64,000 nucleotides of DNA from Cytophagales bacterium (GTDB lineage Bacteria; Bacteroidota; Bacteroidia; Cytophagales; UBA9547): NCBI GenBank assembly GCA_013297755.1, contig JAAFIH010000002.1, positions 62,001 to 126,000 of the forward strand. The letters run 5' to 3'. Both the position numbers and the translations under genes were made by a program. Below, piece after piece: positions 1 to 64,000 of the stretch; the stretch's first letter is position 1, and each line of letters opens with the position of its first letter. The notes beneath the pieces are model-generated. The model did no database searches. It saw only the letters and a program-made list of their open reading frames with translations, and was not told the DNA's origin.

Positions 1-2712
1 AAATCATTTCTTATTGAGGGCAAAGTTGAATCTGCTATTTTATCATTGTTTGCAGATACAAGTTATCAATTATTTGTAAATGGGCAATTTATTCAACAAG
101 GACCTATACGATTCGACCCTCGATTTCCTGTCTATGATACAATAGATTTGACACCTTTTTTAGTGCAAGGAAAAAATGTGATAGCTGTGCAGGCCAATTA
201 TTTTGGTATGCAAACATATAAATCTATCGAAAATCGTGGTGGATTTATTGCTTGGGGTGTGATTAAAAATGGAAATAAATCAATAAATTTAGACACTAAT
301 GACAAAAATTGGCGTTGTACCAAAGCTAAGGAATATTCTAAATATGTTCAAAAATTAAGTTTTGCTTTAAATCCAACAGTAATATTTGACCAAAAAAATG
401 AAATAAAAAGCTGGAAATCCAAAGATTTTGAAGATTCAAAAATACCATTACCAATTCTATTAGATAATCAAAAAAGTTGGGGCAAATTCTCAAAAAGAAA
501 TATACCCTACATGTCAGGCCATGAAGTAAAAATTGAGAAGTTTATTCATATTTTCCCTTTGTTAAACGAATATACTTATTATTCATTTTCTATTCCTTTA
601 CCTCTAGTAGCCGAGGATAACAATGGGTATGGAAATGACTTTTTTATATCTTTTTTTACCTGGATTCATTCTGAAACAGAGCAAACGATACATATTGGCC
701 GATTTTGGGGCGAAAACTGGCTCAATGGAAAACTTCTTGGGGGTATAGATTCTCAAACCCATAGCATGAGAATTTTATCAGAAGCCAAGCTCAATAAGGG
801 ATGGAATTATTTTTTTGGTAAAATTGGCCCTTATAACGATGTTTTAAATCATTATTTTTCTTTTCCTAGTAACAAAGGACTTACTATTTCGGCCAATAAA
901 TTACTCAATGGCGATACAGTCTTTTTTAAACGACAACCCATTGTAGAACCTTCAGCTTTCAATAAACTAATATCAACCAAAAACTTACCTTTTGATTCAA
1001 ACGATACTTTATCAGATGTGGGTGGATGGGTAGATGTAACCATAGATGATAAAGCCGAAAGCCCTTGTTTAGAAACCAGTTGGGATTGTTATGAAGAGCA
1101 AGTTGAAAATCTCAAAGAGGAGACTTTTCAAGGATTTATTATTAAAAAAGAGTTTTATCCTAATGGATGTAGTATTTTAATGGATGTTGGGCAAATGAAT
1201 CTTGCCTATCCAAAACTCCAATTAAAAAATGCTAAAAATGCAACCATTGATTTAACTTACAGCGAACAACTTTGCGAAGATGGGCAGCATTTGCTACATT
1301 CATTTAATTATTTGCCAGGAGATAGATTGATTTGTTCTGAGGATAATTTTACTTGGATGCCTACACATCCTAGAGGTATAAAATTCATAAAAATTACTTT
1401 TAGAAACATTTTACAAGACATTACTTTAGAAAAATTTGAAATCATTTCTGCCAACTATCCAACCACAAAAATTGGTGCTTTTTCTAGTTCTGACCAACTA
1501 CTAAATGCAGTTTGGGAGATGTGCTATCGTACACAAAAAGCAAACATGGAAGATGCCTATGTAGATTGTTCTGGTCGAGAGAGAGGCATGTATTTGAGAG
1601 ATACTAATATTCAATATTTTAATAATTTAGCACTTTTTGGAGACCAAAAATTGATGAGGCGTTGCTTAGAATTATATCTACAATCGCCAGACAATACAGG
1701 CAAGGTTCGTGCAGTTTTTCCTAATGTTGGAAATTACACTATTGCTGATTTTTCGCTAAACTTACTTGATGGTCTCAAAGAATATTTCAATAATACCAAT
1801 GATAAAGCCTTAATTATTGACTACTGGGACGCTATTGTAGGAAATTTAAAGTGGTTTAATGACTTATCAGACGAAAGAGAAGATAATTTGCTAGATGCTG
1901 AATGGGACAAAAAACACAATATTGATGCACATTATGGGGGTTTTCATGGCGATTTGGGCATAGAACCCAACTCACTTTCTATCAAAGGTATACATTGTGT
2001 TTTTTCGATTACCTACCTCATAGCGCTACAAAGTGCTTTGTATTTGGCAAAAAAAATAAATAAAACAACTCAAGTCAATGAGTATTCTAAAAGAATAGAA
2101 AAATTGAGTAATAGTATTCAAAAATTTTGGAATCCTGAGCTTGGTTGTTATTCTGATAATTTAGATAGAACCACACATTCGCCTCATGCTAGTTTGTTTG
2201 CCATTCGTGCTGGAGTAATAAAGCCAGAACAATTAGAGTCATCCAAAAAGCATATAGCTTCTAAATTATCTTACTTATTTGTCAATGGATACAACCCAGA
2301 TAAGGGGGTGTATGTGTCGCCAAGTTATATGTTTTATATTTTAGATGGCCTCTACAAGGCAGATTTGAGTGATGTGGCCGAAAATTTGATTCGTCAAGGT
2401 TGGGGTTGGTGTTTATACAATGGTTTTGTAACCACGCCAGAATATTTTGATAAAAATCCATACAACAGTATGTGTCATGCCTGGTCGGCTAGTCCTGTGT
2501 ATTACCTTTCTAAGTATATCATTGGTGTAAATTATCCAGAAGCACCCAACCTAGATATAGTAAGTGTAGCTCCAAAAACAAATTCCATCTCCTATTTTGA
2601 AGGCAAATATCCACATCCAAAAGGAGAAATTGAAGTAAAATGGCACAGAGAAAATGGTAAAATTGTGTTTGATTACATCAATGTTCCAAAAGGCGTTGTA
2701 GTAAGAAATTAA
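1..2712 (+). CDS. GH78-like alpha-L-rhamnosidase (5' truncated by window edge)
   Basis: The reading frame is open from base 1, so the true start lies outside the window; the TTG at 46 is internal. The N-terminal part matches the substrate-binding beta domain of alpha-L-rhamnosidases (YQLFVNGQFIQQGP, then YDTIDLTPFL). The middle and C-terminal parts form the six-hairpin glycosidase region. The catalytic-region signature DCSGRERGMYLRD is encoded around 1564-1602, with the acidic and RER residues typical of GH78, and the C-terminal CHAWSASPVYYLSKY block is around 2473. The family hydrolyses terminal alpha-L-rhamnose from plant or microbial glycans. A signal peptide would lie in the missing 5' part, so location cannot be judged. 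Family assignment is firm; substrate is inferred. Confidence 0.85.
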   Translation, partial: KSFLIEGKVESAILSLFADTSYQLFVNGQFIQQGPIRFDPRFPVYDTIDLTPFLVQGKNVIAVQANYFGMQTYKSIENRGGFIAWGVIKNGNKSINLDTNDKNWRCTKAKEYSKYVQKLSFALNPTVIFDQKNEIKSWKSKDFEDSKIPLPILLDNQKSWGKFSKRNIPYMSGHEVKIEKFIHIFPLLNEYTYYSFSIPLPLVAEDNNGYGNDFFISFFTWIHSETEQTIHIGRFWGENWLNGKLLGGIDSQTHSMRILSEAKLNKGWNYFFGKIGPYNDVLNHYFSFPSNKGLTISANKLLNGDTVFFKRQPIVEPSAFNKLISTKNLPFDSNDTLSDVGGWVDVTIDDKAESPCLETSWDCYEEQVENLKEETFQGFIIKKEFYPNGCSILMDVGQMNLAYPKLQLKNAKNATIDLTYSEQLCEDGQHLLHSFNYLPGDRLICSEDNFTWMPTHPRGIKFIKITFRNILQDITLEKFEIISANYPTTKIGAFSSSDQLLNAVWEMCYRTQKANMEDAYVDCSGRERGMYLRDTNIQYFNNLALFGDQKLMRRCLELYLQSPDNTGKVRAVFPNVGNYTIADFSLNLLDGLKEYFNNTNDKALIIDYWDAIVGNLKWFNDLSDEREDNLLDAEWDKKHNIDAHYGGFHGDLGIEPNSLSIKGIHCVFSITYLIALQSALYLAKKINKTTQVNEYSKRIEKLSNSIQKFWNPELGCYSDNLDRTTHSPHASLFAIRAGVIKPEQLESSKKHIASKLSYLFVNGYNPDKGVYVSPSYMFYILDGLYKADLSDVAENLIRQGWGWCLYNGFVTTPEYFDKNPYNSMCHAWSASPVYYLSKYIIGVNYPEAPNLDIVSVAPKTNSISYFEGKYPHPKGEIEVKWHRENGKIVFDYINVPKGVVVRN

Positions 2713-2901
2713 ATTTTAATGTATTTATCATTTTTTTTAAAATTTCATTTTATTGAAGACTTGATAGCAATTATTAAATCAAAAATAGTTGGATTTATTT
2801 AATTATAACCTTACTTTTTTGAAATATTTGAGAAAGGTAATTACATAAAACATCAATTTGAGTATTTCTAATTTTTATAATCAAGGAATTTATTATTTTT
2901 A

Positions 2902-3552
2902 ATGAAAAAATCTTATTTATTACTTACATATTTATTTTTATTATCTATTTTGCCTTTTCTTACGAGTTCTAGTTTTAGCTTTTATATCATTGAAAATGAA
3001 AGTTTTGTCAAATCTATTCCTTTTAAAAATATTGCATTATGGTCGCCAATATGGGCTTTTTTATTAACTTTTGGTATTTGTACCACCACATTTACTTGCT
3101 TGGCAGGAGGTTATTTGTATGGTTGGAAAGTCATATTATTGATTTTGCCGACATATTTATTTGCACAAAGTTTGGGATTTTTTTTTATTCAAAAATTAAA
3201 TAGTAATTTATTAGAATTTCTAAAATCAAAAAATAAATATCCTAGTTTTCTTACAAATATAGTGGGCAACGAGTCTAAAATAGTATTTTTTTCGAGGTTA
3301 TCTCCTGTACTTCCTTTTGCTTTGATGAATATGATTTTAGGACTTTTAAAAATTGACTTCAAAACATTTACTTATGCAGGCATTTTGGGGATGTTGCCTA
3401 GAACAATTTTTTGTATTTGGCTTGGCACTCAAGTTCAATCTTATGTAGAAACCCAAAATCAATCATTATCGTTTTGGTTTGTTTCTGTATCTATCATTGT
3501 AAGTTTTGTGTTTCTAATCAAAATATTAGCCAAAAAATCTAATCCAAATTAG
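2902..3552 (+). CDS. TVP38/TMEM64 (VTT domain) family membrane protein
   Basis: 216 aa with about five or six hydrophobic segments. The core contains the VTT/SNARE-associated pattern: FTCLAGGYLYGW near residue 75, then a re-entrant block with SRLSPVLPFALMNMILGLL and YAGILGMLPRTI, i.e. the F-x-R-x-x-P-x-x-PF..N...G motif followed by G-x-x-P. The family comprises inner-membrane proteins related to DedA and eukaryotic TMEM41/TMEM64, implicated in lipid scrambling or undecaprenyl-phosphate handling; the substrate here is unknown. It sits alone between the rhamnosidase and yidC, in the same direction, with AT-rich gaps of about 190 and 120 bp. Confidence 0.8.
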   Translation: MKKSYLLLTYLFLLSILPFLTSSSFSFYIIENESFVKSIPFKNIALWSPIWAFLLTFGICTTTFTCLAGGYLYGWKVILLILPTYLFAQSLGFFFIQKLNSNLLEFLKSKNKYPSFLTNIVGNESKIVFFSRLSPVLPFALMNMILGLLKIDFKTFTYAGILGMLPRTIFCIWLGTQVQSYVETQNQSLSFWFVSVSIIVSFVFLIKILAKKSNPN

Positions 3553-3636
3553 TTTTTGAGAAACTGCCTCATATTTTTAAATCAAAAAAATATGATTTGA
3601 AAAACGAAAAAGATAGGTACAATTATCAAATTTGAT

Positions 3637-3644
3637 TAGTTTTG
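3637..3644 (+). promoter_or_regulatory. Candidate -7 promoter element for yidC
   Basis: TAGTTTTG matches the Bacteroidota -7 consensus TAnnTTTG and lies 27 bp before the yidC ATG. No convincing TTTG -33 box is seen at the expected distance, so this rests on the -7 match alone. Confidence 0.4.
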
Positions 3645-3670
3645 CAGACCTTTTATAAATAAAAAATTTA

Positions 3671-5464
3671 ATGAATTCAAACATCGATCGCAATCAAGCC
3701 ATTGGCTTGGTATTAATTTCAGGTATTTTAATAGCATATTTTACTTTTTTTTCTCCCACACCACCAGTAGAAAACACGTCCAAATCAACAACCAAAGCCA
3801 TTTCGGCCAGTACAACACCAGATAGTATCAAAGCTATTGCACAGCTCGATTCTGTTGCAGTTTCAAAAAATTATGGATCTTTGGCTAATAATGTAGTAGG
3901 CAAATCTGAACAAATATTAAAACTCGAAAATGAAAATATAGCAGTTTTGATCTCTACTAAAGGTGCCAAAGTAGTAGACGTATTGCTCAAAAAGTATAAA
4001 ACTTATGCCAGAAAGGAGCTTCATTTGGTACAACCAACGGATATAAAAATTAACTTATCTGCTCAAAATATCGATTTTGACAATGTGGTGTTTAGTGTAA
4101 AAAGTAGTGATGATGCTAAAATTATTTTGGCAATACAATCAGATGCAGGAGATGATATTCAAGTAGAATATACCTTGCCCAAAGATGCCTATACCCTCAA
4201 TTATAATATCAATTCACTGAAACTAAACGCCCCAGTTGATTCTTTGACATTGAGTTTGAAGGCAGATTTTCCTTTGATTGAAAAAGATTTTGCCAATGCA
4301 CGCCAAACAGCCAATGTTACTTACAGGCAAATGGATGGAACATACAATTCTTTAAATGAAGCCTCAAACGATAAACAAACACAAAATCTTACGAGCAATG
4401 CCCATTGGGTTACTTTCAAACAGAAATTTTTTAGTATTGCTTTTATTGCTCCCAATGGAGTTTATAGCACAAAATTGGGCTCTTCTGTAGATTTATCAGA
4501 TACATCAATAGTCAAGTCTATGTTTGCTTCTATGAAACTATCAGTAGCTGATATAAATGCAGGTAAAGGTAAATATACTTACTATTTTGGTCCAAATAAA
4601 CTCAATATTGTTTCGCCCATTGCTGATGATTTCAAGGAAAATGTGTACTTAGGATGGCCAATCATTCGTACAATCAATAGATATACCATAGCTCCATTGT
4701 TTACATTTTTAGAAAAATTTGTGTCTAATTATGGTATAATTATCATTTTGATTGTGTTAATTATCAAAATTGTATTGTTTCCACTTTCTTACAAAGCCTA
4801 TTATTCTATGGCCAAAATGAAAGTGCTAAAGCCTGAGTTAGACGAAATCAAGGCAAGAGTAGGTGATGATATGGCTGCTATGCAACAAGAACAAATGAAA
4901 CTATACCAATCTGTGGGTGTTAATCCTTTGAGTGGTTGTATACCTGTTTTGATGCAAATGCCAATACTTCTTACTTTATTCAATTTTTTTCCAAATGCAA
5001 TTGAGCTGCGTCAGCAACCTTTTTTGTGGGCCGAAGATTTGTCTACTTTTGATAATATTTGTAATTTGCCTTTTGCCATTCCTTTTTATGGCGATCATGT
5101 CAGCTTATTTGCTTTGTTGATGACTGCTTCTACTATTTTGTATACATGGTATAACAGCCAAATGAATGTATCTGCCACAGGCCCAATGATTGCTATGTCT
5201 TATATTATGCCAGTTATTTTCTTGTTTGTGATGAATTCGTTTCCTGCTGGGCTTAGCTTTTATTATTTTGTAGCCAACATGATTACGATTGGCCAACAAT
5301 ATATTATCAAGCAATTTGTGGACGAAACTGCCATTAGGGCACAATTAGAACAAAACAAAATATCGGCACCAGAGCGTAAACCAAATAGATTTCAGCAACG
5401 ATTGATGGATGCTATGGAACAGCAAAAAGCTCTGAAACAACAACAAGCAAGTAAGAAAAAATAG
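3671..5464 (+). CDS. yidC: Membrane protein insertase YidC
   Basis: 597 aa, the normal size for Bacteroidota YidC. An N-terminal membrane anchor (residues ~10-28) is followed by a large periplasmic beta domain (~60-330). The conserved C-terminal insertase core starts with FLEKFVSNYGIIIILIVL and continues with KAYYSMAKMKVLKPELDEIK, the cytoplasmic coiled-coil hairpin, then NPLSGCIPVLMQMPILLTLF and the final membrane helices ending near NSFPAGLSFYYFVANMITI. A basic, Gln/Lys-rich tail follows. YidC inserts and folds inner-membrane proteins with or without SecYEG. The start is an ATG 27 bp after a TAnnTTTG element. Confidence 0.98.
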   Translation: MNSNIDRNQAIGLVLISGILIAYFTFFSPTPPVENTSKSTTKAISASTTPDSIKAIAQLDSVAVSKNYGSLANNVVGKSEQILKLENENIAVLISTKGAKVVDVLLKKYKTYARKELHLVQPTDIKINLSAQNIDFDNVVFSVKSSDDAKIILAIQSDAGDDIQVEYTLPKDAYTLNYNINSLKLNAPVDSLTLSLKADFPLIEKDFANARQTANVTYRQMDGTYNSLNEASNDKQTQNLTSNAHWVTFKQKFFSIAFIAPNGVYSTKLGSSVDLSDTSIVKSMFASMKLSVADINAGKGKYTYYFGPNKLNIVSPIADDFKENVYLGWPIIRTINRYTIAPLFTFLEKFVSNYGIIIILIVLIIKIVLFPLSYKAYYSMAKMKVLKPELDEIKARVGDDMAAMQQEQMKLYQSVGVNPLSGCIPVLMQMPILLTLFNFFPNAIELRQQPFLWAEDLSTFDNICNLPFAIPFYGDHVSLFALLMTASTILYTWYNSQMNVSATGPMIAMSYIMPVIFLFVMNSFPAGLSFYYFVANMITIGQQYIIKQFVDETAIRAQLEQNKISAPERKPNRFQQRLMDAMEQQKALKQQQASKKK

Positions 5465-5636
5465 TTTTTAGCATTTATTTGGTTTTATATCTCAATCTTG
5501 TAATTTTAATCTAGTAGTTATAGTAACTTCTTAATACTTTAAATTTATTTACAAAATCCTTATCCATTTTTTTCCTTTGGAGAAGGTTTTTAGGAATTGA
5601 AGTTTTTAGATGTTCTTTTATATTTATTTTAATTGT

Positions 5637-6419
5637 ATGATAAAAATAATTAAAGTAGGTGGCAATATTATTGATCACCCAGATAAATTAAAAAAATTTA
5701 TTTTTGATTTTTCTAACCTAGCAGGCCAAAAAATTTTGATTCATGGTGGCGGCAAACTAGCTACAGAACTTGGCACTACACTTGGGATAGAAACTAAAAT
5801 GATCGAAGGCAAACGTATAACAGATGCTGAAACACTAAAAATTGTAACTATGGTTTATGCTGGGCTGATCAACAAAAATATTGTAGCTCAATTACAAGCC
5901 AACCAATGCAACGCACTTGGCCTGACTGGTGCAGATTTGAATTTGATTCCTGCACAAAAAAGAAATGACAAAAATATAGATTGGGGTTTTGTAGGCGATG
6001 TAGTGGCCTCAGAAATGAAACCTCAAAACATAGATTTTTTACTTTTAAATGGCATTACGCCTGTGTTTTGTGCTATTACACACGACAATCAAGGTAATTT
6101 GCTTAATACCAATGCTGATACCATAGCCTCTGTATTGGCTTCTACTTTAGCCAAAGCAGGCCATGCTGTAAGTTTAGTTTATACATTTGAAAAAAAAGGT
6201 GTTCTTACTAATATCAACGATGAGAAATCGGTTATCAAAAAAATAACGCCAGGCTACTATAATGAATTAAAAGAAAAAAATATAGTCCACTCTGGTATGA
6301 TCCCAAAACTTGACAATGCCTTCAAATCTATTGGCGATGGGGTTCAAGAAGTCAAAATATGTATGGCCGAAGACTTACATGATTTTGAAAATGCAGGTAC
6401 AAGTATAAAATTGCACTAA
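5637..6419 (+). CDS. argB: Acetylglutamate kinase
   Basis: 260 aa from the ATG at 5637. An in-frame ATG at 5610 would add nine residues (MFFYIYFNC) that the family lacks, so 5637 is preferred. The protein begins MIKIIKVGGNIID and carries the glycine-rich HGGGKLATELG loop, the GLTGADLNLI block and the LNTNADTIASVLAS nucleotide/substrate region of the amino-acid kinase fold. It phosphorylates N-acetylglutamate (possibly N-succinylglutamate in this phylum) in arginine biosynthesis. argC and argF' are also in the window but 37 and 43 kb away. The gene converges on the 2OG oxygenase with only 7 bp between stop codons and no hairpin. Confidence 0.95.
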   Translation: MIKIIKVGGNIIDHPDKLKKFIFDFSNLAGQKILIHGGGKLATELGTTLGIETKMIEGKRITDAETLKIVTMVYAGLINKNIVAQLQANQCNALGLTGADLNLIPAQKRNDKNIDWGFVGDVVASEMKPQNIDFLLLNGITPVFCAITHDNQGNLLNTNADTIASVLASTLAKAGHAVSLVYTFEKKGVLTNINDEKSVIKKITPGYYNELKEKNIVHSGMIPKLDNAFKSIGDGVQEVKICMAEDLHDFENAGTSIKLH

Positions 6420-6426
6420 AATCTAT

Positions 6427-7383
6427 CTATTTCTTCAGCCCTATTTCTCTAAGTCTTTCATCCAAAAATTGACCAGCGTTGATGTTAGCATATTTTTTTT
6501 GATGACCATCAGATATACAATTTTGTAAACAAGACAAATCAGTATCTGCACGTGGGTGCATAAAAAAAGGTAGTGAATAACGAGGCAAATGCCAAAATTC
6601 TTTGTCTGGATTGACTACTTTGTGGGTAGTTGAAATCAATTTGTCGTTGGTAAGTCTGGCTAACATATCGCCTACATTGACAACTATTTGGTTGGGAAGT
6701 GCAGTTACGGCTTCCCAAGTACCGTCTTTTTTTTGTATTTGTAACCCATCGGCACTGGCACCCATGAGCAAAGTAATTAGGTTTATATCCTCATGTGCAG
6801 CTGCTCTTACAGCATCGTTTAGGATTTGTGTATCAGATTGAATAGGAAAATAATGAATAGCTCTTAAAATGCTATTTCCTGTGGCCACTTTTGAGTCAAA
6901 ATAAAATTCATCTAATTTTAAAAACAAAGCAATTGCCCTAAGTAGCTCTATACCAGCAGCTTCAAGACTTTTAAAAACCTTATTTCCCAATTCCATTAAA
7001 GTATCTATTTCTAAAACTTCAACATTGGGTGGGTAATGAATGGCAAGTTCTGGCTCTGTAGGAACATTGGTTTGTCCAAAATGGAAAAACTCTTTTAAAT
7101 CGCCAACAGATCTACCTTTGGCATTTTCTTTGTTTTTGCCTGTATACCCTCTTTGCCCAAATATACCAGGTATTTCATATTTACATTTTATATCATCAGG
7201 AAGTGCAAAAAATTGAGCTAATTTAGCATATAGCTCATCTGATATTTTTTGATCAAGTCCATGATTTTTGACTGCCACAAAGCCTATATTTTCAAATGAA
7301 TGGCCTAGTTGAGCCACAAATTTTTTTTTAAGAGCATCGTTACCAGCAACAAAATCGTTTAAATCTACACAAGGGATACCCAT
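6427..7383 (-). CDS. Isopenicillin N synthase-like 2OG-Fe(II) oxygenase
   Basis: 318 aa. The N-terminal DIOX_N-like region (IPCVDLNDF, GFVAVKNHGL) is followed by the 2OG-Fe(II) dioxygenase core. The metal triad is visible as H197-x-D199 (AAHEDINLIT) and H254 (STTHKVVNP), and R268-x-S270 (RYSLPFF) is the 2-oxoglutarate-binding pair. The family is typical of IPNS, flavonoid and gibberellin oxygenases; the bacterial substrate cannot be named from sequence. It follows the Nmad3-like gene by 3 bp, so the two are almost certainly co-transcribed and probably translationally coupled. Confidence 0.85.
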   Translation of the reverse strand: MGIPCVDLNDFVAGNDALKKKFVAQLGHSFENIGFVAVKNHGLDQKISDELYAKLAQFFALPDDIKCKYEIPGIFGQRGYTGKNKENAKGRSVGDLKEFFHFGQTNVPTEPELAIHYPPNVEVLEIDTLMELGNKVFKSLEAAGIELLRAIALFLKLDEFYFDSKVATGNSILRAIHYFPIQSDTQILNDAVRAAAHEDINLITLLMGASADGLQIQKKDGTWEAVTALPNQIVVNVGDMLARLTNDKLISTTHKVVNPDKEFWHLPRYSLPFFMHPRADTDLSCLQNCISDGHQKKYANINAGQFLDERLREIGLKK

Positions 7384-7386
7384 AAT

Positions 7387-8160
7387 TTATTCTAATTCTT
7401 TAAGCCATTTGGCGGTTTGTTCTACTAATTTTTTGTTTGTAATCCATCGAATAGGATTTTTTTGAATAGCTATTTTGCCACCAAAGTTGCCAAATATTTT
7501 CAACATCTCATCTGATATTACATGAATGGCATCTTTAGACTTTACTTCTGATTCAGATGGCAAAGGCCTACTTATGGCATAAGCATACTTGAAAAGTTTA
7601 CTTTTATTACTTCCTTTTACTAATTTCAGACCTTTATTTTTAGGATTTGTAATGTCTCTATCAAATATTTCTTTGTTTTTGATATGAAAATTATTTTCAA
7701 AATCATCTTTTAATAATTCATATTGATCTTGCTCAAAAGCAAGTAAAGCAAAATCAACTTCAAAATACCCAAAAAGGTACATACTAGGTTCTTTTTCAAA
7801 ATCAAACCCCTCCATAGAGGCATAAAACACTAATAAATCGCCTTTTTCGAGGTTTACAAGACTGTTTTTGGTGTAATTTCCATCGCCATAAGTAAAACTA
7901 TCAAATTCTGGATCAGCATGGATAGGGCAATCTTTATGTTGTTGCTTATCTTTGCCTTCGGTTTTGAAATATTCGATAAATGATTTTTTTTTCTTACCTT
8001 TTTCTGTTGAAAAAGTTTTTATTTTAGCATCATCAAATGGATGGTTTCTATAAAAATACTCAGGTATTGGGATAAATTCAAAAGTACCATCTTTGAAAAT
8101 GGGAGAGTGTATGCCACCACAAATTTTGTCTATGCCTACGCGTAAAAGTGCTATTTTCAT
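7387..8160 (-). CDS. Nmad3-like protein (nucleotide modification associated domain 3)
   Basis: 257 aa. The start MKIALLRVGIDKICGGIHSP, followed by FEFIPIPEYF, is the pattern I recall for the Nmad3 family, a domain defined by genomic association with phage and bacterial nucleic-acid base modification genes; its biochemistry is not established. Further along come a GDLLVFYASMEG block, a YLFGYFEVD strand, and a C-terminal region with ISRPLPSE and NPIRWITNKKL. No signal peptide or membrane segment. It is first in a two-gene operon with the 2OG-Fe(II) oxygenase. The family call is from memory of motifs and the function is inference. Confidence 0.6.
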   Translation of the reverse strand: MKIALLRVGIDKICGGIHSPIFKDGTFEFIPIPEYFYRNHPFDDAKIKTFSTEKGKKKKSFIEYFKTEGKDKQQHKDCPIHADPEFDSFTYGDGNYTKNSLVNLEKGDLLVFYASMEGFDFEKEPSMYLFGYFEVDFALLAFEQDQYELLKDDFENNFHIKNKEIFDRDITNPKNKGLKLVKGSNKSKLFKYAYAISRPLPSESEVKSKDAIHVISDEMLKIFGNFGGKIAIQKNPIRWITNKKLVEQTAKWLKELE

Positions 8161-8362
8161 GATATTTTTGTAAACAATGATTGATAAAAAATAGAATTGC
8201 TAAATTGCTAAAGATTATTTTTAGTTTATGGTACGAAATTAAAATATTTTTAGTTTTAACATATAATATTTTAAAATAAAAAAATATTTATTTTGTAAAT
8301 CTATTTTTAAATGTGTGGCAAGTTTGTCAAAATAGTACATTGTTGCTAGATATGAATATAAT

Positions 8363-8454
8363 TCAATGTTGTTTACTAAGAATCTGATAATCTTTCTGCT
8401 TTGGAGGATGACTAAATTAGAGGCCATAATAAATGTTTAAATAAACGACATTGG
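8363..8454. repeat. ~92-bp imperfect palindromic intergenic element, copy 1
   Basis: The left end TCAATGTTGTTTACTAAG (8363-8380) is the inverted complement of the right end TTAAATAAACGACATTGG (8437-8454) with few mismatches, and the centre holds ATCTTTCTGCTTTGGAGGAT. The same architecture recurs at 54680-54772, 56042-56132 and 58062-58154. It occupies the divergent gap between the Nmad3-like gene and the EamA transporter (8161-8552), where I see no other gene; a short minus-strand reading frame across it is a by-product. Confidence 0.75.
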
Positions 8455-8552
8455 AATATATTTTATTATTTTTTTAGTGAGGTGTTTTATTATTTGTTCA
8501 ATCAAAAAAACTATAATTGCAAAAAATAAAATTCAAAATACTGGTTTTATAT

Positions 8553-9455
8553 ATGTCAAAAGTTGCCAAACAGAGTACTACATTTTTTACATTTGCTCTT
8601 ATTTTAAGCATGATTATATGGGGTGCGTCTTGGCCTGCTGGCAAGGTTTTGAGTGCTTATAGTACTGTGCCAAATATTCTTATGATAAGATATTTTTTGG
8701 TTGTATTATCCATGATCCCTTTTTTGTATTTCTATAAAATTGATTTCAATATCAAAAAAGAAGGTTGGCCTCGTGTGTTAATAGCTGGTTTATTGATGGC
8801 ATTGTATAGTTATTTTTTTTTAAAGGGTTTACAAAATGGCTTGGCAGGAGCAGGTGGTGTTTTGGTAACTACTCTCAACCCTATTTTTGCATATAGCATT
8901 GGTTTGATTATTCAGAAAAAATTACCAAACAAAACAGAAACGATTGGTTTACTATTGGGGGTATTAGCAGGAATGACTTTATTGCAAATATGGCAAAATT
9001 TAGATAAATTATTGATGAGCGGTAATTTGTATTTTTTGCTTTGTGCATTCTTATGGGCCGCCATGAGTAAATTTGGTTCAAAAGCATCCAATTATGGACA
9101 TTCGCTGAGTTTTAGTTTTTGGATTTATGTTATTACTGTTTTTGGGATGTGTTTTTCAGTCGATTTATCATCATTAAAACTTTTGATTTTTACTGCTAAA
9201 GTAGATTTTTGGTTGTTGATGTTTTATACAAGTGTCATTGGAACTTCATTGGCAACGTCTATTTATTTTATGGCAACCACAAAGTTGGGTGCTGAGCGAG
9301 CCAGTAGTTTTATTTTTATTGTACCTTTTTCGGCTGCAGTTTCGTCTTGGATATTTTTGGATGAAAACATACAATCTTACACCATTGTTGGTGGTATTTT
9401 GGGAATTTTTGCTGTTGTGGTTCTTAATGGTAATATAATTAAAAAATTATCATAA
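8553..9455 (+). CDS. EamA/DMT-family transporter
   Basis: 300 aa from the ATG at 8553; a TTG 36 bp upstream would only add a short tail. It has about ten hydrophobic helices in two EamA repeats. The first begins FALILSMIIWGASWPAGKVL and includes GLAGAGGVLVTTLNPIFAY; the second includes the FLLCAFLWAAMSKFGSK and TKLGAERASSFIFIVPFSA blocks typical of the RhaT/YdcZ-like drug/metabolite exporter superfamily. Substrate unknown. Monocistronic by position. Confidence 0.88.
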   Translation: MSKVAKQSTTFFTFALILSMIIWGASWPAGKVLSAYSTVPNILMIRYFLVVLSMIPFLYFYKIDFNIKKEGWPRVLIAGLLMALYSYFFLKGLQNGLAGAGGVLVTTLNPIFAYSIGLIIQKKLPNKTETIGLLLGVLAGMTLLQIWQNLDKLLMSGNLYFLLCAFLWAAMSKFGSKASNYGHSLSFSFWIYVITVFGMCFSVDLSSLKLLIFTAKVDFWLLMFYTSVIGTSLATSIYFMATTKLGAERASSFIFIVPFSAAVSSWIFLDENIQSYTIVGGILGIFAVVVLNGNIIKKLS

Positions 9456-9510
9456 AATTATTTTAAATTTTATGATATTTTTATCAATTTTTTGAATAAT
9501 TTTTCGCTAT

Positions 9511-9556
9511 TTTATGTCATTAGAATATTTTTATTTATGTCATTAGAATATTTTTA
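9511..9556. repeat. Two tandem copies of a 23-bp unit
   Basis: TTTATGTCATTAGAATATTT plus TTA is present at 9511-9533 and again, identically, at 9534-9556. It lies in the 319-bp gap after the EamA gene, which otherwise holds only AT-rich sequence and the hairpin at 9721-9764. Confidence 0.85.
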
Positions 9557-9720
9557 AGAAAAACACTGGGCATCAAATGTGTTTTTTAGCTAATGAAATA
9601 AATTGAAATAATTTTAAAAATAATTTTTATAATATTACTTATTTTATTGATAATATGTAGATTTGAGTATTGTTTTTTTTGAAAAATTAAAATAGCAAAT
9701 GGAATTATTATTAATCACTT

Positions 9721-9770
9721 AAAACTCTTTTTTCATTATCAAAAGAAAAAGAAAAAAGAGTTTTTAAAAA
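9721..9770 (-). terminator. Probable bidirectional Rho-independent terminator
   Basis: Arms AAAACTCTTTTTTC (9721-9734) and GAAAAAAGAGTTTT (9751-9764) are perfectly complementary with a 16-nt loop. It sits just beyond the stop of the minus-strand DUF4287/DUF5655 gene and can also serve the EamA gene from the other side. Confidence 0.7.
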
Positions 9771-9774
9771 ACAA

Positions 9775-10326
9775 CTAAGCAGCTTTTTCAAAAGCCATTC
9801 TAATCCATTCTATCACTTCTTTGTCTATTTCTTTGATGTCAGATAGATTGATTTTGTGCGAACAGATTGCATCTGGTTTTTCGGCTTCTAATTTGCCTTT
9901 TGGTTCTATACCTTTTAAATTGAATCCAATTTCAAACCTTGTTTTTGAAGCTGGATTTAGTATGATAAACTGCTTTTTTCTTTTTAAACTTACATAGTTT
10001 TTTTTTGGAGCAATTTCAAATGCTCCTCCAAAACTTTCAATTTCAGCAATTATTTTATCATAAAATGCTTTTAAATGCTCCTTGCCTTTGTATTGACTCA
10101 CAATAAATTCATTAGCATTGGTAGATGAATCTGCATCTGACCCCAATACTTTTAGTCCAATTTCTGAAGCATATCCATGAGTAATGTTGTGAGTTTCTTT
10201 CAAAAATCTTACTATTTCTCCATGTTTAACTAAGTTTTCTTTTGAAATAATGGTTTTCCACTCTTCCAAGTTAAAACCTGTTTTCTCTTTTAGGTTTTCT
10301 ATCATTGACACAACAGTTTTGTCCAT
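9775..10326 (-). CDS. DUF4287 and DUF5655 domain protein
   Basis: 183 aa. Residues ~1-60 (MIENLKEKTGFNLEEWK, GEIVRFLKETHNITHGYA) fit the DUF4287 domain; residues ~85-180 (LKAFYDKIIAEIESFG, NYVSLKRKKQFIIL, the ICSHKI block and EWIRMAFEKA) fit DUF5655, a small domain seen in predicted transport/nucleic-acid associated proteins. Function unknown. No signal peptide. It follows the SRPBCC and YciI genes in the same direction (20-bp and 43-bp gaps), so the three may form an operon of small soluble or membrane-anchored proteins. Confidence 0.75.
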   Translation of the reverse strand: MDKTVVSMIENLKEKTGFNLEEWKTIISKENLVKHGEIVRFLKETHNITHGYASEIGLKVLGSDADSSTNANEFIVSQYKGKEHLKAFYDKIIAEIESFGGAFEIAPKKNYVSLKRKKQFIILNPASKTRFEIGFNLKGIEPKGKLEAEKPDAICSHKINLSDIKEIDKEVIEWIRMAFEKAA

Positions 10327-10346
10327 AATTTTACTTTTTAATGTTT

Positions 10347-10886
10347 TTAAATGTTAGTTTCAACAGCTTTTTTTAATAAATCTAATCCATTTTGGTTCAT
10401 TTTGGCCATTTCGGCCTTTGCACCAAAAAGCCACATAAAAAACGAATCAACCAAAGGAGATTGTACCTTAAAATCTTGTTTTACCTCTATGCCATCTGGT
10501 TTTTCTGAAAAATAATATTCAAAAGTAGGTTTAGCTACAAATGGTTTTTGAATATCACATTGCATACCTACAAAATTGAAAGTATCAATTTTCATAATTT
10601 CTTGGAATCCAAGATCTTTGCCACCATTTCCATCCCAATGGTATTGAGCTCCTACAGTGCCATCAACTCCTTTTATTTCATATTTTTGGGCAGGGTCTAC
10701 AGCCAAAAATGGAGACCATTTTGGGAAATTTTTTAAATACCTTACCATATCAAAAACTTGTTGTTTGTTTCCTTTTATAAGTACTGTTGATACTATTTGT
10801 ATTGATTGCAAACTACTTGCTTTGTAAAATCCAAATCCTAAGAATGATACAAATACTACTATTATTGCTGTTATTATCATTTTCAT
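10347..10886 (-). CDS. SRPBCC family (polyketide cyclase-like) protein with N-terminal anchor
   Basis: 179 aa. A hydrophobic segment at residues ~3-20 is followed by an SRPBCC/START-like domain beginning IQIVSTVLIKGNKQQVFDMV with the typical LKNFPKWSPF and GTVGAQYHWDGN pattern, and ending in a helix with FFMWLFGAKAEMAKMNQNGL. Such proteins bind hydrophobic ligands; the ligand is unknown. Central gene of the three-gene minus-strand group with YciI upstream. Confidence 0.8.
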   Translation of the reverse strand: MKMIITAIIVVFVSFLGFGFYKASSLQSIQIVSTVLIKGNKQQVFDMVRYLKNFPKWSPFLAVDPAQKYEIKGVDGTVGAQYHWDGNGGKDLGFQEIMKIDTFNFVGMQCDIQKPFVAKPTFEYYFSEKPDGIEVKQDFKVQSPLVDSFFMWLFGAKAEMAKMNQNGLDLLKKAVETNI

Positions 10887-10929
10887 ATTTATTTTTAGTT
10901 AAAATTTAATTATATAGTTTATCTTGATA

Positions 10930-11274
10930 TTACATTGGCATGATGTTTCTAACCTCTACATTACCACCCATCAATAGTATAGGGCATTGCTTGGCCATTT
11001 CTGAAGCTGCCTCTATGGATTCTGCTTTCAAAACCATATTACCAGCTACCATAAGGCCATCTGATATGTGAAATCCACCCTCGATTTGTTGGTTTGCATT
11101 AATTTTTTTGCCCTCAAAACCTAGTTGGTTAGTACTTATTAAATTGCCTTGTTGTGCAATACCACCAATAAATACACCCCATTGTATTTCCATTTCTTTA
11201 ATTTGCTCTAGAGTTGGTTGTACATTGCTTGGTTCAAACCTAAACAGCAACATATATTCTTTCATTTCTTTCAT
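10930..11274 (-). CDS. YciI-related (DGPF/YCII domain) protein
   Basis: 114 aa. A ferredoxin-like small domain: EYMLLFRFEP near the start, QWGVFIGGIAQQGNLIS in the middle, then GGFHISDGLMVAGNMVLKA and a C-terminal CPILLMGGNVEVR. This fits the YciI-like family, often seen near ECF sigma factors, though none is present here. Two nearby Met codons (residues 1 and 4) leave the exact start open. First gene of the group reading into the SRPBCC protein. Confidence 0.8.
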   Translation of the reverse strand: MKEMKEYMLLFRFEPSNVQPTLEQIKEMEIQWGVFIGGIAQQGNLISTNQLGFEGKKINANQQIEGGFHISDGLMVAGNMVLKAESIEAASEMAKQCPILLMGGNVEVRNIMPM

Positions 11275-11290
11275 TTTTTTGTTTTTTTAA

Positions 11291-11322
11291 TTGATAAATT
11301 GATAAATTGATAAAATGATAAA
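11291..11322. repeat. 8-bp tandem repeat (TTGATAAA x3 plus ATGATAAA)
   Basis: Three exact TTGATAAA units and one variant lie directly upstream of the minus-strand YciI gene, in the 362-bp divergent gap before the LytS gene. The rest of the gap holds AT-rich DNA and the promoter-like element at 11502. Confidence 0.8.
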
Positions 11323-11501
11323 TGGTAAATTTTTATTTTTTAATATTAAAATAGTATTCAATAAATCTTTTTTAGTTTATTGAATATCATATCATTATTT
11401 TATTTTTGAGACTTTTATTTTTTGGTTTAGGGTTAAACAATAATTTTATTTTTGTTTAACGATTTATTGAAATCATTAAACAATTTAGTTTTGCAAAATT
11501 A

Positions 11502-11509
11502 TATATTTG
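11502..11509 (+). promoter_or_regulatory. Candidate -7 promoter element for the LytS/LytTR pair
   Basis: TATATTTG fits TAnnTTTG; a second match, TAGTTTTG, lies at 11486-11493. Either would give a leader of more than 100 nt before the ATG at 11637. No -33 match was established. Confidence 0.3.
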
Positions 11510-11636
11510 CAATATTAGTTGTATGGCAATTCGATCGAAAAAATCCCTTGTTCAATACCATTTTCCATTAAAATAAAAAAATAATATAATTTTATTTTTT
11601 GTATTGTTATTTTTAGATGTTTTTAATATATTTAAA

Positions 11637-12647
11637 ATGTTTCAAATTTTTAGAAAACTCTCAAAAACTGATTGGCTTATTATTGGTTCATATTGGCTAG
11701 TAGCTAATATTTTTATTATTCCAGCATATCTTTTCCAACAAGGTATAATGAAATTTGTAACTATTTCAGTTTTTGAAATTATTATGAGGACTTTTATTGT
11801 AGTTATTTTGGTGTTTTATATTTTTCCAAATGGGATTTATAGAAAAAAAGTAATTTTGGCTATCATTTATGGTTCACTTCTTGTTGCTGCCTCTACTCCA
11901 TTGTTTATGATAAGTGATAGTTTTTATAGCAAATCTAACATTGATTGGAGTTCAATAAATTTTTTTAAAAATATACTTTTGCAAGCACAACAAATTGGTG
12001 TACTTGGTGCTGTGCTAGCTTTTAAGCAATACTATAATGTACAAAGTTATGCTTATAAATTAGAAAAGTTAAATGTAGAAAATCAATTAAAAGCCCTAAA
12101 TAACCAAGTCAGCCCACATTTTTTATTCAATAACTTGAATGTATTGAGTGGTTTAATATCTCAAAACCCATTATTAGCAAAAGAATATCTCAATAGACTA
12201 GCAATGATATATAGACATTTGATTACAAATACCAATAATGATATAGTTTTGCTGAAAGATGAATTGACATTTGCAGATGATTATATATATCTTTTAAAAT
12301 TTAGGTTTGAAAATGCATATATATTTGATAAGGTAGGGGATAGTACAATCTCTATCAATTCATATCTGCCCACTTGTAGTCTTCAATTTGTATTAGAAAA
12401 CATTATAAAGCACAATAAAGGGGACAATAACCAACCACTTAAAACTACCATTACTATCGATGTTACTGAAATTATTATTACAAATCAAAAAAAAATTAAA
12501 AAACCAGATTATGAAACCACTGGGTTTGGCCTCAACAATTTGAGAAATAGGTATGAATTATTGAGTAATAAACAATTAGAGATTATCGAAAATCAACATT
12601 TTTTTACCGTTAAATTACCTTTATTACAGACCACAAATTATATATAA
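11637..12647 (+). CDS. LytS-type sensor histidine kinase
   Basis: 336 aa from the ATG at 11637; the frame extends upstream to a TTG at 11604, which is less likely. Four hydrophobic segments (residues ~12-130) precede a coiled linker and the His_kinase domain, whose phospho-acceptor is H161 in NQVSPHFLFNNLNVL. The N box reads LQFVLENIIKHN and the G-box region GFGLNNLRNRYELL. No extracellular sensor domain is obvious, so sensing is probably intramembrane. Its TAA is immediately followed by the ATG of the LytTR regulator, so the two proteins are produced together. Confidence 0.9.
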   Translation: MFQIFRKLSKTDWLIIGSYWLVANIFIIPAYLFQQGIMKFVTISVFEIIMRTFIVVILVFYIFPNGIYRKKVILAIIYGSLLVAASTPLFMISDSFYSKSNIDWSSINFFKNILLQAQQIGVLGAVLAFKQYYNVQSYAYKLEKLNVENQLKALNNQVSPHFLFNNLNVLSGLISQNPLLAKEYLNRLAMIYRHLITNTNNDIVLLKDELTFADDYIYLLKFRFENAYIFDKVGDSTISINSYLPTCSLQFVLENIIKHNKGDNNQPLKTTITIDVTEIIITNQKKIKKPDYETTGFGLNNLRNRYELLSNKQLEIIENQHFFTVKLPLLQTTNYI

Positions 12648-13415
12648 ATGACAGTGTTAATTATTGAAGACGAAAAAGTTGCAGCAAAGCAACTTATGTA
12701 TTACTTATTGAATATTGATGATACCATAGAAATAGCTGGGCAATTATCAAGTGTTGCTGATTGCGTAGATTGGTTTGAAGAAAACGAACAGCCAGATGTT
12801 ATTTTTAGTGATATTGAATTACTCGATGGTAATATTTTTTCATTTTTGGACAAAAATGAAATTATCTCACCAATTATTTTTACTACTGCTTATGATCAAT
12901 ATGTGCTCAAGGCTTTTGAATCGATTGGAATAAGCTATTTACTAAAACCCTATACCGAAGAGCAACTTAAAAAAGCACTTACCAAATGTATGCTTCTGAA
13001 ATATGAAAACAAAAAAAGCTATTATAATGATATAATCTCTAATATAAAAATTGCTTTAAGAGATGCTGCTATCAACAACTATAAACAAAGATTTACGATA
13101 AAACTCCCTACTGGACTTTTTTTATTGCCCACCGAAAGTATAAGCCTTATTCAAGCAGATGGCGTTTTTCTACATGCTTATGATGTATCAGGTAAGAAAT
13201 TTCCTTTAACAGGTACTTTATTACATTTAGAAAGTCAATTAAATCCACTAGTTTTTTTTAAAATAAATAGAAGCGATATTATTAATATACATGCTATCGA
13301 AAAAATAAAAAATGAAACTTCTGATAGGCTTTCTATACAATTGAAGGGACAAAAAGAATGTTTTACAATAAGTAGTTCTAAAACACCAAGTTTTAGAAAA
13401 TGGATTGATAGTTGA
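12648..13415 (+). CDS. LytTR-family response regulator
   Basis: 255 aa. Receiver domain with acidic E7/D8, phospho-acceptor D55 (VIFSDIELLDG), T/Y switch region (FTTAYDQYVLKAF) and the conserved Lys in YLLKPYTEEQL. A LytTR DNA-binding domain occupies residues ~150-255 (RFTIKLPTGLFLLPTE, FFKINRSDIINIHAI). It is the cognate regulator of the preceding LytS kinase, with zero bases between stop and start codons. Confidence 0.93.
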   Translation: MTVLIIEDEKVAAKQLMYYLLNIDDTIEIAGQLSSVADCVDWFEENEQPDVIFSDIELLDGNIFSFLDKNEIISPIIFTTAYDQYVLKAFESIGISYLLKPYTEEQLKKALTKCMLLKYENKKSYYNDIISNIKIALRDAAINNYKQRFTIKLPTGLFLLPTESISLIQADGVFLHAYDVSGKKFPLTGTLLHLESQLNPLVFFKINRSDIINIHAIEKIKNETSDRLSIQLKGQKECFTISSSKTPSFRKWIDS

Positions 13416-13572
13416 AAATTTTATTATTATACATTGACTGAGAGATTTTGATTTTGAAGTAAATAAGGAAAAAGCCATTTATAACAACTTTCTTGGATTT
13501 AAAATTTAGTCTTTATATATGCTTATAAATAATTTTGAAAAATAAATAAATACCTATAAATTTAATAAATTC

Positions 13573-14847
13573 TTACGTTTTTTGTTTTTTCTTTTTGGCA
13601 GCTGGAAACAAAATATTATTCAAAATAAGCCTGTATCCTGGCGAGTTGGGATGCAAATTGAGGTCTGTGGGTTCTTCGTGTACGTAATGTTGATAATCTT
13701 CGGGGTCGTGGCCACCCAAAAAAGTCCAAAATCCTTTGCCAAAATTGCCATGTATGTATCTGGCTTCGTCTGTCGTTTTGGTCTCGCCCATAGTTATCAC
13801 TTCTGATTTTATTAATTTCTTTTTAAAAGCAGTAGTTTGGCCCATAAAACCCTTGATATTGTTTTCGTGATTTTGGGTAAGCATGGTAGGCACAGGATCC
13901 CATTTAGCCGAAAATTGAAATAATTGAAAAAAATCGTTTCGCTCTTCCATCAACATGGGTTGGGTGTTGGGGCGGCTATCAATGGTAGAATATTCGTAGG
14001 CCAATGGATTGGGTTCGAGCCTGAAATTTTTGAAAGCAAGTGTATTTTCAAAGTTTAATTTATTTTGAGCCCCAGCATCCATACCATCGCCATCGTAAAT
14101 ATGTTCGCAAATATCTGTATTTTCGGCTGCTATGGCTATATCATAAGTATCTGTGGCGGCACACATGGCAAACAAAAAACCGCCACCAGCTATAAATTCT
14201 CTTATTTTTTTGGCAACACCAAGTTTCAGTTGTGATACTTTATTGAATCCAAATTTTTTGGCCATAGATTCGGCCTCTTTTACTTCGTTTTGATACCAAT
14301 CTTGGTGGTGGTAAGAGGCATAAAATTTTCCATACTGACCAGTAAAATCTTCGTGATGCAAATGCAGCCAATCGAATTTTGGCAACTCGGCAGTCATGAT
14401 TTCTTCATCAAATATGACTGTATAGGGTATTTCAGAATAAGTCAAAACCATCGTTACAGCATCGTCCCAGGGTTGTTTGGTTTTGGGCGAATATACGGCT
14501 ATTTTGGGTACTTTTTCTAGTTTCATGGCATCCATGTTGGCGTCTGGAGCGGCTATTTCTTGTAAAATATCGTTTGAGGTTGCATCTGAAATAACTTCAT
14601 ATTTTATACCTCTTATGACTAATTCGTTTTCAAACGCTTGTGCATATTTGCACATAAAACTGCCTCCACGATAGTTTAAAAGCCAGTAAACCTCTATATC
14701 TTTTTGCAATATCCAGTAAGTGAGTCCATACGCCTTGAGATGGTTGGTTTGGGTCTCGTCCATGGGCAGTAGCAAATAAGTAGCCTTAGCTTGAAAAGAA
14801 ATTAAACCTATAATAATAAATTTTAAAATATTGATTTTCATACTCAA
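13573..14847 (-). CDS. Bacteroidota 'asparagine synthetase B'-annotated exported protein
   Basis: 424 aa with a signal peptide (residues ~1-22, ending in QAKAT). The sequence closely follows a protein widespread in Bacteroidota that databases label asparagine synthetase B: VYWLLNYRGGSF, KIAVYSPKTKQPWDDAVTMV, YDWLHLHHEDFTGQYGKFYA-like (here FDWLHLHHEDFTGQYGKF), GGGFLFAMCAATD, AKWDPVPTMLTQNH, then GFWTFLGGHDPEDYQH. I see no synthetase domain; the GGGFLFAMCAATD turn looks like a glutamine-amidotransferase/ThuA-type elbow with Cys. The historical name is probably misleading and the true function unknown. Codon use is somewhat richer in G+C than its neighbours, fitting a strongly conserved gene. 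Confidence 0.75.
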   Translation of the reverse strand: MSMKINILKFIIIGLISFQAKATYLLLPMDETQTNHLKAYGLTYWILQKDIEVYWLLNYRGGSFMCKYAQAFENELVIRGIKYEVISDATSNDILQEIAAPDANMDAMKLEKVPKIAVYSPKTKQPWDDAVTMVLTYSEIPYTVIFDEEIMTAELPKFDWLHLHHEDFTGQYGKFYASYHHQDWYQNEVKEAESMAKKFGFNKVSQLKLGVAKKIREFIAGGGFLFAMCAATDTYDIAIAAENTDICEHIYDGDGMDAGAQNKLNFENTLAFKNFRLEPNPLAYEYSTIDSRPNTQPMLMEERNDFFQLFQFSAKWDPVPTMLTQNHENNIKGFMGQTTAFKKKLIKSEVITMGETKTTDEARYIHGNFGKGFWTFLGGHDPEDYQHYVHEEPTDLNLHPNSPGYRLILNNILFPAAKKKKQKT

Positions 14848-14868
14848 ATAGTGTAGTTATTTATAATA

Positions 14869-15384
14869 TTATGAACCTAAAATATACGTATCCACTGCTG
14901 ATAATAAATCTTTGGAGTAGTAAGAATCAGAAGTTTCGTTATAGTCATTTTCAACTAAGATTCCTTTAATTCCTACTTTTTGGGCTGGTATCAAATCTCT
15001 AAATCTGTCGCCTATCATCCAAGATTGAGATACATCAATATTGTATTTTGCAATCGCTTTTTCAAACAAAAGTGAGCCTGGCTTGGTGCTGAGCGATGCA
15101 GTAAGTGTGCGATGGTAAGGGCTAAAATAAAATTCTTTTATAAAATTTCCAGTTTGATTTTGAATTTCGGAATGCACATTTGCTACATCTTTTTCGGTAA
15201 AAATTCCTTTATCTATGCCCGATTGATTGGTAATCACAACCAATAAAAACCCATTGTTATGAAGTTTTTGTAAGGCTTCGGCCACTCCTTTTTTTACTTT
15301 CAAATCTTCTACTTTGTACACATAATCTACTCTATCAGCATTTAAAACCCCATCTCTATCCAAAAAAACACACTTTTGAGCCAT
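14869..15384 (-). CDS. GmhB-like HAD phosphatase (heptose/histidinol-phosphate type)
   Basis: 171 aa HAD hydrolase. Motif I is FLDRDGVLN with D9 and D11, motif II ITNQSGI, motif III includes KPGS, and motif IV is MIGDRFRDLIPAQKVG. Layout matches D-glycero-D-manno-heptose 1,7-bisphosphate 7-phosphatase (LPS inner-core precursor pathway). The zinc-binding CPH...CxC loop of classical GmhB is replaced here by SPYH and SLST, so no zinc site is present. Substrate is therefore less certain. It lies 21 bp upstream of the 'asparagine synthetase B' gene, same strand. Confidence 0.75.
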   Translation of the reverse strand: MAQKCVFLDRDGVLNADRVDYVYKVEDLKVKKGVAEALQKLHNNGFLLVVITNQSGIDKGIFTEKDVANVHSEIQNQTGNFIKEFYFSPYHRTLTASLSTKPGSLLFEKAIAKYNIDVSQSWMIGDRFRDLIPAQKVGIKGILVENDYNETSDSYYSKDLLSAVDTYILGS

Positions 15385-15469
15385 ATTTATTATTTTATGG
15401 TAAATTTACTATATTTTAACATATTGTTTACTACTTTTGAACAACATTTTTATTAATTTAATTTAGGTT

Positions 15470-16759
15470 ATGATTGCCATAATTGGTGGAGGTATTTCTG
15501 GACTATCAGTTGCTTATTTTTTACAAAAAAATAATATTGATTTTGTTTTGTTTGAAAAAGAATCTAAAACAGGGGGGTATATCCAAACCGAAATAATTGG
15601 TAATTATATCCTTGAAAATGGGCCTAATTCCATTTTGAGTAATGAATTGACTACTCAATTGATTACTGAATTAGGATTGGATAATCAAATTTTGTCGCCT
15701 AAAAATGTGGCCAAAGATAGATTTGTGTTTAAAAATGGTAAGTATAAAAAATTGCCAAGCCATCCATTAAAAATTTTTATTAGTATTTTTTTTAGTTTTA
15801 ATTCAAAAATTAAAATCCTAAAAGATTTAATTTCAAATAAAGAAAAAGTAGATATTAATATTTCAGTAAAAGATTTTTTTATTACTTATTTTGGTTCAGA
15901 AATTACCAATTATGCTGTAGATCCATTTATGAGTGGTGTCTATGCAGGTGATATTTCGCAAATGAAAATCAACGAAATCATGCCTGATATTGTAAAATAT
16001 AAGTCAAATAATGGTTCAATTATAAGGCAACTAATCAAAAATGCTGGTAAAAGAAAAAAAACTCATTCTTTTAAACTTGGTATGGTTTCGCTTACAAATG
16101 CATTGCATGCAAAAGTAAAAAGTAAGATTATTAATGATGAAATATTATCTATTAATCCTATTCATAGTAATAATATAGAGGTATTAACAAAAAATAATAC
16201 TTTTCATTTCACTTCTTTAGTTGTTTGTGTTCCAGCATTTCAAGTAGCTAAAATTCGTGGTTTTGAGTTATTTAAGGGTATACATTATGCTCCAATGGCT
16301 GTGGTACATACAGTTTTCAAAAAATCAGATATTGGCTTGCCTTTCAATGGTTTTGGTGGATTGCATCCCACGATTGAAAAATGTTTTTCTTTGGGTAGCA
16401 TTTGGTCGAGTTCAATTTTTGATGATAGATGCCCACCAGATGAGGTGCTTTTTACAACTTTTGTTGGAGGGATGCACCATATTAATGTGCTTTCTTTAGG
16501 TGAAAATGATATAAAATATAGAGTAACACTAGAATTGGTTGATAAATTTAAGATTTCTAATGCAAAGCCTGTTTTTCAACACATATATATGTGGCCAAAA
16601 GCAATTCCTCAGTATGATAAAAATTATGTTGCATTAAAGCCAAAAATTTTGGAATTAGAAAATCAAAACATCTATATTTGTAGCAATTGGCATCAAGGCA
16701 TTTCGCTAACCTCTTGTATCGAAAAAGCACAAAACATAGCAAATAAATTATCACATTGA
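15470..16759 (+). CDS. hemG: Protoporphyrinogen oxidase (HemG/HemY-type, FAD)
   Basis: 429 aa. N-terminal Rossmann FAD site GGGISGLSVAYFL with the acidic end FVLFEKE, then TGGYIQTE and LENGPNSIL, typical of oxygen-dependent protoporphyrinogen IX oxidase (also called HemY or PgoX). The central substrate domain has DPFMSGVYAGD; the C-terminal FAD-binding part has IYICSNWHQGISLTSCIEKA. It oxidises protoporphyrinogen (or coproporphyrinogen) in haem synthesis. Its stop TGA overlaps the TTG start of the next gene. Confidence 0.92.
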   Translation: MIAIIGGGISGLSVAYFLQKNNIDFVLFEKESKTGGYIQTEIIGNYILENGPNSILSNELTTQLITELGLDNQILSPKNVAKDRFVFKNGKYKKLPSHPLKIFISIFFSFNSKIKILKDLISNKEKVDINISVKDFFITYFGSEITNYAVDPFMSGVYAGDISQMKINEIMPDIVKYKSNNGSIIRQLIKNAGKRKKTHSFKLGMVSLTNALHAKVKSKIINDEILSINPIHSNNIEVLTKNNTFHFTSLVVCVPAFQVAKIRGFELFKGIHYAPMAVVHTVFKKSDIGLPFNGFGGLHPTIEKCFSLGSIWSSSIFDDRCPPDEVLFTTFVGGMHHINVLSLGENDIKYRVTLELVDKFKISNAKPVFQHIYMWPKAIPQYDKNYVALKPKILELENQNIYICSNWHQGISLTSCIEKAQNIANKLSH

Positions 16760-17505
16760 GCAAAAATATAGTAATAATTCCTACTTTTAATGAAAAAGAA
16801 AATATAGAATCAATGATAAGGGCTGTATGCAAATTGCCCGAATCTTTTGATATTCTTATTGTAGACGATGGCTCACCTGATGGAACTGCCGAAATAGTAA
16901 AAAATTTACAACTTGAATTTCCCAAAAATCTATTTTTAGAAGAACGTAAAGGAAAATTAGGTTTGGGTACAGCTTATATTCATGGCTTCAAGTTTGCATT
17001 AAAAAACGACTATTCTTACATTTTTGAAATGGATTGTGATTTTTCGCACGATCCCAGTGATTTAGTAAGATTACTAGATGTTTGTCAAAATCAAAATTAT
17101 GATCTAGCCATTGGTTCTAGGTATGTAGGCGGCTTAGTAAATGTTGTAAATTGGCCCATGAATAGACTTTTGTTGTCTTACTTTGCAAGTCATTATGTAG
17201 AATTTATTACAGGAATGCCCATCAAAGATGCCACTGCTGGGTTTAAATGCTACAAAAAAGAAGTGTTAGAGACTTTAAAACTTAATAATATCAGATTTGT
17301 AGGTTATGGTTTTCAGATAGAAATGAAGTTTAATGCCTGGAAATATGGCTTTAAAATCAAAGAAATTCCTATCATTTTTAGAGACAGAACAGAGGGCGAA
17401 TCCAAAATGAGTAAAGGTATCATTGCAGAAGCCATTTGGGGAATAATAAAACTCAAAATATACAGTTTTTTTGAGGCTTATAGAAGAGAAAAACATAGTT
17501 TATAA
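16756..17505 (+). CDS. GT2 polyprenol-phosphate mannosyl/glycosyltransferase (DPM1-like)
   Basis: 249 aa. Single GT-A domain: VIIPTFNEKENI, VDDGSPDGTAEIV, acceptor/metal region EMDCDFSHDPSDL, GSRYVGG, GMPIKDATAGFKCYK, then FRDRTEGESKMSKG. It most closely resembles dolichol/polyprenol monophosphomannose synthases. No C-terminal membrane helices, so it is a soluble or peripheral enzyme. The start is TTG at 16756, overlapping the hemG stop in TTGA; the first in-frame ATG lies inside the nucleotide-binding region, which forces the TTG. Product lipid is inferred. Confidence 0.88.
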   Translation: MSKNIVIIPTFNEKENIESMIRAVCKLPESFDILIVDDGSPDGTAEIVKNLQLEFPKNLFLEERKGKLGLGTAYIHGFKFALKNDYSYIFEMDCDFSHDPSDLVRLLDVCQNQNYDLAIGSRYVGGLVNVVNWPMNRLLLSYFASHYVEFITGMPIKDATAGFKCYKKEVLETLKLNNIRFVGYGFQIEMKFNAWKYGFKIKEIPIIFRDRTEGESKMSKGIIAEAIWGIIKLKIYSFFEAYRREKHSL

Positions 17506-17553
17506 TTTTTTTTTATGTATTAATTTTTGAAATTTTATTTTATTTTATTACTA

Positions 17554-17600
17554 TTTAATTTTAATTTTAATTTTAATTTTAATTTTAATTTTAATTTTAA
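17554..17600. repeat. 6-bp tandem repeat (TTTTAA, seven full units)
   Basis: A partial TTTAA unit is followed by seven exact TTTTAA units, ending 7 bp before the TAAATTTG promoter element of the T9SS cargo gene. A change in copy number would alter the sequence where a -33 box would lie. Confidence 0.9.
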
Positions 17601-17607
17601 TTTTTGA

Positions 17608-17615
17608 TAAATTTG
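17608..17615 (+). promoter_or_regulatory. Candidate -7 promoter element for the T9SS type A protein
   Basis: TAAATTTG fits TAnnTTTG and lies 29 bp before the ATG at 17645. The -33 region is occupied by the TTTTAA array, and no TTTG box is seen at standard spacing. Confidence 0.5.
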
Positions 17616-17644
17616 CAAATAAATTAACCTTAAATCATTCAAAA

Positions 17645-19462
17645 ATGAAAAAACTATTACTTTATGCGAGTATTTCAATAGCTCAATTATCTATTGCTCA
17701 ATCCTCAACCATGCAGCAAATTACTTTGCCAGGCATAGGTAGGATACAAAATGCAAATTTGTTTAATGGCAAACTATATTTTAGCCAAGAAACCGACAAT
17801 GGTCAGTATGTAGATGCCGTTTGGGATGGCACTACTATTACAAGTTTTGGCATATCTCTACAAAGAGTTACTACACTTGCAGGATTTAGTGGTAATTTTT
17901 TTAACAATACTACTACAGGAATTCAGTATTTTAAACGTGATAATTCAATTTATAGTTTTAATGGCACAAACATGAATCCTGTGGCCAACCAACCTGCATC
18001 CATTATATATGGCAGCACTTTATATGATGAAGCTTACAAAATGGGGATTAACAGAGCAGCCACAGATTGCATCATTTCGGGTACAGTAGCAGGGTTTCTT
18101 AAATTATACAAATTTAATGGAACTACTTTTGTAGATGTAACTCCTACAAATGACATTATTGGTGTAGATGTAAATTCTTCTTTTTATTCATTTCAAAAAT
18201 TCCAAACCAACGAAGATAGAAAAATAATAGTAAAAAGAGCTAATGCTGGGAATCCTAAATTTGCTTTAGTAAGTTTTAAAGCAAGTGGTACTACAATTTC
18301 AGATTTTGATTTAGCAGATTTTAAACATAATTCTATAACTCCAGGTGTCTATGGTTTGGGAGTGTATAATAATAAATCTTACTTTAGCTACACTTCTACT
18401 ATTTTATCTAACTTTTCTTCAATATCGAAAATCGGTTCTTACAATATTTCTACTGGAGTTATGCAATCAGAAAGTCAATTTGATAATTTCAATATTGGAT
18501 TAAATAGTTATTTAGAAACAGAAAGTATTGTTTTTTATAGTAATCCAACTTTAAGTATAAGTGGCATTAATGGATTTTTCAATGGTTCAACAATTATAGG
18601 AATTGGAGAAAAAATGCCAAGCAAAACCAGAGCTTCATTTATTGGTAAAACAAATGGCAAAAATTATATTTTAGGTAAATCAACTTTGGGTACAAATTAT
18701 GATATTTATGAATACAACAATGGCATTTGTACTTTGGTAACTATTGCAGGAGGCAAACCAAATGTTAATTTAGGGTTTGGTAGTTCATTTGAAGACATGA
18801 CCACAGAAGCACAAGGTGCAAGAGAACTTTACGCTGGTGTTTTGCCTTTGTATTCTGATGATAACAATCAACTCATTTTTCATTTTTTTGATGGCTCAAG
18901 TTTTGATAATGTAACTATAAATGGATATAGAGCCGTTGATAATGGTTCGAAAATAGACAAAGGGCGTATGTTTTTAGAAGCTCGTACAAATGGTTCAAAC
19001 AGTATGTCTCAATTTTTATTTATGAATGGCAAAAAACCTGAATTTTTACATCCAAACGATATAACTACACGTTCTTTTGACGAAGATGATGTTTATACAG
19101 CTAATAGTAACAATTACTTAATTGGTATAGAAACAACAACAACAAGTAGTATTGTTCCTAATAAGTATATTTATTATATTCTTACTCCATATTCTAATAC
19201 ACCTACAACCACTACATCTTCTATTACAGGTCTAAGCAACACAATTTCAGAAAATTATGAGGTACATATATTCCCAAATCCTTCTGAGAATGGTGTTTTT
19301 AATCTAAATTTTTCAGCCAATTACGAAATTCTAAATGCACAAGGCATGATTGTTGTATCTGGCGAAAGTAACTTGATAAATATTTCAAATCTTAGACGTG
19401 GATTGTACTTTGTAAGGATTAAAACAAATAAAGGATATGTAACCAAAAAAATAGTTTATTAA
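17645..19462 (+). CDS. Exported protein with type A T9SS sorting domain
   Basis: 605 aa. Signal peptide residues ~1-18 (KKLLLYASISIAQLSIAQ). The long central part, rich in Asn, Ser, Thr and Gly, has repeating beta-strand-like segments such as YKFNGTTF and HFFDGSSF; it may be a propeller or other beta structure but I recognise no enzyme family. The C-terminal ~75 residues form the Por-secretion-tail: VHIFPNPSENGVFNLNF, LNAQGMIVV, then LRRGLYFVRIKT ending KKIVY. It is therefore exported across the outer membrane by type IX secretion. No enzymatic motif seen. Confidence 0.85.
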   Translation: MKKLLLYASISIAQLSIAQSSTMQQITLPGIGRIQNANLFNGKLYFSQETDNGQYVDAVWDGTTITSFGISLQRVTTLAGFSGNFFNNTTTGIQYFKRDNSIYSFNGTNMNPVANQPASIIYGSTLYDEAYKMGINRAATDCIISGTVAGFLKLYKFNGTTFVDVTPTNDIIGVDVNSSFYSFQKFQTNEDRKIIVKRANAGNPKFALVSFKASGTTISDFDLADFKHNSITPGVYGLGVYNNKSYFSYTSTILSNFSSISKIGSYNISTGVMQSESQFDNFNIGLNSYLETESIVFYSNPTLSISGINGFFNGSTIIGIGEKMPSKTRASFIGKTNGKNYILGKSTLGTNYDIYEYNNGICTLVTIAGGKPNVNLGFGSSFEDMTTEAQGARELYAGVLPLYSDDNNQLIFHFFDGSSFDNVTINGYRAVDNGSKIDKGRMFLEARTNGSNSMSQFLFMNGKKPEFLHPNDITTRSFDEDDVYTANSNNYLIGIETTTTSSIVPNKYIYYILTPYSNTPTTTTSSITGLSNTISENYEVHIFPNPSENGVFNLNFSANYEILNAQGMIVVSGESNLINISNLRRGLYFVRIKTNKGYVTKKIVY

Positions 19463-19728
19463 AGTCTGATTTTAGAAATTAGCCTCATTTTTACATGTAT
19501 ATTTAAAGCCCACAATACTATCATTCAGTTTGTTCAAGCCTTATCTCAACAAATTCTGCTCAATGTGTAGAAATTCAAAAAGAGAGAGCGTTTTTTCAAA
19601 GTATAAATAGTAATATGGGCTTTATTTTAAAATATTTTTTTCGAGATAACACATAGTTGTTATTATCATTTCCATATTTTTTATAAAAAAGATAATTCAT
19701 ATAGATTAATTTTAAATTTAATGCCCAA

Positions 19729-21063
19729 TTACACTTTTTTTACTTTAAAAGCACCATTAAAATAACCTATAATTTGTACATTTTCTTTTTCTAAAATGTA
19801 TTCTCCAGTGCTAAAGGCATCGTAAGTTTCGCCATTCAATTCAATTTTCCCACTTGGTCTAAGTACAGTTTTAGCCACAGCTATTTGTTGCATAAAAGCA
19901 GAAAAATCGCCTTGAGTTTGGCTTAAATTTTCGATTTTTTGTCCAGTTTGAGCTATTTTTTGGAATCTTTTTGAGTTTAACATTTTGTCGGCTGCATAAA
20001 ACAAGAGTGCTACTGTAAATACAAAAGCTGACGCTACAACTCCCATAGCATAGTTCAAGTCAGTAGAATTTACATAGTCAAAATTAAAATAATCATTGTT
20101 TAACATGCTCAAAATCAACGACATAAATATGATAATAATGCCAGCTATGCCCACAACACCAAAGCCAGGTATCACAAATATTTCTAATCCTAAGAGAATA
20201 ATACCTATAACAAATGATAGTATTTCCCAATTTTGAGCCAAACCATTGAGGTAATATGGCGTAAAATACAATACAGCTGCAACAATGGCAGCAATAATAG
20301 GAAAACCAAGTCCAGGAGATTGTAATTCAAAATATAAGCCACCAAGCATGATTAAAATTAAAATTCCACTAACAGCAGGGTTTAGAAAAAGAGCAATAAT
20401 TTTTTCGCTCCAGGGCAGTTCATATTTGTAAATGTTATAATCAGTAATATTACTTCGTTTCAAAATTTCAGAAATATCATTTACTTGAGCTTCACAAAAC
20501 TGATTTTTTATGGCCTCTGAAGTACTAAAAGTAAGTACTTTGCCGTTTTTTTTGATGGTAGTATCTAGTTGAATATCAGCATCTACAAAGGCTTCTGCAA
20601 TTTTTGGATTTCTATGGGTGGCCTCAGCCGTAGAACGCATCATCGAACGCATATAACTTTGGTATTTGTCGGGTGCTTGGCTGCCATCACCACCATTTAC
20701 AACAGTGGCAGCTCCTATACTTGAGCCAGCTTGCATATAAATACTATCGCAAGCTATCGAAATAAGAGCCCCTGCTGAGGCTGCATTTTTGTTGATAAAT
20801 ACATATATAGGCACTTGCACATCGAGTATGTTTTTTCTGATTTTATCGGCATCGTCTACTGCTCCACCAAAAGTATCCATGTCTATCAATATAATGTCGG
20901 ATTTTTGGTTTTTGGCCTCCTCTATGGCCAGTTGCACATATCTGCTCATGCGTGGGTCTATTTCTGACCTTATTTGAAAAATAAAGACTTTTTTTTGATT
21001 GGCATTGATTTGTATTGCAATACTTATCAAAGTAATAATTAGCAATTTTATTTTATTTTTCAT
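19729..21063 (-). CDS. NfeD-family ClpP-class membrane serine protease
   Basis: 444 aa. Signal/anchor at residues ~6-22, then an extracytoplasmic ClpP-fold protease domain with DMDTFGGAVDDADKI and catalytic S96 in NKNAASAGALIS; the partner Lys is K133 in APDKYQSYMRS. From about residue 225 come four hydrophobic helices, and the C-terminal ~65 residues form the NfeD OB-fold domain (GKIELNGETYDAFSTG). This is the long form found with SPFH/stomatin-like partners, but no stomatin gene is adjacent. It likely degrades membrane-associated protein substrates. Confidence 0.88.
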   Translation of the reverse strand: MKNKIKLLIITLISIAIQINANQKKVFIFQIRSEIDPRMSRYVQLAIEEAKNQKSDIILIDMDTFGGAVDDADKIRKNILDVQVPIYVFINKNAASAGALISIACDSIYMQAGSSIGAATVVNGGDGSQAPDKYQSYMRSMMRSTAEATHRNPKIAEAFVDADIQLDTTIKKNGKVLTFSTSEAIKNQFCEAQVNDISEILKRSNITDYNIYKYELPWSEKIIALFLNPAVSGILILIMLGGLYFELQSPGLGFPIIAAIVAAVLYFTPYYLNGLAQNWEILSFVIGIILLGLEIFVIPGFGVVGIAGIIIIFMSLILSMLNNDYFNFDYVNSTDLNYAMGVVASAFVFTVALLFYAADKMLNSKRFQKIAQTGQKIENLSQTQGDFSAFMQQIAVAKTVLRPSGKIELNGETYDAFSTGEYILEKENVQIIGYFNGAFKVKKV

Positions 21064-21121
21064 TGTTTAAGATTTTAATTTTTTGTATTAGTGTATAATA
21101 TTTAAAAAAAACTACTTATTA

Positions 21122-22228
21122 CTACAATGGCAAGCAAACACGCATAGTAGTTCCTTTGTTTAATTCACTTTCTATTTCAAAAGTTCCATTCAGTTTTGCT
21201 ATAAATTCTCTACAAAGCATCAAGCCTAGGCCAGTGCCTGTTTCGCCATTGGTTCCGTTGGTAGAAAAAAATCCAGTTTTCATTATTTTGTCTATTCCAT
21301 TTTTAGAAATTCCTACACCAGTATCAATAACAGATATTTCAAGTCTATTTTTTGAACTATTTTCTTCTACTTTTACTTCAATTTTACCTTCTTCTGGTGT
21401 AAATTTAATAGAGTTTTTTATCAAATTTCTTACAATCATCTTCAAAGCATTTTCATCTGAAACTACTGGTTTAGTATAAGATATGGTACATAATAATTGG
21501 ATATTTTTTTGTTTTGTATATATTTTCAATTTACTTACTTTTTCTTCAATAAATTGTTTTATATCAAATTCTTTTAATATTACATTATGCCCATTGATTT
21601 GAGAAGCCGACCAAGAAAGTAAATTATTAAGCAATTCACTTGTATTTCCTACATTTGATTTTAAAACTGTAAAATATTTTATTATGTCAGCTTGGTCCAA
21701 AACATTCATGTCCATCAAATCCATAAAACCAAAAATGGCATTGATAGGCGATTTCAAATCATGACTTATAATACTAAATAGCTTTGTTTTGGTGTTATTT
21801 AGTTGTTCTAATTCATTTTTTTGTGCCACAATTTCATCTCTAGCTATTTTGAGAGAAGCATGCACATTTACCCGAGATAGCAATTCTAAGCTATTAAAAG
21901 GTTTATTCAAATAATCGACTGCCCCAACTTCAAACCCTTTGAGGGTGGCCTCCATTTCGGTTTTTGCAGTAAGAAATATAACTGGAATATGTGCTATTAA
22001 ACTGTCTTGTTTCATCAATTTACAAGTCTCATAACCATCCATTTCTGGCATCATTACATCCAACAAAATAATATCAGGTTGGTATTTTTTTGCACTTTCT
22101 ATTCCTTGCTGGCCATTAGTGGCCAAAGATATGTCATATCCATTTTTTACTAAAATACTACCTAGTACTTTTAGATTTTCTTGTAAATCGTCAATGGCAA
22201 GAACTTTTACTTTTCTTTTGTTTTCCAT
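21122..22228 (-). CDS. Hybrid protein: receiver plus histidine kinase
   Basis: 368 aa. N-terminal receiver with D57 (DIILLDVMMPEMDGYE) and K109 (DYLNKPFN), a short coiled linker, then HisKA with H156 (FSIISHDLKSPINAIFGF) and HATPase_c with N box NALKMIVRNLIKNSIKF and G boxes DTGVGIS and GTGLGLMLCREF. No membrane segment, so it is a cytoplasmic relay kinase. It lies 29 bp downstream of the large membrane hybrid kinase, strongly suggesting a shared phosphorelay. No DNA-binding output domain is present. Confidence 0.92.
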   Translation of the reverse strand: MENKRKVKVLAIDDLQENLKVLGSILVKNGYDISLATNGQQGIESAKKYQPDIILLDVMMPEMDGYETCKLMKQDSLIAHIPVIFLTAKTEMEATLKGFEVGAVDYLNKPFNSLELLSRVNVHASLKIARDEIVAQKNELEQLNNTKTKLFSIISHDLKSPINAIFGFMDLMDMNVLDQADIIKYFTVLKSNVGNTSELLNNLLSWSASQINGHNVILKEFDIKQFIEEKVSKLKIYTKQKNIQLLCTISYTKPVVSDENALKMIVRNLIKNSIKFTPEEGKIEVKVEENSSKNRLEISVIDTGVGISKNGIDKIMKTGFFSTNGTNGETGTGLGLMLCREFIAKLNGTFEIESELNKGTTMRVCLPL

Positions 22229-22257
22229 ATTGGGTTAAGTAATTTTTTAGTTGTTTA

Positions 22258-25200
22258 TTATATGATTTTTTTTAAAATTTTTGGTAATAAATCCAAATCA
22301 AATGAATCAATAGCAAATGAAAAATCGTTAGTGAAATCTATGAGTAATTGATTTGATTGATAACCTTCTTCTTTTTTTAATTTTTCAACAAAATCTTTAA
22401 AATCTGTGTGATTAAAACCACCCATGTCTAATTGTTTTGATAATTTATTTGCATCTTCGATTGCAGACTCTGAAATAAGTATTTTATGATTAGATTGTGT
22501 ATGATTATCAATTTCTTGTATGATTTTAGATTTTAGATTTTCATTTATTTTGTTATTAAAATCAGTTTCCAAAAACTTTGCAAGGCAGCCTATGAGGGCT
22601 TGTTTACTTACAGGTTTGGTAAGATAATCATTAAATTTCAGTTGTTTTATTCTATCTTGGTCTTCTTTCATGGCTTGTGCTGTAAGAGCCACTATGGGTA
22701 TATGACTTAAATTTGGAATTTTATCAATGGCAGTTTTTGCCTCATATCCATCCATAACAGGCATTTTAATATCCATAAATACCAAGTCAAACGATTGAGA
22801 TTGTAGTTTTTCTAGAGCTATTTTTCCATTTTCGGCCTCTGTGATCTCTAATTGTAGTGGTTTCAAAAATCCTTTTACTACTTCTCTATTCATTAAAATA
22901 TCATCTACAAGTAATATCTTAGCATTCTTAAAAGTAATATTTTCTGGTATGGCATCTATTTTTTGTTTTATTTCCAGTGTACCTACAGCAATATTTTGTA
23001 AAATAACTATAAAATTACTTCCTTCTCCTAACTTACTTTCTACTTTTAATTGTCCGCCCATGAGCTCAACTAATCTTTTTGTTATTGTAAGTCCCAGTCC
23101 TGTTCCACCAAATTTACGAGCATCTTGGCCTTCTTGTTGGGTAAAAGCCTCAAAAATTTTGGCTATATCTTTTTCTGGAATACCAATTCCTGTGTCTATA
23201 ATCTCAAATTTTAAGTCTACCAAGCTATCCATGTTTTCTTTGTAGCTGCTTGATATTTTAAGAGTAACAGTTCCTTTTTGTGTAAATTTTATGGCATTAC
23301 CAACCAAATTAAAAATGACTTGCCTAAGCCTGAGTTCGTCTAAAATAAGGCATGATGGTATTTTTTCGTCTATTTCTAGGATTAATTGTAGGTTTTTTTC
23401 AGTCGTTTTTACAGAAAATACACTTGCAATCTCTTCAAATAAATTTTTTGGATTTGTAGAAGCCCATTGAATTTCAAATTTACCAGATTCAATTTTTGAT
23501 AAATCCAAAATATCGTTTATTAAACCAAGTAAGTTTTTGCCACTTGAAAGTATATTTTTGATATAGCTTTTTTGCATGGGGTCGTCTACCATATCATTGA
23601 GCAATTCAGCAAAACCAAGTACTGCATTCATTGGTGTACGTATTTCGTGGCTCATGTTGGCCAAAAATTCTGATTTTACTTTTGATGCACTTTCGGCTTG
23701 ATCTTTGGCTTCTATGGCTATTTTTTGCTGTCCAAGTACTGCTTCTTGTTGGGCTAGAAGTTCCTCTTGATTTTGCTTTAGCTCTTCATTTTGAGCAGAA
23801 ATCTCTTCAGCCATTTCTTGGGCTTGTACTTGTTTTTCTTTAATACTTACCACCATTCCGTTAAAAACTGTAACTAGTTTTTTTACTTCAATAGGACTTT
23901 CTACCTCTTTAACTTGAACATCTAAATTTCCATTTTGCACCATCTGAGCTTTAGCTGACATATCTAAAATTGGGTTTGCAATATAATTTGCCACTTTTAT
24001 ACTTGCCCAAAAAACTAATATGACGATTATTAGTAAACTTATTATAATTATTTTTCGTAATAATACAATGTTTTCAAATGTCTCTTCTTCATTTATTTCA
24101 CAAAGCAAATTCCAGTTCAATCCCTCTATTTCTAAAGGAGTGTAGGAACTTAAAACAGACTTTCCTAAGTAATTTTTTGTTATTTCTGTTTTAGTTATTC
24201 CTTGCATTACTTCGTTTACTGCTGGCGAGTTTACATTGTTAAACAAAATAGATGAGTTCAAAAATTTCATCTCATCAATGATAGCTTTGTCGGTTTTTTT
24301 GATGTTTTCTAGGTTTAAAAAAAACTCAGTTCTGTTGTCTTTCAATGCTCTAGCATCGTTTCTCATTTTTCCATCTGGCCCCACCATATAAGTTTCGCCT
24401 GTCATACCAAGACCATCTTTGTACCAATTCGCATCATTAGTAAGAACTTTATTTAATAAGTCTATCGAAACTTGTATTAAAACAATAGCAATTTTTTTAT
24501 TTCCGTCATATAAAGGTTTTCCTAAAAACATACTTGGTATACCTCTTGATGGGTAATAAATTTCAAAATCTGATATGACAGAATTTACATTATCGTTTAT
24601 AGAAAGTGCTTTATTGAATATTTTTCCTGATAAAAAATTCTTAAAAGGTACTTCTTTCATGCTTACAGCCTCATCTGCTTCGTGGTTTGTGTTATAAATA
24701 CACTCACCCGTTTCTACATCCAAAATCATTACATCATAGTAATGAAAAGTAGATGCAAATTCTTTGATCAATAAGTCTGCTTGGGTATGTGCTATATAAT
24801 ATGGATGGTTCGAGGAAATTAAATTTCCTTTATTGGCCACAAAATGATACTGATAAAACCTTCTTCTATCATTGATAGGAAATAGCTTTTCTATTGGAAT
24901 AGTTTTTTGATTGTTTATGCTTAGTGATTCAAAAAAATCTTTTCGATAAAATTGATTCATTTTAAAAGAATAATAATCGCTATTTTTTGGGTCAATATCA
25001 CTTTCAAAATATGATTTTTTTAAGTCTTTTGTAGCGTCTACAAACCAGGGTCTTGTAGCAAGATAATAAATATCACCACGCATTTGCTTAAAATAATTTT
25101 CGATTTGTCGTTTTTTAATTTCTCTTATTGCAGTAAGTTTATTAAAAGATTCTTGCTGAATAGCCTCTTTGGCTTTTGAGTAACTTAGGTAAGAAATTAC

Positions 25201-25311
25201 AATAACTGGGACTAAAACTAATGTTAGAAATAAAATAACTAACCTGCTTTTTAAACTTTTAAAATTTAGCACTTTGCTGTTTTTGAATGGATTACAAATA
25301 TAACATATCAT
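22258..25311 (-). CDS. Membrane hybrid sensor histidine kinase (Cache-like sensor, HAMP, REC)
   Basis: 1017 aa. First membrane helix residues ~23-42, extracytoplasmic sensor ~50-415 with features of a double Cache domain ([20 protein letters not shown] near 305), second helix ~420-440, HAMP ~440-495, coiled coil ~495-545, HisKA with H555 ([19 protein letters not shown]), HATPase_c ([18 protein letters not shown]), then a receiver at ~795-925 ([31 protein letters not shown]). The ~90 C-terminal residues show no clear HPt His. It probably senses a small ligand outside the membrane and passes phosphate to its own receiver and to the downstream hybrid kinase. Confidence 0.92.
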
Positions 25312-25402
25312 TACAGAATTTATACCTATTAATGATAAAATCTATTTAAAAATATAAAAAAAATAGAAAGTTGTATATTTTTTGAGTAAGAATATAAAAA
25401 AA

Positions 25403-25435
25403 AGCCATTTGGAGGTGTCAAATGGCTCAAAAAAA
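25403..25435 (-). terminator. Rho-independent terminator of the YbjN-like gene
   Basis: Arms AGCCATTTG (25403-25411) and CAAATGGCT (25419-25427) with a 7-nt loop, flanked on both sides by A/T runs; on the minus strand the stem is followed by eight T. It lies just after the stop at 25438. Confidence 0.85.
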
Positions 25436-25437
25436 AA

Positions 25438-25848
25438 TTAATTTTCGTCTTTTCCAGTAATTTGAAACTCCAAATCATCGGCAATTTCAGAAACTTCTTT
25501 TACCATATCTTTTATCAAATCAGCAGTGGCATGCTCTACAATAACAGATGAGGCTACTTGTAAATAGCCATCTTTGATGATTAGTCTGCAAAAGGTGTGA
25601 TTAGAGGCTTCCTCCAAATATTTTTTCATTTCTATGGTATCAGTATAAGAACATACTTTAGAATCAAATTCTAAAAATTTTACTTTTTGGGATTTTGAAA
25701 TTCTTGTGTATCCTAATACTCTTTGAAAACGCCCATGAGATGTTGGCATAATGATAATAGACTGGCTATCAGTGTATGGAATTACTTTTCCACCAATTTC
25801 ATTAGCAAAGTCTTCTAAAATTTTATCTAAATTGAGTTGTTTTGACAT
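25438..25848 (-). CDS. YbjN-like small protein
   Basis: 136 aa, no signal peptide or membrane segment. The order of predicted elements (an N-terminal helix, a beta sheet with KVIPYTDSQSIIIMP and VKFLEFDSKV, then a C-terminal helix with ATADLIKDMVKEVSEIADDLE) resembles the YbjN / type III secretion chaperone-like fold. Function unknown. It is upstream of the hybrid kinases on the same strand but separated by its own terminator, so it is an independent unit. Confidence 0.6.
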   Translation of the reverse strand: MSKQLNLDKILEDFANEIGGKVIPYTDSQSIIIMPTSHGRFQRVLGYTRISKSQKVKFLEFDSKVCSYTDTIEMKKYLEEASNHTFCRLIIKDGYLQVASSVIVEHATADLIKDMVKEVSEIADDLEFQITGKDEN

Positions 25849-25953
25849 AATATTTCGTGTTTTGAAATGGTTTAATTTTTTTGGTTAAAAATTTTATTTA
25901 AACATATTTTTCAAAATTAGTAAAAAATATTAGAAATGAACTAATTTATACAA

Positions 25954-26124
25954 TTATCTTATAAATAATCTATACATCAGAACTGTAAGTCCTATCAAAA
26001 ACATCAACATAGATAGTTTATTGATAAAATGCATAGATTTTAGATTAAAATTGGTTGGTCTGTCAGCATCTTTTGATCTGAAAAAATAACCAAAAACTTC
26101 TCCTAGATTAAAATATTGCTTCAT
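25954..26124 (-). CDS. Small membrane protein, DUF6728-like
   Basis: 56 aa, beginning ATG at 26124 and ending TAA at 25954. The N-terminal soluble part reads MKQYFNLGEVFGYFFRSKD, followed by RPTNFNLKSMHFINKLS and a single membrane helix ending LYR-like MYRLFIR. I recall this arrangement from the short Cytophagales DUF6728 family. It is divergent from kdsA (start 26206). Codon use is normal and the N-terminal composition is clearly protein-like, so I regard it as a real gene despite its size. Confidence 0.65.
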   Translation of the reverse strand: MKQYFNLGEVFGYFFRSKDADRPTNFNLKSMHFINKLSMLMFLIGLTVLMYRLFIR

Positions 26125-26205
26125 TTATAATATTTATTTAGTTTATTTACGATGTTTTTTAAAAATAGATACATCTATTCTTTCTTATTAAATAGTATTT
26201 TCAAT

Positions 26206-27021
26206 ATGAATGTTGCAATTAATAAAAAAATATCTGTTGGCAACGACCAGCCACTCTTACTCATAGCAGGGCCTTGTGTGATAGAAAGCTATGATTTTAA
26301 TTGTGCTATGGCCGAAAAAATTAAAAAAATAACAGATGGTTTGGGAATAAATTTTGTTTTTAAATCATCATTCGACAAAGCCAATCGCACATCAATCCAT
26401 AGCTTTAGGGGCGTAGATATGCACCAAGGACTTGAAATATTGGCCAAAATTAAAGAAAAAATAGACGTACCTATTGTAACGGATATTCACGAATCTTATC
26501 AGGCAGAGGCCGTTTCTCAGGTTTGTGATATTCTACAAATTCCAGCTTTTTTGTGTCGTCAAACAGATTTACTCGTTGCGGCTGCCAAAACAGGTAGGGT
26601 TGTCAATGTTAAAAAAGGACAATTTCTGGCTCCTTGGGACATGAAAAATGTAGTAAAAAAGTTACAAGAAGTTGGCACTAATAAAATCATGCTCACAGAG
26701 CGTGGCACTTCGTTTGGGTATAATACTTTGGTGGTAGATATGCGTTCGTTGGTGCAAATGCGAGAGTTTGGTTTTCCAATTGTTTTTGACGCCACCCATG
26801 CAGTACAAATGCCTGGTGGAAAAGGCGAAACCACTGGTGGACAAAGAGAATTTGTGCCAGTATTGGCAAACGCAGCTGTGGCTGTAGGCATAGATGCCTT
26901 GTTTATGGAAGTACATTCTGACCCTGACAATGCTCCAAGTGATGGCCCTAATATGCTCAATATCAATCAATTAGAGCTTGTTTTATCAAAAATATTGAAA
27001 ATAAGAAACGCTATTCAATAA
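26206..27021 (+). CDS. kdsA: 3-deoxy-8-phosphooctulonate synthase
   Basis: 271 aa from the ATG at 26206. An in-frame ATG at 26152 would add 18 residues absent from the family. Diagnostic blocks: [26 protein letters not shown], the [13 protein letters not shown] region, [64 protein letters not shown] and [10 protein letters not shown]. It condenses PEP with arabinose 5-phosphate to KDO-8-P, the first committed step toward lipid A-KDO, which fits a Gram-negative envelope. Confidence 0.97.
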
Positions 27022-27112
27022 AAGTAATATTTGTATTTATTAAAATATATTTAATTGTTTTATAAATTACTTTTTTTGTTGAAATAATTTTGGTTTTTTA
27101 AAAAAATATGAA

Positions 27113-27146
27113 TTTGAAACTTATATTTAAAATTTTAGTATATTTG
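27113..27146 (+). promoter_or_regulatory. Candidate Bacteroidota promoter for the OmpA-family gene
   Basis: TTTG at 27113-27116 and TATATTTG at 27139-27146 are separated by 22 bp, inside the usual spacing for TTTG / TAnnTTTG promoters. The element ends 26 bp before the ATG at 27173. It is the best two-box match noticed in the window. Confidence 0.55.
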
Positions 27147-27172
27147 TAACATAATATAAATTTTGTCCTAAA

Positions 27173-30100
27173 ATGAATATTTATTATAAAGTAATATTTT
27201 TAATTTTTTTATTTTTAAATTATCATCCTACTTTTTCTCAACAAAAGTCAGCAGATGTAGAGTTGGTCAATTTGGCCAATGAAATGTTTTCTTTTGGTGA
27301 TAAAAAAGATGCTTTGGCTGTATATTTACAAGCTGTAGAGTTTAATCCAAACAATATTTCGGCCAATTTGATGGCTGGTCGATGCTATATCGAAACTATA
27401 AACAAAGAACTTTCGGTAAGTTATTTGATAAGAGCCTATGAATTAGACAAAAATGTGCTACCTGATATTTTATTTAAAATAGGCCAAGGATACCAATTTG
27501 GCTCAAGATTTGACGATGCCATAAAATATTACGAACAATACAAACAAAGTTTGACTGACGAAAAAGCATCAAAAATGTCGAGTAATATTATGACAGAAGT
27601 AATTCGTGCGGATAGAAAAATTTTTGAATGTTTGAATGGAAAAAAATATTATGCCTCGCCTCAAAATTATATCATAGAAAACTTAAAAGATGTTGTCAAT
27701 TCAGAGTTTCCAGATTATGTACCATCTGTAACTGCCGATCAGAGTACGCTTATTTTTACCTCTCGTAGGGCTGGCGGTGTAGGAAAAAACAAAGATACCG
27801 ACAACGAATTTTTTGAAGATATTTGGATTTCCAAAAAAACACCTACTGGCGAATGGGGTCGCCCTACCAACGTAGGGCCACCTATCAATACCATTTCGCA
27901 CGATGCCAATGTAAGTATTTCGCCAGATGGCAAAAGAATTTTTATTTTTAAACCCGACAATGAAGGCGATTTATATGAATGTGACATCAAACCAGATGGA
28001 AAATGGAGCCAACCCAAAAGTCTTGGTTCTAATATAAATACCAAGTACAGAGAATTATCTGTTACGATTGCTCAAGATGGCAAAACATTGTATTTCTCTA
28101 GCAATCGTGAGGGTGGATTTGGAGGTATAGATTTGTATAAAAGTAGGCTAGACGAAGATGGAAAATGGGGACCAGCCGAAAATCTAGGATCTGCCGTAAA
28201 TACTGAGTACGATGAAGATGCCCCTTTCATAGATTCTGATGGCAAAACACTTTATTTTTCTTCGCAAGGACACAAAGGAATTGGGGGTTACGACATTTAT
28301 AAATCTACTTGGAACCAACAAAAACGTACTTGGACTGAACCAATAAATATGGGGTATCCGCTTAATTCTCCAGATCATGATATTTATTTTGTGTTGTCAG
28401 GTGATAAAAAATCAGGTTATTATGCTTCGGCCAAAGGCGATGGATTTGGAGATAAAGACATCTATAAAATATATCTTGCACCAGATGAAAACGATATGTC
28501 GAAACTGCAAAAAGATGTGTTGGCCACACAAGCCAAAAAACAACAAGAAGACGTAACACTTCCAGTATTGAGCTTGGCCAATAAGAAAAAACAAAATACT
28601 ATAAATACTGATCCAACCAATAGGGTAGGGTCTGTTGAAAAAACGCTCAAAGACCAAAATTTATTAACAACCACAGGAGCAAACTTAAATTCCGAAAATA
28701 AAGATGCTTCAACCCTAAATTTGCCTGAAGTTAATAAAAAAAGCACAAATATAACATCTAAAGATGGAGGAAATACCAGCGAAATACCTGTAAGTTCAAA
28801 AAACGTAGCTACAAATACGGGAGTTTCTATTAACAACAAAAATCTTAATGTTACTGAAAAATCAACTGCTGAAAAATTAGCGAATGAAAAATTAGCAAAT
28901 GAAAAATTAGCAAATGAAAAATTAGCAAATGAAAAATTAGCAAATGAAAAATTAGCAAATGAAAAATTAGCAAATGAAAAATTAGCAAATGAAAAATTAT
29001 CAAATGAAAAATTATCAAATGAAAAATTAGCAAATGAAAAATTATCAAATGAAAAATTAGCAAATGAAAAATTAGCGAATGAAAAGTTAGCGAATGAAAA
29101 ATTAGCGAATGAAAAATTAGCGAATGAAAAATTAGCGAATGAAAAGTTAACGAGCGAAAAATTAGCGAATGAAAAATTAGCGAATGAAAAATTAGCGAAT
29201 GAAAAATTAGCGAATGAAAAATTAGCGAATGAAAAATTAGCAAATGAAAAGTTAGCGAATGAAAAATTAGCGAATGAAAAATTAGCGAATGAAAAATTAG
29301 CGAATGAAAAATTAGCGAATGAAAAATTAGCGAATGAAAAATTAGCGAATGAAAAGTTAAATACAGATAAACTTGCATTAGAAAAACTTACAAATGATAA
29401 ATTAGAATCCCAAAAACTAGCCAAAGAAGAAGCTGCTAGAGTAGCTGCCGAGAAATTAGAATCCCAAAAACTAGCCAAAGAAGAAGCTGCCAGAGTGGCT
29501 GCCGAGAAATTAGAATCCCAAAAACTAGCCAAAGAAGAAGCTACCAGAATAGCTGCCGAGAAACTAGAATCCCAAAAACTAGCCAAAGAAGAAGCTGCCA
29601 GAGTGGCTGCCGAGAAATTAGAATCTCAAAAACTAGCCAAAGAAGAAGCTGCCAGAATAGCTACCGAGAAATTAGAAACTCAAAAATTGGCCAAACAAGA
29701 AGCTGCTAAAGTGGCTGCCGAGAAACTAGCACTGCAAAAACAACAAAGAGCTGAAGCTACAAAACTAGCATTGCAAAATACTAAAAATAATGCTGTATTG
29801 TTGCCCACTAAATTTTCGGGGAATGTCTACAATCAAAAAACATCAGAGCCTTTGGTAGCTCATATTGTGATTTCTGATTTGAAAGGAAATGTTATTGAAG
29901 AGTTAGATTCTGATCAAAATGGCAATTTTTCGACTCAAATTTCTACTAAATTAGCTTCAAAATTTACCATGAACGCAACCAAAGATGGCTACATTTACTC
30001 AAATACTACATTTTTGATACCAGCCAATAGCAAAATTCAAAAAAATGTTGAAAAAGATATTGCCATGAAGCAAATCGGCCTTGGACAAATGTTTGTGCTT

Positions 30101-30430
30101 AGAAATATTTATTACGACTTTGACAAACCCAATATCAAAAAAGAATCATTTCAATACTTAGATAAATTTGCAGTTTGGCTCAAAAAAAACCCAACTGTTC
30201 ATATCGAAATTGCTGGACATACCGATAACAATGGCATGGAAAGATATAATAAAGTGCTTTCTCAAAATAGAGTAAATGCAGTAATGCTTTATCTAACGGC
30301 CAAAGGCATTTCTCCAGAGCGACTTACTGCCATAGGATATGGCGAAGAACAACCTTTGGCCTCCAATGACGATGAAAACGAAGGAAGAGAAATTAATCGT
30401 AGAACTGAATTTAAAATTACCAAAGAGTAA
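27173..30430 (+). CDS. OmpA-family protein with TPR, PD40 repeats and long EKLAN repeat region
   Basis: 1085 aa. Signal peptide ~1-23, TPR-like helices ~30-150, then PD40/WD40-like beta-propeller units ~180-440 ([46 protein letters not shown]). Residues ~567-726 are 32 five-residue EKLAN-type repeats, followed by 18-residue [18 protein letters not shown] repeats to ~850. A carboxypeptidase-regulatory-like domain (~880-960) comes next, then a C-terminal OmpA domain ([42 protein letters not shown]) that binds peptidoglycan. The central repeats probably form a long alpha-helical spacer. It resembles gliding/T9SS-associated envelope proteins in layout, but I would not give it a gene name. Confidence 0.88.
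28871..29350. repeat. 32 tandem copies of a 15-bp unit encoding EKLAN
   Basis: The unit is GAAAAATTAGCRAAT. By count it encodes EKLAN 28 times, EKLSN three times and EKLTS once. Early copies mostly use GCA for Ala and later copies GCG, separating two blocks that probably expanded independently. The array is in frame inside the OmpA-family gene and also leaves minus-strand frames open. Confidence 0.95.
29399..29722. repeat. 54-bp tandem repeat encoding an 18-residue unit (six copies)
   Basis: Units begin at 29399, 29453, 29507, 29561, 29615 and 29669 and encode [18 protein letters not shown], the last copy more diverged. Directly follows the 15-bp array within the same gene. Confidence 0.93.
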
Positions 30431-30447
30431 TATTTGATTTATACTAA

Positions 30448-30582
30448 TTATCTATCTGGGCATTTTTTGCATCTTTTGCCTTTTTTGTAGTTTTTACAAC
30501 ATTTTTTAAAAATACAACATTCTTGGCATCTACTAAAATCTTGATCTGTGAAAGCTGGAACAATAAATGGATGAGTATTCAA
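30448..30582 (-). CDS. Possible 44-aa cysteine-rich mini-protein
   Basis: A short frame with a TTG start at 30582 and TAA at 30448; an in-frame stop lies two codons upstream, so there is no longer N-terminus. Seven Cys occupy residues 19, 22, 23, 28, 29, 38 and 41 (pattern CxxCCx4CCx8CxxC) in a Lys-rich C-terminal half (CQECCIFKKCCKNYKKGKR); the first 18 residues read like ordinary protein. It could be a small metal-binding protein or the 3' remnant of a longer gene. The rest of the 30431-30875 gap holds only AT-rich DNA and the terminator at 30808. No SD-like sequence noted. Confidence 0.4.
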   Translation of the reverse strand: MNTHPFIVPAFTDQDFSRCQECCIFKKCCKNYKKGKRCKKCPDR

Positions 30583-30807
30583 TGTTTAAAGGATTAAGTA
30601 TTCAAAAGTATATACTAATTAGAATTAATCCAAATAAAAATAATAATTTCTTTAAAAATCGAAAATATCTGTTTTGTAAATATTATTATGTTAAATAACG
30701 ATTTTATTTATAATCTGGAAATTGAATAGGGTAGAAGTTATAAAATTTTTATTAAAAAGTCTTTGATGATTATTTTTTTGAAATCTTTAAATATCACGAA
30801 AAATAAA

Positions 30808-30840
30808 AAAGCATACACTATATATATGTGTGTATGCTTT
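30808..30840 (-). terminator. Rho-independent terminator of the Anbu-like gene
   Basis: Arms AAAGCATACAC (30808-30818) and GTGTATGCTTT (30830-30840) are perfectly complementary; on the minus strand the stem is followed by a T-rich run. It lies 36 bp past the stop at 30876. Confidence 0.8.
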
Positions 30841-30875
30841 AAATAATATTATTTCAGAAACCTTATAGATGGGGC

Positions 30876-31607
30876 TTAATTTTCTATTTGCTGAAAAACT
30901 TTTTCCATCCATTTTTCAGGGATTCTATCAATGGCAGATGTGAGGGTTTGTTGCCAAAACTGTGTAACCTCTGTTACTTCATGTCTTTCGATGCGTTGCT
31001 CTATCAAACTAAAGCTATTTTTTTCGTAAATAGCAATATCAATAGGGAAATCTACATCGTTGGCACTTACTCGGGTGCTGTCAAACGACAAAAACCCAGT
31101 TTTGAGACAAAAGCTAAGGGAACTATCAGGGTTAATGGTCCTATTTAATATAGGTTTGCCATAGCCACTATTGCCTATGATTATAAAAGGGGAGCCATCA
31201 TCGCCAATTTCTATCCAGTTGCCTTCTGGGTAGAGCAAAAACAGTTTGTGTTCTTCATCGTTTTCGAGCTGTCCGCCAATAATGGCAAACAGATTAAAGT
31301 AAAGGCCACCTTTTTTTAAGTATTCTTTATCCTCGTCTGCTACTTTGCGTAATTGCTCAGAAAGGCCATTGACGGCCTTATACATTTTATTGTATTTATT
31401 ATCATTTTGCTCAAGGTCTTCTTTAAAATAAGTGATTACTTTGTCTCTAACCGAACGCAACCCAGAACACATTACAAATAAAGAATGATTGGTTTTTTGG
31501 TGTGTAAACACTTTTTTGCCAATAGAACACTCAACACCAGAAGTCAATCTGGTATCAGCTATGGCTACCAGCCCACTTTTAACTTTTATTCCTAAGCAAT
31601 ATGTCAT
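30876..31607 (-). CDS. Anbu-type (COG3484-like) proteasome-family protein
   Basis: 243 aa. The N-terminus MTYCLGIKVKSGLVAIADTR places Thr at residue 2, which becomes the catalytic N-terminal nucleophile after Met removal, with Asp18 and the SIGKKVF lysines in the usual places. Later blocks GGLYFNLFAIIGGQ and FIIIGNSGYGKPILNR are typical of this bacterial 20S-like family, related to HslV. Usual neighbours (alpha-E domain protein, circularly permuted ATP-grasp, transglutaminase-like protein) are absent. Cytoplasmic; substrate unknown. Confidence 0.8.
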   Translation of the reverse strand: MTYCLGIKVKSGLVAIADTRLTSGVECSIGKKVFTHQKTNHSLFVMCSGLRSVRDKVITYFKEDLEQNDNKYNKMYKAVNGLSEQLRKVADEDKEYLKKGGLYFNLFAIIGGQLENDEEHKLFLLYPEGNWIEIGDDGSPFIIIGNSGYGKPILNRTINPDSSLSFCLKTGFLSFDSTRVSANDVDFPIDIAIYEKNSFSLIEQRIERHEVTEVTQFWQQTLTSAIDRIPEKWMEKVFQQIEN

Positions 31608-31744
31608 TGAATTATTTATTTTGACAAAAATATATTTTTAATTTGTACTTAAAAAGAAAATTATGAAAATGTAAACGAATCAAAAATTATTCAAAAAAGA
31701 ATAAATATATATATTGCTTAACAAAGATTGATTTTTTTGTTTTC

Positions 31745-32062
31745 TTAGAATGTATGAGTAACTAATTTTTGATTTAATAATTCAACATTAAAATTTATTT
31801 TTGCATTTAAAGCGTTGAATACTTTTAAAATAGTTGCAAAACGGACATCAGTTAAGGAGTTCTCCATTTTACAAATTTGAGCTTTTTTTACACCAACCAA
31901 CAAACCAAGGGCTTCTTGAGTTAAGTTTCTTTCTTTTCGAATATTTTTAATGGTAGAACCTAATAAATCAAGTAGTATATCATTATCAAAAGAATCTCTT
32001 TTTTGAGTACCAATTTTGCCAATGTGCTTGTCAGTCATTTCTTCTAAAGTATATGATTTCAT
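31745..32062 (-). CDS. XRE-family helix-turn-helix protein, HigA-like
   Basis: 105 aa. A Cro/C1-type HTH spans residues ~30-85 (IRKERNLTQEALGLLVGVKKAQICKMEN-type pattern; key stretch LTQEALGLLVGVKKAQICK), preceded by an N-terminal arm with LEEMTDKHIGKIGTQKRD. The layout resembles HigA antitoxins, but no HigB-type toxin gene is adjacent. It starts 11 bp after the stop of the PaiB-like gene, so the two are probably co-transcribed. Confidence 0.78.
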   Translation of the reverse strand: MKSYTLEEMTDKHIGKIGTQKRDSFDNDILLDLLGSTIKNIRKERNLTQEALGLLVGVKKAQICKMENSLTDVRFATILKVFNALNAKINFNVELLNQKLVTHTF

Positions 32063-32073
32063 TTGTTATTAAA

Positions 32074-32676
32074 TTACATTTTCATATAATCAGCGATCAG
32101 TTTTTCGTTTGTTTTTTCACTTTTTGATAAAGATTCAATAATTTTCTTCTTTTCAGTTTCAGACCTATTTTGACTTAATTTTTTTTTAGCTTGTATATCA
32201 GTAATCAATATTTCAAAAGCTACAATTCCATTGATCATTTTTAATTTATAATCAATAGGAAAATTTACATACTTGTCCATAAAAGAAGGCTCATAATTAT
32301 CTATTGTTTTTTCTAGAACTTTTAAAACATCATCTGTCTTAGTGATAATTTTTGCATTTCCATATATATGTATTGAAATATAATTCCAAGTTGGCACATT
32401 GAGTTCTTTATCATAATTTTTGGTAGAAATATAAGCATGTGGTTCGCTAAATATTACTAAAACCTGATTGTTTTCTATGTCTTGCCATTGATTGTTTTCT
32501 TTGGCAAAATGCGAGGTTAAAGTAATGTTATCATCGACATTTGAAATAATAAAAGGCAAATGTGTAGCAATGGGCAAATTGTTTTTGGATGTTATAATAG
32601 TTGCAAAGCTAAACTGTTTCATAAAAGAAATAATTTCAGATTTGTCTTTTATTAAGTTTGAATTTGGAATATACAT
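32074..32676 (-). CDS. PaiB-like FMN-binding protein
   Basis: 200 aa, the normal PaiB length. Split-barrel FMN-binding fold: MYIPNSNLI, FATIITSKNNLPIATHLPF, LTSHFAKENNQWQ, VLVIFSEPHAYIS, NVPTWNYISIHIYG, then a C-terminal IVAFEILITDIQAKKKLSQN motif. The family is named after a Bacillus negative regulator of sporulation and protease genes; in most bacteria it is simply a flavin-binding protein of unknown role. Cytoplasmic. Upstream partner of the HigA-like regulator. Confidence 0.85.
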   Translation of the reverse strand: MYIPNSNLIKDKSEIISFMKQFSFATIITSKNNLPIATHLPFIISNVDDNITLTSHFAKENNQWQDIENNQVLVIFSEPHAYISTKNYDKELNVPTWNYISIHIYGNAKIITKTDDVLKVLEKTIDNYEPSFMDKYVNFPIDYKLKMINGIVAFEILITDIQAKKKLSQNRSETEKKKIIESLSKSEKTNEKLIADYMKM

Positions 32677-32692
32677 ATACTATGTTTTAATA

Positions 32693-32763
32693 TTTTTCTT
32701 AAATTGATTTATGAATTTTTCTTAAGTAGATTTATGGAATTTTTCTTAAATAGATTTTTTGAA
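32693..32763. repeat. Three tandem copies of a ~24-bp unit
   Basis: Units beginning TTTTTCTTAA and ending in GAA or GGAA occur at 32693-32715, 32716-32739 and 32740-32763 with a few differences, immediately upstream of the PaiB-like gene. Copy-number change could affect its transcription. Confidence 0.8.
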
Positions 32764-32816
32764 TTTTATAAATATTTACTAAAATTTTCATCTTTTACCT
32801 CCCCACACATTACTTT

Positions 32817-32858
32817 ATTAACCATTAACCATTAACCATTAACCATTAACCCTTAACC
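32817..32858. repeat. 7-bp tandem repeat (ATTAACC x5 plus CTTAACC)
   Basis: Five exact ATTAACC units and one variant, lying between the PaiB-like gene and the 3' end of rnpB. Confidence 0.9.
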
Positions 32859-32899
32859 AATTTTATCTTCATTTTTTTTGTAACTTATAAATATAAAAA

Positions 32900-33293
32900 T
32901 AGTAGACAAATAAGCTGGTTTCTGTGCTTGCAAAGGCAAGTGCCTATCATTTATCTTGGTGGATGGTTGCCCATACACTCTACATCGATCTACCCATTTT
33001 GAGGACAAGATTGCTCTTGTGCAGATACGAGAAGCACCATCACTCAAAACTTATTTGATCTTTCAGCCCGAAAGGTTTACCATGCCTCCATTGTTGCCGC
33101 TGGAGCGGTGAGCTCTTACCTCGCCTTTTCACCTTTGCCCAAACCTAGATTTGGGTAGTTTATTTTCTGTGGCACTGTCTATTACTGGGCGTTTTCACGG
33201 CCAGTCTTCCTGAATTTCTCAGGATTCGGTTCTCTATGCTGACCAGACTTTCCTCCCTTTGATTGCTCAAAAAGCGATAAGCTATGTCTACTA
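32900..33293 (-). ncRNA. rnpB: RNase P RNA (rnpB)
   Basis: On the minus strand the RNA shows the conserved P4/J3-4 start GAGGAAAGTCTGGTC, then CATAGAGAACC, the ACAGTGCCACAGAAAATA block, GGTAAGAGCTCACC, and the 3' conserved ACAGAAACCAGCTTATTTG. Terminal AGTAGAC near 33291 pairs with GTCTACT near 32901, closing P1, which sets the approximate ends (~394 nt). This is a bacterial type A-like RNase P RNA, the ribozyme that processes tRNA 5' ends. A TAnnTTTG element sits just upstream. Ends are accurate to a few bases only. Confidence 0.93.
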
Positions 33294-33298
33294 TTAGG

Positions 33299-33306
33299 CA
33301 AATATA
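33299..33306 (-). promoter_or_regulatory. Candidate -7 promoter element of rnpB
   Basis: On the minus strand TATATTTG fits TAnnTTTG and ends about 6 bases before the inferred 5' end of the RNase P RNA, the expected distance to a start site. A TTTTG further upstream has shorter than usual spacing. Confidence 0.55.
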
Positions 33307-33340
33307 ATACAAAAATGTGCCAAAACACTACAAAAATGCA

Positions 33341-33360
33341 ATTATTACAAATGTAATAAT
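33341..33360. promoter_or_regulatory. Operator-like palindrome upstream of the XRE gene
   Basis: ATTATTACA / TGTAATAAT form a perfect 9-bp inverted repeat around AA. The half-site TTGTAATAA recurs at 33374-33382 and 33403-33411. The cluster lies between divergently transcribed rnpB and the XRE regulator at 33442 and could be its autoregulatory operator. Confidence 0.55.
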
Positions 33361-33441
33361 CAAAATATAACATTTGTAATAAAGTTTGGTAGATTATAAC
33401 TTTTGTAATAAGTTTGCTATAACAAAAGTTAATTCGATAAA

Positions 33442-33783
33442 ATGGAGATAGATATCAACCTGAGAATCAATCAGTTAATAGAAAAACTAGGGTATAATAA
33501 AAGTGCATTTGCAACCAAAATTGGGGTATCACAGCCTGTAATCACGCATATTACCAGTGGCAGAAACAATCCTGGGTTAGAGGTAATTCAAAAAATTTTG
33601 ATTAATTGCCCAGAAACAAATCCTCAATGGCTTATTTTAGGAACAGGCGAAATGTTGTTAAACAATAAATTAAAAGAAGAGCAGATAAAAGCCTTAAAAT
33701 CAGATATTAATGCAACTATTTTGATTTTAAAAAAAGAAATATCCAAGCTAGAATCAAAATTTGAAAAAATGAATGAAATGTAA
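33442..33783 (+). CDS. XRE-family transcriptional regulator with C-terminal coiled coil
   Basis: 113 aa. HTH at residues ~8-60 (IEKLGYNKSAFATKIGVSQP, followed by ITSGRNNPGLEVIQKIL), then NPQWLILGTGEML, a phrase common in phage-repressor-like Bacteroidota regulators, and a Lys/Glu-rich helix ~75-113 that is probably a coiled-coil dimerisation segment. Three related half-sites lie just upstream. No obvious target gene follows; it ends at a terminator. Confidence 0.88.
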   Translation: MEIDINLRINQLIEKLGYNKSAFATKIGVSQPVITHITSGRNNPGLEVIQKILINCPETNPQWLILGTGEMLLNNKLKEEQIKALKSDINATILILKKEISKLESKFEKMNEM

Positions 33784-33808
33784 TGTGTAATGTGTAAAGC
33801 CCCCAAAC

Positions 33809-33840
33809 CCGCGAAGTGGGCTTAAAAGCGGATTTTTTTT
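33809..33840 (+). terminator. Terminator of the XRE gene
   Basis: CCGC (33809-33812) and GCGG (33828-33831) can pair and are followed by ATTTTTTTT; alternative pairings with CCCGC/GTGGG exist. It is a locally G+C-rich patch directly after the XRE stop. Confidence 0.6.
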
Positions 33841-33892
33841 AATTTTTTAGGCTTTCGCCAGTTTTATTATCTGAATTATCAAAAATAATCAT

Positions 33893-34083
33893 TTATTAAT
33901 AATTATTAATTAATAATAAATAATTAATAATCAATAATCAATAATCAATAATTAATAATTAATAATCAATAATCAATAATCAATAATCAATAATCAATAA
34001 TCAATAATTAATAATCAATAATCAATAATCAATAATCAATAATCAATAATTAATAATCAATAATTAATAATCAATAATTAATT
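33893..34083. repeat. AT-rich simple repeat (AATAATCA/AATAATTA-type units)
   Basis: About 190 bp of imperfect 7- to 8-bp units such as AATAATCA, AATCAAT and AATTAATA. Its right end runs into folC: the last four codons of folC and its stop codon (34064-34066) lie within the array. Confidence 0.9.
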
Positions 34084-35362
34084 CCCCTATTAAGTAATTG
34101 CTTCCACAAACAAGTATAAAATCATCTTCTGTGGCTTGATTTTTGGCATATTTTAAGGCTTCATTTACATTTTTAATTGATATATGCTTTAATTGATGTT
34201 TTTTGGCCAGGTCTGAAAGCTGTTCTACTGGCATTTTGCGTTTGGTGGTTGGTTCTGCAAAAATATAAAATGCACTCTTAGGTAAAATTTCAAATATAAG
34301 TTCATGGTTTTTGTCTGCTACCATGCCTAAAATAATCCAAAGTTGATTATATTTTATTGTTTTTATTTGCTCAACTATTGATTCAAATCCATGTATATTG
34401 TGGGCAGTATCAAGTATAAGTAATGGTTTATAAGAAATAGTTTGCCATCTAGCATTCAGATTATTATCATTTTTTACTTCAAGTAGTGCTTTAATTATTT
34501 TTGAATTATCTAAATTAAAATTTAAAGGTAATAAATTTATTATTTCACATGATTTTAGTACTCCTTTTAAGTTTTTTGATTGATATATACCACCTAGTCC
34601 AATTTCAATGTTTGAATATAAGATTTTGTTATTTTTATAAATATCAACTAGCTGTATTGAGTTTTGGGTTTGTAAAAATTCTATTTTAAATTCTTCTGAA
34701 TAAATCAACGAAGCATTTTCGAGTTTAGATTTTTCTAAAAACACATGTTCTACTTCTTTTTGATACTCTGAAATGACAACAGGAGTGTTTTTTTTAATAA
34801 TTCCTGCTTTCTCGTAAGCTATTTTTTCTAAAGTATCGCCAAGTAAATCAGTATGATCCCAACCAATATTAGTAATAATTGATACTATTGGCTGTATAAC
34901 ATTAGTACTATCCAATCTGCCTCCTAATCCAGTTTCAATGATGGCTATATCTATATTATTTTTAGCAAAATAATCAAAAGCCATAGCAGTTGTGATTTCA
35001 AAAAAAGAGGGTTTAATCTGCTCTATATCAGACTTATAAGTCATTACAAAATCAATAACTTCGTTTTCTGAAATAGGTTTTCCATTGATTCTAATACGTT
35101 CTGTAAAACTATATAGATGAGGTGAGGTATATAGACCAGTTTTATAGCCATTGAGTTGAAAAATAGTGGCCAAAAAATGCGATGTGCTGCCTTTACCATT
35201 GGTGCCAGCTATATGAATAGATTTGAATTTATGTTGTGGGTGGCCAAGTAATGAGCAAATCTTCAAAATATTATCTAAGCCAGGCTTATAAGCAGTTGCA
35301 CCTTCTTTGGTAAAAACAGGATATTGGCTAAATAAATAGTCGGTTGTTTCTGTAAAATTCAT
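34064..35362 (-). CDS. folC: Bifunctional folylpolyglutamate/dihydrofolate synthase
   Basis: 432 aa. Mur-ligase-like protein: ATP P-loop AGTNGKGSTSHFLA near residue 52, TSPHLYSFTERIRING, EITTAMAFDYFAK, ETGLGGRLDSTNV, ITNIGWDHTDLLG and the C-terminal LILDTAHNIHG and GSNYLIGE blocks. It adds glutamate to dihydropteroate and folates. It is the second gene of a nadC-folC unit (gap 35 bp). Unusually, its last residues (IIDY) and stop codon are supplied by an AT-rich simple repeat. Confidence 0.96.
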   Translation of the reverse strand: MNFTETTDYLFSQYPVFTKEGATAYKPGLDNILKICSLLGHPQHKFKSIHIAGTNGKGSTSHFLATIFQLNGYKTGLYTSPHLYSFTERIRINGKPISENEVIDFVMTYKSDIEQIKPSFFEITTAMAFDYFAKNNIDIAIIETGLGGRLDSTNVIQPIVSIITNIGWDHTDLLGDTLEKIAYEKAGIIKKNTPVVISEYQKEVEHVFLEKSKLENASLIYSEEFKIEFLQTQNSIQLVDIYKNNKILYSNIEIGLGGIYQSKNLKGVLKSCEIINLLPLNFNLDNSKIIKALLEVKNDNNLNARWQTISYKPLLILDTAHNIHGFESIVEQIKTIKYNQLWIILGMVADKNHELIFEILPKSAFYIFAEPTTKRKMPVEQLSDLAKKHQLKHISIKNVNEALKYAKNQATEDDFILVCGSNYLIGELIIDY

Positions 35363-35397
35363 ATACTAATGAATTGATAATCAGCGGTTTAAAGGTT

Positions 35398-36267
35398 TTA
35401 TTTATCGGCTTTCATGCTAATATCCAAACTACGAACAGAGTGGGTTAATTTGCCAACTGAAATATAATCTACCCCTGTTTCGGCAATTTTGGCAATAGTT
35501 TCTTTGGACACACCACCAGAGGCTTCGGTCAAAAATTGTTTATTTACCATTTTAACAGCCTCTGCTAACATTTCGTTTGTCATATTATCTAATAAAACAC
35601 GATATATAGAAGTACACTGCAATAATTGAGAAAGTTCTGATAAATTACGAACTTCAACAATAATTTTTAAATCCAAATGATTGATTTTTAAATAGTTAAT
35701 GCATTGATTTACAGCGTTTTGTATGCCACCAGCAAAATCAACGTGATTATCTTTAATTAATATCATATCATAAAGACCGTACCTATGATTGACACCGCCA
35801 CCAATGGCAACAGCCCATTTTTCCATCATTCTAAAATTTGGGGTTGTTTTGCGTGTATCAAGCAACTTTGCTTTGGTATGAGCAATTAATGTATTAAAAT
35901 GATTGGTTTCTGTGGCAATTCCACTCATGCGTTGCATACAATTTAGAATCAGTCGTTCGGCCGTAAGTAAATTGTAAGTTTTTCCGTAAATATGTGCTAT
36001 AATTTCTCCCTCTTGGCAAGTATCGCCATCGTTTTTGTAAAAGTCATATTTTAATTGAAAATGACTGTTATCGCATATATATTTGGCAAGAGTGATACCT
36101 GCTATTATGCCATTATCTTTAAAAATAATCTTAGTTTTACCAGAGGTATCTTTAGGGATAGAGGCCAGTGAAGTGTGGTCGCCTGTACCAATATCTTCTA
36201 TAATTGCTTGATTGATAAAGTCTTGTATTTTTGAGGTAGTTATATACCAAGGCAAATTTTGAGTCAT
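35398..36267 (-). CDS. nadC: Nicotinate-nucleotide pyrophosphorylase (carboxylating)
   Basis: 289 aa. N-terminal domain with EDIGTGDHTSLASI, then the phosphoribosyltransferase barrel: ERLILNCMQRMSGIAT, LLDTRKTTPNFRMMEKWAV, GGGVNHRYGLYDMILIKDNH, VEVRNLSEL, EASGGVSKETI and GVDYISVGKLTHSV. It converts quinolinate and PRPP to nicotinate mononucleotide in NAD synthesis. It is transcribed before folC and diverges from the patatin gene. Confidence 0.97.
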   Translation of the reverse strand: MTQNLPWYITTSKIQDFINQAIIEDIGTGDHTSLASIPKDTSGKTKIIFKDNGIIAGITLAKYICDNSHFQLKYDFYKNDGDTCQEGEIIAHIYGKTYNLLTAERLILNCMQRMSGIATETNHFNTLIAHTKAKLLDTRKTTPNFRMMEKWAVAIGGGVNHRYGLYDMILIKDNHVDFAGGIQNAVNQCINYLKINHLDLKIIVEVRNLSELSQLLQCTSIYRVLLDNMTNEMLAEAVKMVNKQFLTEASGGVSKETIAKIAETGVDYISVGKLTHSVRSLDISMKADK

Positions 36268-36410
36268 TTTTTTTATGTATGAATATACAAAAATACATTA
36301 ATTAAGTACTTTTTTTAATTTTTCTTTCTTAAAAAAAATTATATTTCAGTTGTGGTTACTATTTTCAAATTTCAACGTATCTATTTATAAATCAAGTTAT
36401 TAAAAAAACT

Positions 36411-38657
36411 ATGTGGATTAAAATATACCATTCTTTGCCCATGCAACTTTTTTTGATTAATCTCAAAAAGAATGGATTAATATTACTTTTATGGATTTTA
36501 TTGTTTGCCATTATCTCTAGTAAATTTGCCAAATCTTACGGTGTTCCATTCCTTTTTTTAGACCCTGAATATTTATCAAAAGTTGATTTTTGGAGTTTAT
36601 TTATTGTTGGTTTTTCGTTTGGTATTTTCACAATGTCGTACCACATAACTATCTATATACTAGAGAGTTACAGGTTTCAATTTTTGATGATTCAGCATGA
36701 TCCTTTTACTAAATTTTGTTTGAATAATAGTTTTTTTCCAACCCTTTTTATGATTTGCTATGGATACTTTTTTTATGACTTTCAAATAACACAAGGTTTT
36801 CAAGACAATTATATTATTTTCAAGGAATTAACTGGATTTATTTTTGGTTTTTTGATGACCATTTTTTTGACTTTTGCTTATTTTAGAATTACAGGATATG
36901 CTATATTTAAACGATTTACCCAAAATCTGAATGAATCTTTGCGGCAACGAAAAATGACTCGTTTCAACGCCATTCAAAAAATTAGACAAGTTAAACGAAA
37001 AAGTTATCATATTGATTATTTTTTAGATTTTCCGTTTAATATTAAAAAAGTAAACTTGTTTTTACCTTATGATAAATCGCTGATTAACAAGGTAATAGAC
37101 AACAATCACCTCAATGCAGTATTGTTACAGATTACTGTATTTTTATTACTTTTATTGATGGGAGTTTTTAGGGACAATATCTATTTTCAAATACCTGCGG
37201 CTGCTAGTATTTTTATTTTAGGTTCAATTATAGCCATGTTGATGGGAGCTTCTGCTTATTGGCTCAAAGGTTGGGCAGTGTATATAGCATTGTTTTTGTT
37301 ATTATTACTCAATTTAGCTATACAATACAAATTTATAAATCCAGATTATCAAGTGTATGGTTTGAATTATAACAGTAAGAAAGCAGATTATTCATTTGAA
37401 AGAATTAAAAATTTGAGTTCTGAAGCTAATATTAAATCTGATTATAATAATACTATTAAAATATTACAAAATTGGAAATCAAAATTTGATACAATTTCAA
37501 AACCAAAAATGGTATTTATATGCACCAGTGGGGGTGGACAAAGGGCTGCCGTTTGGACCATGCGAACCCTACAAGTAGCTGATAGTATAACCAATAACAG
37601 TCTGATTAATAACACAATATGTATATCTGGTGCATCTGGTGGTTTAATAGGAGCTTCCTATTACAGAGAATTGTATCTGCGTAAGAAATTAGGAGAAAAT
37701 ATAGAATTAAATAAATCTCAATATATGAAAAATATTGCCAAAGATATGCTGAATCCTTTAGTATTTACTTTAGTAATAAATGATTTATTTATTAGATATC
37801 AACATTTTTTTGATGGCAAATATAAGTATATTAAAGATAGAGGTTATGCTTTTGAAAAACAGCTAAATATAAACACCAATTATGTAATGAATAGAAAATT
37901 AAAAGATTATGGCAAATATGAATTTGATGGTACTATTCCTATGTTGTTGCTTACACCTTCTGTGATAAACGATGGTCGAAAATTGTATATATCGCCACAA
38001 CCTATTTCTTACATGAATACAGAAGTTACCGAAAATAAAAATATACTTGATTCCAAATATATGGGTATAGAATTTATGCGTTTTTTTAAAGAACAAGATG
38101 CAGAAAATTTGTGTTTTTTAAGTGGATTACGTATGAGTGCTACTTTTCCATATATTACTCCCAACGTAAATTTGCCATCTTATCCAACAATGGAAATAAT
38201 GGACGCTGGGCTAAGCGATAATTATGGTATAGCAGAGGCAGTTCGTTTTTCATTTATATTTAAAGATTGGATTAATAAAAACACAAGTGGTGTCGTTTTT
38301 GTATGTATTAGAGATTCGCCACGATTACTTCCTATCGACAAAAAGATTTCGGTCAATGTTGTGGATAGAATTTTTAATCCAATAGGTGCTTTGTATGCCA
38401 ATTGGGATTGGTTACAGGATAATAATAACGAATATTACTTAGAATATGCCCATAGTTTTTTGAAAACTAAAATGGATGTAGTAGAATTTGAATACAATCC
38501 AACTCCCAAGAATGGTAAGATAAAATCAAAATCTATCAACGAAAGGGCTTCTTTGAGCTGGCATCTTACTACTAGAGAAAAATTAAGTTTAGAAGCAAGT
38601 GTATTTGATGTAAAAAATACTCTATCTTTACAAAAATTAAAGAAAATTTTAGAATAA
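36411..38657 (+). CDS. Patatin-like phospholipase fused to multi-pass membrane domain
   Basis: 748 aa. The N-terminal ~310 residues hold about seven or eight hydrophobic helices arranged as two groups around a basic cytoplasmic stretch. The C-terminal half is a patatin domain: oxyanion loop TSGGGQRAAVW (~365), nucleophile S409 in ISGASGGLIG (G-x-S-x-G) and catalytic D598 in IMDAGLSDNYG. It is thus a membrane-anchored serine acylhydrolase, probably acting on membrane lipids. The ThuA-like gene follows 3 bp after its stop, so they may be co-expressed. Confidence 0.85.
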   Translation: MWIKIYHSLPMQLFLINLKKNGLILLLWILLFAIISSKFAKSYGVPFLFLDPEYLSKVDFWSLFIVGFSFGIFTMSYHITIYILESYRFQFLMIQHDPFTKFCLNNSFFPTLFMICYGYFFYDFQITQGFQDNYIIFKELTGFIFGFLMTIFLTFAYFRITGYAIFKRFTQNLNESLRQRKMTRFNAIQKIRQVKRKSYHIDYFLDFPFNIKKVNLFLPYDKSLINKVIDNNHLNAVLLQITVFLLLLLMGVFRDNIYFQIPAAASIFILGSIIAMLMGASAYWLKGWAVYIALFLLLLLNLAIQYKFINPDYQVYGLNYNSKKADYSFERIKNLSSEANIKSDYNNTIKILQNWKSKFDTISKPKMVFICTSGGGQRAAVWTMRTLQVADSITNNSLINNTICISGASGGLIGASYYRELYLRKKLGENIELNKSQYMKNIAKDMLNPLVFTLVINDLFIRYQHFFDGKYKYIKDRGYAFEKQLNINTNYVMNRKLKDYGKYEFDGTIPMLLLTPSVINDGRKLYISPQPISYMNTEVTENKNILDSKYMGIEFMRFFKEQDAENLCFLSGLRMSATFPYITPNVNLPSYPTMEIMDAGLSDNYGIAEAVRFSFIFKDWINKNTSGVVFVCIRDSPRLLPIDKKISVNVVDRIFNPIGALYANWDWLQDNNNEYYLEYAHSFLKTKMDVVEFEYNPTPKNGKIKSKSINERASLSWHLTTREKLSLEASVFDVKNTLSLQKLKKILE

Positions 38658-38660
38658 TGT

Positions 38661-39389
38661 ATGGTAAAATCAATGATAACCTTTAAAAAGCGTTTTATAA
38701 CTATAGTTAGTTTTTTAAGTTTTTTTTATTCTTATTCACAAAACAATATTTTGATTTTTTCAAAAACAGCAGCTTTCAGGCATGAATCTATACCTGTTGG
38801 CAAAGAGGCATTAATAAAAATTTGTAAGTTGAATAACATTAGTGTAGATACCTCAGAAAATGCAGATATTTTTACTGAAGCTAAACTTAAAAAATACAAA
38901 GCTGTAGTTTTTTTGAGCACCAGTGGAGATATTTTAAATCCTCAACAACAGCAAGTTTTTGAAAAATTTATTCGATCTGGTCGTGGATTTGTGGGTATTC
39001 ATGCAGCCTCTGATACAGAATATGAATGGCCTTGGTATTGTAGTTTGGTTGGTGGCAATTTTAATGGGCACCCACACATACAAGATGCAACATTAGATAT
39101 TATAAACAACAAGCATTTATCTACCAAAATGTTACCCAAAAAATGGAAAAGAAAAGATGAGTGGTATAATTTTAGAAACTTAAATCCCAAAACCAAAACA
39201 CTCATTACTATTGACGAAAAGTCGTATACTGGTGGAGAGTTACCTCAATTTCATCCCATGAGTTGGTACCATAATTTTGATGGTGGTCGTGCTTTTTATA
39301 CAGCTTTTGGCCATACCAACGAAAGTTATTCAGAGGAATTATTTTTAAATCATCTACTTGGTGGCATTTTGTATGCCATTAAAAAGTAA
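38661..39389 (+). CDS. ThuA-domain secreted protein
   Basis: 242 aa. Signal peptide ~1-26 (FITIVSFLSFFYSYSQ). ThuA/class I amidotransferase-like fold: ILIFSKTAAFRHESIPVG, YKAVVFLSTSGDIL, FEKFIRSGRGFVGIHAASD, then WPWYCSLVGGNFNGHP, DEWYNFR, PMSWYHNFDGGRAFYTAFGH and a final HLLGGILYAI helix. Homologues are linked to trehalose or other sugar use; the activity is unproven. A second ATG four codons in (38673) is an alternative start. Confidence 0.9.
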   Translation: MVKSMITFKKRFITIVSFLSFFYSYSQNNILIFSKTAAFRHESIPVGKEALIKICKLNNISVDTSENADIFTEAKLKKYKAVVFLSTSGDILNPQQQQVFEKFIRSGRGFVGIHAASDTEYEWPWYCSLVGGNFNGHPHIQDATLDIINNKHLSTKMLPKKWKRKDEWYNFRNLNPKTKTLITIDEKSYTGGELPQFHPMSWYHNFDGGRAFYTAFGHTNESYSEELFLNHLLGGILYAIKK

Positions 39390-39414
39390 TTTATTTTATT
39401 TTTTAATTTCATAA

Positions 39415-39449
39415 AAAAAAGTCTCAAATTTTAAATTTGAGACTTTTTT
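39415..39449 (+). terminator. Bidirectional terminator between ThuA and clpC
   Basis: Arms AAAAAAGTCTCAAATTT (39415-39431) and AAATTTGAGACTTTTTT (39433-39449) are perfectly complementary around a single base, with A and T runs on each side. It serves the convergent ThuA and clpC genes. Confidence 0.88.
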
Positions 39450-39461
39450 AGTTTCACTTTT

Positions 39462-42014
39462 TTATTCTTTTTCAGAAGTTTTTTCTGATTTTTTCTTTTT
39501 AATATTTATGGTCAGTTCTTCGGCTTTTTCTACATGATCGGCCATCATGGTATCGCCTTCTATAACATCGCCTTTTAAAATTTCTTCGGCCACTGGGTCT
39601 TCAACGTATTTTTGGATAGCTCTATTCAATGGTCTTGCTCCATATTGTTGGTCATAGCCTTTTTCTGCCAAGAAATCTTTGGCTTTATCGGTTAGTTCAA
39701 CTTTATAGCCCAATTCGTGTATTCTTTTAAGCAATTTACCAAGCGAAATATCAATAATTTGGTGTATATGACTTCTTTCGAGACTATTAAATATGATAAC
39801 ATCGTCTAATCTGTTCAAAAATTCTGGTGCAAAAGTTTTTCTCAATGCACTTTGAATGGTTGATTTTACAATCTCGTCTTGTTGATCTTTTCTTGATTTT
39901 GTAGCAAAACCAATACCTGTACCAAAGTCTTTTAAATCTCTAACACCAATATTTGAAGTCATAATGATGATAGTATTTCTAAAATCTACTTTACGACCAA
40001 GACCATCTGTGAGAACGCCATCGTCTAACACTTGTAGTAAGATATTGAATACATCTGGGTGTGCTTTTTCTATCTCATCTAGTAAGATTACTGAATAAGG
40101 TTTTCTGCGAATTTTTTCGGTTAATTGGCCACCTTCTTCGTAACCTACATAGCCTGGAGGAGCACCTACTAAACGTGAAACAGAAAATTTTTCCATGTAT
40201 TCACTCATATCTATTCTTACTAAAGCATCTTCTTTATCAAACAAATAAGTAGCCAGTACTTTAGCTAATTCAGTTTTTCCAACGCCTGTTGGTCCAAGAA
40301 ATACAAACGAACCAATAGGTTTTTTGGGGTCTTTAAGCCCAACTCTTGTTCTTTGTATAGCTTTAGAAAGTTTCAAAACGGCATCATCTTGGCCTATAAT
40401 TTTACCTTTGAGGTCGGCCGCCATGCTGATAAGTTTAGCATTTTCTTTTTTTGCAATTTTATTAACAGGTATGCCAGTCATCATACCTATAACTTCGGCT
40501 ACATTGTCTTCGGTTACAGAGTATCTTTTTTGTTTGGTTTCTTCTTCCCAGCGTTGTTTTGCAATATCTAATTGTTCGATAAGTTTTTTCTCTTTATCTC
40601 TCAACTGAGCTGCCTCTTCGTATTTTTGAGATTTTACAACTCTGTTTTTGTCTTTTTTTACTAATTCTATCTGTTCTTCAAGTTTGGTAATATCTCCAGG
40701 AACATGAATATTATTTATATGAACTCTTGCACCCACTTCGTCAAGCACATCTATAGCTTTATCAGGCAAAAAACGGTCAGTGATGTATCTATCCGATAAT
40801 TTTACGCATTGCTCTATGGCTTCTTTGGTATAATTTACGTGGTGATGCTCTTCATATTTGTCTTTTATATTGGTAAGAATTTCAATAGTTTCATCAACAG
40901 AAGTAGCATCAACCATTACTACCTGAAATCTACGAGCCAAAGCACCATCTTTTTCTATATATTGTCTATATTCGTCTAGTGTTGTAGCACCTATACATTG
41001 AATATCACCTCTGGCAAGGGCAGGTTTAAACATATTTGAGGCATCAAGCGAACCAGAGGCCCCACCTGCACCAACAATAGTATGCAACTCGTCTATAAAC
41101 AAAATTATATCAGGCGTTTTTTCAAGTTCGTTCATTACAGCCTTCATTCTTTCCTCGAATTGGCCACGATATTTTGTGCCAGCTACCAACGAAGCCAAAT
41201 CTAGTGTAATTACACGTTTTCCAAAAAGCACTCTTGATACTTTCTTTTGAATAATTCGAAGAGCCAACCCTTCTGCAATGGCAGTTTTGCCCACGCCAGG
41301 CTCGCCAATAAGTATAGGATTATTCTTTTTTCTTCTACTCAAAATTTGAGCTACTCGTTCAATTTCTTTTTCTCTACCAACAATAGGGTCTAGTTTGCCA
41401 TCTTCGGCAACTTTGGTAAGATCACGACCAAAATTATCTAAAACAGGTGTTTTAGATTTTTCATTACTTTTGTTTGCTTCTTTTCCACCAGCTGCTCCAC
41501 CTCCTGTATTTCCATTACCAAACATTTTGTTGTCGTCATCATTATCATCAGTATCAGCGGCTGATTGTGGGTTAGAGTGATGATATTCGAGCATTTCTTT
41601 GAACACTTCGTAATAAACTTCGTATTTTTTTAAAATTTGTGCAGCCAAGTTATCGTCATCTCGCAAAATTGCAAGGGTTACATGCTCTGGCTGAATATAC
41701 TCACATTTAAAATGTTTTGCTTCTAAATAAGTAATTTTTAGAGCTTTTTCAGAAAGTTTTGTGAGCGGTATTTGTTCTTTATTTTTAATTTGTTTATGTG
41801 TAGCAGTGCTTTTGCTGTATTGTTCTATAGATCGTTTTAATTCGTCTACATTTACACTCATTTTTTTTAATAAATGCACAGAAACACCATCAGTTTCTTT
41901 CAATAAACCTAACATAATATGCTCAGTGCCAATAAAATCGTGTCCTAATCGAACGGCTTCCTCGCGTGCATAAGAAATGATTTGTTTTACTTCTTCCGAA
42001 AATTTTGCTTCCAT
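39462..42014 (-). CDS. clpC: ClpC-type AAA+ ATPase of the Clp protease
   Basis: 850 aa. Two N-terminal Clp repeats (~1-145), a Gly/Asp/Asn-rich linker, AAA-1 with Walker A GEPGVGKTAIAEG, the UVR-type middle region (SQKYEEAAQLRDKEKKL), AAA-2 with GPTGVGKTELAK and sensor GARPLNRAIQKYVEDP near the end. ClpC unfolds substrates for ClpP and acts in protein quality control. No clpP in the window. Monocistronic, bounded by a terminator downstream. Confidence 0.97.
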   Translation of the reverse strand: MEAKFSEEVKQIISYAREEAVRLGHDFIGTEHIMLGLLKETDGVSVHLLKKMSVNVDELKRSIEQYSKSTATHKQIKNKEQIPLTKLSEKALKITYLEAKHFKCEYIQPEHVTLAILRDDDNLAAQILKKYEVYYEVFKEMLEYHHSNPQSAADTDDNDDDNKMFGNGNTGGGAAGGKEANKSNEKSKTPVLDNFGRDLTKVAEDGKLDPIVGREKEIERVAQILSRRKKNNPILIGEPGVGKTAIAEGLALRIIQKKVSRVLFGKRVITLDLASLVAGTKYRGQFEERMKAVMNELEKTPDIILFIDELHTIVGAGGASGSLDASNMFKPALARGDIQCIGATTLDEYRQYIEKDGALARRFQVVMVDATSVDETIEILTNIKDKYEEHHHVNYTKEAIEQCVKLSDRYITDRFLPDKAIDVLDEVGARVHINNIHVPGDITKLEEQIELVKKDKNRVVKSQKYEEAAQLRDKEKKLIEQLDIAKQRWEEETKQKRYSVTEDNVAEVIGMMTGIPVNKIAKKENAKLISMAADLKGKIIGQDDAVLKLSKAIQRTRVGLKDPKKPIGSFVFLGPTGVGKTELAKVLATYLFDKEDALVRIDMSEYMEKFSVSRLVGAPPGYVGYEEGGQLTEKIRRKPYSVILLDEIEKAHPDVFNILLQVLDDGVLTDGLGRKVDFRNTIIIMTSNIGVRDLKDFGTGIGFATKSRKDQQDEIVKSTIQSALRKTFAPEFLNRLDDVIIFNSLERSHIHQIIDISLGKLLKRIHELGYKVELTDKAKDFLAEKGYDQQYGARPLNRAIQKYVEDPVAEEILKGDVIEGDTMMADHVEKAEELTINIKKKKSEKTSEKE

Positions 42015-42047
42015 ACCAGTGGAGTATTTTTTTTTAAACTAAGTTAT

Positions 42048-42082
42048 AATATTTGGTTTATCCAAACGCAAAACCAAATATT
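42048..42082 (-). terminator. Hairpin after the WbqC-like gene
   Basis: AATATTTGGTTT (42048-42059) and AAACCAAATATT (42071-42082) are perfectly complementary with an 11-nt loop. It lies just past the wbqC-like stop at 42090 and upstream of clpC; no strong T run follows, so it may be a weak terminator or leader structure. Confidence 0.5.
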
Positions 42083-42089
42083 TGTTATT

Positions 42090-42704
42090 TTACTTATTAT
42101 ACAGAATTTTCAACGCATTTGTTCCTTCATAGAAAATTAAATCAAGTATACTCAACCCATCTACAAATTCATTGCCAAAGGATTGATAATATGCAATTTT
42201 ATTTTTAATTATATATTCGTTTTCTGAATTGATAGGTAATTTTTTATTTCTTAAATCATTATATATAGTGTTATCATAGTTTGGTTGATAATTAGTAGAA
42301 AGTTGAATTTTTTTATCAATTTTCAATATTTTAAGACATTTTGACAGGATATTGAGGTTAAAATCAAATAAATACTGATTTTTTGTCAATAAAATTTTTT
42401 CAAATGTTTCAGAATAATATTCAAAATAGGGCGATTTGCCATAAGCTGTTTGTATGCTTCGCCAATGAATTTGAGCCCACCTTTGTTGATGATCTATTTT
42501 GGTATCTATGTATAATTTATTTTCTGATTTTAGAATAGGAACACTCAAATCTACCATTCCTTGAGACGTTAAAATTTGACATCTATTCCTAAAAGTTTGT
42601 TTTTGATAATTTTCATGTTGCTCTAGTACAAAATCTTCATTTAATAAAAATTCTCTAAAAAAGTAAGTATTTGGAAAATAATATAAATTTGAAATTGTTG
42701 TCAT
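42090..42704 (-). CDS. WbqC-like family protein
   Basis: 204 aa. Family blocks: NLYYFPNTYFFREFL near the start, KQTFRNRCQILTSQGMVDLS, then WAQIHWRSIQTAYGKSPYFE and a C-terminal LDLIFYEGTNALKIL. The family is named for an O-antigen cluster gene and is predicted to act in glycan or N-acyl-sugar metabolism; the reaction is unknown. It follows argC by 38 bp on the same strand, probably in one transcript with mazG and argC. Confidence 0.85.
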   Translation of the reverse strand: MTTISNLYYFPNTYFFREFLLNEDFVLEQHENYQKQTFRNRCQILTSQGMVDLSVPILKSENKLYIDTKIDHQQRWAQIHWRSIQTAYGKSPYFEYYSETFEKILLTKNQYLFDFNLNILSKCLKILKIDKKIQLSTNYQPNYDNTIYNDLRNKKLPINSENEYIIKNKIAYYQSFGNEFVDGLSILDLIFYEGTNALKILYNK

Positions 42705-42742
42705 TTAATACTTCTTTAATTATGTATTAAAATAAATTTACT

Positions 42743-43714
42743 TTAAAATCCTATTGATTTTAGTAATAATCCAGTTTTTTCGTCTAGACCAAAAAGGATA
42801 TTCATATTTTGAACTGCTTGGCCACTAGCTCCTTTCAATAAATTGTCTATAATGCTGGTAATCAATAGATTATCGCCTTTTTTTTGTAAATGTAAAATAC
42901 ATTTATTTGTATTAATTACTTGTTTTAAGTCTATATTTTTGGAAGAAATATGAGTAAAAGGATGATTTTGATAATACGCTTCAAACAATTCTATAGATTG
43001 AGTCAAACTAGCGTCTGAATGGGTATAAATACTGGCCAAAATACCTCTAGTAAAAGCACCTCTCATAGGAACAAAATTAATATCTTTGTTGAAATCAGGT
43101 TGTAAATAGGTAAGATTCTGATTTATTTCGTTTAAATGTTGATGTTCAAATTCTTTGTAAGAAGATAAGTTGTTGTTTCGCCAACTAAAGTGGCTTGTAG
43201 CAGATAGCGACTGACCTGCACCTGTGCTACCAGTAGTTGCATGGATGTGAATGTCATTTTTCAATAGTTTTTTTTGAGCTAATGGCAACAAAGAAAGTTG
43301 GATAGCAGTGGCAAAACATCCAGGATTGGCAATGCGATTGGATGCCAGAATAGCAGTTTTTTTAAGTTCTGGAAGTCCATAAATAAACCCATGTTTTTCG
43401 TTTCTGAAATCTTGGCTTAAATCAATGATTTTCAGCGTTTTATGTTCAAAAATTTCTGGGTTTGATTCTTTTAATTTTAGTGCATCACCATGGCCAACAC
43501 ACAAAAATAACACATCAATTTGGGTATGAATTTGATTTGAAAATTTCAAATTTGTATCACCCAATAAATCTGTATGAACGTCTGAAATCATTTTATTGGC
43601 ATTGCTGTTGCTGTTGGCAAAAACTATGTCTACGTTTGGGTGATAAATTAAAATTCTTAGCAATTCGCCACCAGTGTATCCTGCACTACCTATTATTCCT
43701 GCTTTTATTTTCAT
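42743..43714 (-). CDS. argC: N-acetyl-gamma-glutamyl-phosphate reductase
   Basis: 323 aa. Rossmann start AGIIGSAGYTGGELLRIL, catalytic C133 in IANPGCFATA, the TGSTGAGQSLSATSHF loop, FVPMRGAFTRGILASIY and the C-terminal NLLKGASGQAVQNMNILFGL. It reduces acyl-glutamyl phosphate to the semialdehyde in arginine synthesis. It lies 18 bp downstream of the mazG-like gene; the other arg genes of the window are elsewhere. Confidence 0.97.
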   Translation of the reverse strand: MKIKAGIIGSAGYTGGELLRILIYHPNVDIVFANSNSNANKMISDVHTDLLGDTNLKFSNQIHTQIDVLFLCVGHGDALKLKESNPEIFEHKTLKIIDLSQDFRNEKHGFIYGLPELKKTAILASNRIANPGCFATAIQLSLLPLAQKKLLKNDIHIHATTGSTGAGQSLSATSHFSWRNNNLSSYKEFEHQHLNEINQNLTYLQPDFNKDINFVPMRGAFTRGILASIYTHSDASLTQSIELFEAYYQNHPFTHISSKNIDLKQVINTNKCILHLQKKGDNLLITSIIDNLLKGASGQAVQNMNILFGLDEKTGLLLKSIGF

Positions 43715-43732
43715 TTTATTACTAATATATGG

Positions 43733-44080
43733 TTATTCAAAACCTTGATTTTTAGGATTTATTTTTTCGTTATCAAAATGTCTATTGGCATCTCTGATAG
43801 ATTTTTTTTCTAAATTAGATTCCAAAGCTGATTGCAAATTTATACCAGTTTGATTTGCCAAACAAATTAAAACAAACAATACATCAGCCATCTCCTCGCC
43901 CAAGTTTTTGTCAGAATCTGATTTTTTAAATGACTGTTCTCCATATTTTCGAGCCATTATTCTGGCAACTTCACCCACTTCTTCCATCAAAATAGCTGTA
44001 TTGGTCAGTTCATTAAAATATCTTACGCCAAATTTTTTTATCCATTCATCTACTTTTTCTTGAGCTTGATCGAGTGTCAT
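43733..44080 (-). CDS. MazG-like nucleotide pyrophosphohydrolase
   Basis: 115 aa single MazG domain. The helix 2 motif EEVGEVARIMARKYGE and the paired EEMADVLFVLICLANQ give the E-x-x-E ... E-x-x-D metal site. It belongs to the short dimeric all-alpha NTP-PPase group that hydrolyses (d)NTPs or analogues as house-cleaning. It heads the mazG-argC-wbqC minus-strand unit. Confidence 0.9.
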   Translation of the reverse strand: MTLDQAQEKVDEWIKKFGVRYFNELTNTAILMEEVGEVARIMARKYGEQSFKKSDSDKNLGEEMADVLFVLICLANQTGINLQSALESNLEKKSIRDANRHFDNEKINPKNQGFE

Positions 44081-44322
44081 ATTCTTTAAATTTTATAGTG
44101 TATTTGTAAATAATATATTTTTTTTATAAAAATTAGGTTCAAAATCAAGTTGAATTTTAAAAAAATCATTTTTTTTTAATAAATAGTTTAAATTTTGTAT
44201 ATTTCCTAAAATAATTATATTTTTAAGAAATTATTTGATTTTAAAATACAATCATTTGTTCTTTAAAGTTAATTTTATAAATTTCTAAGTAATCAAAATT
44301 TTTGTAAAATTACTCATATTAT

Positions 44323-44754
44323 ATGTCTAAAAAAATATATTTATCAACCCATTATATTGAAGTCTACTTTGATACATTGACTCAGATTGGATATGCTATT
44401 TGGAGTGATTTTTGTAATGAAACAGACTACAAAGCTGCCATTTTAATTCAAGAAAAAATGATTATTGAATTAAATTTGCGTTTTATTTTATGTGATATTC
44501 GTTATTTTAGAGGTACATCTGTAGCAACTGCTACATGGACAACGGAGGTTGTTAAACCACGATTATATAATTCAAGTTTAAAAAAAATAGCATATATTAC
44601 AGGAAACAATGTTTTTGGAAATTTTACTTACCATATTATCAAAAATCAATTTATGGAGGATGGCGTTTTTATTACAAATTCATTTAATCATTTAAAAGAA
44701 GCTGAAAAATGGCTTCTACAAGACGAGGAAGTAGGTAAAATAAATTTAGCTTAA
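44323..44754 (+). CDS. STAS/SpoIIAA-like small protein
   Basis: 143 aa, cytoplasmic. Alternating strands and helices (YIEVYFDTLTQIGYAIWSDF, FILCDIRYFRG, KKIAYITGNNVFGNF, a final helix HLKEAEKWLL) suggest the STAS or SpoIIAA-like fold common in uncharacterised Bacteroidota regulators. I do not recognise a specific family. It stands alone; its stop codon lies inside a hairpin shared with the tonB gene. Confidence 0.55.
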   Translation: MSKKIYLSTHYIEVYFDTLTQIGYAIWSDFCNETDYKAAILIQEKMIIELNLRFILCDIRYFRGTSVATATWTTEVVKPRLYNSSLKKIAYITGNNVFGNFTYHIIKNQFMEDGVFITNSFNHLKEAEKWLLQDEEVGKINLA

Positions 44755-44790
44755 CATTAATATTCTTACCTTTTATTATGTTAAGCTAAA
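44745..44790 (+). terminator. Bidirectional hairpin overlapping the STAS-like stop codon
   Basis: TTTAGCTTAACAT (44745-44757) and ATGTTAAGCTAAA (44778-44790) are perfectly complementary with a 20-nt loop. The STAS-like stop codon (44752-44754) is in the left arm; the convergent tonB gene ends at 44805. Confidence 0.6.
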
Positions 44791-44804
44791 ATTCTTTAAT
44801 TCAT

Positions 44805-45623
44805 TTATTCTTGTAATTTAAAATTTATACATTGTATTTGCCTTACCGCAACTGGATTTTCGTTGCTTTGTCCTGGAGTCCAATTTGGCATTTTAGAAAT
44901 TACTCTCAAAGCCTCGTTGTCGAGCGAAATGTAGCCACTAGACTTTGCAACTTTTGCCTCTTTTACTTCTCCTTTTTGATTAATTACAAACGATATATAT
45001 ACCTTGCCCGAAATTCCTGCTTGTATCATATCGCTTGGAAATTTGGTGTTTTCAGCTAAATATTTTGATAAATCATCAAATTTAGGCATAATTGGAGCAT
45101 ACAATACTGGATCAACAGTTGCTTCTTTATTGGTAACAATTTCAGTAATATTAGTTGAAGAAATTTCTCCTGTATTTGATTGTGTATCAGAAGTATTATT
45201 ACTAATTACAGGCAAATTATTTTCAACTATATGATCATTTTTAATTTGTTCATCAATCACTTCAACAGCTCTATAATTTGTATTATTGATAGGTGTTGTA
45301 ATGATAGGAATTGGAGTTTTTGGAGTAATATTTTGTTGGATTGGTGTGCTAATTGTAGGTATTGATTTAATCGAAGTCAAATCAATAACAACCTCATTTA
45401 GAGGTATTTGAGTCTGTATTTTATCTAAAAAATGATATGAAAAAATACGCTGACCAATTTTTAAAGCTAAACCTAAACCACCCAATGAAATAAGCATAAT
45501 GGCAACGGCACGTTTTAAGTTGCTGTTGTAAGATTGTCTTAATTGATAGGCACCGTACATTTGATTTTTGTTTGCAAACACCACTTCATCGAGGGCAAGT
45601 TGCTCGTTATTTCTATGTATCAT
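44805..45623 (-). CDS. Energy transducer TonB
   Basis: 272 aa. Cytoplasmic start MIHRNNEQLALDEVVFANKN with the KNQMYGAYQLRQSYN motif typical of Bacteroidota TonB, one membrane helix ~38-56, a long Ile/Thr/Pro/Asn-rich periplasmic spacer, and the C-terminal TonB domain ~190-272 (GISGKVYISFVINQKGEV, VAKSSGYISLDNEALRVI, MPNWTPGQSNENPV). It couples proton-motive force to TonB-dependent outer-membrane receptors. No exbB/exbD adjacent. Confidence 0.92.
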   Translation of the reverse strand: MIHRNNEQLALDEVVFANKNQMYGAYQLRQSYNSNLKRAVAIMLISLGGLGLALKIGQRIFSYHFLDKIQTQIPLNEVVIDLTSIKSIPTISTPIQQNITPKTPIPIITTPINNTNYRAVEVIDEQIKNDHIVENNLPVISNNTSDTQSNTGEISSTNITEIVTNKEATVDPVLYAPIMPKFDDLSKYLAENTKFPSDMIQAGISGKVYISFVINQKGEVKEAKVAKSSGYISLDNEALRVISKMPNWTPGQSNENPVAVRQIQCINFKLQE

Positions 45624-45733
45624 ATTATTTATAAGTTTTATACACTTAAAACCAAATATGACTTACTTTATTGTTAGGAATTGTAAAAATATTTTTGAAA
45701 TATTTAATTTCTAAAATATTTTAATTTGTGCAG

Positions 45734-47041
45734 TTAATTATTATCAAAAAGTATTTTTTCAATGGCACTTGATTTTATACCACATTCAATATATTCGCTT
45801 TCATTGTCAGAATCTATCGTAATGGCACTACCAACGTGGTATGAAGCTATTTTTTTTTCATTATCATATAGTAAAGTTCTAATGATAACATTAAAGTCAA
45901 AATCTCCATTTGGAGTAATATATCCTACACAACCAGAGAAAATGCCTCTATTTGTATGTTCTATAAAATCTATACACTGCATTGCATTTATTTTGGGAGC
46001 TCCAGTCATGCTACCCATAGGAAAACAGTGTTTAATTGTTTCTATATAATCAAAATTCTTACTTTTAGTAGATGTAATAGTTGAAATCATTTGATGCACA
46101 TTTTTAAATGTATAAACTTTACACAATTCTTCAACCACAACAGAACCATCTTTGGCGGTATGCGACATATCATTTCTTACTAAATCTACAATCATTGTAT
46201 TTTCGGCTCGTTCTTTTTCTGAATCTTGTAGAAATTGTATTATTTCGATATCTTCTTGTTCTGAATTTCCTCTTTTTGCTGTTCCTTTGATTGGTTGCGA
46301 CACAATATGATTGTCAGTATTTTTCAAAAATCGTTCTGGCGATGCACACAAAATATATTTGTTATCAATTTTCACAAAACTACTAAATGGCATTGGGTTA
46401 TTTTTGGTAAGTTTTAAATAAAATTCAACTGGATTTAGATTAGTTTCTATTATGTTTTCTACACAATAGTTTGCTTCATATATATCACCTCTTGTAATTT
46501 TAGATTTTAAATAATTTAAAGAGTCAAAATAGTTATTTTTGGGTTCTTTATAAATTATTTTACTTTCAATATTTACCTCCATTGGAATAGTTTGATTAGT
46601 AATATCTATTAATAAATTTTCATTTTTAAAATTTGAAAAATTATCTAGATAAAATCCATTTTTATCAAAATAGAATATTATTTCAGGTTCTATAAAAAAT
46701 AAATCAGGAAATCTAATTGTAGTTTCTTTAGTAGATGTTAAATCTTCAATATCATTTTTTAAGTTGTAACCTAACATTCCAAAAATTGTATTTTTGGCAT
46801 TTTTTTGAAAAGATTTTAATTTTTCAAAAGCAGAATCAGTTGTATGGCATTGAAGTAAGTTTTTTGAACCTAGAGCTACAATTCTTGGAAAACAATCATA
46901 TAAATAAGGAATGTCAAAACCATCAATATGAATGATGTATTTCATATTAAGATTTGAATAATGAAGTAATTTTTCTAAAAATATATTACAATTTTTATTT
47001 TCAAAATAAATAGCATTATTTGAAACCACATTATTCAGCAT
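45734..47041 (-). CDS. pabB: Aminodeoxychorismate synthase component I (PabB-like)
   Basis: 435 aa. The C-terminal chorismate-binding domain shows ASPERFLKNTDN, PIKGTAKRGNSEQEDIEI (the PIKGT Lys marks PabB rather than TrpE), MIVDLVRNDM, HQMISTITS, FPMGSMTGAPKINAMQ, RGIFSGCVGYITPNGDFDFN and a final GSAITIDSDNESEYIE. With a PabA partner it makes 4-amino-4-deoxychorismate for folate, so it is functionally linked to folC. The start overlaps the end of the upstream TPR gene by 11 bp, indicating coupling. Confidence 0.9.
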   Translation of the reverse strand: MLNNVVSNNAIYFENKNCNIFLEKLLHYSNLNMKYIIHIDGFDIPYLYDCFPRIVALGSKNLLQCHTTDSAFEKLKSFQKNAKNTIFGMLGYNLKNDIEDLTSTKETTIRFPDLFFIEPEIIFYFDKNGFYLDNFSNFKNENLLIDITNQTIPMEVNIESKIIYKEPKNNYFDSLNYLKSKITRGDIYEANYCVENIIETNLNPVEFYLKLTKNNPMPFSSFVKIDNKYILCASPERFLKNTDNHIVSQPIKGTAKRGNSEQEDIEIIQFLQDSEKERAENTMIVDLVRNDMSHTAKDGSVVVEELCKVYTFKNVHQMISTITSTKSKNFDYIETIKHCFPMGSMTGAPKINAMQCIDFIEHTNRGIFSGCVGYITPNGDFDFNVIIRTLLYDNEKKIASYHVGSAITIDSDNESEYIECGIKSSAIEKILFDNN

Positions 47042-48485
47042 ATAATTGTTTTAATATTATTTTTGCTTTGGTATCTAAGCTATTTTTATATTCATGTTTT
47101 TTGTAGGAGAGTACTTTTTTGGAATATAAAATAGATTTTTGAGTATTTGATTTTTGATACAGTAATGCTAGTTGTAAACATGAATTTGGAGCAAAATAAA
47201 ATGGTTCAATGCCCTGAATATCAATGGTTTGTAGATAATATTTTTCGGCTTCAGATATTTTGTTTTGTAATTCTAAAATTCTAGCTTTTCGGTAATAATA
47301 CTCGGTTTTGTTTCTTATACTCAATTTTTGGACTTGCTTCATAGCGTTTAATATTTTTTCGGCTTCTTCAAAATAGCCACCGTCCATCAACAACATAGTT
47401 TTGACTAATTCAGGCAAAGGTTCTGCAACTTGGGTTGTTAGTTTTTGAGCTTTTTTGTCTACTTCAGTTATTGTAGTACCTTGTTGTTTTATTTTTATTT
47501 TAATGGATTCAAAATTTGTTTTTTGGTTATTTATTAAATTACATAAGTAAGATTTATATAAAGCATCTTTTATATAATTTTTCCCTTTTGTTTTTTCAAT
47601 AAAAAATTGAAATAGTTGAGCAGCTTCATTAATTTCTAATTTATTGAGTAATAAATTAGCTTTCTGATATGCAAAAATTGGATTTTTTATTGTGTTTTTT
47701 GGTAGTTTATCAAATTGAGAAAGTGCAAGTTCGTTTTTATATATTTTTTTATACATCAAAACTACTAAATAATTGTACCAAAAGCGATTGGGTAGGGTAG
47801 GTATGATAGTTTCTTTTTCATTTTTATTACTATTTTTAGCAAAAATAGACAAAGTAGTTTTCAAAATATTGACTTCGTTATAAAAATAATATTTTGTATT
47901 ATTACAAGATTCTAGTTCTTCAAGTCCCTTTTTTATATCTCCTTTTATACCTACTATTTTGATTATTTTTAAAATATATGTTGGCAAATAACCTAATCCA
48001 ATATGATAAATTCCTAATAATTTTCGGTGAAGTATAAAGTTAGGTTGTTTTTTTTCAATATCAGTTACCAAATTGTAGCTTTCTATAATTTTAAAAACAG
48101 CTTCTTTTTTGTTTCCTTGCAATAATTTAAAAACACCGAGGTGAAAATTGATTTCTGCTAAAACATATTTTACTTCAATTTCTTGCTTATATTTTTCGAG
48201 TTCTATGGCTCTTTTTTCGGTATTTTTTACAAATGAATGTATATTTTCAGGAGTCTCATTTGTGTATAAAATAGCGAAGTCTTTGTAACTTTCGAGTATA
48301 TAATAGGCAAAATTGCCAGTTTTATTATAACCAAAAATTTTATTTATGGAATCAAAACTTGTGTATTTGGCATCCTCTATAAATGATTGAGCTTGTAAAA
48401 AATTATTATCAAAACTTACAAATTGTTTTCCGTAAGTTAAGGTTTGAATTAAAATTAAATAGGTTAATAGTTTCTTTATTTTCAA
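47031..48485 (-). CDS. Exported TPR-like protein of unknown function
   Basis: 484 aa with a signal peptide ~1-19 (KKLLTYLILIQTLTYG). The rest is almost wholly alpha-helical with TPR-like pairs (LAEINFHLGVFKLLQGNKKEA, YYRKARILELQNKISEAEKY, QLALLYQKSNTQKSILYSKK). A GLGYLPTYILKIIKIVGI stretch near 200 is characteristic of a Bacteroidota TPR protein group distantly like DUF3808/IML2. Overlaps pabB by 11 bp. Role unknown. Confidence 0.7.
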   Translation of the reverse strand: MKIKKLLTYLILIQTLTYGKQFVSFDNNFLQAQSFIEDAKYTSFDSINKIFGYNKTGNFAYYILESYKDFAILYTNETPENIHSFVKNTEKRAIELEKYKQEIEVKYVLAEINFHLGVFKLLQGNKKEAVFKIIESYNLVTDIEKKQPNFILHRKLLGIYHIGLGYLPTYILKIIKIVGIKGDIKKGLEELESCNNTKYYFYNEVNILKTTLSIFAKNSNKNEKETIIPTLPNRFWYNYLVVLMYKKIYKNELALSQFDKLPKNTIKNPIFAYQKANLLLNKLEINEAAQLFQFFIEKTKGKNYIKDALYKSYLCNLINNQKTNFESIKIKIKQQGTTITEVDKKAQKLTTQVAEPLPELVKTMLLMDGGYFEEAEKILNAMKQVQKLSIRNKTEYYYRKARILELQNKISEAEKYYLQTIDIQGIEPFYFAPNSCLQLALLYQKSNTQKSILYSKKVLSYKKHEYKNSLDTKAKIILKQLYAE

Positions 48486-48828
48486 TTTTTTATTTTTTAT
48501 TTCTTACTAATATTTTTTTTGAATAAAATTTTAGAAAAAGTTTTACTTTTTTTTTAATTTTATTGTTGTGCCTTACTTCATTACGATCAAATGCTATGTG
48601 ATGAACGCCAATAATTGAACATCTATTTTTTTAAAGAAAAGTTATTGTTTTGGCTTTCAATATTTTTATTTAAAAGTTATTTTTTAATGGCAAATATAAT
48701 TTGTTATTTCAATTGTGTTGTTCATTTTTGATGTTATTATATTATTATTATTTTATTTAATAGATTATAAAATTTTGTTAATTCACAAATAAAGCATTTT
48801 TTTGTATCATATTAATTCTTTAAATATA
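48486..48828. other. Divergent intergenic region without recognised gene
   Basis: 343 bp of very AT-rich DNA between the divergent TPR-protein and argF' genes. Apart from a slightly less AT-rich patch near 48567-48620 I see no frame, hairpin or repeat worth naming. It must hold the two promoters, but no clear TTTG/TAnnTTTG pair was found. Confidence 0.6.
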
Positions 48829-49800
48829 ATGAAAAAATTTACTTCAGTATCAGATGTCGTTGATGTAAATGCTCTTATCCATTCTGCCATATCTCTAAAA
48901 TCGAATCCTTTTTCTGACAAGAAACTAGGCGAAAACAAAACGATAGGTTTGATATTTTTAAATCCATCTTTGCGAACTAGATTGAGTACTCAAAAAGCAG
49001 CTATGAATTTAGGAATGAATGTTATGGTTATGAACATGGATAAAGAGGGCTGGGCTTTGGAAACACAAGAAGGAGCAATTATGAATCATACCACAGTTGA
49101 ACATATCAAAGATGCAGCAGCAGTCATGGGGCAGTATTGTGATATTATTGGCGTGCGTTCGTTTCCAAAATTAATAGATAAATTTGAAGATTATTCTGAA
49201 GATTTTTTTAATAAATTTATTACTTATTGTGGTGTTCCTGTTGTTAGTTTAGAAAGTGCAACATTGCATCCTCTTCAATCGTTGGCTGACTGCATAACTA
49301 TTGCTGAATGCACCAAAAACAATCCTAGATTTGAAAATAGAAAACCAAAAGTAGTACTCACTTGGGCACCACATATCAAACCTTTGCCACAAGCAGTGGC
49401 CAATTCTTTTGCTGAATGGATGTGCAAATCGGATGTTGATTTCTACATAACTCACCCAGAGGGTTACGAATTAGATTCTAAATATACAACAAATGCAAAA
49501 ATTGTATTAAACCAAGATTTTGCTTTAGAAAATGCTGACTTTGTTTATGTCAAAAATTGGAGTAGCTATCAACAGTATGGTAAGATTTTGTGTACTGATA
49601 ATTCTTGGATGCTTACAAATAACAAACTAAAAATTACTAATGATGCAAAAGTAATGCACTGTTTGCCAGTAAGACGAAATGTAGAACTTTCTGATGAGAT
49701 TTTAGATAGCCATCATAGTTTGGTTACTCAACAAGCCAACAATAGAACTTGGGCTGCACAGGCTGTTTTAAAATCTATTTTGGAAAATCATTGTTTATAA
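48829..49800 (+). CDS. argF': N-acetyl/N-succinylornithine carbamoyltransferase
   Basis: 323 aa from the ATG at 48829; the frame opens at a TTG 27 bp upstream that I reject. Carbamoyl-phosphate loop LNPSLRTRLSTQKAA (variant of SxRTR), HPLQSLADC, and the late HCLPVRRNVELSDE motif specific to the acetyl/succinyl-ornithine branch. Bacteroidota use this instead of ordinary ornithine transcarbamylase. The specificity position equivalent to Glu92 of the Xanthomonas acetyl enzyme or Pro90 of the Bacteroides succinyl enzyme falls, in my alignment, on Val in MNHTTVEHI, so the acyl group cannot be assigned. Confidence 0.9.
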   Translation: MKKFTSVSDVVDVNALIHSAISLKSNPFSDKKLGENKTIGLIFLNPSLRTRLSTQKAAMNLGMNVMVMNMDKEGWALETQEGAIMNHTTVEHIKDAAAVMGQYCDIIGVRSFPKLIDKFEDYSEDFFNKFITYCGVPVVSLESATLHPLQSLADCITIAECTKNNPRFENRKPKVVLTWAPHIKPLPQAVANSFAEWMCKSDVDFYITHPEGYELDSKYTTNAKIVLNQDFALENADFVYVKNWSSYQQYGKILCTDNSWMLTNNKLKITNDAKVMHCLPVRRNVELSDEILDSHHSLVTQQANNRTWAAQAVLKSILENHCL

Positions 49801-49816
49801 TAATGAAAAGTAAAGT

Positions 49817-49849
49817 TTATCCACAATTACTTTTATAATTTGTGTATAA
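49817..49849. promoter_or_regulatory. Pair of inverted DnaA boxes upstream of dnaN
   Basis: TTATCCACA at 49817-49825 and its inverted counterpart TGTGTATAA (TTATACACA) at 49841-49849 both match the TTATNCACA DnaA-box consensus perfectly. They are followed by ~125 bp of AT-rich DNA before dnaN, with a weaker TTATCAAC at 49941. This could be a DnaA-regulated promoter or part of an origin. Confidence 0.55.
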
Positions 49850-49887
49850 ATTAAATGTTTATTTTTTTTATAATCACAATAAATAGC

Positions 49888-49895
49888 TACTTTTG
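49888..49895 (+). promoter_or_regulatory. Candidate -7 promoter element for dnaN
   Basis: TACTTTTG fits TAnnTTTG, 81 bp before the dnaN ATG and 39 bp after the second DnaA box. No -33 box is evident. Confidence 0.4.
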
Positions 49896-49976
49896 CAATT
49901 CTTTAGAATTTTAAATCAAAATATATTGTTTTAAAAACATTTATCAACTTAGTTTAAGCCAATTAAATCCTATTTC

Positions 49977-51101
49977 ATGAAATTTGTCATTTCCTCGTCC
50001 TCTTTGCTCAAGCAACTTAATTCAGTAAGTGGCGTTATTGCATCAAATCCTTTGGTTCCGATTTTAGAGAATTTTTTATTTGAAATAGACAAAGAAAGCC
50101 TTACTATCACTGCATCTGATTTGCAAACTACCATTATTACTCAATTATCGGTAGAAAGCAAAGAGGTTGGTAGTGTTTGTGTGCCTGCAAAAATACTGCA
50201 AGATACACTAAAAAACTTGCCAGAACAGCCTGTTACATTCAATATTGATGAAAGTACTTATGTTATAACTATTCGTTCTAACAATGGTAACTATAAATTA
50301 TCAGGGGAAAATGCAACAGATTTTCCCAAAATACCTGCAATAAAAAATGCTTCTAAAGTTGATGTGTCTTCAGAAATTTTATCAAAAGCACTTTCTAATA
50401 CAATTTTTGCTACAAGTACAGAGGATTTAAGACCAGCCATGACGGGTGTTTATTTTCAGTTAAATGAAACTAATCTTACTTTTGTGTCTACAGATGGTCA
50501 TAGATTGGTGCGTTATAGAAGAGTAGATGTGGCTTCAGAAAGTCCTGCTTCTATTATTGTGCCAAGAAAAGCCCTTACTTTATTAAAAAATTCGCTTCCA
50601 AACGAAAATTCTCCTGTTTCGATGGAGTTTAATCAAGCCAATGCTTTTTTTAGTTTCAATTCTACAAAATTGATTTGTAGATTGATTGATGAGCGTTATC
50701 CAGATTACGAAAATGTAATACCTCTTGATAATCCTAACAAGTTGGCCATTAATAGAATAGATTTATTGAATTGCTTAAAAAGGATTTCTATTTATGCTAA
50801 CAAAACTACACACCAAGTAAGATTAAAAATGACTGGGAGCGAGGTGCAAGTATCAGCAGAGGATTTAGATTTTTCAAACGAGGCTAACGAAAGATTGGTT
50901 TGTGAATTTACTGGCGATGATATGGAAATTGGTTTTAATGCTAAATTTTTGCTCGAAATGCTCAATAATTTAGATTCTGAAACTATTGCCATCAACATGT
51001 CTATACCAAGCAAAGCTGGTTTAATCAATCCAGTAGAATCAAACGAAAATGAAGATATTTTGATGCTCGTGATGCCTGTAATGCTTAATAATTACAATTA
51101 A
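49977..51101 (+). CDS. dnaN: DNA polymerase III beta subunit (sliding clamp)
   Basis: 374 aa. Three clamp domains; start MKFVISSSSLLKQLNSVSGV, then NPLVPILENFLFEI, TSTEDLRPAMTGVYFQ, FVSTDGHRLVRYR, LICRLIDERYPDYENVIP and the C-terminal ILMLVMPVMLNNYN (the usual end is M-x-M-P-x-R/M). It tethers polymerase to DNA. It is not accompanied by dnaA, recF or gyrB, as is common in Bacteroidota, and is closed by its own terminator. Confidence 0.97.
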   Translation: MKFVISSSSLLKQLNSVSGVIASNPLVPILENFLFEIDKESLTITASDLQTTIITQLSVESKEVGSVCVPAKILQDTLKNLPEQPVTFNIDESTYVITIRSNNGNYKLSGENATDFPKIPAIKNASKVDVSSEILSKALSNTIFATSTEDLRPAMTGVYFQLNETNLTFVSTDGHRLVRYRRVDVASESPASIIVPRKALTLLKNSLPNENSPVSMEFNQANAFFSFNSTKLICRLIDERYPDYENVIPLDNPNKLAINRIDLLNCLKRISIYANKTTHQVRLKMTGSEVQVSAEDLDFSNEANERLVCEFTGDDMEIGFNAKFLLEMLNNLDSETIAINMSIPSKAGLINPVESNENEDILMLVMPVMLNNYN

Positions 51102-51130
51102 TATTTAAAGGTAAATACCCAAAAAAAAAT

Positions 51131-51159
51131 GGCTTAAATTAGATTTTAAGCCTTTTTTT
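51131..51159 (+). terminator. Rho-independent terminator of dnaN
   Basis: GGCTTAAA (51131-51138) and TTTAAGCC (51145-51152) pair, followed by seven T, 30 bp past the dnaN stop. Confidence 0.85.
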
Positions 51160-51285
51160 GTTATTTTTTTTGGGAACAGACTACTTTCATTCATTTTTTT
51201 TGCCAAGCCTAAACTACTACTAAAAAAAGTAGAGATATTTTATTTATAGTAAGAATTGTTGATTGGGCATTACAATTAATTTATT

Positions 51286-54200
51286 TTATCTCAATACTTG
51301 AATCCATCCTTTGACTTGTTTTTTTGACTTATCTATTCTATACAAGTTTAAAGAATAGTAATATATTCCATCTGGCACATCAGATGCTGTCCAAGAATTA
51401 TTAAATGGCATTTGTTCGTAAATTTTAATTCCCCATCGATTATAAATTGTAATATCAGACATATCTGGCGGCAGGTTTTTTATCGTAAATATTTCATTAT
51501 ATCCATCACCATTAGGAGTTATGATATTAGGAATAAAGATTTTATTGACTTCAACTTTGGTTTGTTTGCTATAAAAACAATTATTAGAATCTAATCCACT
51601 GATTGTAAGGGTGTATAATCCCTCTGTGTCAAATGTAAAATTTGCATTTTTTTCGTTTTTGATAAATTGATTATTGAAATTCCAAGTAAGAGAATTTGTA
51701 TTTGTTATAGATTTTAAAAAAACTTGCGTTTGTTCAAAATCTCGTTCTATATCAATGGTATATTTAAAATCGGTTTTTGGAAATACTTGTACTTTTGTTT
51801 TGAGTTGGTATGTATAAGAATTGTCTTCATTGGTTACTAAAATAGTATATTTTTGTGTAGTATCAGCAAATGTTGTGGGAGTTTGAGAAAAAGAATTATC
51901 CAAAAATCTAGTGGGCGACCATTCAAAAAAAGAGCCTCCAGTAATAGTAAATTTCTTACTCTGACCTTTGCACATAATGAGCGAATCTACATAGGGATTG
52001 ACAAATACAGTTATTTTTTTTATGTCTACAGATTTGCAAGAAGACGAGTCTATGGCTCTCATTTTAATTTCAAACCTTCCCATTTTATTAAAATTATACA
52101 AAAACGAGCGTGGTTCATTAGAAATAAATCTTGAAGAGTCAGGGAATATCCATTCAAATTTTGTTTTGTTGGTGTATGCTGTGGTTGTATTCAGAAAATT
52201 AACTGTATAAGGTACTTTTCCACTAATGGTAGCATTGGCACCCATGGGAGGTTCACTACTTATACTGACCTGAATTGGTGTATATTTTAGGTTTATTTTC
52301 ACGCCAAGCATGTTGCAATTGTCGCTATTGTTGGTAATAGACCACACGTTGGGGGTGGTTTTGGTATCAGAATTGCTACCACAGCCTGCACAAACAGCTT
52401 GATAAATAACTCCTTTTTTGTCGAATCGACTAGTGCCTCCGTCTACATGTTCTTCGTTGCCACCGCCAAAATGTGTGGCATATCTAAGGCCAGACATATT
52501 TTCGGAATAAACTGCAAAATAAAATCCTGCTTTTTGAGTGGTTAGTTTTTGAAAAGCATCACTCGTTACTGGCAAAGAAATAGTAGAAGTGATAGTGGCT
52601 ACATTTGCATTTTGGATTTCAAACATATCTATATTATACCAACCAGCAAGCAAAATTTGGTTACATTCATCAATTTGAAAAGCTGTAAAACTAATATCAG
52701 GCACTCCACGACTGGCCCCAATGCGTGTACTAAGTAATAATTGGCTTAAATCTGGTGTATATTTTTGTATAAACTGCCCACTATTGGGATTATTGTACAA
52801 AATATTTGAGCCAACAGAGGTAGTAATAAAATCTCTTGCCCAAGTATTACCTACTACATATACATTTTTTTTGTCATCTATTTCTATCAAAGCTACTTTA
52901 TCAGCACTGGCTGTGCCTATCCAGATTTGCTTTGAAGTTACAGAAAGTGTGGGAGCTATTTCTATCAAAAAACCATCCAAATCACCTGGTTTTTGATTTA
53001 AAAAAGGTGCATAATTAGAACCAAGTAGGGTAGGGCTAGTGCTATTGCCAAGCAAATATACATCATTATCAGCTCCAATTTTTACAGAGTGGCAGGCATC
53101 AAGGCCAGTTCCACCAATGTAAGATGAATACAAAAGTGTAAGATTAGTCGAAAATTTAACTAAAATTCCATCTTGCAACCCAGATATTGAAGTATTTAGG
53201 GCATTAGAGGTGGTGGGCATGTCATCAGACCAAGTACTTGAAGCTAAATATATATTGTCTTCGTTATCAAGTTGTATTTCGCTTTTAAACTCATCTCCAT
53301 AAAAATAATTATCTTCTTTTGTGAAAATATTTGTAAATAATGGATAATAATACACCAAACCGTTTGAATGTTTATATTCAAAATAAGAAGAAGGATTTGC
53401 ATTTTTGAACAAATTGAATCCATCAAAATTTTTGCCGCCAAAGTAAGTATTAGAAATTACATTGGTAAGATTATTATTAAATTTTGTAATTATCAAATCA
53501 GTAGCACCAGCAAGTGTACTGTTGTTGGTGGTTCTAAAGTTATTGGATGAAGTAACACCAAGCACCACCAATTCGTTTTTTTTGTTTACTATCATACTTA
53601 ATGGATAGTCTTCTGCTCTGCCTCCATAGTAAGTGGCAGCAAGCCTCTGTTTGCCATCGCTAGATAATTTCATGAAAACCATATCAAAATAGCTACCCGA
53701 AAATCTGGTTTGGTAGGCACCTATGGTTGCAGAAATAGGAAAACCAGCCCTGGTGTCATTGTATTGAGTACCACCAAGATACATATTTCCTAAAGAATCG
53801 TAGGTAGCAGTATAACCCCAATTATCAGAAAAAGAACCAGAGTAGCTCGAAAAAACCACTGTAGGATCTATAATTAAGTCATAATTTTGGTCATAATTTT
53901 GATTTAATTCAAAAGAAACCTCATCTTTATTAATGGTATAACTTACTTTTATTTCTTTTTTTTGTCCATCAATCCATTGATAGCAATAGGGTTTAAGCTC
54001 AGATATTTCACTAAAGCTAGTCTTATAACATAGATTGCCATTTTTGAGCGTAAGCCCAGAAACACCCTCATATTTTTGTTTAATATCGCTTATTTTTGCG
54101 TTTTGATGCACAACATACTCATATTTGAAGTGTTTATCGTTACGTTCATAATGGAGGTCAATATTGTTATACATATTTTTTAGAGAAATAGTTGTGGTAT

Positions 54201-54585
54201 GCTTTACTTGGGTTATATCAGTAGTTTGGTTGCCTCTAAAATAGTTTGTGCTTGTATTTAAAAATTTACCAAAAACTACTTCTGGCGATGAATTAGCGTT
54301 TGAAAAAGTAATTTTTGAATGATGGTTGTTGATGTTAAAATCTGAAAAATGGCCATGTTTTAATTCATGCAATTTTTCATTATCAGTTTCTAAAATATCT
54401 ATAGAATGGTTGGTTATGTACAAATATCCATGTTTTACATTTGTTCGAGCAATCACAGATGATTCAAACTGTCCTTTATTGATTTCAAAGTTTGACAAAG
54501 AAGGCAAAGTCTCTTTGTCAATAGCAGAGATTTGATTAACTACTACAAAAATGAATAAAAATAAGAATTTATAATTTAAGTGCAT
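51286..54585 (-). CDS. T9SS type B (CHU_C) exported protein with SBBP-like repeats and PKD domain
   Basis: 1099 aa. Signal peptide ~1-21. N-terminal ~25-245 resembles the DUF7948-type domain (FEINKGQFESSVIAR, GKFLNTSTNYFRGNQ, NIDLHYERNDKHFKYEYVV). A seven-part beta-propeller region with SBBP-like units follows (GNMYLGG, AATYYGGRAEDYPLSMIV, YSSYIGGTGLDACHSVKIG, YATHFGGGNEEHVDGG). PKD-like domains lie ~780-870 and ~950-1000, and the C-terminal ~85 residues are the gliding-motility-associated/type B sorting domain (IPNIITPNGDGYNEIFTI, ITIYNRWGIKIYEQ, DGIYYYSLNLYR). It is exported by type IX secretion and probably sits on the cell surface. Confidence 0.9.
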   Translation of the reverse strand: MHLNYKFLFLFIFVVVNQISAIDKETLPSLSNFEINKGQFESSVIARTNVKHGYLYITNHSIDILETDNEKLHELKHGHFSDFNINNHHSKITFSNANSSPEVVFGKFLNTSTNYFRGNQTTDITQVKHTTTISLKNMYNNIDLHYERNDKHFKYEYVVHQNAKISDIKQKYEGVSGLTLKNGNLCYKTSFSEISELKPYCYQWIDGQKKEIKVSYTINKDEVSFELNQNYDQNYDLIIDPTVVFSSYSGSFSDNWGYTATYDSLGNMYLGGTQYNDTRAGFPISATIGAYQTRFSGSYFDMVFMKLSSDGKQRLAATYYGGRAEDYPLSMIVNKKNELVVLGVTSSNNFRTTNNSTLAGATDLIITKFNNNLTNVISNTYFGGKNFDGFNLFKNANPSSYFEYKHSNGLVYYYPLFTNIFTKEDNYFYGDEFKSEIQLDNEDNIYLASSTWSDDMPTTSNALNTSISGLQDGILVKFSTNLTLLYSSYIGGTGLDACHSVKIGADNDVYLLGNSTSPTLLGSNYAPFLNQKPGDLDGFLIEIAPTLSVTSKQIWIGTASADKVALIEIDDKKNVYVVGNTWARDFITTSVGSNILYNNPNSGQFIQKYTPDLSQLLLSTRIGASRGVPDISFTAFQIDECNQILLAGWYNIDMFEIQNANVATITSTISLPVTSDAFQKLTTQKAGFYFAVYSENMSGLRYATHFGGGNEEHVDGGTSRFDKKGVIYQAVCAGCGSNSDTKTTPNVWSITNNSDNCNMLGVKINLKYTPIQVSISSEPPMGANATISGKVPYTVNFLNTTTAYTNKTKFEWIFPDSSRFISNEPRSFLYNFNKMGRFEIKMRAIDSSSCKSVDIKKITVFVNPYVDSLIMCKGQSKKFTITGGSFFEWSPTRFLDNSFSQTPTTFADTTQKYTILVTNEDNSYTYQLKTKVQVFPKTDFKYTIDIERDFEQTQVFLKSITNTNSLTWNFNNQFIKNEKNANFTFDTEGLYTLTISGLDSNNCFYSKQTKVEVNKIFIPNIITPNGDGYNEIFTIKNLPPDMSDITIYNRWGIKIYEQMPFNNSWTASDVPDGIYYYSLNLYRIDKSKKQVKGWIQVLR

Positions 54586-54679
54586 GTATATAATATGACA
54601 TCAATGTAATGATTAACAATTTTAAGATAGTATTGTTTTTGTAATTAATAACGAATTTTCAAATTTTTAGATTTAAAAT

Positions 54680-54772
54680 TCAATGTCGTTAGCGTAAGTT
54701 TTTTATATTGCCTCTATCTTAGACTTTCTCCAAAGGAGAAAGATAATTTAATTTTTAAGCTAACAACATTGA
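54680..54772. repeat. ~92-bp imperfect palindromic intergenic element, copy 2
   Basis: Ends TCAATGTCGTTAGCGTAA (54680-54697) and TTAAGCTAACAACATTGA (54755-54772) are inverted copies with 16 of 18 positions matching. The centre CTTTCTCC-AAA-GGAGAAAG (54724-54742) is a perfect hairpin. It lies between the T9SS type B gene and pyrD. Confidence 0.8.
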
Positions 54773-54788
54773 TTTAAGATTCTTAAAG

Positions 54789-55826
54789 CTAAATAGCATT
54801 GGCAATCTCTTTAATCAAATGAGGCCCTTGGTAAATAAAACCAGAATATAATTGAACAAGAGAGGCACCAGCATCTATTTTTTCTTGTGCATCTTTGGCC
54901 GAATAAATGCCACCAACCCCAATCATTGGAATTGATTTATTTGATTTTTCAGAAATGTATTTTATTACTCTTGTTGAATTTTCTCTCAATGGCTTTCCAC
55001 TAAGCCCACCCATGCCAATTTTAGTAATTTTTTCGCTTGATGTTTTTAAATTTTCTCTACTTATAGTAGTATTTGTAGCTACTATGCCATCAGTTTTTGT
55101 TGATTTTACGATTTCAATAATGTCATCGAGTTGCGAATCACTAAGGTCTGGAGCTATTTTTAATAAAATTGGTTTTCTTTTATGATTATATTTTTGGGCA
55201 AGATTATTATTTAACAGATTTATTTCTGTCAATAGTTTTTTTAAGGGTTCTTTGTCTTGCAATTCTCTCAAATTTGGAGTATTAGGCGAACTTACATTGA
55301 CTACAAAATAATCAACCAAAGGAAATAGTGTTTCAGTACACATTAAATAATCTGAAATAGCGTTTTCGTTGGCAGTTAATTTGTTTTTACCAATATTACC
55401 TCCAACAATTATGTTAGATTTTTTTGTTTTTAATTTTCTTACTAAAGATTCTAAACCTTCGTTATTAAACCCCATTCTGTTGATAACAGCTTCGTCTGCA
55501 GTAAGCCTAAAAAGTCTGGGCTTATCGTTGCCAGGTTGGGGCAATGGTGTAACAGTGCCTACTTCAATAAAACCAAAACCTAAACAAGCAAGTTCGTCAA
55601 TGTAGTTTCCATTTTTATCAAATCCAGCAGCTAAACCTACTTTATTTTGAAATTTTAATCCCAAAAAATCAATGTTTTGATCGGGGATTTTGTAAAATAA
55701 ATCAAAAATATATTTTCCAAAAGGTAATTTTAAAGCAAATTTTAAGGCCTTGAAAGCAATATTGTGGGCTTTTTCTGGATCAAATAAAAATAAAAATGGT
55801 CGTATGGCATATAAATATATCATCAA
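54789..55826 (-). CDS. pyrD: Quinone-dependent dihydroorotate dehydrogenase (class 2)
   Basis: 345 aa. N-terminal membrane-association helices ~1-45, then the FMN barrel: VGLAAGFDKNGNYIDEL, EVGTVTPLPQPGNDKPRLFR, INRMGFNNEGLESL, NVSSPNTPNLRELQ with the catalytic Ser, ILLKIAPDLS, NTTISRENL, GMGGLSGKPL and IGVGGIYSAKDAQEKIDAGA. It oxidises dihydroorotate with a membrane quinone in pyrimidine synthesis. Confidence 0.97.
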   Translation of the reverse strand: MMIYLYAIRPFLFLFDPEKAHNIAFKALKFALKLPFGKYIFDLFYKIPDQNIDFLGLKFQNKVGLAAGFDKNGNYIDELACLGFGFIEVGTVTPLPQPGNDKPRLFRLTADEAVINRMGFNNEGLESLVRKLKTKKSNIIVGGNIGKNKLTANENAISDYLMCTETLFPLVDYFVVNVSSPNTPNLRELQDKEPLKKLLTEINLLNNNLAQKYNHKRKPILLKIAPDLSDSQLDDIIEIVKSTKTDGIVATNTTISRENLKTSSEKITKIGMGGLSGKPLRENSTRVIKYISEKSNKSIPMIGVGGIYSAKDAQEKIDAGASLVQLYSGFIYQGPHLIKEIANAI

Positions 55827-56041
55827 TAATTAGATATTTTAAGAAGCAAAAGTAAATATAAATTTTCTAAAATTACAATCTTAGTTCGTTTGCTTTTAAA
55901 TTTATTTTTTTATTGAAAAATAATTATTTAATATTACTTTTTATAATTTAAAATTCAATAAAAGACAATATTGATTATTTATTTTTAGAAGTTCCCTAAA
56001 GTAATTATCTCCAATTATCTTAATTAATTTTAGGATTAATC

Positions 56042-56132
56042 CCAATGTAGTTTATTTTGATTTTTTTTTTACCTCTGGCTTAGTCTTTCTCCTTTGGAGA
56101 AATACAATCTGATTCTAAAGTAAACTACTTGA
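56042..56132. repeat. ~92-bp imperfect palindromic intergenic element, copy 3
   Basis: Left CCAATGTAGTTTATTTT and right AAAGTAAACTACTTGA are inverted copies with one length difference; the centre TTTCTCC-TTT-GGAGAAA (56086-56102) is a hairpin in the opposite orientation to copy 2. It is in the 450-bp divergent gap between pyrD and gldG, which otherwise holds only AT-rich DNA and the promoter element at 56237. Confidence 0.75.
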
Positions 56133-56236
56133 GGTATTTTACTTCAAACATAGTTAATAAAATGAATAAAGATTTTTATGGCTGCACAAAAAATTATATT
56201 TTTTTTATTAAAGCCTAAAAGTACTATTTTTGTTTC

Positions 56237-56244
56237 TACTTTTG
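56237..56244 (+). promoter_or_regulatory. Candidate -7 promoter element for gldG
   Basis: TACTTTTG fits TAnnTTTG, 33 bp before the gldG ATG at 56277. No -33 box at standard spacing. Confidence 0.4.
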
Positions 56245-56276
56245 CTATACATAAGACTTGACTTATACTATATAAG

Positions 56277-57944
56277 ATGAAAAATAAATTTATTTTACAT
56301 TTTTTTTTAATTGCTATCACAATCGTAAGTTGGAATGTGATTTTGAATTTTTTTTTCTTTAGAATTGATTTGACAGAAGAAAAAAGATACACACTTTCAA
56401 ATATTTCAAAACAAATATTGTCTTCTTTGGATGATCAAGTATATATAGAAGTTTTTTTGGATGGAGATTTGCCCTCTGGTTTTAAAAGGCTACAAAAATC
56501 AACCAAAGAGTTTTTGGATGAAACAAGAGTGTATGCAAAAAGTAATATTCAATACATTTTTACAGATCCTATGGCTAGCAATAATGAGGCTATGCAACAA
56601 AAATATTTTGCATCTCTAGCCGAAAGAGGACTTCAACCAACCAATATTTTTGCGAAAGAAAATGGAAAACAAACCGAAAAATTAGTTTTTCCAGGGGCCA
56701 TTGTTAGTTACAAAGGTCGAGAATTACCTATAAATTTACTCAAAAGTGCATCTGGGGTGGCACCTGCTGAGGCCTTAAATCAATCTGAAGAAGGAATTGA
56801 GTTTGAGGTTATGTCAGCAATAAAAAAACTTACTTCAAAGTCTGCCAAAAGCATTGGGTTTGTGCAAGGTCATGGAGAGCTATCAGAGTTAGAAATTAAA
56901 GATATTTTAGAAACTTTAAACCAAAATTTTAGTACTGAATGGGTAGATTTGCAACAAAACAGAAACTTAAATGACAATTTTCATTTGTTGGTTATAGCAA
57001 AACCTAAACAAAAATTTACAGAATCCGAGAAACTGGCACTAGACCAATACATAGTAAAAGGCGGAAATGTGATTTTTTTTATTGACAAAACAAATGCTAG
57101 TTTAGAATACTTAGAAAATGGTCAGAGTACAGCCATAGATATTGAAAACAACTTAGAAGACTTGTTTTTTAGGCTTGGATGCAGGCTCAATCCAACCATT
57201 TATCAAGATGCTCAATGTGGTGTTTTGCCAATGGTTGTTGGTATGCAAGGAAATCAACCTCAAACGCAACTGCTACCTTGGATGTATTATCCAATAATAA
57301 GTAATTTTGCAAGTCATCCTGTGGTCAAAAATATGTCGGCTGTGGCTTGCAAATTTGTAGGAAGTATTGATACAGTAAAAGCACAAGGCATACAAAAAAC
57401 GCCACTTATGTTTACCTCCAAATACAGCAAAAAAATATCTGTTCCAGCCCAAATCAATCTTTTAGAAGCCAGAAAACAACCCAATCCTGCTGATTTTATC
57501 AATGGCCAACAACCAGTAGCTTACTTGCTCGAAGGGAGGTTTAAATCATTATTTACTAACAGACTAACACCAAAAATTGCTGATTCAATCCAATTTTTAT
57601 CTACCGACAAAAATTCAAAAGTGATAGTATTTGCTGATGGTGATTTAATCAAAAACGATATTACGCCAGATGGCAAACAAAACCTTCCACTTGGTTTTGA
57701 TAGATTTACTCAAAAAAAACTAGCCAATAAAGATCTTATTTTAAATTGTGTAGATTATATGTGTGGTGGCAGCGATTTGATAGTTTTGAGAGCCAAAGAA
57801 CTCAAATTAAGACCTATTGACAAACTAAAAGCAACATCTGAAAGGACAAAATGGCAAGCTATCAATGTACTTTTACCATTCATGTTATTGGTCGTTTTTG
57901 CAATTACAAAACATCAACTTAGATTGAGAAAATATGGTAAATAA
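56277..57944 (+). CDS. gldG: Gliding-motility ABC transporter component GldG
   Basis: 555 aa. Membrane helix ~5-25, then an extracytoplasmic GldG/ABC-type substrate-binding-like region: FRIDLTEEKRYTLSNISKQI, VYIEVFLDGDLPSGFKRLQK, GFVQGHGELSELEIKDIL, and a C-terminal helix ~533-548 followed by a basic end. GldG partners with the permease GldF and ATPase GldA in gliding Bacteroidota. Neither is adjacent here: the upstream neighbour is the divergent pyrD. The stop codon falls at the start of a 7-bp tandem array. Confidence 0.92.
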   Translation: MKNKFILHFFLIAITIVSWNVILNFFFFRIDLTEEKRYTLSNISKQILSSLDDQVYIEVFLDGDLPSGFKRLQKSTKEFLDETRVYAKSNIQYIFTDPMASNNEAMQQKYFASLAERGLQPTNIFAKENGKQTEKLVFPGAIVSYKGRELPINLLKSASGVAPAEALNQSEEGIEFEVMSAIKKLTSKSAKSIGFVQGHGELSELEIKDILETLNQNFSTEWVDLQQNRNLNDNFHLLVIAKPKQKFTESEKLALDQYIVKGGNVIFFIDKTNASLEYLENGQSTAIDIENNLEDLFFRLGCRLNPTIYQDAQCGVLPMVVGMQGNQPQTQLLPWMYYPIISNFASHPVVKNMSAVACKFVGSIDTVKAQGIQKTPLMFTSKYSKKISVPAQINLLEARKQPNPADFINGQQPVAYLLEGRFKSLFTNRLTPKIADSIQFLSTDKNSKVIVFADGDLIKNDITPDGKQNLPLGFDRFTQKKLANKDLILNCVDYMCGGSDLIVLRAKELKLRPIDKLKATSERTKWQAINVLLPFMLLVVFAITKHQLRLRKYGK

Positions 57945-58024
57945 GTTATAAGTTATAAGTTATAAGTTATAAGTTATAAGTTATAAGTTATGAGTTATCA
58001 GTTATGAATTATGAATTATGAATT
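57941..58024. repeat. 7-bp tandem repeat (ATAAGTT, 7 exact and 5 variant units)
   Basis: Exact ATAAGTT units run from 57941 to 57989, then ATGAGTT, ATCAGTT and three ATGAATT units to 58024. The gldG stop codon (57942-57944) is part of the first unit. Confidence 0.95.
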
Positions 58025-58061
58025 GCTATTAATGTAATATTTTAAAATAATAAGTTTTTAA

Positions 58062-58154
58062 TCAATGTCGTTTACTTAAAAATCAGATTATCTTTCATCT
58101 TTGGAGAACAACTTAAATTGTAATAGTATAAAATTCTTTAGTAAAGGATATTGA
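58062..58154. repeat. ~92-bp imperfect palindromic intergenic element, copy 4
   Basis: Left TCAATGTCGTTTACTTAA (58062-58079) and right TTTAGTAAAGGATATTGA (58137-58154) match as inverted copies at 15 of 18 positions; the centre has CTTTCATCTTTGGAGAA. Same total length (93 bp) as copy 2. Together with the ATAAGTT array it fills most of the 414-bp gap 57945-58358, where no gene is seen. Confidence 0.75.
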
Positions 58155-58358
58155 GTTATTGATGTTAAAAATGGATTGCTTTTTTAGCAATTTTGAAGGT
58201 TACAAATTATTTTTTTAGTAAGTTTCAAATAAATATGCTTTATTTGAAAAATGTTTATTTCCTCACTTAGGGCTTCTTATCAAGTAAAATTTGTAGTATT
58301 TAGCTCAAACAAGTTGATTAATAATTATCTAGGTTTTAAAATTTATTTGAAAAATAAC

Positions 58359-59570
58359 ATGAAAATAGGAATTTATATATCTGGTCTTGGTCAGTCGTTT
58401 GTAGAAGAATCTGTCGAGAAATATGCTTGTAGATTGATGAACGAAATTAGTTTTAATACTAATGGAAAAGTATATGAATTAAAAACCGAAAAAATTACTT
58501 ATACTACTGATAGAGAAAGTAATGTAGTAAGTATATGTGAAAAAGGTGATGCTGAAAAAGTGATATATAAATTCTATGATTTCAAGTACCATGAAATTCT
58601 TACTGAAAAATTCAATAGTTGTTCACTTATTTTAAAAAATTTGTGGCTTTTTTTATTTGTAATAAAAAAGATTCCAATTTTAATTAATCGTATTTTTAAA
58701 CCATCAATTCATAATCGCCCATTTCAAACATTTTATCTTTTTTTTATTTTTTTAATCATTGCTTTGGCCGTTTTATTAATGCTCCCAGCAACAATAAGTT
58801 TATTTATCAATTTCTTTAATATTGAAATTGTAGATCAATTTTTAGTAGATTTTAAGCATTTTATTGGCAAAAATGATATTCCTTTTATTTCAAAAATTTG
58901 GGTTGAAAATATTTCAAAAGGTATAGTTTCTATTACTGCATTGTTGCTATTGTTAGTGCCTAATGCAAATTTATTGATTGCTAATTTGGCTACAGAATTT
59001 ATTTGTGCCAATGATTATATGCAATATGGAGTTCAAAAACAGCTTCTTCATGGAAATCTGGATCACTTGGTCGATTATATATCAGAAAATGAAAATGATT
59101 GCAAAATTCACTTTCATACGTATAGTTTTGGTAGTATTTTGGCCTTAGACTATATTTATCCATTTGGTAATAAAGTATCTAAAAATGCTGAAATTTTTAG
59201 TGAAGCAATTATTACGATTGGCACTCCATTTGAATTTATAAAATCATATTACAAAAGATTTTATCAAAGTCGTATAACTGAATTAGGCGACAAGTTAATT
59301 TGGATAAATGTATATTCTATTGCAGACATTTTAGCAACAAATTTTAGAAATGACTCTAACATAGGAGATGCAGAATTTGGTATTGATAAAAATACCTTGA
59401 AGCCAATAAATATCAATTATGAAGTTGCTCCTATAAATAATTGGAGTTTGGGCAACTTCTTATTTCTATACAACATCAAAGTTCATGGAATGTATTGGGA
59501 CAATAAAACTGAGGGGCAAAGTTGCTTGCGTCAGCTATATGAAGAAATGAATAGAAGAAACTTGGTATAA
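58359..59570 (+). CDS. Membrane protein with serine-hydrolase-like fold, unknown family
   Basis: 403 aa from the ATG at 58359; an ATG at 58251 would add 36 residues but the sequence from MKIGIYISGLGQSF looks like a natural start. Residues ~1-75 are soluble, then two hydrophobic blocks (~124-148 and ~180-210) bracket a short loop. The C-terminal half reads like an alpha/beta hydrolase: nucleophile-elbow-like FHTYSFGSILALDY with S256 (Thr in place of the first Gly), ITIGTPFEFI, a later DILATNF Asp region and HGMYWDN as possible His. I cannot assign a family. It may be a membrane-bound esterase or lipase. Confidence 0.6.
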   Translation: MKIGIYISGLGQSFVEESVEKYACRLMNEISFNTNGKVYELKTEKITYTTDRESNVVSICEKGDAEKVIYKFYDFKYHEILTEKFNSCSLILKNLWLFLFVIKKIPILINRIFKPSIHNRPFQTFYLFFIFLIIALAVLLMLPATISLFINFFNIEIVDQFLVDFKHFIGKNDIPFISKIWVENISKGIVSITALLLLLVPNANLLIANLATEFICANDYMQYGVQKQLLHGNLDHLVDYISENENDCKIHFHTYSFGSILALDYIYPFGNKVSKNAEIFSEAIITIGTPFEFIKSYYKRFYQSRITELGDKLIWINVYSIADILATNFRNDSNIGDAEFGIDKNTLKPININYEVAPINNWSLGNFLFLYNIKVHGMYWDNKTEGQSCLRQLYEEMNRRNLV

Positions 59571-59777
59571 TTATTAAAGAACACTATTTTTCTTTAAATC
59601 AAAATAAATGAAGTTAAACATTATAAATGGGCTTTCTTAATAAATCATTTTTTCTAGGCCTTACAAATTCTATAAAAATCTAAACCTGATTTTTTATTTT
59701 TAAAATATCTTTTAATTATTACCAAATTTTCATTAATTGCCAACTGAAATTTATCTGATACAATAAAAAAGTAAAAT

Positions 59778-60326
59778 ATGGCACTTGAAGAAAAATATGC
59801 TTGGTTGGCAAAAGAAAATAGTCCATTGATGGTTAAAAAAGCCTTAGAACTGTATGGCACATTAGAAGTTTCAGGTTCTGGCAATAATCTTACTATTATC
59901 AACTGGGCTAAAGAGATAGGTGGAGTTTTGGCAGATGTTTACAAAGCTGATGAAATTCCTTGGTGTGGCTTATTTATAGCTATTGTGGCCAAAAGAAGCT
60001 CAAAGCAAGTAGTAAAAGATCCACTTTGGGCCATGAATTGGGGCACTTTTGGCAAAAACGTAGATATACCTATGCTAGGAGATGTACTAGTTTTTGTTCG
60101 CAAAACAAGCGATGGCAAAAGAGCTGGTCATGTAGGTTTGTATGTAGGCGAAGACAACGATTGTTTCCATGTTTTGGGCGGCAATCAATCTGATAAAGTG
60201 TGCATTACTAGGATTACAAAAGATAGATTATATGCCTCTAGAAGGCCAAATTACAATATACAGCCTAGCAATGTAAGAAGAATTTTTTTGAGTACATCTG
60301 GTAGTGTATCAACTAATGAACAATAG
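59778..60326 (+). CDS. TIGR02594-like NlpC/P60-fold peptidoglycan hydrolase
   Basis: 182 aa, no signal peptide. The blocks GSGNNLTIINWAKEIG, ADEIPWCGLFIAI, GDVLVFVRKTSDGKRAGHVG and FHVLGGNQSDKVCITRI fit the TIGR02594 family, a Cys-His peptidase group found in phages and phage-like elements. Likely catalytic residues are C63, H118 and N136. With no signal peptide it would need a holin or other release route, as endolysins do. It is first of three plus-strand genes (next gene 28 bp away). Confidence 0.8.
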   Translation: MALEEKYAWLAKENSPLMVKKALELYGTLEVSGSGNNLTIINWAKEIGGVLADVYKADEIPWCGLFIAIVAKRSSKQVVKDPLWAMNWGTFGKNVDIPMLGDVLVFVRKTSDGKRAGHVGLYVGEDNDCFHVLGGNQSDKVCITRITKDRLYASRRPNYNIQPSNVRRIFLSTSGSVSTNEQ

Positions 60327-60354
60327 TTTTAAGTAATAATATTTTCTTTTATTT

Positions 60355-60696
60355 ATGAATAAAGATAAAATTATAAGTTTTTTGCCTTACATCATTATTG
60401 CTGTTTTTTTGGCTTGGTATTTTTACTACCAAGGAAAACAAGATGCAAGAATTGAAAATCAATTACAACAAATAGTATCTATCAGAAAAGCCTTAGATGA
60501 TTCTGTAAAAGTAATAAAACTAAAAACTACAGAAAGGGATGAGAAGCTAAGAGCAGTCATTTATAGAGATATGGAAATTATGGATACACTCAATGTGGTA
60601 TTGCAGAAACTTAATAAAAATTCTCAAGCCATAGAAATTAAAATCGAAAACCACAAAAAAACCTTAGATGATCTCTGGAATGTTAAATATAAATAA
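60355..60696 (+). CDS. Short membrane-anchored coiled-coil protein
   Basis: 113 aa. One N-terminal helix ~8-25 (ISFLPYIIIAVFLAWYFYY) with a Lys-rich cytoplasmic start, then ~85 residues of charged coiled coil (QQIVSIRKALDDSVKVIK, VLQKLNKNSQAIEIKIEN). No family recognised. The topology (N-in anchor plus periplasmic coiled coil) and position after an endolysin-like gene recall inner-membrane spanins, but this is inference. Confidence 0.65.
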   Translation: MNKDKIISFLPYIIIAVFLAWYFYYQGKQDARIENQLQQIVSIRKALDDSVKVIKLKTTERDEKLRAVIYRDMEIMDTLNVVLQKLNKNSQAIEIKIENHKKTLDDLWNVKYK

Positions 60697-60772
60697 TGGA
60701 ACTCACAAAAATCTCTTTTTAAATTTCAAAAACCTTACTTTGACACTATATACATTGTATTGTCCAAAACTA

Positions 60773-61354
60773 ATGTATTGCGATAAAAATGATGGATTAA
60801 AAGGAAAACAGATTTTTCGATGTTTAAGTGTTAGAAATTACTTTTTTATATTGTTGTTGTTTTTAAATTTTATTTCTTTTTTTGGAATTGCTCAATCAGA
60901 TTCACTTGTGTTTGAAAGGCAAGGCCTTAAAAATGTGATAGAACTAAAAAAGGTAAAAAGTTTGGAACAGCTAAAAACTATTGCTGGGCTTGGGTTTCCA
61001 GTATATGCTATTTCTGAAAAAGAACTTATGCGTTTGAAAAACATAATAAATACTTACATAAAATTAGAATCTGAATATGATAAATTGAAAATAAATTTTA
61101 ATCAAAAAGATAGTATTCATACTAAAAAAGCTAATTTATTTTTAGAAATAGACAGCCTTCAACGTATGAGAGCATCAAATTACGAACAAGCCTATGTGTC
61201 TTTGATTAAAGTAAACGAACAGCTGAATAATCAACTTATACATTGTGAAAAATTAACAAAAAAAGAGCGAAGAAAAGGAAAATTATCTGCTGCACTTTTT
61301 GGAATATTAGGTGGGCTTTCTGCTGGTCTTATGATAAGTTTGGTTTTGCAATAA
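60773..61354 (+). CDS. Secreted or anchored coiled-coil protein of unknown function
   Basis: 193 aa from the ATG at 60773; the frame is open back to 60668 but those residues are not protein-like and would overlap the previous gene. Residues ~18-40 (YFFILLLFLNFISFFGIAQS) look like a signal peptide with a long N-region. A central coiled coil (ESEYDKLKINFNQKDSI, FLEIDSLQRMRAS) is followed by a basic hinge (KKERRKGK) and a C-terminal Gly-rich helix (ALFGILGGLSAGLMISLVL). No family recognised. Third gene of the endolysin-like cassette. Confidence 0.55.
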   Translation: MYCDKNDGLKGKQIFRCLSVRNYFFILLLFLNFISFFGIAQSDSLVFERQGLKNVIELKKVKSLEQLKTIAGLGFPVYAISEKELMRLKNIINTYIKLESEYDKLKINFNQKDSIHTKKANLFLEIDSLQRMRASNYEQAYVSLIKVNEQLNNQLIHCEKLTKKERRKGKLSAALFGILGGLSAGLMISLVLQ

Positions 61355-61505
61355 ATCTTAAACATTCTTGAAATTAATTTATACTTGAGAAAACAAGACA
61401 TTCATTTAAAAGACCTTTTAATTCTAAAAACTACTTATATGCTACATATTCTTATATAAATAGATTCAAATGAATTTTGGATTATAAAACTTACATCCAT
61501 CTATT

Positions 61506-61733
61506 TTAGGTATTTTTTAATACAATCTCATAAGTTTTTTTTACAACAGTTGCCCATTTTGGACTTGCATATTTTGTGTATCTTTCTATTTCATTTTCAG
61601 TCCACAATTTCAATGCTGATGGATTGTTTTTGAGCTCATCTATTTTGGAACAAGCCTTTTTCAATGCCCAATAGTTGGTACCTGTTCTTGCCATTCTTGC
61701 ACTTTTGATAAGTTGGTCTTTGCCTTTTCTCAT
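61506..61733 (-). CDS. 75-aa basic helical protein coupled to the TGT-like gene
   Basis: 75 aa, about a quarter Lys/Arg, mostly helical (DQLIKSARMARTGTNYWALK, NEIERYTKYASP, VVKKTYEIVLKNT). Its ATG overlaps the TGA of the upstream TGT-like gene in the sequence ATGA, so translation is coupled. No family recognised; the high basicity and tight coupling suggest a nucleic-acid-binding or subunit role, which is inference. Confidence 0.7.
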   Translation of the reverse strand: MRKGKDQLIKSARMARTGTNYWALKKACSKIDELKNNPSALKLWTENEIERYTKYASPKWATVVKKTYEIVLKNT

Positions 61734-62923
61734 GGGGTAAAAAAAGGAATATATTTTTCGATTAATAAAGGATTTGCTTTTAATTTAATGGCAAGCTCTT
61801 CCACCTTGCTTGTGGGTAATACTTTTAGTTCAGACTGAAGTCCTTTCCAGTCTGATGGAAATTGATTATCAAAAACATGAAACCAAAGAGAAGAACTGGT
61901 GTATGGAACATCATCAATCAAAGCATAAGCTGCTGTTTTGTACATATCCATTTTCATGTAGGCATTGGTACTTGAAAATAGCTTACCATCATCTGCATCT
62001 TTAAAAGTAGAAGTAGAATCAATGGTTACTTTTTTTGAATTTCTAAGTGCATATCCTAATAGTACAATCAAAATGGGAGTTCCTAAACCCAAAATATGAA
62101 TAGGAACATCTGTTTTATCTCCATTCAAAACTCCTAATACTAAAGCCATGGCAGACAAATAGGATTCTGGCAAAGGCTCAATAAAAGTTTCCACTTGCCC
62201 AGCTATTTTCATGGATGTTGTAAAATTATTGTTTGCCATAGGTCCACCAAAACTAATGGCAATGCCTTGTTTATCAATGGCTTTGCTCATACTAGCTGCT
62301 TGAAATGCAGTATCATAGTCACTAGCATGATAAACTATATATTTGTTGGTATTTTGTATTTCTTGAGCATGCCCAAACTGCCCACTAGCTTGTAAAGAAA
62401 ACAACTGTTGAGTAGCTTTTTGATAAGTAATCAACTCTTCTGCAACAGGAGAAAAAATACTATCAAGCATACCTGCCATACTCAAAACTGGAATGGTAAA
62501 ATCTTCCATGCCTATAAAAATATCAGGTTTAGATTTAAGCTGTCTAGCTGTTACTTTGCTGATAATTAAATTATTTTGCTGGTTGATGCACTCTTGAACC
62601 ACAGCTTGTACCAGTTGCTGTCTTTGTGCTAATGTTTGGTCTGATACTTTTTTATTTTTTGCAAATTCAAGTTTGGCTTGTTTGAGTATTTCATCTCCTT
62701 GAATGGCAAATTTAGAAGCTATTTTTCCCATTCTGGTAAAATTTCCATTATCACTCACCACCAAACAGCCATTATCTTTTAGAGCCAGTGTTTTTTTGAT
62801 TTCACTGGCTGTGGCATAGTGCTCAGAAATCAAAAAAGCATCACACAGCTCTGGATGTGGGTTTTGCAAAGTAGCCAATGGGTCTTTGCTATTGAGTACA
62901 AATTGGTAGGTGAGAACACTCAT
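61730..62923 (-). CDS. Divergent TGT/DpdA-fold protein
   Basis: 397 aa, no signal peptide. Four landmarks map in order onto tRNA-guanine transglycosylase: CLVVSDNGNFTRMG (TGT LTDSGGYQ, D58 matching the Asp102 position of the Zymomonas enzyme), KPDIFIGMEDFTIP (TGT SDIVMAFDECTP), KQGIAISFGGPMA (TGT GYAVGGLAVG), and IHILGLGTPI followed by VTIDSTSTF (TGT HYLMGVGKP..MFDCV, D302 matching nucleophile Asp280). The C-terminal zinc CxCxxC motif is absent and only three Cys occur. This suggests a base-exchange enzyme, on tRNA, DNA or another nucleoside, but no preQ0/queuosine gene is nearby. It lies in a minus-strand operon with two membrane proteins upstream. Confidence 0.7.
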   Translation of the reverse strand: MSVLTYQFVLNSKDPLATLQNPHPELCDAFLISEHYATASEIKKTLALKDNGCLVVSDNGNFTRMGKIASKFAIQGDEILKQAKLEFAKNKKVSDQTLAQRQQLVQAVVQECINQQNNLIISKVTARQLKSKPDIFIGMEDFTIPVLSMAGMLDSIFSPVAEELITYQKATQQLFSLQASGQFGHAQEIQNTNKYIVYHASDYDTAFQAASMSKAIDKQGIAISFGGPMANNNFTTSMKIAGQVETFIEPLPESYLSAMALVLGVLNGDKTDVPIHILGLGTPILIVLLGYALRNSKKVTIDSTSTFKDADDGKLFSSTNAYMKMDMYKTAAYALIDDVPYTSSSLWFHVFDNQFPSDWKGLQSELKVLPTSKVEELAIKLKANPLLIEKYIPFFTP

Positions 62924-62930
62924 AATTCTA

Positions 62931-63605
62931 TTATTTAGCTATTAAAATCACTAAAAATGCAATCATTAGCACAATACTCACTACTACATGAGTTGTAAAT
63001 AATTTTTGGTAATCATTTAGGTGATGCATATTTACCCCACAGGTAGAATTTAATTGATGAAGAAATTTTTTAAATTCTTCTCCATCAAAAGTAGCAGAAT
63101 CTTGTATGGTAAGATAAATTTCAAAATTTTTGGTGGCATCTCCTTTCACTATAGCACTATTATTTTCTCTTAAATATTCATTGACTTTACTTTCAAGTTC
63201 AGCACTTGTAAATCCATAAAAACCAGTAACTTCTAATTTCCAAGTATAGTCTTTAGCAATTACCTTTCTGGGCTCTGGTGGGTCTGGGAATACTTTTTCA
63301 AATTCACCAGAGTTATTCTTAATTACAAGCAATAATATGGCGAAAAACAAAATAAAAATACCTAATACAAAAAAGAAATAATCGTCATCTGTAGAATACT
63401 TTAATAGTAATGTTGTAACAATTATAGCCAAACATAAAATAAAATACATAGCTATTGTAATTATATCTTCAATATAAGAATATCTTGAAAATTTCAATTT
63501 ATTATCTTTGATGTAACTAATACTTCTATTAGGTTGTATAAAGGACAATCCTAATGTAGAAAAAAGTAATACTAAAGAAAATATTTTTTCTAATTCTAAA
63601 AGCAT
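62931..63605 (-). CDS. Four-helix membrane protein of unknown function
   Basis: 224 aa. Hydrophobic segments at ~5-22, ~47-68, ~74-93 and ~203-222 enclose a soluble domain ~95-200 (WKLEVTGFYGFTSAELESKV, NFEIYLTIQDSATFDGEEF) that looks like a small alpha/beta domain. No family recognised. It is 7 bp upstream of the TGT-like gene, so it is surely co-transcribed. Confidence 0.75.
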   Translation of the reverse strand: MLLELEKIFSLVLLFSTLGLSFIQPNRSISYIKDNKLKFSRYSYIEDIITIAMYFILCLAIIVTTLLLKYSTDDDYFFFVLGIFILFFAILLLVIKNNSGEFEKVFPDPPEPRKVIAKDYTWKLEVTGFYGFTSAELESKVNEYLRENNSAIVKGDATKNFEIYLTIQDSATFDGEEFKKFLHQLNSTCGVNMHHLNDYQKLFTTHVVVSIVLMIAFLVILIAK

Positions 63606-63672
63606 ATTTGTATTGTATTCTTGATTTATTATAAATTTTAAAGATGATTTTAATTAGTAGCATAACAATGTG

Positions 63673-64000
63673 CTATGCTATTACTCTAGGTTCTGGTACT
63701 ATGGGTTCTGGTTTAGGTTGTGGTGGAATTTGATTGGGTTTATTACTTTTTTTAAAATCACAGTTTTTGAAATTATCTATGTGATTACCTAATTCTTCTT
63801 TCATGGCTTCAAGCATTTCTTCCCAACTTTCCTGATATGATTGTTGATTTTTTGATTTATTGTCATCAATTCTTTTTTGTATAAAATCCCTTCTATTTTG
63901 TAACTGTCTTAATCTATTTTTAATTTGATTAATTTTTAATTTGAAAAGAAAGGTTACAGCAGTCATAGCAACTATAGCAAGTATTTTGTTTGGAATTCTA
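63673..64000 (-). CDS. Membrane-anchored coiled-coil protein (5' end beyond window)
   Basis: The frame stays open to the right edge, reading upstream of the ATG at 63966 as RIPNKILAIVA, so the true start is outside the window and the hydrophobic stretch ILAIVAMTAVTFLF is part of a membrane helix. A coiled coil follows (INQIKNRLRQLQNRRDFIQK, EEMLEAMKEELGNHIDNF), then a Pro-rich tail (PPQPKPEPIVPEPRVIA). No family recognised. First visible gene of the operon with the membrane protein (67-bp gap) and TGT-like protein. Confidence 0.65.
   Translation of the reverse strand, partial: RIPNKILAIVAMTAVTFLFKLKINQIKNRLRQLQNRRDFIQKRIDDNKSKNQQSYQESWEEMLEAMKEELGNHIDNFKNCDFKKSNKPNQIPPQPKPEPIVPEPRVIA

Follow-up and report, generated by a model that had tools for sequence, protein, structure and literature searches.

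The region upstream of dnaN

The window discussed here is the whole stretch of 64,000 nucleotides that was analysed (G000:C12:62001-126000), taken from contig C12 of a Cytophagales genome (G000) of 4.24 Mb in 70 contigs. The gene of interest is dnaN, which encodes the beta sliding clamp of DNA polymerase III and which the preliminary description had correctly named, as its match to the TIGR00663 profile shows (Table 1). The best 80 named relatives of this dnaN come largely from genera that we take to be Cytophagales, and the closest among them belongs to the MAG “Cytophagales bacterium isolate PH2015_03D_30_9” (94% protein identity). The upstream neighbour resembles N-acetylornithine carbamoyltransferase genes. 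Elsewhere the two genes live apart: dnaN follows the carbamoyltransferase gene in none of the seven other loci inspected (of eight other genomes with a match), and they lie on separate contigs in all seven other genomes of the family where both were found. A conserved operon of the two was thus not seen, and the sequence between them sits at a junction seen only in G000.

This intergenic region, 176 bp long and about 82% A+T, carries two facing DnaA-type boxes. A strict box is defined here as TTATNCACA, a 9-mer with eight fixed positions, and each of the two boxes matches all eight. Their sequences, their inverted arrangement and their 15-bp spacing before dnaN are as first described, and so is the very AT-rich DNA that follows (82.7% A+T across 49850-49976). 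The looser third box reported nearby, TTATCAAC, is present, but boxes with at most one mismatch show no excess in the window (93 found vs. 122 expected from shuffles), so that it carries no weight and is probably not a genuine box. A search for further boxes in the region brought the number of strict sites in the window to four, the next one about 1.5 kb from the pair and within an ORF.

Table 1. Features at the dnaN locus, and boxes upstream of the winged-helix gene in the family
Feature	Location	Strand	Basis
N-acetylornithine-carbamoyltransferase-like gene	48829..49800	+	NF003384, 276.3 bits, below cut-off 288
Strict DnaA-type box 1, TTATCCACA	49817..49825	+	sequence match
AT-rich spacer, 15 bp, separating the facing boxes	49826..49840	.	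sequence
Strict DnaA-type box 2, TTATACACA (reads TGTGTATAA on +)	49841..49849	-	sequence match
Candidate -7 promoter element TACTTTTG	49888..49895	+	fits Bacteroidota TAnnTTTG (consensus as in the portion of PMC6847099 used)
Loose TTATCAAC within predicted 5′ UTR of dnaN	49941..49948	+	sequence
dnaN, DNA polymerase III beta sliding clamp	49977..51101	+	TIGR00663, 286.5 bits, cut-off 137.65
Winged-helix gene, G000: two strict boxes	50-80 bp upstream		
Winged-helix gene, G002: one strict and one near box	50-80 bp upstream		
Winged-helix gene, G003: one strict and two near boxes	50-80 bp upstream; another strict box at -218		
Winged-helix gene, G008: one strict and one near box	50-80 bp upstream		
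Winged-helix gene, G001: two near boxes, none strict	50-80 bp upstream		
Winged-helix gene, G004, G005, G006: scattered single near boxes only			

A predicted promoter and a conserved DnaA motif

Promoters of Bacteroidota are described as having a -7 element with the consensus TAnnTTTG and a weak -33 element, with transcription starting 4-5 nt downstream of the -7 element in probable promoters (PMC6847099, in the portion used here). The TAnnTTTG element of a sigma-ABfr promoter is found upstream of dnaN in G000 as TACTTTTG. Among 50 related genomes, 36 have it no more than 150 bp from dnaN, whereas the antisense strand gives 5/50 and shuffled sequences average 4.6 with a maximum of 10; these 50 upstream regions were taken from 57 genomes with a dnaN match, seven of which were not fetched. 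From the placing of TACTTTTG and this recurrence, transcription of dnaN is predicted to start near 49900. Strict boxes near the promoter, by which a DnaA-regulated promoter would be recognized, are likewise present: the pair ends 38 bp before the predicted -7 element, and about 67 bp separate its centre from the predicted start.

DnaA of G000, the protein that would bind there, was identified as TIGR00362 by a profile search of its C-terminal 310 residues. Aligned with 8btg, which we take to be B. subtilis DnaA, it retains the PRQ, LAK/LSR-type and GGRDHSTVIH segments (8btg has PRQ and GGRDHTTVIH), and it also matches 1j1v, presumably domain IV of the E. coli protein. The PRQ and GGRDHSTVIH positions are those that, we assume, contact DNA, and by alignment the helix-turn-helix motif is conserved. 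As for the 9-mer, 97 of the 194 genomes of the order, G000 included, have a convergent strict pair, vs. 14/194 for a reversed control pattern by table count. Taken with the large box arrays found in the order (see below), this makes TTATNCACA a credible candidate for the DnaA box of Cytophagales. Within the family only two of the ten genomes (G000 and G005) have such a pair, which counts against DnaA binding before dnaN.

Rarity and conservation of the pair

The pair could also be an accident, that is, two consensus-like 9-mers without function in a region of 82% A+T at a rearranged junction; that this junction is seen only in G000 suits such a reading. So does the count of the strict 9-mer, which is not enriched in the genome (229 sites vs. 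246 for the reversed pattern). Close strict pairs, with a gap of 0-30 bp, speak against it: G000 has three (two direct, one convergent and no divergent), whereas about 0.38 are expected with the three orientation classes summed. The pair before dnaN is the sole convergent strict pair with a gap of at most 30 bp in the 4.24-Mb genome, where about 0.1 would be expected, and among 60,000 random sequences as long as the region and with its base composition just four contained at least two strict boxes and none a convergent strict pair. The reversed control pattern however also yields one convergent close pair in G000, so that rarity alone is no proof of function. The pair is unusual, yet not beyond chance by itself.

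Conservation counts in favour of chance. None of the eight other family genomes with dnaN has a strict box in the 500 bp before that gene (one of them with only 373 bp available), and these eight include G001 and G002, which belong to the same genus as G000; close relatives thus do not keep the boxes at this promoter. More broadly, three of 50 related genomes carry strict boxes no more than 400 bp from dnaN (reversed control, 1/50), namely G000, G024 with two copies of TTATCCACA (L012) and G025 with one TTATTCACA (L026). Of the 80 named dnaN loci, 78 had enough sequence, and strict boxes are present in two of these, as two copies of TTATCCACA in a Sporocytophaga MAG and a single copy in a Cytophaga MAG, the reversed control also giving 2/78; the 50-genome and 78-locus sets overlap. 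The density of TTATCCACA upstream of dnaN is 0.096 per kb vs. 0.009 elsewhere in the same loci, a figure that comes from three sites in two loci.

In G002 the bases aligned to box 2 read TGTTTATAA, a single substitution away from the box, which again suits an accidental origin; the adjoining TATAAATTAAAT stretch is identical, and box 1 has no counterpart in the alignment. To judge from these comparisons the pair is lineage-specific, having been gained in G000 or lost in the sister species. The place of the pair is occupied in G002 by a long inverted repeat with arms of 19 bp by eye, about 136-180 bp upstream of dnaN (L004).

Against chance there is finally the position of the pair, at the promoter of a gene that is under DnaA control elsewhere (PMC8203912, in the part drawn upon). 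On balance, we give about an even chance to the reading that DnaA binds the pair and through it regulates the dnaN promoter, the pair not being an origin, and we hold chance, somewhat less probable, to be a serious rival and the next in line. The DnaA-controlled dnaN promoter of the preliminary description is plausible, strengthened on one side, by the predicted -7 element 38 bp downstream of the pair and by the conserved helix-turn-helix of DnaA, and weakened on the other, by the eight family genomes in which no strict box precedes dnaN.

If dnaN is regulated in this way, DnaA would occupy both facing 9-mers, some 50-85 bp ahead of the predicted start, and synthesis of the clamp would be tuned to the level or the nucleotide state of DnaA. 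Since the pair precedes the promoter elements, activation or a mild modulating effect would be likelier than simple occlusion. We infer such binding, the regulation and its sign from the arrangement of the sequence.

Operator, origin or RNA element

A third and rather improbable reading is that the pair is the operator of another dimeric regulator and resembles DnaA boxes by coincidence. The pair is indeed a dyad, with half-site centres 24 bp apart. Another strict pair of G000, two direct copies of TTATACACA at C9:73592-73622 (L048:9592-9622), lies upstream of a gene pair that looks like a putative PIN-type toxin-antitoxin operon, and these boxes are perhaps its operator. Another operator is likelier there, and TTATNCACA-type 9-mers can thus stand at other promoters too. 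What argues against coincidence at dnaN is that both halves fit the fixed DnaA-box positions exactly.

The preliminary description had also proposed that the pair might be part of the chromosomal origin, oriC, for which one could cite the facing strict boxes, the AT-rich DNA and the adjoining replication gene. This was examined by GC skew, the leading strand being the G-richer one. Raw skew is dominated by gene orientation and gives no clear signal, with no clear minimum at the site in 5-kb steps, so fourfold-degenerate sites were split by gene strand and the skew of minus-strand genes was subtracted from that of plus-strand genes, with ORFs called mechanically at 100 codons. The difference is +0.152 over contig C12 (172 ORFs), +0.100 to the left of the pair (95% interval 0.013 to 0.183, permutation p 0.031) and +0.195 to its right (0.082 to 0.301, p 0.001). 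An origin should give opposite signs on its two sides, so the same sign on both, with no switch of strand polarity at the site, disfavours the proposal; the test is modest in power, since contig C13 gives no fourfold signal at all (+0.036, p 0.56). Two strict boxes do not amount to a cluster of several, and dnaA lies on another contig, C35. There the sign is reversed to the left of dnaA (-0.283, 15 ORFs, p 0.012), with +0.096 to its right (10 ORFs, p 0.46), which is a mere hint.

Other families of the order have arrays that look far more like origins: G044 packs 17 strict boxes into 0.7 kb (L134:7870-8576) and G096 has 33 in 1.2 kb (L135:7911-9074), both of which we infer to be origins. In G044, a single contig, about 1.42 Mb separate the array from dnaN, which counts further against an origin beside dnaN, and the array is far from dnaA too. 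Genes flanking the arrays offered no route to the origin of G000, for 12 relative loci share flanking genes only within close pairs; when five G000 stretches were compared with these 12 loci, the dnaA of L137 was the sole clear match near a pair. The dnaN pair is most likely not the chromosomal origin, and the chance that it forms part of one is very small.

Least credible of all is an RNA-level element, such as a terminator of the upstream gene, since the dyad could form a stem in the transcript (-9.8 kcal/mol), but an A+U-rich one that folds no better than shuffles (21 of 200 fold as well, z-score only -1.22).

Boxes before other replication genes

In favour of a DnaA-binding regulatory site before dnaN, still the reading that we prefer, are boxes before replication genes elsewhere in the family. 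In G006, dnaA is preceded by TTATTCACA, ATATCCACA and TTATCCACA at -168, -157 and -145 from the first in-frame ATG (L214:6507-6538, C62), that is, by two strict boxes and one near box in tandem 137-168 bp upstream. Upstream of dnaA there is one near box in G001, none in G002 and no strict box in either, nor does a strict box occur in the 500 bp upstream of dnaA in G000; these absences count against the DnaA reading. In G008 it is dnaB (TIGR00665) that has two tandem copies of TTATCCACA, which repeat every 12 bp and lie some 150 bp ahead of the ATG used (L213:7723-7743, C141). In another family, G180 carries two facing copies of TTATCCACA between dnaA and a divergent gene, about 120 bp ahead of dnaA. 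Boxes upstream of dnaA are not a rule in the order: a strict box was found in only 1 of 27 loci, which span 500 bp before the open frame (fewer in some) and 150 bp into it, and which remained from 31 of 55 genomes with a dnaA match after four were dropped for want of the anchor motif.

Tandem boxes in G000 also precede a small winged-helix gene (C13:72040-72060, L049:10040-10060). Of 59 genomes, eight contain homologues of this gene, and all eight belong to the family of G000, which has ten genomes. Five of the eight have paired DnaA-type boxes 50-80 bp upstream (G000, G001, G002, G003 and G008; homologous loci outside G000 are L222, L223, L227 and L228), a raw count, and four of these five have at least one strict box (Table 1). 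The G000 protein gives weak PHROG matches to a family of unknown function (0.00041), to O-like replication initiation proteins (0.0017) and to DnaD-like proteins (0.0021); its G006 homologue matches replication initiation proteins (9.2e-06 and 1.1e-05), and the Pfam MarR_2 match is below cut-off.

These boxes, those of the winged-helix gene included, came to light post hoc in pattern searches with several patterns, the comparison covers these loci alone, and they are thus a lead only. A DnaA regulon in the family, with the dnaN pair as a possible member, is plausible. The more specific picture, of a regulon whose members shift between species (dnaN in G000, dnaA in G006, dnaB in G008) while the winged-helix gene is the more stable one and the dnaN pair a recent gain, we consider unlikely; in it, the winged-helix protein may itself be a replication factor, or its gene may lie at the origin.

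Comparison with known systems

Should the site bind DnaA, a dnaN gene lying away from dnaA would have re-acquired a control that other bacteria owe to having both genes in one operon, and the turnover of a replication regulon could be followed conveniently in this family. There is also a caution here, in that perfect facing boxes beside dnaN need not signal an origin. Among the titles listed for the chosen terms in one open-licence library, none dealt with DnaA as a transcriptional regulator in Cytophagales.

Compared with the origin-like arrays of the order, the dnaN locus shares the same 9-mer and the facing pairs, which also occur inside the arrays, but it has two strict boxes instead of 17 or 33 and no skew switch. 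DnaA regulates the transcription of dnaN in E. coli and B. subtilis (PMC8203912, in the part drawn upon), whereas such control is a prediction in G000. The likeness to the dnaA-dnaN operon promoters of these two species lies in TTATCCACA-type boxes at a promoter that drives dnaN (same source, same part); unlike there, dnaN of G000 stands apart from dnaA, has a predicted Bacteroidota -7 promoter, and carries a pair that is not conserved among relatives. In Borrelia burgdorferi, EMSA showed that DnaA binds upstream of replication genes, one of the sites, that of dnaA-dnaN, being oriC (PMC9879097, as far as the portion consulted goes); the G000 site, by contrast, is a candidate and probably not oriC. 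In both species candidate boxes lie in short stretches between genes, ahead of replication genes, those of B. burgdorferi being dnaX-ebfC, dnaE, dnaA/gyrB and dnaA-dnaN (PMC9879097, same portion). The dnaN pair is a known kind of element, and ordinary in kind.
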